IMG/VR virus record: IMGVR_UViG_3300027805_000107 | Location: 1-20,156 of that record | Reading direction: 5' to 3' (one strand) | Length of the DNA stretch: 20,156 nt | Source: a virus | Part shown: piece by piece, positions 1-20,156 of the stretch | Numbering within the stretch: the stretch's first letter is position 1 | Layout: each line of letters opens with the position of its first letter | Translations under genes and position numbers: made by a program | Notes under the pieces: generated by a model | Told to the model about the DNA's origin: nothing | Database searches by the model: none | What the model saw: only the letters and a program-made list of their open reading frames with translations

Positions 1-3000
1 AAGCAAGTAATGCATCTACTTCTGCTTCTAATGCTTCTACGTCTGCAACTGCTGCTAGTAACTCCGCTTCTACAGCAACGACACAGGCTGGTATAGCTAC
101 AACTCAAGCAAGTAACGCATCGACTTCAGCAAGTAATGCATCAACCAGCGCATCTAATGCAGCTACTAGTGCTACTAATGCTGCTGCTTCTTATGATGCA
201 TTTGATGATAGGTATCTTGGAGACAAGGCTTCTGATCCGTCACTTGATAATGATGGCAATGCACTCTTAACAGGTGCCTTATATTTTAATACAACTTCTT
301 CTGTTTTAAAAGTATACACTGGATCAGCATGGACTAATGCTCCACAGGGTCCTGCTGGTGCTGCTGGTGTTGGTATCCCTGTAGGCGGGACTACTGGACA
401 AGTACTATCTAAAGTTAATAGCACAGACTATAATACTCAATGGACTACTATACCTACGGTAGCTGCTGCAACCCCAACCGCCCTTGGAACTGTTTACGGT
501 GAAACTGATTCAGTAACTCCCTTTACCACAACCTTGGGCTATGAAGCGGGTAATGTAACCACAGGAGTAAACAATACTTTTATAGGACACTCTTCGGGTA
601 GATTAACTACCACAGGAACTAATAATACAAGCGTAGGTAAAGATACTTTAAAAGCAAATACGACAGGTAATCATAATAGTGCTTTTGGTTATGCTACATT
701 ACAGGCTAATACTACGGGGATGTATAATCATGCTTTCGGTAACTCGGTATTACGGACTAATACTACGGGTGGAAATAATAATGCTTTTGGTTCAGAGGCA
801 TTAGCATCCAATACTACAGGTGCAGGTAATAGTGCCTTCGGTAATACTTCGCTTTTTTCAAATAGCACAGGCGCATATAATGTTGCAGTTGGTGACAGCG
901 CCCTTCTTTTCAATGGTACGGGAAATAACAGTACGGCTGTGGGTGCTTCGGCTCTTAATTTGACAAATGGTTCAAATAATACTGCTATAGGTCAAAGCGC
1001 AGGAAGTGATTTATTTTCTGGCTCTAACAACATTCTTATTGGTTACAACGCTCAACCATCAGCCAGCCCGATAAGCAACGAAGCCACTTGGGGTAACTCC
1101 AGTATTACAAGAAATCGTTTTTGGGGTGCACTTTTAATGGCTGGTGCTAATGCTGGAACAAGCGGTCAGGTATTAACTTCTGCGGGTGCTGGTGTTTCTC
1201 CCACTTGGACAACTCCTACTGGCGGGGTAACATCATTTAGTGCTGGCACAACTGGATTCACTCCTTCAACTACTACCACTGGTGCAGTTACCCTCGCTGG
1301 TACTTTAGCACTTGCTAACGGTGGTACAGGTCAAACTACTAAAGCAGCAGCATTTAATGCTCTATCACCTATTACAACTACTGGTGACTTAATCATTGGT
1401 AACGGTAGCAACAGCGCAACTCGGTTAGCTATTGGAACGAACGGACAAGTATTAATTTCTAACGGAACAACTGCTTCTTGGGGTTCTGCCCCCGCTGGTG
1501 CTGCTGCTACCTCTACTGCTCTTGGTACTGTATATGGCAAAACTCTATCTGCTTCGCCCAGAACAACCACTATAGGTAATTTTGCTGGGGTAGCTGCAAC
1601 AGGTGCTGACAATTCGTTTTTTGGTTATCAGGCGGGATACACCACCACAACCGGAACTAACAATACAGCAATGGGGAAAGATGCGTTTTACAGTGCTTCT
1701 ACAGTCAACAATGCTGTTGCTATTGGTTTTGAGGCATTAAGAAATCCTACAGATTGTAGCGGAGTAGTTGCAATAGGTTATCAAGCTCTTTTTACAAACG
1801 CCAATGCGTCTGGCTCAGTTGCAATCGGCTCTCAAGCGGGACACAAAAGCCCGGGACTTTTAACCGCAATTGGCTTTCAAGCAGCGTTTAATACAACGGG
1901 ACTTAATAATACTACAATTGGGTATCAAGCATTAACTACTAACACCACTGGAACTAATAATACCGCTGTTGGTCATCAAGCTTTAACTGCCGCTACTGGC
2001 AATCATAATACAGCACTTGGATGGACCACTGGGGATGGTGTAACTACTGGCAGCAATAATACACTAATTGGCAGTCAAAATTCGAAAAGTGGTTTCTTAA
2101 CTACTGGATCGAACAATCTTGTTCTTGGATACAACACATACCCATCTTCAGCTACAGTAAGTAACGAAAACACTTTTGGTAATTTATCAACCACAAGCAA
2201 CCGCTTCTGGGGCGATATGAAAATGGCTGGCACAAACGCTGGCACATCCGGTCAAGTCTTGACTTCTGCTGGACCGGGTGTTGCTCCCACTTGGGCTGCA
2301 GCAACCATCTCTGGAACATTAGCTGCAACTTCAGGTGGTACAGGTCAGTCTACTTATGCTGTTGGTGACTTGTTAGTTGGTGGTACTTCCAACACACTAA
2401 ATAAATTAGCCGATATAGCCACAGGCAATGCTTTAATTTCGGGCGGTGTTGGTGTCGCACCTAGTTACGGCAAGATTGGTCTTACATCCCATGTGTCAGG
2501 CACATTGCCGATTGCCAATGGCGGTACAAACGGCACAGCTACGCCAACCGCTGGTGGGGCAATTTATGGTACAGGCTCAGCTTATGCGGTAACTGCAGCA
2601 GGAACTTCAGGACAAGTATTAACTTCAAATGGTGCTTCTGCCCCCACTTGGTCTACTCCGAGTAGCGTTTCTGCTGCAACTGCTACTGCCCTTGGTACTG
2701 TATACGGTGTAACATCTTCTACCACTGGTGCTAATGTTGCTTATGGTTACAACGCTGGTGTTGGTTCTTCAGCAGGACTTTACAATACTGTTATTGGTAA
2801 CAGAGCAAACCGTACTATGCCGAGTGGCACTAACTCTCAATATACTGCTATTGGCTTTGAAGCATTAAATAATTCTAGTGGTGCAGCAATGGCTGGTCCT
2901 TGTACTGCTATTGGCTATCAGGCTATGGGCGCAATGTCCCAATCTTTTCCCGGTTATGGCACAGCCGTTGGATTTGAAGCATTAAAAAATGGTGCATATG

Positions 3001-3644
3001 CTAGTACTGCTGTAGGGCATCAAGCCCTTGCTTTGGACGCAGGAACTATGAATTGTGCATTTGGTTATCTTGCACAATCAGCAAGCACATCGGGTACTTA
3101 TAATTGTTCTTTCGGAGCTAATTCATTAGTAGCTCTTACTACGGGAGGCAATAATTCTGCTTTTGGTGACCAAGCTGGCTCTAGTATAACCACAGGCACA
3201 AATAATACTGTTATTGGGTCGCAATCACAAGCATCATCAGCAACAGTAAGCAACACAGTTACTTTAGGTAATGGATCAATAACAACCCTGCGTTGCGCTG
3301 TTACTACTATTACCGCCATATCCGATGCTCGTGACAAGAAAGACATTACCCCGCTACAGGCTGGTATTGAGTTCATTAAAAAACTAAACCCGGTAAACTT
3401 TATCTGGAATATGCGTGATGGTGGTAAAGTCGGTGTTGCTGACGCTGGCTTCATTGCTCAAGAACTAAAACAAGCACAGATTGATACAGGCATCACAATC
3501 CCTAATCTAGTCTTTGATGATAACCCGGATAAGCTAGAGGCAGGATACGGTACTTTAATTCCAGTATTAGTAAAAGCAATACAAGAACAACAGACTCAAA
3601 TTGAATCATTAATCACTCGTTTAACTTTATTAGAAGGGAAGTAA
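1..3644 (+). CDS. Tail fibre with YadA-like head repeats and C-terminal S74 self-cleaving chaperone (5' partial)
   Basis: The frame is open from base 3 to the TAA at 3642-3644 (1213 visible codons), so the true start lies upstream of the window. In order it shows a Ser/Asn/Ala/Thr-rich low-complexity stretch (bases 3-190), a short domain typical of phage fibres (DAFDDRYLG... to YTGSAW, about 190-340), a Gly/Pro stretch, then three blocks of short repeats of the TG.NNTA.G type, as in trimeric YadA-like heads. Linkers carry GGTGQ and TSGQVLTS motifs common in fibres. The C-terminus from Ser (base 3321, SDARDKKDI) is a peptidase S74 intramolecular chaperone of about 107 residues. In this family the chaperone trimerises the fibre and is then released by cleavage at the conserved Ser-Asp. 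Role inferred: host recognition. The N-terminal tail-attachment part is not visible. Confidence 0.9.
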   Translation, partial: ASNASTSASNASTSATAASNSASTATTQAGIATTQASNASTSASNASTSASNAATSATNAAASYDAFDDRYLGDKASDPSLDNDGNALLTGALYFNTTSSVLKVYTGSAWTNAPQGPAGAAGVGIPVGGTTGQVLSKVNSTDYNTQWTTIPTVAAATPTALGTVYGETDSVTPFTTTLGYEAGNVTTGVNNTFIGHSSGRLTTTGTNNTSVGKDTLKANTTGNHNSAFGYATLQANTTGMYNHAFGNSVLRTNTTGGNNNAFGSEALASNTTGAGNSAFGNTSLFSNSTGAYNVAVGDSALLFNGTGNNSTAVGASALNLTNGSNNTAIGQSAGSDLFSGSNNILIGYNAQPSASPISNEATWGNSSITRNRFWGALLMAGANAGTSGQVLTSAGAGVSPTWTTPTGGVTSFSAGTTGFTPSTTTTGAVTLAGTLALANGGTGQTTKAAAFNALSPITTTGDLIIGNGSNSATRLAIGTNGQVLISNGTTASWGSAPAGAAATSTALGTVYGKTLSASPRTTTIGNFAGVAATGADNSFFGYQAGYTTTTGTNNTAMGKDAFYSASTVNNAVAIGFEALRNPTDCSGVVAIGYQALFTNANASGSVAIGSQAGHKSPGLLTAIGFQAAFNTTGLNNTTIGYQALTTNTTGTNNTAVGHQALTAATGNHNTALGWTTGDGVTTGSNNTLIGSQNSKSGFLTTGSNNLVLGYNTYPSSATVSNENTFGNLSTTSNRFWGDMKMAGTNAGTSGQVLTSAGPGVAPTWAAATISGTLAATSGGTGQSTYAVGDLLVGGTSNTLNKLADIATGNALISGGVGVAPSYGKIGLTSHVSGTLPIANGGTNGTATPTAGGAIYGTGSAYAVTAAGTSGQVLTSNGASAPTWSTPSSVSAATATALGTVYGVTSSTTGANVAYGYNAGVGSSAGLYNTVIGNRANRTMPSGTNSQYTAIGFEALNNSSGAAMAGPCTAIGYQAMGAMSQSFPGYGTAVGFEALKNGAYASTAVGHQALALDAGTMNCAFGYLAQSASTSGTYNCSFGANSLVALTTGGNNSAFGDQAGSSITTGTNNTVIGSQSQASSATVSNTVTLGNGSITTLRCAVTTITAISDARDKKDITPLQAGIEFIKKLNPVNFIWNMRDGGKVGVADAGFIAQELKQAQIDTGITIPNLVFDDNPDKLEAGYGTLIPVLVKAIQEQQTQIESLITRLTLLEGK
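3..185 (+). repeat. Ser-Asn-Ala-Thr low-complexity repeat in the tail fibre
   Basis: Codons here spell short imperfect repeats around ASNAST and TTQASNAS, built from gca/gct, agt/tct, aat and act codons. Such stretches are common before the variable part of aquatic phage fibres and may act as a flexible or helical shaft. The 5' extent is not visible. Confidence 0.7.
3321..3641 (+). other. S74 chaperone domain of the tail fibre, predicted release point
   Basis: The domain begins with the conserved Ser-Asp pair (codons at 3321 and 3324) followed by ARDKKDI. It continues through LNPVNFIW, GFIAQEL and YGTLIPVLVKAIQE to a Leu/Ile/Gln-rich C-terminal helix. In characterised members this domain is autoproteolytically cut after the Ser once the trimer has folded. 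The predicted cut is between codons 3321 and 3324. Confidence 0.85.
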
Positions 3645-3645
3645 A

Positions 3646-3978
3646 ATGTCAACATACACATGGACAATCAAATCAATGTCGGTAATGCCTGTACTCGAAG
3701 GACAAACTGATGTCGTGGTATCTGCACAATGGAACATCTTAGGTGAAGACCAAGGTGCTTCTTACAACCTAAGTGGTTGGCAAAACTTTACCCTACAGCA
3801 AGGTGAAGGCTTTACTCCTTACGACCAACTAACAGAAGCACAGGTAGTACAGTGGGTTAAAGACACTCTCGGTGAGAACGGGGTAGCAAACATGGAAGCC
3901 TCAGTACAGGGTTCACTTGATGCTATTAACACCCCACCAGTAGTGCCCATGATTGCTCCTCTTCCTTGGAGCGCATAA
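3646..3978 (+). CDS. Conserved phage protein downstream of tail fibre, function unknown
   Basis: A 110-residue soluble protein starting one base after the fibre stop, with a purine-rich GAAGGGAAG ribosome-binding region inside the fibre's last codons. It starts MSTYTWTI, has a central Trp/Gly-containing part, a PYDQLTEAQVVQWVKDTLGE segment and a Pro-rich end (NTPPVVP). From memory this resembles a recurrent small-protein family found next to fibre genes in aquatic phages (possibly DUF7936), but no function is known to me. Tight coupling to the fibre suggests a tail accessory or assembly protein; that is inference only. Confidence 0.8.
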   Translation: MSTYTWTIKSMSVMPVLEGQTDVVVSAQWNILGEDQGASYNLSGWQNFTLQQGEGFTPYDQLTEAQVVQWVKDTLGENGVANMEASVQGSLDAINTPPVVPMIAPLPWSA

Positions 3979-4139
3979 TGATTGTATTAAATTTGGAACT
4001 AGAAGAAGTAAATGCTATTTTGCAAACGCTTGGCGAACTTCCTACTAAGACTGGAGCATGGGTACTTCTTGCTAAGATTAAAGAGCAAGCTGACCCACAA
4101 GTAGTTGATTTTCAAGCAGATGAAACTAAACCTCAGTAA
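3978..4139 (+). CDS. Small 53-residue phage protein, function unknown
   Basis: ATG at 3978 overlaps the previous stop by one base (TAATG), and its own TAA at 4137-4139 overlaps the next ATG in the same way. The translation starts MIVLNLELEEVNAILQTLGE, contains a LPTKTGAWVLLAKIKEQA segment and ends in an acidic tail. Similar short proteins of the form hydrophobic-x-L-x-x-E-x-V-N-A-I-L-x-x-L-G, with an I-x-x-Q-A helix, are frequent in phage lysis or fibre regions. There is no TM segment. The double TAATG coupling on both sides is the main support for a real gene. Confidence 0.75.
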   Translation: MIVLNLELEEVNAILQTLGELPTKTGAWVLLAKIKEQADPQVVDFQADETKPQ

Positions 4140-4357
4140 TGGACACCGTAATGAACGAAATCAATCCCGTAGAGTACGGCAAGCTAGTACAGTCCGTAGA
4201 TAACCTAGAGCGTAAAGTAGACGCTATGGAAGTAGACATTAAAAAACTAGTGGCTATGGCAGAGCGTAGTAAAGGTTCTCTGTGGGCATTGATGGGTGTT
4301 GCTTCAGTTGCTGGTGCTTTTATTAGCTACATGACAGAACTAGTATTTAAGAAATAA
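4139..4357 (+). CDS. Coiled-coil plus single-TM protein, XhlA/holin-accessory-like
   Basis: 72 residues. Residues about 10-42 form a charged heptad-like helix (LVQSVDNLERKVDAMEVDI). Residues about 48-67 form one hydrophobic segment (LWALMGVASVAGAFISYM), and the protein ends in FKK. An N-terminal coiled coil plus C-terminal TM is the layout of XhlA-type lysis accessory proteins. It sits directly before a recognisable holin and a peptidoglycan peptidase, so a role in membrane lysis is likely. The start at 4139 is supported by the TAATG overlap; Met5 at 4151 is possible. Confidence 0.7.
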   Translation: MDTVMNEINPVEYGKLVQSVDNLERKVDAMEVDIKKLVAMAERSKGSLWALMGVASVAGAFISYMTELVFKK

Positions 4358-4359
4358 TA

Positions 4360-4770
4360 ATGGCATTTGATCCTATCAGCCTAGCACTAGAGATTGGTGG
4401 CAAAGTTCTTGACAGGGTATTCCCTGACCCCACTGAACGTGCTAAGGCACAGCTAGAATTACTTAAACTGGAACAGTCTGGTGATCTGGCAGTAATGACT
4501 GCTCAGACAGACATTAATAAAGTAGAAGCAGGTAGTGCTCATTTGTTTGTATCCGGGTGGAGACCTTTTGTTGGGTGGGTTTGTGGTCTGTCCCTCTGCT
4601 ATGCTGCTATCCTAGAACCCTTTGCTAGATTTGTAGCTACAGTAATGTTTAGTTATGCAGGTGCCTTTCCTATTATTGATACAACCCTTACTCTGCAGAT
4701 TCTATTAGGTTTACTTGGCTTGGCAGGAATGAGATCTTGGGAGAAGAAAGAGGGAGTAGCCTCTAAGTGA
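4360..4770 (+). CDS. Holin, 3TM family (GTA-type)
   Basis: 136 residues. An N-terminal amphipathic part (about 1-55, containing DRVFPDPTERAKAQLELLKL) precedes the family signature SGWRPFVGWVCGLSLCYAAI (about 65-84). Further hydrophobic segments lie around 86-103 and 110-126, followed by a charged tail (RSWEKKEG). This matches the 3TM holin family seen in gene transfer agents and many phages (PF11351). Such proteins form inner-membrane lesions that let the endolysin reach the wall. The next gene overlaps by four bases (GTGA), consistent with a lysis cassette. Confidence 0.85.
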   Translation: MAFDPISLALEIGGKVLDRVFPDPTERAKAQLELLKLEQSGDLAVMTAQTDINKVEAGSAHLFVSGWRPFVGWVCGLSLCYAAILEPFARFVATVMFSYAGAFPIIDTTLTLQILLGLLGLAGMRSWEKKEGVASK

Positions 4771-5201
4771 ACTTAAGCCCTCACTTTACCCTTGAAGAAC
4801 TCACAGTATCTACTACAGCTGCCCGTAAGGGTTGGGATAATACCCCCAATGCTACAGAGAAGACTAATCTTATTCGTGTTGCTTTGTTATTAGAACAGGT
4901 AAGAGCTTTACTTAATCTACCTATTATAGTAAACTCAGGCTACAGGGCTAAGATTCTAAATGATTATATTGGTAGTAAAGATACCAGCCAACACCGTATC
5001 GGATGTGCAGCAGATATAAGAGTCCCCGGTATGACCCCTAAACAGGTCGTACAGGCGTGTGTAGATGCCGACATACCCTATGACCAGATCATAGAAGAAT
5101 TCGATTCATGGGTCCATATAAGCGTTCCTGATAGCCCTTCTAGACCACCTAGGAAACAAGCATTAATTATTGACCGTAGCGGTACCCGACTATTTAAATA
5201 A
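4767..5201 (+). CDS. Peptidase M15 family endolysin (D-Ala-D-Ala carboxypeptidase-like)
   Basis: 144 residues starting at GTG 4767, overlapping the holin stop. M15 zinc-peptidase features are visible: SGYR at 57-60, zinc ligands His76 (SQHRIGCAADIR) and Asp83, a probable catalytic acid in DQIIEEF (Glu110), and zinc ligand His117 (SWVHIS). It is a stand-alone catalytic domain of the Peptidase_M15_3 type with no wall-binding domain or signal peptide, so it presumably reaches the periplasm through the holin. Family members cut peptide bonds in peptidoglycan stems. Exact bond specificity cannot be read from sequence. Confidence 0.88.
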   Translation: MNLSPHFTLEELTVSTTAARKGWDNTPNATEKTNLIRVALLLEQVRALLNLPIIVNSGYRAKILNDYIGSKDTSQHRIGCAADIRVPGMTPKQVVQACVDADIPYDQIIEEFDSWVHISVPDSPSRPPRKQALIIDRSGTRLFK

Positions 5202-5212
5202 GGTTTTAAACC

Positions 5213-8200
5213 ATGGCAGAGAAAACATTCACAGAAAAGCAACGGGAAATTGTAGCTCGTAAAATGGGTTACGAAGGTCCTATGAATATGTTTGATAAGT
5301 ACCTCAAGTCTACTCCTGCTGATGCTCAGAAGTATGGACTTATTACGGAGAAGTTTATGGCTAAGGGTGGTATGGTTAGAAAGTATGCTGTTGGTGGGGA
5401 TGTAGTTCCTACTGCACAAGCTGCTGGTACTACAGAAGTTGATCCTATCACGGGTTTACCTATTCAGCCTCGGGTTGCACAGATATCCCCCGCTATGCAG
5501 TATGCAGGTACAGGTGAATCACTTGCTACCCAACTCGCCCCCACACAGGCAAGCCAAGTCACAGGTGCTACTCCAGTTGCAGCTGCTACAATGGCAGCCC
5601 CTACTACAACTTCAGCAGCTACAATGCAAGCAGCTACTGCTGCTCCAGCTGTCGGTGCTGCACTTCAAGGTGTAGAGGGAGCACAAGGAACAGTAGCACC
5701 TCAAGCACAAGTACAAGCTGCACAGGCAGTACCAACAGCTACCGCTTTAGGTGGATTAACTGCAGCACAAGCACAAGGAGCACAAGTAGGTGCAGTAGCT
5801 CCTATGGCAATTACGCCAGAACAGATAGCACAAGCTGCAACACGGGCAGCTACTCCAGCAACACAGGCTGCTCAAACGGGAGCTATGCTTACAGCTGAAG
5901 CTGCTAAGATGGAGTCCGGTACTCCTCAAGCTGTAGCTGCTACAGACTACCAGTTAAAAGCCCTTGAAGCAGCACAGATGGCACAGACCAAAGTACAAGA
6001 AGCAGCCAAAGCAGGACTAATGCCAGAGGCACAATCTGCTCAGACTGCTGCTACTTTTGCTGCTGAAGCTGCTAGGTTGGGATCCACAACTCCTCAAGCC
6101 ATTGCTGCTGCAGATTACAATCTCAAAGAAATTCAAGCAGCACAGATGGCAGCAACTAAGGTGCAGGATGCAGCTAAGGCAGGGCTAATGCCAGAAGGAC
6201 AGGCTGCTCAGACTACAGCTACGTTTGCTGCTGAGGCTGCCAAGCTGGGATCTGCTACTCCACAAGCTGTTGCTGCTACTGAGTTTAATCTCAAAACAAT
6301 TGATGCAGCACAGATGGAAGCAATTAAAGTACAACAAGCAGCTAAAGCAGGGATCATGCCAGAAGCAATAGCTGCTCAGACCATTAGTAAGTCTGACATT
6401 ATTCCAGCTGCTCGTGCTATTACAGAACAAGAATTAGTAGATGTTGCTAGACAAAACCTGCAGATCAACGATCCAGTTCAAGCTGTAGCTGCTACGATGT
6501 CTGCATTAAATTCTGATGCTAGAGCTACAGCAGAGCAAGGTACCTTTAGTCAAGCCTTAGCTACAGCACAGCAGGGTAGTGTAGATGCTACTGCAACAGT
6601 TCAAGGGCAGTTGGCTAATCTAATGAATCAATTTAATGATGGCACACCTGCGTGGGCTGCTGGGGCTATGCGTAAAGCAAATGCTGCTATGTCTGCTAGG
6701 GGTTTAGGTGGTAGTTCTATTGCTGGTGCAGCTATCGTTCAAGCTACAATGGAAAGTGCAATTCCTATTGCTGCTGCAGATGCCCAAGTGTTTGCTGGTA
6801 TGAACATGGCAAACTTAAACAACAGACAGCAAGTAGCGTTAGCTAATGCTGCTGCATCTCAGAACATAGAGTTAGCTAACTTAAGTGCAAGACAACAGAC
6901 AGCATTGCAAAACAGTGCTAATGCCTTTTCTTTGCAGTCACAGAATCTGTCGAATACCCAAGCTGTTGTACTCGCCAATGCTCAGATTAGAGCTGCTACT
7001 CAACAGAAGAATTTAGATGTGAGTACTCAAGTTGCTTTAACTAATGCAGCTCGATTTGCTGAAGTAAACAACATTAACTTGTCTAATGCACAGCAAGCTA
7101 GACTACAAACTTCTGCTGAGAACTTGCAGATTGATATGGCTAATCTGTCGAACAGACAACAAACAGCACTGTCAAACTTACAAGTTCGTGCTGCTTTAAC
7201 TGGACAAGAGTTAAGCAATGAACAACAGATGGCAATGCTACAAAGCACACAAGACTTTGAAGCAGGAAAGTTCAATGCTAATAATAAACAACAGGCTTTA
7301 ATCACTGACTTTCAAGCTCGTGCTGCACTAGAGGGACAAGTCTTAGGAAATAGGCAGCAGACTGCCTTGTTTAACGTGTCTAATCTTTTACAAGAAAGAC
7401 AGTTGGAGTTAACCACAGAACAACAGACTCGGTTGTTTAATACTACTAACGCTCTGACAATTGAAACACAGAATCTATCTAATAGGCAACAAACCTCGTT
7501 AGCTAACTTACAAATTAGAGCTGCGTTAGTTGGACAAGAGCTTACTAACGAACAACAGATGGCAGTACTGCAAAGTACCCAAGAGTTTGAGGCAGGTCAG
7601 TTTAATGCTAATAGTAAGCAGCAAGCTTTAATTACAGACTTCCAAGCCCGTGCTGCATTAGAAGGTCAAGTCTTGGGTATCAGACAACAGACTGCTCTGT
7701 TTAATGTATCTAATGTTTTACAAGAGAGACAGTTAGAGCTGACTACAGAGCAGCAAACTCGTTTGTTCAATACTACAAATGCCTTGACGATTGAGACCCA
7801 GAATTTATCTAATCGGCAACAGACAGGATTAGCTAATCTACAAGTTCGGGCTGCTATCGTAGGGCAAGAACTTAGTAATGAGCAACAAGCAGCAATGCTT
7901 CAGAGTACGCAAGAATTTGAAAATGCTCAGTTCAATGCTAACAATAAACAGCAAGCATTGATTACTGACTTCCAAGTTCAAGCTGCACTGGAAGGTCAGG
8001 TCTTAGGCATTAAACAACAGACTTCTTTATTCAATGTGTCTAGTGCACTGCAAGAAAGACAACTAGAATTAAATGCAGAACAGCAGACCCGCCTGTTTAA
8101 TACTACTACTGCCCTAACCCTTGAAACACAGAACCTGTCTAACAGGCAGCAAACAGCTTTAGCTAATGCTCAGATCGATGCTGCCCTTATAGGTCAGGAG

Positions 8201-9214
8201 ATGTCTAATCAACAGCAAGTGAATGTAGTTAATGCTGCACGAGTAGCAGAGATTGCTAATGTTAATTTCTCAGCACAACAACAGAAAGCTTTAGAGAATG
8301 CAAGACTGGCTCAGACAACAGACTTAGCTAACTTATCTAACAGTCAAGCGTTAGTTATGGCTAATGCTGCACAGATAGCTAACTTAGAAACTGCCAACCT
8401 TAACAACCGTCAGCAATCTGCTGTAGTTAATGCTCAGTCATTCTTGCAAATGGATATGGCTAACTTAGCTAATGAACAACAGGCAGAGATCTTTAAGGCA
8501 CAGTCCAATGTACAGTCTATCCTGACAGATACTGCTGCTCAGAATGCTGCTAAGCAGTTCAATGCCTCTAGTCAAAATCAATCAGACCAGTTCTTTGCTA
8601 ACCTGACTACCCAAGTAGGGCAGTTTAATACTACTCAAACTAATGCGATGAGTCAGTTTAATACAGACCAAGCTAACACTGTAGCTAAGTTCAATGCCGA
8701 TGTGCAGAATCAACGAGATACATTTAATGCACAGAATAGACTTGTGATTGATCAGTCTAATGCCCAGTGGCGTAGGGAGATTTCTACGGCTAACACTGCA
8801 GCTATCAACAGGGCTAATGAGTTTAATGCTACCAAGGCTATGGAAGTAACTATGGTAGAATATAACAATACGTGGCAGCAGTTCCGTGATGAGATTGAGT
8901 ATTCATGGAAGTCTTCTGAAAGTGCTAAAGAGCGTGTCAATGCAATTGCTAAACAAGAGATTGCGTCTAACGCTACCATCTTAGCTGCGACTATGGCTAA
9001 AGATGCGGAGATTACCATGGCTATTGGCAAGTCTGCTGCAAGCATTATTAGTGGAACTAGCTTACCTGCGGATGCTCTGAAGGCATTGTCTTCAATTGGC
9101 GGTAAGGTATGGGATGAGGGTGCTAAGTGGGTAGGTGGCTTCTTTGATTCAGGAGTGGTAAGACCAGAAGATCTGGGGAGCAGTGGCTATGTGGCACCCA
9201 ATTTTGAGGAATAA
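5213..9214 (+). CDS. 1333-residue repeat-rich structural protein, probable internal virion or tail protein
   Basis: N-terminus (about 1-65) is a small domain ending in AKGGMVRKYAVGGDV, a motif I associate with aquatic phage virion proteins. Residues about 70-235 are Ala/Gln/Thr/Pro-rich. Residues 237-392 carry a 56-residue Ala-rich repeat. Residues 534-1105 are 26 gap-free 22-residue units (consensus NLSNRQQTALxN...). Residues about 1106-1230 have looser QFN/FNA-type helical repeats, and the C-terminus (about 1230-1333) is non-repetitive with a KWVGGFFDSG motif. There is no signal peptide, enzyme motif or TM segment. Length, helix-rich composition and position before probable internal virion genes suggest an ejected or scaffold-like virion protein. 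Function is inferred from context only. Confidence 0.8.
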   Translation: MAEKTFTEKQREIVARKMGYEGPMNMFDKYLKSTPADAQKYGLITEKFMAKGGMVRKYAVGGDVVPTAQAAGTTEVDPITGLPIQPRVAQISPAMQYAGTGESLATQLAPTQASQVTGATPVAAATMAAPTTTSAATMQAATAAPAVGAALQGVEGAQGTVAPQAQVQAAQAVPTATALGGLTAAQAQGAQVGAVAPMAITPEQIAQAATRAATPATQAAQTGAMLTAEAAKMESGTPQAVAATDYQLKALEAAQMAQTKVQEAAKAGLMPEAQSAQTAATFAAEAARLGSTTPQAIAAADYNLKEIQAAQMAATKVQDAAKAGLMPEGQAAQTTATFAAEAAKLGSATPQAVAATEFNLKTIDAAQMEAIKVQQAAKAGIMPEAIAAQTISKSDIIPAARAITEQELVDVARQNLQINDPVQAVAATMSALNSDARATAEQGTFSQALATAQQGSVDATATVQGQLANLMNQFNDGTPAWAAGAMRKANAAMSARGLGGSSIAGAAIVQATMESAIPIAAADAQVFAGMNMANLNNRQQVALANAAASQNIELANLSARQQTALQNSANAFSLQSQNLSNTQAVVLANAQIRAATQQKNLDVSTQVALTNAARFAEVNNINLSNAQQARLQTSAENLQIDMANLSNRQQTALSNLQVRAALTGQELSNEQQMAMLQSTQDFEAGKFNANNKQQALITDFQARAALEGQVLGNRQQTALFNVSNLLQERQLELTTEQQTRLFNTTNALTIETQNLSNRQQTSLANLQIRAALVGQELTNEQQMAVLQSTQEFEAGQFNANSKQQALITDFQARAALEGQVLGIRQQTALFNVSNVLQERQLELTTEQQTRLFNTTNALTIETQNLSNRQQTGLANLQVRAAIVGQELSNEQQAAMLQSTQEFENAQFNANNKQQALITDFQVQAALEGQVLGIKQQTSLFNVSSALQERQLELNAEQQTRLFNTTTALTLETQNLSNRQQTALANAQIDAALIGQEMSNQQQVNVVNAARVAEIANVNFSAQQQKALENARLAQTTDLANLSNSQALVMANAAQIANLETANLNNRQQSAVVNAQSFLQMDMANLANEQQAEIFKAQSNVQSILTDTAAQNAAKQFNASSQNQSDQFFANLTTQVGQFNTTQTNAMSQFNTDQANTVAKFNADVQNQRDTFNAQNRLVIDQSNAQWRREISTANTAAINRANEFNATKAMEVTMVEYNNTWQQFRDEIEYSWKSSESAKERVNAIAKQEIASNATILAATMAKDAEITMAIGKSAASIISGTSLPADALKALSSIGGKVWDEGAKWVGGFFDSGVVRPEDLGSSGYVAPNFEE
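5921..6388 (+). repeat. 168-base (56-residue) tandem repeat, about 2.8 copies
   Basis: Each unit starts TPQA[VI]AA and contains AAQM..TKVQ.AAKAG[LI]MPE and QT.ATFAAEAA. Starts are at 5921, 6089 and 6257, exactly 168 bases apart. The third copy fades after its AAQT (about 6388). A degenerate tail of an earlier copy lies just upstream (5858-5920). All units are in frame with the host gene. Confidence 0.9.
6812..8527 (+). repeat. 66-base (22-residue) repeat array, 26 gap-free units
   Basis: From AAC at 6812 to 8527 the reading frame divides into 26 units of exactly 22 residues. They begin NL, EL, FN, VL, NF or DL and usually carry a QQ pair at unit positions 6-7, for example NLSNRQQ, ELSNEQQ, FNANNKQQ shifted by one, and ELTTEQQ. 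Twenty-two residues equal two hendecads, the signature of straight or slightly right-handed coiled coils. No insertion breaks the register. Confidence 0.92.
7142..8131 (+). repeat. 330-base higher-order tandem repeat, three copies
   Basis: Copies start at 7142, 7472 and 7802, each opening NLSNRQQT and running through five different 22-residue units to TIETQ or TLETQ. Protein identity between copies is high, while synonymous codons differ (for example aatctgtcg, aatctatct, aatttatct). That suggests old duplication or selection on the protein rather than very recent slippage. A partial fourth copy opens at 8132. Confidence 0.92.
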
Positions 9215-9217
9215 ACA

Positions 9218-9445
9218 ATGAGCGCAAAGACATATAAGAAAAAGATTGAAGCTTACGTTAAGCAGAGGGATAGTAGTGCCTCCAAGAGTAGTGGATCAAA
9301 GGGGTTGTTAACACCTAAAAATCCTATGGCTAGGGGTACTTCAGAACAGAAAGATTCTCTAGCCACCATTGGTGAATTTGTTTATGCCCTGCGTCAAAAG
9401 AGACGAGAGTTCCAACAGAATAACAGTAAGAAGGAATCTAAATAA
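9218..9445 (+). CDS. Small basic protein, function unknown
   Basis: 75 residues, rich in Lys and Ser, with a basic N-terminus (SAKTYKKKIEAYVKQRD), a Ser/Gly linker and a C-terminal helix (IGEFVYALRQKRREFQQNN). A GAGGAA ribosome-binding site overlaps the end of the upstream gene. The TAA overlaps the next ATG by one base (TAATG). No family is recognised. It sits among probable virion genes, so it may be a minor virion or assembly protein. Confidence 0.75.
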   Translation: MSAKTYKKKIEAYVKQRDSSASKSSGSKGLLTPKNPMARGTSEQKDSLATIGEFVYALRQKRREFQQNNSKKESK

Positions 9446-9966
9446 TGGCTGCTGATGCTGGATTTGTAAATGCCCCAATCCCCGGAATGTCTTTAACGAC
9501 AGAGCCGGGTAATCGCCCATGGGAAAATCCCCCACAACTTGTAACAGTTGAGGATGCTCTTGAGTACTATGCAAATAAACTAATTGCTGACTCAGATAAT
9601 CACGATGCTATTCTCGAGATGCTAGAGCTACAAGTTCCTGTACAGAATGTAGCTAACATTCTACAGAAGACTGCTGTCATGGAAGGTTTGCACACCATTG
9701 ACGTGGGTGTTCTTGTTGCCCCTGCAGTAGAAGAAATGATTATGGCTGTAGCAGATATGTATGGGGTTCGCTATGCAGAGTCCATAGATCAGATCATGGA
9801 AGGTTTTGTAGCTAATCCTCGTGCAGTGCGTATGGCTATGAAAAACCTAGAGAAATCTATGAATGAACCAGCAGCAGCGGAAATACCTACAGCACTACCA
9901 GAAGAACTTCCTATGGCAGAACCAATGGGTCTGATGGCTAGACCGCAGAAAGGAATGGTAGAATAA
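9445..9966 (+). CDS. Acidic virion-associated protein, function unknown
   Basis: 173 residues. The N-terminus carries IPGMSLTTEPGNRPWENPPQ, a short Pro/Gly/Trp motif that I recall from structural proteins of cyanophages and other aquatic phages. A helical middle part follows (about 30-140, many Ala/Met/Glu), then a Pro/Glu/Met-rich tail (PTALPEELPMAEPMG). There is no TM segment or signal peptide. The start is fixed by the TAATG overlap and an AAGGAA site. It is probably a virion component, by motif memory and location. Confidence 0.75.
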   Translation: MAADAGFVNAPIPGMSLTTEPGNRPWENPPQLVTVEDALEYYANKLIADSDNHDAILEMLELQVPVQNVANILQKTAVMEGLHTIDVGVLVAPAVEEMIMAVADMYGVRYAESIDQIMEGFVANPRAVRMAMKNLEKSMNEPAAAEIPTALPEELPMAEPMGLMARPQKGMVE

Positions 9967-9967
9967 T

Positions 9968-11197
9968 ATGGCATTTGACTTCGGAGCATTAGTTGCTGGC
10001 TTCTCTACAGGAGCAGCAGAGTCTATTGAATCTCGTAATAAACAGATTCGTAATGGGGCTACTAGAGAATTAGATCAGTTAGTTCAGGAAGCTGCAGCTA
10101 AAGAGAAAGGTCTTAAGACTCAGCGAGATACCTTAACTGAACAAGCTAACCAGCTGGCTTCTTTTGCCAATGCACAAGGTGTTGGCTTTACTAAGACACA
10201 GATTCTTGGTTTAATTCAGCAACCAGCTACAGCTAAAACTGTAATTGAAGAGCTAAAGAATAAAAAAGATTTGCGGGATGTTGACTTTGCTAATATATTT
10301 AAAGTCACTAAGCCCGGTACTGAGATGGATCCAGCAGAGTATACCCGCAGAAGTACTAGTATTGCTAAGGATCAAGATGCAGGTAAGGCTACCCCAGTTG
10401 TACGTGGGGCATTTGGCTTTGCATCCCCGGGTGTAGCACAGGCTGAAAAAGAATTTGAAACTGTCTCAGGAAGAACTGCTGCTGAAGTTAGGGGGATTGC
10501 TAGGGGTCGTGTCGATATGGGCGAAGACTTTAAACCTACTCAAGGTACTATTGATCTGTCACAGTTCGGCAATCCAGAGACCATTGCTAATATCCAAGCA
10601 AGACTGCGGGATGCTAAAGCAAACCAAGAAAATCTTGACAGCCCTAAAAACAAAAAGTTATCTGATCAACTGGTAGCTAATGCAGTTATTGAGAATCAGT
10701 TTAAGGACCGAGGAGGAGATGAACGCAAGCCTAGAACTGCATCACAAATTACTACGATTGTAAATAACTCGTTACGTGTCGGATTGCAGGGCTACGAATT
10801 AGGTGACAAGGTGCGGTATGACCTTGAGACAGGTGCACCTATTTATACGGGAGATGTGGCAGGTGCTAATAAGTATGCCGAAGACAAACGAAAAGTTGTT
10901 GAGAATCAGTTTAAAGAGTTGGGTTATATCAAAGACGGCAAGGTTGCAAATGATCGTGATGCTCGAGATGCTTTATTACCCTTTGCTTCAATTGATAAAG
11001 AGGGCACAGTAAACTGGAGGAAGCCTAAGATTGGAGCAGATACAGGCGATACTGCGCCACAGATATCTCAAAAGCCCATTGTCGTACCCACTGCTGCTAT
11101 TGTAAATGGTAAAATTGATCCGAAGAAAATGATACCGGGGCAAACCTACATAGAAAACGGCACAGTAAAAACTTGGAATGGTATGAATTTTCAGTAA
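9968..11197 (+). CDS. 409-residue probable internal virion or tail protein
   Basis: Starts two bases after the previous gene's stop. The N-terminus (MAFDFGALVAGFSTGAAESIESR) is a short apolar helix, followed by a Glu/Lys/Gln-rich helix (about 25-70). The centre (about 100-200) contains PGTEMDPAEYTRRS and a Gly/Ala-rich FGFASPGVAQAE segment. The C-terminal part ends in a small beta-like module (MIPGQTYIENGTVKTWNG). I do not recognise the family. Size and position between the giant repeat protein and the 1114-residue protein resemble the gp14-gp15-gp16 internal protein set of T7-like phages, but no sequence match is claimed. Confidence 0.75.
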   Translation: MAFDFGALVAGFSTGAAESIESRNKQIRNGATRELDQLVQEAAAKEKGLKTQRDTLTEQANQLASFANAQGVGFTKTQILGLIQQPATAKTVIEELKNKKDLRDVDFANIFKVTKPGTEMDPAEYTRRSTSIAKDQDAGKATPVVRGAFGFASPGVAQAEKEFETVSGRTAAEVRGIARGRVDMGEDFKPTQGTIDLSQFGNPETIANIQARLRDAKANQENLDSPKNKKLSDQLVANAVIENQFKDRGGDERKPRTASQITTIVNNSLRVGLQGYELGDKVRYDLETGAPIYTGDVAGANKYAEDKRKVVENQFKELGYIKDGKVANDRDARDALLPFASIDKEGTVNWRKPKIGADTGDTAPQISQKPIVVPTAAIVNGKIDPKKMIPGQTYIENGTVKTWNGMNFQ

Positions 11198-11222
11198 TAA
11201 GAAGAATAATAAGGACATCTAA

Positions 11223-14200
11223 ATGGCTAGTGTGTTTGATTTGCCAGTAGCGGGGGTATCTGTTCAAGGTGCCCCTCTTGATATTGAACCTAATGTAACG
11301 GAAGAACAGAAGGCTGCTGCTGCAGCTGTATCTTCTTCTGTGTTTGATATGCCTGTAGCAGATGAAGAGCAACCCAAGTCTGTGTTTGATCTACCCGTAG
11401 TAAAAGCAGATGATGTCCCGGCTGCTTTTAAATTCCAACAAGATCCTGAAGTACAGAGGATTGCAGGTACACCAGAAGAGCGTAAGCAAGTTGGTATTGT
11501 TGGTAACGTAGAAGCTAAAGAGATTCCATTTACGGATCTATATACCCAGCCGGATAATCTTAAAGTTATTCGGGACTACGCTGAAGCTAGGTTTGGTAAG
11601 GCGGGTAAACAAAAAGAAAAAGAGTCAGACGAAGATTATGCCAAACGCTGGATGACTTCCATGCGTCAGGTAGAGTGGAACACTTCTCTCAATGCCATTC
11701 CAGAATTAAACTGGCTAAGTAATGCTAAGCAAGAAGATGTAGTTAAAGCTGCTAGGGCGCACAACCTATTTAATTCTGTACCATCATTTTATTCAGAGGG
11801 TGGACAGCCGGGCATTAGACCCGTAGCTGAAGGACTACTCTCCGCTGTAACAGACCCTGCTAATCTAATAGGCTTTGGTGCAGGTGCCATAGTCCGTCAT
11901 AAGATTGCTCGTGGTGCTATTCAGAATGTACTTAGTACTAAGCTAAAAGCATTTGGTGCGGTAGCTGGATTAGAGGCGGGTCTAGGTGTTGGGCAAAGTG
12001 CCATTGATCAGCAAGTAGCTAGAGAGGTGGGCACTCAACGAGATCAAATAGATAAACTTCAGTTTGGTGTTAGTGCTGCAATTGGAGTCTTGGCTGGTGG
12101 TGCTGAAGTAGCAAGTACCATGGGCAGAAAAATACAGACTTCTAAATCTCAGTTTGAACAAATGATTGCAGGTAAAAAAACACCTGTTAAAGAAGATGAA
12201 CAACTTACTAGACTAAAAGAATTGTTTAGTAAGAATCAAGAAGAGTTAGAAAAACAATCCGATATCTTTGAAGGTCGGAAAGTATTAGATGCTCTGTCTC
12301 CCCCGACTGAACTAACTGAAGCGACTGTGCGTGGTGATGTACATAAAAAAGCAATGGAAGTTGCTATGTATGTTATGTATCTTGCTCCAGAATTTAGACC
12401 TAAGGAAGGGCAGCAGATTAGCCGGGCAGTCAATGACATTGTTGCTAACTTAGATGACTTAGATAATACAGTTTTTGAGAATGCTTTATCGAGAGCTAAC
12501 ATTACTGCAGTAGACTTTGCTAATGCAATTCAAACAACCACTAGTGAAGCGGGTAAAACTTTAAATGCCTACTCACAATTAAGTAAAGTACTTAAGAAAC
12601 TAGGCTCAATAGATCCGGCAGCACAGAAAGAATTAGATAAGATCTTAGCTGCGGATGAAGACTTAGTAACTCCAATCGGCAGCTTTATGAATGGAGTAAA
12701 GAGACTAGAGCGAGAGTCTAAAGCGTTAGTCGTATCCGGCATAGGAACTACAGCACGTAACGTATTAGGCACGGGTGTAGGATTAACTTTTGACGCAGGT
12801 GCAAGGTTAATTGAAAACAGTATCTATGCAGGTGGTAGGGCTATGAAGGCTTTAGCTAGTGGTGATGTATCTGCAGAAGCTACGGGTCGTGGACTTGTTA
12901 ATGTTGTTCGGGATAGCTTTGCTACGCTAGGATACTTAAGTGATTCAGGTTTAACTGCAGAGACTGTCGATGCTTTACTTAAGCGTAATCCAACTTTACA
13001 ACGTCAGATTTTTACAGCCTTACAGGAAACAGGTACGGAAGATCTGTCTAGAATATCTAAAGTAGCAAACACTTTAAACGTAGCACAAGACGTATTCTTT
13101 AGACGAGCTATCTTTGCTTCTAGCGTAGATCGTCAGCTAAAACGTATTGGCTTAAACATGGATGATGTATTAGCTAACGATACTATAATCCCCACAGACA
13201 TCCTTAAGACAGCCACAGACGAGACTTTAAAAGCTACCTTCTCCTATGTACCAAAGACAAAGAAAGCAACCCAGACGGGGCTTGAGGCAGGGGCAGAAAG
13301 CTTTGCTAGTGACTTTGTACGAATGTTTGAAAGGACGGGCGGTTCTTTGCTTGTAACTTTCCCTCGCTTTATGACTAATGCTATGGCATTCCAATACAGG
13401 TATAGTCCCCTAGGTGCTACATCGGGTGCCTCCGAGATGGCACAAGGTGCTATGAAGATGGTTAAGGGTGACGAAGCAGGTCAAGCTTTACTAGAGAAGG
13501 GAATGACTAAGTTCTCTAGGGGTGCTGTTGGTACAGCAGCTATCTATGCGGCATATAAGTATCGTATGGAGAATCAAGATAGCGAATGGTACAACTATAA
13601 AGGTGACGATGGCAGTACAGTCGATCTTCGTGGTGTATTTCCTATTGGTCCATACCTAGCAGTCGGTGACTTTATTGCTAAACAAAAGTTAGGTAAGCTG
13701 GAAGATGCAAAGTTAACCGAAGTAGCTTTAGCTATTACTGGAATGAAACTGCCAGCAGGATCACAACTTGCTTTGATTGATGAATTACCCGGTGTGTTGG
13801 AGGGCGTTGCTGGTAAGGATACTGAAAAGGTAGGCAAAGCTATAGGCAGAATACTAGGTGATTTTGCTGGTCGATTTACTACCCCCGGTAAGGCAGCGTT
13901 TGAATATTTAGATTTGTTTGATAAAGAAGGACAGATTGCAAGAGACCCCAACGTGATAGACGGGGGACAGGGCTTCTTAGGTACCATACAGGAAGCTGCT
14001 GCTCAACGGGTAATGGCTAAGTTGCCAGAGTTCAAGAAAGATTTGCCAGAGTTTCAGCCTTACTTTTCAAATCAGGCTCCCGTACGAGCAGGTGAGTTCT
14101 TTAACAGCTTAACGGGTATCAGAAAAGTGCCCGAGAAAGATCTTATTGAAAGAGAGTTTGTTCAACTGAAGATAGATCCCTACGCTGTTTTTGGTAGCAC

Positions 14201-14567
14201 GGGAGATAAAACGTATGATCGTGCTTTTATTCGAAATGCGATACCTCTAGTAGACAGTAGGATAACATCTCTGATTAACAGTGATCGATATCAAGCAATG
14301 ACTACGGATCAAAAACGTCTCACCTTTGTAAAAAACTTTACTGGCGAAAGAGGAGTTCTAAATATTGCTAGACAGATGACTCAAGCTCAAATGTCTTCCA
14401 CAGATCGGGATCGTGTAAATCGTATGAAGTTCAACAAACTACCCGCTGTTGCACGTAGGGCTATCAATGAACTGTACGCACAAGAGAATGATGGAGTTAC
14501 ACTAGACGCTGCAAAAGACTACAAAGAAGTATACAAGTACGAAGCTTTGCTTAAGCAGTTCCAATAA
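11223..14567 (+). CDS. 1114-residue large internal virion protein-like
   Basis: Preceded by an AAGGA site. The N-terminus carries three copies of SVFD[LM]PV (residues 3-9, 39-45, 53-59) in an otherwise disordered Ala/Glu/Pro stretch. Then come a charged helical region and a DPANLIGFGAGAIV segment (about 212-225). Two Gly/Ala-rich apolar segments follow at about 245-265 and 283-302, a layout I associate with large ejected proteins of podoviruses. The remaining about 800 residues are helical, with a Gly/Ala-rich part around 760-780. No lytic transglycosylase motif is evident. As the last and largest late gene it is a good candidate for a gp16-like ejection channel protein; this is inferred from position and composition. 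Confidence 0.75.
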   Translation: MASVFDLPVAGVSVQGAPLDIEPNVTEEQKAAAAAVSSSVFDMPVADEEQPKSVFDLPVVKADDVPAAFKFQQDPEVQRIAGTPEERKQVGIVGNVEAKEIPFTDLYTQPDNLKVIRDYAEARFGKAGKQKEKESDEDYAKRWMTSMRQVEWNTSLNAIPELNWLSNAKQEDVVKAARAHNLFNSVPSFYSEGGQPGIRPVAEGLLSAVTDPANLIGFGAGAIVRHKIARGAIQNVLSTKLKAFGAVAGLEAGLGVGQSAIDQQVAREVGTQRDQIDKLQFGVSAAIGVLAGGAEVASTMGRKIQTSKSQFEQMIAGKKTPVKEDEQLTRLKELFSKNQEELEKQSDIFEGRKVLDALSPPTELTEATVRGDVHKKAMEVAMYVMYLAPEFRPKEGQQISRAVNDIVANLDDLDNTVFENALSRANITAVDFANAIQTTTSEAGKTLNAYSQLSKVLKKLGSIDPAAQKELDKILAADEDLVTPIGSFMNGVKRLERESKALVVSGIGTTARNVLGTGVGLTFDAGARLIENSIYAGGRAMKALASGDVSAEATGRGLVNVVRDSFATLGYLSDSGLTAETVDALLKRNPTLQRQIFTALQETGTEDLSRISKVANTLNVAQDVFFRRAIFASSVDRQLKRIGLNMDDVLANDTIIPTDILKTATDETLKATFSYVPKTKKATQTGLEAGAESFASDFVRMFERTGGSLLVTFPRFMTNAMAFQYRYSPLGATSGASEMAQGAMKMVKGDEAGQALLEKGMTKFSRGAVGTAAIYAAYKYRMENQDSEWYNYKGDDGSTVDLRGVFPIGPYLAVGDFIAKQKLGKLEDAKLTEVALAITGMKLPAGSQLALIDELPGVLEGVAGKDTEKVGKAIGRILGDFAGRFTTPGKAAFEYLDLFDKEGQIARDPNVIDGGQGFLGTIQEAAAQRVMAKLPEFKKDLPEFQPYFSNQAPVRAGEFFNSLTGIRKVPEKDLIEREFVQLKIDPYAVFGSTGDKTYDRAFIRNAIPLVDSRITSLINSDRYQAMTTDQKRLTFVKNFTGERGVLNIARQMTQAQMSSTDRDRVNRMKFNKLPAVARRAINELYAQENDGVTLDAAKDYKEVYKYEALLKQFQ

Positions 14568-14825
14568 TCACTTATATAAAAACACAGGAGTGTGTTCACC
14601 TACGAATGCACCCTGTGTGTTGTACTCGAAGTATTCAGCTGCCTCTTCCTCCGACATACCTTCATACTTGGCTAATAGCTTAATGCATTTAACTGCATCA
14701 TAGCATATGGCTTGTACTTGATTTGTTCTTTGGACTACGCCCACAATAGCTTTATCAAAGTACTGAGGGTCTAGCATCATAAGGGGTACGTCTGGGTATT
14801 CTTCTGCAATTCTGTAGCGATTCAT
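14568..14825 (-). CDS. Conserved 85-residue phage protein, function unknown
   Basis: The chosen start is ATG at 14823-14825 (MNRYRIAEEYPDV) because a clear AGGAG site (CTCCT at 14831-14835 on the plus strand) lies five bases upstream. An in-frame extension back to 14894 would have no comparable site. The middle reads AIVGVVQRTNQVQAICYDAVKC and the C-terminus EEAAEYFEYNTQGAFVGEHTPVF. This CYD...EYF.YN..GA.VGE.TP pattern recurs in a small acidic protein found in many T7-like and aquatic phages, of unknown function. Its stop codon directly abuts that of the opposing late operon. Confidence 0.85.
   Translation of the reverse strand: MNRYRIAEEYPDVPLMMLDPQYFDKAIVGVVQRTNQVQAICYDAVKCIKLLAKYEGMSEEEAAEYFEYNTQGAFVGEHTPVFLYK
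14578..14618 (-). terminator. Weak candidate intrinsic terminator at end of the leftward arm
   Basis: Read on the minus strand, AACACA-CTCC-TGTGTT (bases 14596 to 14581) is a 6-bp stem followed by TTT and an AT-rich run. The same 3' arm can instead pair with ACACAGG at 14618-14612 (7 bp, longer loop). Both forms end at the same U-run. The hairpin lies inside the last codons of the 85-residue gene, which leaves room for doubt. Confidence 0.35.
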
Positions 14826-14888
14826 GTTAGCTCCTTTAATATTAAATGAGAGTACTGTCGTGTGTTTAAAAGAAGATTGTACCCTCTT

Positions 14889-14956
14889 CCCCAATTTACA
14901 GCTTCCTTCCGCTTCAGCATACGGACCGTCTCCACATAGGGATCATGCCATTGGGG
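14889..14956 (-). other. Possible long-range stem CCCCAAT/ATTGGGG upstream of the 85-residue gene
   Basis: On the minus strand CCCCAAT (14956-14950) can pair perfectly with ATTGGGG (14895-14889), enclosing 54 bases that include GCAT/ATGC and GGA/TCC pairings. It lies about 60 bases before the start of the 85-residue gene, so it would fall in its leader. A 7-bp match at this distance can occur by chance in a region this size. Confidence 0.25.
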
Positions 14957-15035
14957 TACTGATTAACCTTGACAGTTAGGCTTGCTTACTATTTACCACA
15001 CTCTCATGTAATACCAATACGACTGATGCCTGTTT

Positions 15036-15050
15036 ACAGTTGCGAACTGT
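15036..15050 (-). other. Short hairpin ACAGTT-CGC-AACTGT in non-coding region
   Basis: Perfect 6-bp inverted repeat with a 3-base loop. Flanking GATG/CATC on the minus strand can add a second 4-bp stem across an internal loop. There is no U-run, so it is not a classical terminator. Possible roles are RNA stability, RNase processing or protein binding. Confidence 0.4.
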
Positions 15051-15159
15051 TATGCTCATCGGGATGATTCAGCCGTACACGTTGGTTTGCAACCCAGAGC
15101 GTGACTTCATTCTGACTGACCGACTATATACACCAAGCATCATGCGTATTAGAATTAAG

Positions 15160-15188
15160 TGTAGGGTTTCTTGTGCAGGTACCCTACA
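15160..15188 (-). other. Hairpin just downstream of nrdJ
   Basis: TGTAGGGT and ACCCTACA form a perfect 8-bp stem with a 13-base loop, starting 12 bases after the reductase stop. A competing stem CAGGT/ACCTG uses part of the same bases, so two folds exclude each other. No T-run follows, so it is more likely an mRNA 3'-end stabiliser or processing site than a terminator. Confidence 0.45.
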
Positions 15189-15199
15189 ACCTGTACTAA

Positions 15200-17107
15200 T
15201 TATATCTCACAGCCTCCGGCAGTACAACTTAATGTCTGTACACCCTTAACATTATCATCATACTCTTGGAAGTTACCCCAGTCTACTGACTCAGGCACTA
15301 ACAACTTCAGTTGGTTGTACTGCTCTTCTGTACACTCTTCATACGGGGCTTGCTTGTATGTTCCACCGTCCATAGGCAGGAAAGATACCCCTGTAACCTC
15401 ATCGAAGTGTTCAAATACCCAAGCACCTACCTGCATCCACTCGTCTTCCTTCACAGAGATTGTGACAGATGGCTTGTGTTCACAGTAGTGACGTTGGAAT
15501 AGTAGCCACAGTTTCAAGTGTTGGATGGCAGACAAGTCTTCACGTAACAGTGCGCCCTCAGCTACCTTCACAGGGAAACTAAACACAGTGGTGCTCTCAG
15601 GTTTCATGAAGCATGGCTCTGCTACGAATCCAGCCTGAATCATAAACTGTGTTAAAGGGTCTTTGTTATCAGCCCGTACCCTACGAATGTAGTGTTGGCT
15701 ATGCTGAGGGTGAATGCCACTCGCAGTAGAACAAAGCTGCGACACTGTGCCTTCAGGTTTAATAGCAGTAACAGCTACGCTCTGATTAATTCCAACGGCA
15801 GCAGCGTATTCAGCATTAGTAGCAACAGCAATATCACGTAGTGCCTCTAATCGTTTAGGCAATTCTGTATCGTCTGGATTATTTAATAACGCATTGTCAA
15901 GGATACCCGTCATTGACACACCTAACAGTGCCTCTTCTTCTGTGTTCTTCTGCCAGATCTTACGTAGGTATGGGAAGTCTGTCAAGGTCGCTTGAAATGT
16001 TCCGAGAATAGTTGCCAAGCGAATCTTAGTGGATAAAGAATCAAAGCTATCAGTGCTACGCACAATGCAACTAGATAGATTACAGAATTGATAAGGGCGT
16101 AAAATAATCTCGCTACAAGGATTAGTACCAAACTCATAAGTACTATCACGCCTTCCGTTTTTTGCTGCTTGTCTTTGGGATGCATCACGACTGAATATTC
16201 CTCTCTCACCTGAATGTGATTCGTAAATAGATGTCCACTCACGCATGAAGTGTCCAATGCTAGGCTTCTCCTCATACACAGCAGAGTTGTTAGCCAAGGC
16301 ACGTTGCCCTTGACCATCCCACCAGTTACCTGCCTTAGCATGAGCCATGTTGTCATCGGTTAAGTCTGACAGTGAGATCATTGCCGACCTACGTACTCCA
16401 CCCACAACAACAACTTCCCCGATCTTGCACAGAATGTCATGGCATTCGAGGGCAGATAAACGTCTACCAGCTGCGCCCTTGAATTTGGTAATGACAAACT
16501 TAAATAAGTCTTCCAAGGGTTTTGGTCCAGATGCCCTGCCTCCAAAGGTCTTGAGTCTTGCACCTGCCTCACGGACTTTATGTAAGTCATACTGTGGAAC
16601 TTCGCCAGAGTACAAAAGAGCAATGAGTTGTCGAAGTGATTTAGCCCATCCTTCTTTAGAATCCGAAACAACAATAGTAGTTTGACTACTGAACATACGA
16701 TCTGGGACTTCAGGTAATCTAGATACATACTTCTTCTCCACACTAAATCCTACACCCGTACCACACAGGAGGATGTACATCGCTTCATCGAATGCTTTAG
16801 GGTCATCGATAGGTAGGTAGGAGCAATTGAATGCTGCTACGTTCTGTCTCTCTAGTGCTGGTCCCGAGGTCATGACGGCTCTCATGGATGGCACTACATC
16901 TAAATCTCTTACTGCTTGTTCTAACTCGGCACGTAACTCAGGAGTCAGGGTGTAATTCTTTTTAGCTTTTAAATGCTCTGTCATAAAGTCAAAGTATCTT
17001 GTTACTGTCTCACTCCAATGCTCTCGTCTGCCAAGATCGTCTATGTAGCGGGAGTATCTGCTCTTGGCAATGAAGTCATTGTAGGGAGTCATTGTGTATT
17101 TCGTCAT
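15200..17107 (-). CDS. nrdJ: Adenosylcobalamin-dependent (class II) ribonucleotide reductase
   Basis: 635 residues. It converts ribonucleotides to deoxyribonucleotides with a cobalamin-generated thiyl radical. Visible hallmarks: NCSYLP with redox Cys95, LLCGTGVGFSVE (about 113-124), the active-site loop NPCSEI with thiyl Cys331 and Glu333, partner redox Cys342 (FCNLSS), KPEGTVSQL (about 450-458), HYIRRVR (about 472-478), and the C-terminal shuttle pair Cys628/Cys633 in CTAGGCEI. Order and spacing resemble the monomeric RTPR type of Lactobacillus leichmannii (739 residues there), here about 100 shorter. All catalytic cysteines are present, so it should be active. The ATG at 17107 has only a weak AGG upstream. 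A strong terminator sits just before the gene, implying its own promoter or read-through control. Confidence 0.95.
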   Translation of the reverse strand: MTKYTMTPYNDFIAKSRYSRYIDDLGRREHWSETVTRYFDFMTEHLKAKKNYTLTPELRAELEQAVRDLDVVPSMRAVMTSGPALERQNVAAFNCSYLPIDDPKAFDEAMYILLCGTGVGFSVEKKYVSRLPEVPDRMFSSQTTIVVSDSKEGWAKSLRQLIALLYSGEVPQYDLHKVREAGARLKTFGGRASGPKPLEDLFKFVITKFKGAAGRRLSALECHDILCKIGEVVVVGGVRRSAMISLSDLTDDNMAHAKAGNWWDGQGQRALANNSAVYEEKPSIGHFMREWTSIYESHSGERGIFSRDASQRQAAKNGRRDSTYEFGTNPCSEIILRPYQFCNLSSCIVRSTDSFDSLSTKIRLATILGTFQATLTDFPYLRKIWQKNTEEEALLGVSMTGILDNALLNNPDDTELPKRLEALRDIAVATNAEYAAAVGINQSVAVTAIKPEGTVSQLCSTASGIHPQHSQHYIRRVRADNKDPLTQFMIQAGFVAEPCFMKPESTTVFSFPVKVAEGALLREDLSAIQHLKLWLLFQRHYCEHKPSVTISVKEDEWMQVGAWVFEHFDEVTGVSFLPMDGGTYKQAPYEECTEEQYNQLKLLVPESVDWGNFQEYDDNVKGVQTLSCTAGGCEI

Positions 17108-17136
17108 GAAATGTACCTATGTTGTTGATTTTATTG

Positions 17137-17169
17137 AAAAAAATAGGAGCACAGTGTAGTCTGTACTCC
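17137..17169 (-). terminator. Strong intrinsic terminator between the lipoprotein gene and nrdJ
   Basis: On the minus strand GGAGTACAG pairs with CTGTGCTCC (9 bp including one G-U, loop ACTACA), followed at once by TATTTTTTT. This is a textbook rho-independent terminator. It lies 30 bases upstream of the nrdJ start codon, so it either ends the upstream operon or acts as an attenuator in an nrdJ leader. Confidence 0.8.
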
Positions 17170-17241
17170 CGGGGGGACCTTTAGTTATACTTAAAATTCC
17201 TCCTAAAGCAACTGCCTTCGTATGTATTTGTTTTTATTATA

Positions 17242-17523
17242 TTAAAAGTAATAGGTCTGAGTACGTGGTCCACAGGTCACATCAATGATGACATCTGTAT
17301 CCCAGTCATTAACCCTACGTTTAGCCATAATGAGAATGGGTCTCATCTTAGCTGCTTCACAATCCTGTACGGCATTGATAACCTCTTGTCTGCTCATAGC
17401 CTGTGCTCTCTTTTGCACTACCAGTTTAGACTCGGAACCATAGGGTGAAGATGCACACCCGGTAAGACCCACGGTTACTGCTGCCATGCCCAATGCAATA
17501 CTAGTCTTCATACTCATCATCAT
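17242..17523 (-). CDS. Small phage lipoprotein, function unknown
   Basis: Up to 93 residues. A short N-terminus with Lys is followed by an apolar stretch (IALGMAAVTV) and a lipobox LTGC (20-23), so signal peptidase II processing and lipid attachment at Cys23 are predicted. The +2 residue is Ala, which favours the outer membrane. The mature part (about 70 residues) holds Cys54 and Cys84 (DCEAAKMRP... and DVTCGPR), perhaps a disulfide, and DWDTDVIIDVTC. Three ATGs in a row (17523, 17520, 17517) follow AGGAG, and spacing favours the second or third. It overlaps the upstream gene by 23 bases. It is not Pro-rich like Rz1 spanins. Superinfection exclusion is one option, unproven. Confidence 0.8.
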   Translation of the reverse strand: MMMSMKTSIALGMAAVTVGLTGCASSPYGSESKLVVQKRAQAMSRQEVINAVQDCEAAKMRPILIMAKRRVNDWDTDVIIDVTCGPRTQTYYF

Positions 17524-17881
17524 TCTCCTCTTTTGTGGTAGCTAACTGCCTGATTGCCTTAGCTATGACCGTTGCAAAACTTTCACTTGACGGTATTACT
17601 ACTGGTGAATCATTAAATCGTTCTACTAATCGTGCTGCTTCATGCAATGCATGTACCCGTGTTAACTTCTTATACTGGGTATGGTACTCTACTGCATCCT
17701 CTACATCTAATATAACATCACATAGATTCTCTTGCACTTGCCATAAAGCATACTCGATAGCAGGTTTATGATCAAGCCATTCCGAGTTGGCAGTTGCAGA
17801 CATGGCGCAGGTAGCAACCCCTAATGCTCTCTTTAACTTTACCATACTCTCATCAAACAATTCGTCAGACAGGTGTGCCAT
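17501..17881 (-). CDS. 126-residue protein, function unknown
   Basis: Starts at ATG 17881 with a good AGGAG site six bases upstream (CTCCT at 17888-17892 on the plus strand) and overlaps the end of the ClpP-like gene by 17 bases. The protein looks helical and soluble: LSDELFDESMVKLKRAL at the start, a segment rich in Trp/Tyr/Glu (EYALWQVQENLCDVILDVEDAV) and an acidic tail (KEENDDEYED). No domain is recognised. Its place in a tight operon with the peptidase suggests an early or middle function. Confidence 0.75.
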   Translation of the reverse strand: MAHLSDELFDESMVKLKRALGVATCAMSATANSEWLDHKPAIEYALWQVQENLCDVILDVEDAVEYHTQYKKLTRVHALHEAARLVERFNDSPVVIPSSESFATVIAKAIRQLATTKEENDDEYED

Positions 17882-18452
17882 TCTCTTCTCCTAGTATGTA
17901 GTCTGCTGCTTTCAATTGAATCAATTCCTTTGCAGTCAAGTATACATCACTTGCTGGTAGTAGCTTAGATGAAATCTTTAATGCACTTAAGCCTGTCGCA
18001 TCACGTAAGATCTTAATCATCTTAGCATTACAGTTCTCTACTTCTTTTACTGCTGACTTGATGTCATGGTACTTGTCTGTAATGTCATCGGATAACTGGT
18101 GACACATGATCCCTGCATTAGCAGCAATGTATCTCTCACCCTTGGTACCACAGACAAAAATTAAGAAACCCCCACTCATGATGTTGCCTAGTCCAATGGT
18201 ACGGATAGGATGTTTACTACTGTGCATGACATCGATCAAGGCAAAGGTCTGATACAGATCTCCCCCCGGTGTGTTCACATACAGTGTCAGCAGCTTAGGC
18301 TTAGTACTATCTATGTTCTCATACTCAATCCACTTGATGCATCGATCTACATTCTCTACATCAATGTCCCCATTTAAGAAGAACATATGATTGTCTAATA
18401 GTAGATTGTCAATCCTATCTTGTGGGGATTGTTCGTGTTTACGGGTTGCCAC
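17865..18452 (-). CDS. clpP: ClpP-type serine peptidase
   Basis: 195 residues from GTG 18452, with GGAG seven bases upstream. ClpP fold markers are in order: oxyanion-type NTPGG (60-64), nucleophile Ser93 in GNIMSGGF, His118 in GIMCHQL, and Asp169 in ASDVYLTA, so the catalytic triad is intact. Length matches bacterial ClpP. No Clp ATPase is present in this window; a phage ClpP could use host ClpX/ClpA or act alone. Phage ClpP-like proteins can be prohead proteases, but this one lies in the DNA-metabolism arm far from capsid genes, so modifying host proteolysis is more plausible. It overlaps the upstream gene by 14 bases and the downstream one by 17. Confidence 0.88.
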   Translation of the reverse strand: MATRKHEQSPQDRIDNLLLDNHMFFLNGDIDVENVDRCIKWIEYENIDSTKPKLLTLYVNTPGGDLYQTFALIDVMHSSKHPIRTIGLGNIMSGGFLIFVCGTKGERYIAANAGIMCHQLSDDITDKYHDIKSAVKEVENCNAKMIKILRDATGLSALKISSKLLPASDVYLTAKELIQLKAADYILGEENGTPV

Positions 18453-18888
18453 TTGGTATCTCCACTAGTTCTAGCTTACTAATCGGCACTTGAAAGAATA
18501 ATTCCCCACTGTATACATACTTGTTAGGTACTTCAACTACTGGGGATTCGAGTAGGGCTGTGTGGCTACAGATAAAAGCATGAGTACGTTCTTTGTTGAA
18601 GATCATGAAGTATGCTGGCTTATCTAGCTTAGCAAACTTAGCCTTACGCTCAGGTATCTGCAGGGTATCGTACTTAAATGTAGCACCTGTCCATACCTTC
18701 TTGATCTCTACCTCACAATAGAATGTCTCGGTTCCTGTATCCACAATTAAGTCTACTGCGTACCGATCAGGATGATCCTCCACGGTATGACCTAACGATG
18801 TCCAGTACGTCCTAGCGGAATCTCTAGCAGTACCATCTGTTTCATTAAATAGTTCTCTATCGAATCGCTTACGGACGGGAGCAGTCAT
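18439..18888 (-). CDS. PD-(D/E)XK nuclease-like protein
   Basis: 149 residues. A conserved-looking core reads YAVDLIVDTGTETFYCEVEIKK, giving Asp46 followed by Glu59/Glu61-x-Lys63. This is the D...ExK arrangement of PD-(D/E)XK nucleases on beta strands, with a following helix (LQIPERKAKFAK). The N-terminus has an Arg/Asp-rich helix (DSARTYWTSLG), also usual in this fold. No DNA-binding domain is added. Family assignment rests on the motif alone, so a non-catalytic relative is possible. The start overlaps the previous stop as ATGA. Confidence 0.6.
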   Translation of the reverse strand: MTAPVRKRFDRELFNETDGTARDSARTYWTSLGHTVEDHPDRYAVDLIVDTGTETFYCEVEIKKVWTGATFKYDTLQIPERKAKFAKLDKPAYFMIFNKERTHAFICSHTALLESPVVEVPNKYVYSGELFFQVPISKLELVEIPSGNP

Positions 18889-19076
18889 AGATCGGTTTCC
18901 AGCTCAATAAAGAATTCATTAACTTCTTCAGCACCAATGTCGTAGACTGCATCCTTGATTGCTTCTTGCAGTACTTCCTGTAGGTAGTCGGTATCTTTGT
19001 ACGTGGGGGGCACAGACTCTGGATCTAATACCAATTCAAAGCGTACCTCTACGAAGATAGTAGGTTCTGTGCTCAC
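18885..19076 (-). CDS. 63-residue acidic protein, function unknown
   Basis: GTG start overlapping the upstream stop (GTGA), and its own stop overlaps the next gene (ATGA), so it is translationally coupled on both sides. It is highly acidic: an N-terminal beta-like strand (TIFVEVRFELVLD), then helix LQEVLQEAIKDAVYDIG, and a final strand FFIELETD. It resembles a small alpha/beta phage protein, but no family is recognised. Confidence 0.75.
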   Translation of the reverse strand: MSTEPTIFVEVRFELVLDPESVPPTYKDTDYLQEVLQEAIKDAVYDIGAEEVNEFFIELETDL

Positions 19077-19504
19077 CAGTAAACTCCTCGTGTCTCTTCT
19101 GTCAGCCTAGCCATACGATCTAATGCACGACTAGCCTTACGAATAGCTGCAGCATTGTTTAAGCAGTTGTCTAAGTTAAGTAGGATCTCCAGTGCAGCAC
19201 CATGACAATAGCTAATGGCATCGTAAGGACCTAACACGTCTACGATCTTGTCAAACTGCTTCTCGTCATCCAGCATAAGCTGAGTTTCTTCGACAGCGTA
19301 TTCATCTTCGTCTTGTCTTACCACATTATCAAACAAAGAGTCACCAGCGAATAGACTCTCTTGCTTTTGATACTGTGGATCTTCATCCATCCTTTCCCAG
19401 AATGCCCTAGTTGCAGCACTCCACTCTTCCCCTGAACAATCGTCAATAGACTTGCGTGTATTAAACGGATGGACTGGCTTGTTACGATCATCCAAGGTTC
19501 CCAT
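19073..19504 (-). CDS. 143-residue acidic protein, function unknown
   Basis: The start is chosen at ATG 19504 because it overlaps the upstream stop as TAATG, a pattern used repeatedly in this genome. A GTG at 19531 would add nine residues but has no better support. The protein has HPFNTRKSIDDCSGEEW near the N-terminus, an acidic middle (FDNVVRQDEDEYAVEETQ) and helical C-terminal half with many Ala/Leu/Asn (EILLNLDNCLNNAAAIRKAS). No enzyme motif is recognised. Confidence 0.75.
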   Translation of the reverse strand: MGTLDDRNKPVHPFNTRKSIDDCSGEEWSAATRAFWERMDEDPQYQKQESLFAGDSLFDNVVRQDEDEYAVEETQLMLDDEKQFDKIVDVLGPYDAISYCHGAALEILLNLDNCLNNAAAIRKASRALDRMARLTEETRGVYW

Positions 19505-19836
19505 TATGCATTCCCCCGTGTCTGGGTCCACTCGGTCAAGTCAATGACTTCACCTAAGGTGTTCTCATCTAGCTGACTCACAACCAACTTACCAGATTCA
19601 ATCATCTTGTCCATCTCTTCTGATACCTTCTCACCAAACTCGGCATCGGTATTGAGTAAATGGAAACAGGTAATAACCCCATGCATTAATCCCATGAGTT
19701 CTTCGTATGACTCTTCGTCTAACTTATCGGATGGCATGTACATCACATTAAGATCTACAGTACCGGACCACTTGGCTTCAGTGAAGTTAGGTCGAATGAT
19801 TAGTACGATGTCATCTTTTTTAATTGCATTACTCAT
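19504..19836 (-). CDS. 110-residue acidic protein, function unknown
   Basis: ATG 19836 follows an AAGGAA site and overlaps the end of endonuclease I by eight bases. It starts SNAIKKDDIVLIIRPNF, then a Glu/Asp-rich helical centre (DKLDEESYEELMGLMHGVITC) and a C-terminus VSQLDENTLGEVIDLTEW. Acidic small proteins in this position are common in T7-like early or middle operons and sometimes inhibit host enzymes, but nothing here identifies a target. Confidence 0.75.
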   Translation of the reverse strand: MSNAIKKDDIVLIIRPNFTEAKWSGTVDLNVMYMPSDKLDEESYEELMGLMHGVITCFHLLNTDAEFGEKVSEEMDKMIESGKLVVSQLDENTLGEVIDLTEWTQTRGNA

Positions 19837-20156
19837 GTTTAGTTCCTTTAAATGGATTGAATTCTAGGGGCATATCTTTTTTCTTTGGTTCTTTAAGCCA
19901 GTCTTCAGGTATCTTTTTATCTGCATACAGAAAGCCTTGCTTAACACACCACTCAGCATACGTAGTTTGAGATTGCTTACTTAGTCTGCTACTGCTACGT
20001 GTAAATACAAATCGAATATCTAAATGCGGATGTTGCTTCTTAACTAACGTATGCTTACGCCTATCCTTAGCAGTAAACATTCCCTTAGTCTCAATAATAA
20101 TACCATTAGGAAGCAGAAAGTCCGGTGTATATTTTCTATAGCACAAGTCTTCCCAC
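19829..20156 (-). CDS. T7-type endonuclease I (Holliday junction resolvase), 5' partial
   Basis: The frame is still open at the window end, so the N-terminal part is missing. The visible part reads YTPDFLLPNGIIIETKG, nearly identical to T7 gp3 with its Asp55, Glu65 and Lys67 catalytic residues. It continues with HPHLDIRFVFTRSSSRL, SQTTYAEWCVKQGFLYADK and IPEDWLKEP, all matching the T7 C-terminal half. This dimeric PD-(D/E)XK-fold enzyme cuts branched DNA and in T7 also helps degrade host DNA for nucleotide reuse. The first acidic residue (Glu20 in T7) lies outside the window. It is the first visible gene of the leftward operon. Confidence 0.95.
   Translation of the reverse strand, partial: WEDLCYRKYTPDFLLPNGIIIETKGMFTAKDRRKHTLVKKQHPHLDIRFVFTRSSSRLSKQSQTTYAEWCVKQGFLYADKKIPEDWLKEPKKKDMPLEFNPFKGTKHE

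Follow-up and report, generated by a model that had tools for sequence, protein, structure and literature searches.

An 11-residue register in a length-variable helical array protein of HMO-2011-type podoviruses, a possible part of the DNA-ejection machinery

What might a phage protein do that is built largely from tandem copies of a 22-residue unit, and how is its length set? This question is raised by the window analysed here, a stretch of 20,156 nucleotides from a marine, bacteria-infecting podovirus of the HMO-2011 type, a widespread marine group (PMC9038755). The array lies in a complete gene between two conserved regions that serve as its landmarks:

5213–9214, + strand: complete gene of the array protein (P0001, 1333 aa), homologous to HMO-2011 phage1322_25, CRP-1 gp35, CHOED_13 and others
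5213–5404, + strand: N-terminal module (residues 1–64), common to the family proteins of ctYwJ313, CRP-1 and HMO-2011
5855–6381, + strand: 56-aa tandem repeats 5' of the mid domain, 3.1 copies, rich in Ala, Thr and Gln (TRF, 168-nt period)
6578–6781, + strand: conserved helical mid domain (TVQGQL...PAWAAG...ARGLG.SS...PIA; family alignment, predicted helices), left landmark of the array
6812–8527, + strand: 26 in-frame 22-aa units (N-L-[STND]-N-x-Q-Q-x-x-L-x-N-A...), from the translation
7142–8131, + strand: three copies of a 110-aa (5-unit, 330-nt) super-repeat (TRF span 7142–8166)
8528–8992, + strand: helical, conserved region at the C-terminus in which FN.. recurs every 11 residues (family alignment), right landmark NAAKQFNAS

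The initial annotation described 26 contiguous 22-residue units without an indel, with paired glutamines at fixed positions and apolar residues at positions 2 and 10, all of which was borne out by the translation. The units occupy residues 534–1105 in the frame of the ORF. Glutamine is found at position 6 in 25 of the 26 units and at position 7 in 24, position 2 is apolar throughout (21 Leu, 3 Ala, 1 Met, 1 Phe), and so is position 10 (Leu, Ile, Met or Val). A degenerate 27th unit follows directly. When the array is compared with itself, identity is 0.27–0.32 at lags of 22, 44, 66 and 88 residues and 0.58 at lag 110, whereas the best other lags reach only about 0.13–0.17. The 11-residue period runs on into the C-terminal region (lag-11 identity 0.225); the 56-aa repeats upstream show a lag-56 identity of 0.34. 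Asparagine and glutamine make up about 29% (29.5%) of the array residues and proline is absent.

Hypothetical protein phage1322_25 of Puniceispirillum phage HMO-2011, CRP-1 gp35, CHOED_13, MQM1_018 and phiM6_25 belong to the same gene family and have the mid domain, C-terminal domain, register and gene order in common with the window. The arrays of these named relatives comprise 3–12 units, mostly 7, compared to 27 in the window, and their database records assign no function. The window protein matched nothing in PHROG and, above the cut-off, nothing in Pfam, its relatives had nothing meaningful in either collection except the S74 tail of CRP-3, and a sequence search of solved structures gave no convincing match for the array protein or for the mid-domain and C-domain profiles.

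The comparison of relatives supported the proposed hendecad register. In every one of 306 distinct arrays from homologues the two landmarks lie 11n+1 residues apart; nine apparent exceptions (distance 147) arose where the landmark pattern had caught VVA in place of PIA, which lies 8 residues further upstream and gives the true distance of 155. Landmark spacing in the C-domain is 72, 61, 83 or 94 residues, every one 72+11k, and the insertions and deletions of relatives in this region are multiples of 11. Array sizes range from 2 to 27 units of 22 residues, 7 being the commonest and long arrays having mostly 12, 17, 22 or 27, and half-unit arrays (6.5 units) also occur. Proline is found at none of 47,471 array residues, versus 3.5% over whole ORFs. 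With an 11-residue register common to 306 homologous arrays, the pattern is far beyond chance.

The copy number of units shifts often on the tree, as might be seen in a selectively idle slippage array that is carried along without structural meaning. However, the 110-aa super-repeats are under purifying selection: between the copies synonymous sites are saturated (pS 0.79–0.84) and non-synonymous differences are few (pN 0.06–0.10). Given, in addition, the universal register and the absence of proline, an idle array is highly improbable. The main lineages grow in 5-unit steps. The closest relatives of the window protein have 7 units versus 27 here; their C-domains are 94–95% identical, and the N-terminal module is 93–95% identical to that of relatives L001, L002 and L008. 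Comparison with L001, the 7-unit relative whose sequence matches on both flanks, suggests that the long array of the window is probably a recombination cassette:

5770–8272, + strand: probable recombination cassette, dissimilar inside to L001, the nearest relative, with 78–85% nucleotide identity in the BLASTN flanks on both sides

The array protein is almost certainly helical. AlphaFold2 models of the window array and of a 7-unit homologue are both all-helical, in agreement with the fold first proposed, and in the homologue the C-terminal region is modelled as a long helix. A beta-solenoid had been considered because of a 2.2-residue harmonic and was ruled out because both models are helical. 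How the helices are arranged is less uniform: the window array was modelled with one helix of about 16 residues per 22-residue unit (pLDDT 80–92), whereas the 7-unit homologue, built on a deeper alignment, showed long helices whose continuity across units was mixed and of low confidence.

The window model points to a helical solenoid, in which each unit would consist of a helix of about 16 residues and a linker of about 6, stacked in a rigid superhelix with a 110-residue block of five helices. Such a fold would agree with the residue at position 3, which is S, T, D, N or G in 97% of 958 units and thus typical of a helix N-cap, with the concentration of glycine at unit position 21, with a weak similarity to designed helical repeat proteins in Foldseek and with the 5-unit growth of the main lineages. 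Still, we consider a solenoid rather unlikely. The 306 arrays contain no linker indel of another size and no proline, half-unit arrays occur, the fold is not seen in the model of the 7-unit homologue, and AlphaFold2 is known for confident but unrealistic solenoids on near-perfect repeats, as shown for beta-solenoids (PMC11795689). Residue couplings were analysed in 248 seven-unit sequences (Neff 64). Couplings between residues i and i+3/4 span the unit boundaries (0.39 versus 0.30 inside units and 0.05 for the reference; p=0.001, which is only indicative since non-independent pairs were treated as independent). Couplings between helices were absent in this family, with those at separations of 14–30 nearly so in the array (0.6%, versus 2.7% in the mid domain, where tertiary-range couplings were detected). 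The coupling analysis therefore leans towards a helix that is continuous across units, whereas the near-invariant N-cap-type residue at position 3 would favour helix breaks.

Of the giant hendecad rod put forward in the initial annotation, the rod-like register is retained on the strength of the 11-residue steps, the all-helical models and the absence of proline. The single continuous helix of 85 nm stays a hypothesis: besides the one helix per unit of the window model and the N-cap-type position 3, which the couplings oppose, the hydrophobic power of the window array at 98 degrees is weak (1.48, versus 1.83 for the 99% value of shuffled sequences). Across the 7-, 12-, 17- and 22-unit classes the median best hydrophobic angle was 97.75–98.25 degrees in a scan from 85 to 125 degrees. 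Harmonic 6 carries only 8.5% of the KD power, and Gln6 falls within the apolar stripe. Neither model had a match at E<=0.001 in a fold search of the PDB; the VIA-align Z scores of at most 6.7 and 5.5 for the two models are common for helical models. Three viral proteins without assigned function were matched in BFVD at E<=0.001, one of which has 460 aa, as does CHOED_13.

The genes that follow the array gene offer a hint at its function:

9218–9445, + strand: 75-aa ORF, 77% identity in L001
9445–9966, + strand: conserved 173-aa protein (family alignment), of the size of gp14-like ejection proteins
9968–11197, + strand: 409-aa protein (285–720 aa in relatives), resembling a gp15-like ejection protein in position and size
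11223–14567, + strand: 1114-aa protein, resembling a gp16-like ejection protein in position and size

Proteins of about 170, 300–700 and about 1100 aa follow the array gene in a conserved order that is kept from HMO-2011 to CHOED, phiM6 and Slicky01, and these adjacent, ordered genes match the podovirus ejection set (about 170–240, 400–1000 and 600–1300 aa). In ejection clusters elsewhere, gp14/15/16-like proteins have about 200, 430–980 and 600–1320 aa (PMC8954989). Judging by order and size, the genes after the array gene probably encode ejection machinery. Both the size series and the adjacency resemble T7 gp14/15/16 and P22 gp7/20/16 (PMC8954989), a set to which the array protein would add a fourth member. 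Profile comparison with T7 gp15 and gp16 and P22 gp20 and gp16, as single sequences, gave no match.

Since the array gene sits beside probable DNA-injection genes, its product may be a length-adjustable part of the injection machinery. At odds slightly short of even (a probability of about 0.45), we propose that the array protein is a structural protein of the DNA-ejection machinery of HMO-2011-type podoviruses, a helical rod in hendecad register that would act in a manner similar to phiX174 protein H. We infer a location in the virion; a literature search found no virion proteomics showing the array protein or a homologue in particles.

The initial annotation had left the choice between a tape-measure-like protein, an internal core and an ejected conduit. 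Of this proposal, the position beside a putative ejection cluster is supported. A long protein of helical repeats whose gene neighbours encode putative internal proteins could also be a core, scaffold or tape-measure-like protein whose own length sets a virion dimension. However, a tape-measure role is unlikely: with 27 units, the window array is almost four times as long as the 7-unit arrays of its closest relatives, and the tail of the relative MQM1 measures 9 nm (PMC10410586), so that we regard this reading as improbable.

Variable length would be more acceptable outside the capsid, as in a trimeric coiled-coil fibre, stalk or tail needle in the style of autotransporter stalks or phage fibres, with no ejected conduit. 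The homologues of CRP-3, CRP-738 and CRP-212 end in a Peptidase_S74-like chaperone typical of trimeric fibres (a Pfam hit for CRP-3, the motif in all three), and the array gene sits downstream of a tail-fibre-like gene and lysis genes. Trimeric coiled coils with undecads and polar layers are known from NadA3 (PMC6191539), which shares the 11-residue register but has two undecads among heptads, compared to dozens in a row here. On the other hand, the S74 motif is found in only 3 of 306 proteins and is absent from the window protein, and in the phages examined the array gene travels with the block of about 170-, 400- and 1100-aa proteins rather than with fibre genes. A fibre is thus unlikely.

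For the ejection reading, one of the closest known systems is the phiX174 DNA pilot protein H, which also qualifies the initial remark that no described phage protein of such design is known: H is likewise alpha-helical and forms a hendecad-containing decameric tube lined with Asn, Gln and Arg (PDB 4JPP; PMC7354561). Asn plus Gln amount to 29.5% in the window array, 25.6% in the H tube and 7–17% in the T7 and P22 ejection proteins. The 121-residue H tube has three hendecads followed by heptads, whereas the window array has dozens of hendecads. The likeness would be one of how the two proteins work; hhalign detected no sequence relationship (probability 0.4%).

In the proposed mechanism, the array and the C-domain would form long, nearly straight alpha-helices with three turns per 11 residues, so that indels of any size other than a multiple of 11 would break the register and be lost. 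Several chains could associate side by side via apolar stripes (positions 2/9–10/13/17 and 8/19), giving a rod or tube whose faces are rich in Asn and Gln. The virion would carry the protein inside or on its surface and expel it together with its neighbours; it would then help to lead DNA through the envelope, as a conduit or guide in the manner of the phiX174 H tube. Rod length would be altered through in-register recombination, and new arrays would therefore always preserve the register. Calculated from the helix rise only, the distance from PIA to WRR would be about 34 nm in the common 7-unit form and about 100 nm in the window form; a rod of about 100 nm would be too long to lie straight in a capsid of the 70-nm kind and would therefore be bent, folded, partly unfolded or outside. 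The most specific version of this proposal is more speculative, and we hold it to be doubtful as a whole: Asn/Gln-rich hendecad helices of exceptional length would make up the ejection conduit or guide of a podovirus, as a counterpart of the H tube among dsDNA phages, and its length would be a modular trait that viruses exchange through in-register recombination, in steps of 11, 22 and mostly 110 residues. Two further grounds for the 110-residue step, tight packing of small residues and the pitch of a supercoil, were discarded as numerology.

The relatives constitute a natural length series, in which a protein varies near fourfold between near relatives and always in whole 11-residue steps. 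If the protein is an ejection conduit, this series would allow a direct test of conduit length against envelope crossing, an open question for short-tailed phages. Moreover, the family is a demanding natural benchmark for structure prediction, since two of its members were folded differently by AlphaFold2.

The window is a virus record of 20,156 bases. The initial annotation had counted exactly 26 repeat units of 22 residues, all in frame and uninterrupted by indels, in a predicted virion protein, and translation bears this out; a longer super-repeat and a second repeat occur in the same protein:

5213-9214, plus strand: ORF of the array protein, 1333 aa
5855-6381: separate 56-aa tandem repeat
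6812-8527: array of 22-aa units, 26 units, in frame, zero indels
7142-8166: super-repeat of 110 aa (5 units)

The QQ pair and the apolar positions 2 and 10 described earlier for most units are also present: Gln6 occurs in 25 and Gln7 in 24 of the 26 units, and position 2 (L/A/M/F) and position 10 (L/I/M/V) are apolar in all 26. The 56-aa repeat is Ala/Thr/Gln-rich, unrelated to the 22-aa units and best matched by the long-array lineages L131, L134, L122 and L135.

Array length, measured from the mid-domain motif PIA to the C-domain motif NAAKQFNAS, equals 11n+1 in every one of the first ~30 proteins, in 158/158 distinct arrays of a second set and, after correction of nine 8-residue landmark slips, in 306/306 distinct arrays of the largest set. 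Unit numbers are 2, 3, 4, 5, 6.5, 7, 10, 12, 17, 22 and 27, with 7 far more frequent than any other, and the long classes 12, 17, 22 and 27 correspond to 7 plus multiples of 5 units. Indels in the C-domain are likewise multiples of 11 (spacings 72, 61, 83 and 94), and proline is absent from all 47,471 array residues. Tandem duplication alone would account for the unit steps, but not for the lack of all other indels in a family whose C-domain identity falls to about 25-30% between some members. The length rule and the absence of proline, together with the selection signature and array recombination described below, are the strong results of this study.

Because proline and off-register indels are missing, and because i,i+3/4 coupling signals continue across unit boundaries while couplings at helix-helix range are missing, we favour a helix in hendecad register that runs through the array without a break, or nearly so, with a probability of roughly 0.7. 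The underlying mean-field analysis used 248 seven-unit sequences (Neff 64) and showed helix-helix range couplings in the mid domain but none in the array. The same observations speak against a solenoid with one short helix per 22-aa unit, which we regard as less likely, although helix breaks would agree with S/T/D/N/G at position 3 in 97% of 958 distinct units, with the concentration of Gly at position 21 and with the AlphaFold2 model of the window (839 residues, 23 sequences), which has one ~16-residue helix per unit at an array pLDDT of mostly 75-92. AlphaFold2 has been reported to turn near-perfect repeats into confident, unrealistic solenoids of the beta type (PMC11795689). Its model of a 7-unit homologue (84 sequences; mean pLDDT 67) has a C-domain helix of 129 residues and a low-confidence array, and disagrees with the window model. 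The earlier proposal of a hendecad coiled-coil rod holds in part: the 11-residue length rule, the lack of proline and the exclusively helical content of both models agree with it, whereas the one-helix-per-unit window model does not. The canonical amphipathic signature is weak, and the 98-degree hydrophobic peak of the window (1.48) lies under the shuffled 99% value.

At 0.15 nm per residue, a helical window array alone would measure 86 nm, and the span from the PIA to the WRR landmark ~100 nm, vs ~34 nm in the 7-unit form. The related phage MQM1 has a capsid of 70.6 nm and a tail of 9.2 nm (PMC10410586). For the window virus, known from sequence alone, a straight rod of the predicted length would therefore be too long for a head of MQM1 size.

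A tree of 81 sequences, for which the array columns were left out, implies 28 or more changes in unit number; the 12-, 17- and 22-unit states each require several changes, and the window sequence is placed amid 7-unit sequences. Compared with its nearest relative L001, which has 7 units, the window protein is 77% identical over residues 1-192, and dissimilar from there to residue ~1017; the DNA is close again from unit 23 (nt 8273), with 85% identity over 8273-10612 and 89-93% in the C-domain. Given these L001-like flanks, the L001-unlike middle and the resemblance of units 1-20 and the mid domain to long-array lineages, in-register recombination that swapped in a long-array cassette is the simplest reading. 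Comparison of the three 110-aa copies shows saturation at synonymous sites (pS 0.79-0.84) but a pN of 0.06-0.10; the copies are therefore old, and purifying selection acts on the protein. The codon divergence among super-repeats (7142-8131) may guard the array against recombinational loss.

The genes downstream of the array gene match podovirus ejection proteins in order and sizes (comparison set PMC8954989). Profile comparison of their products with T7 gp15/16 and P22 gp20/16, single sequences as targets, gave no similarity. With 29.5% Asn+Gln, the array is clearly richer in these residues than T7/P22 ejection proteins (7-17%) and resembles the phiX174 H tube (25.6%), a hendecad-containing decamer whose lumen is lined with Asn, Gln and Arg (PMC7354561). 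Profile comparison found no sequence relationship to H, so that the shared composition and hendecad register point to a possible way of working rather than to membership. Three homologues (L026, L027 and L029, from CRP-3, CRP-738 and CRP-212) carry a C-terminal Peptidase_S74-like chaperone after a Gly-rich apolar stretch (Pfam match in L026, motif in L027 and L029). These tails suggest trimers in those lineages, which counts against a lumen.

By tblastn, 27 phage records were matched, chiefly HMO-2011-type roseophages and pelagiphages, but also CHOED, MQM1, Slicky01 and rhizobial phages. All along the window, genes match the 56.7-kb virus contig L001, and the ribonucleotide reductase of the window virus shares 62% identity with the HMO-2011 enzyme. 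Within the array protein, conservation is found in the helical mid domain and in the C-domain with its 11-residue FN pattern. In annotated relatives, the array gene is followed by at least one variable small ORF, proteins of ~150-190 aa and 285-720 aa and, where the DNA extends far enough, a third of ~800-1250 aa; the block usually ends before opposite-strand genes. Array-protein genes also occur on two contigs filed under a Euryarchaeota MAG (L190) and a Blastopirellula MAG (L191); these are probably phage sequences that were binned with their hosts or wrongly assigned. The 'huntingtin' label of the homologue in MW202701 (L014, 12001-14592) is evidently wrong and may stem from the Pro/Ala/Gln-rich sequence of that protein. 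In pelagiphage HTVC033P (L025, 430-2653), genes for two 2OG-Fe(II) oxygenases and a putative ferrochelatase lie immediately upstream of the array gene. In the window, the upstream ORF (3-3644) resembles a repeat-rich tail fibre, and its end, judged by eye, reads as a putative S74-type chaperone.
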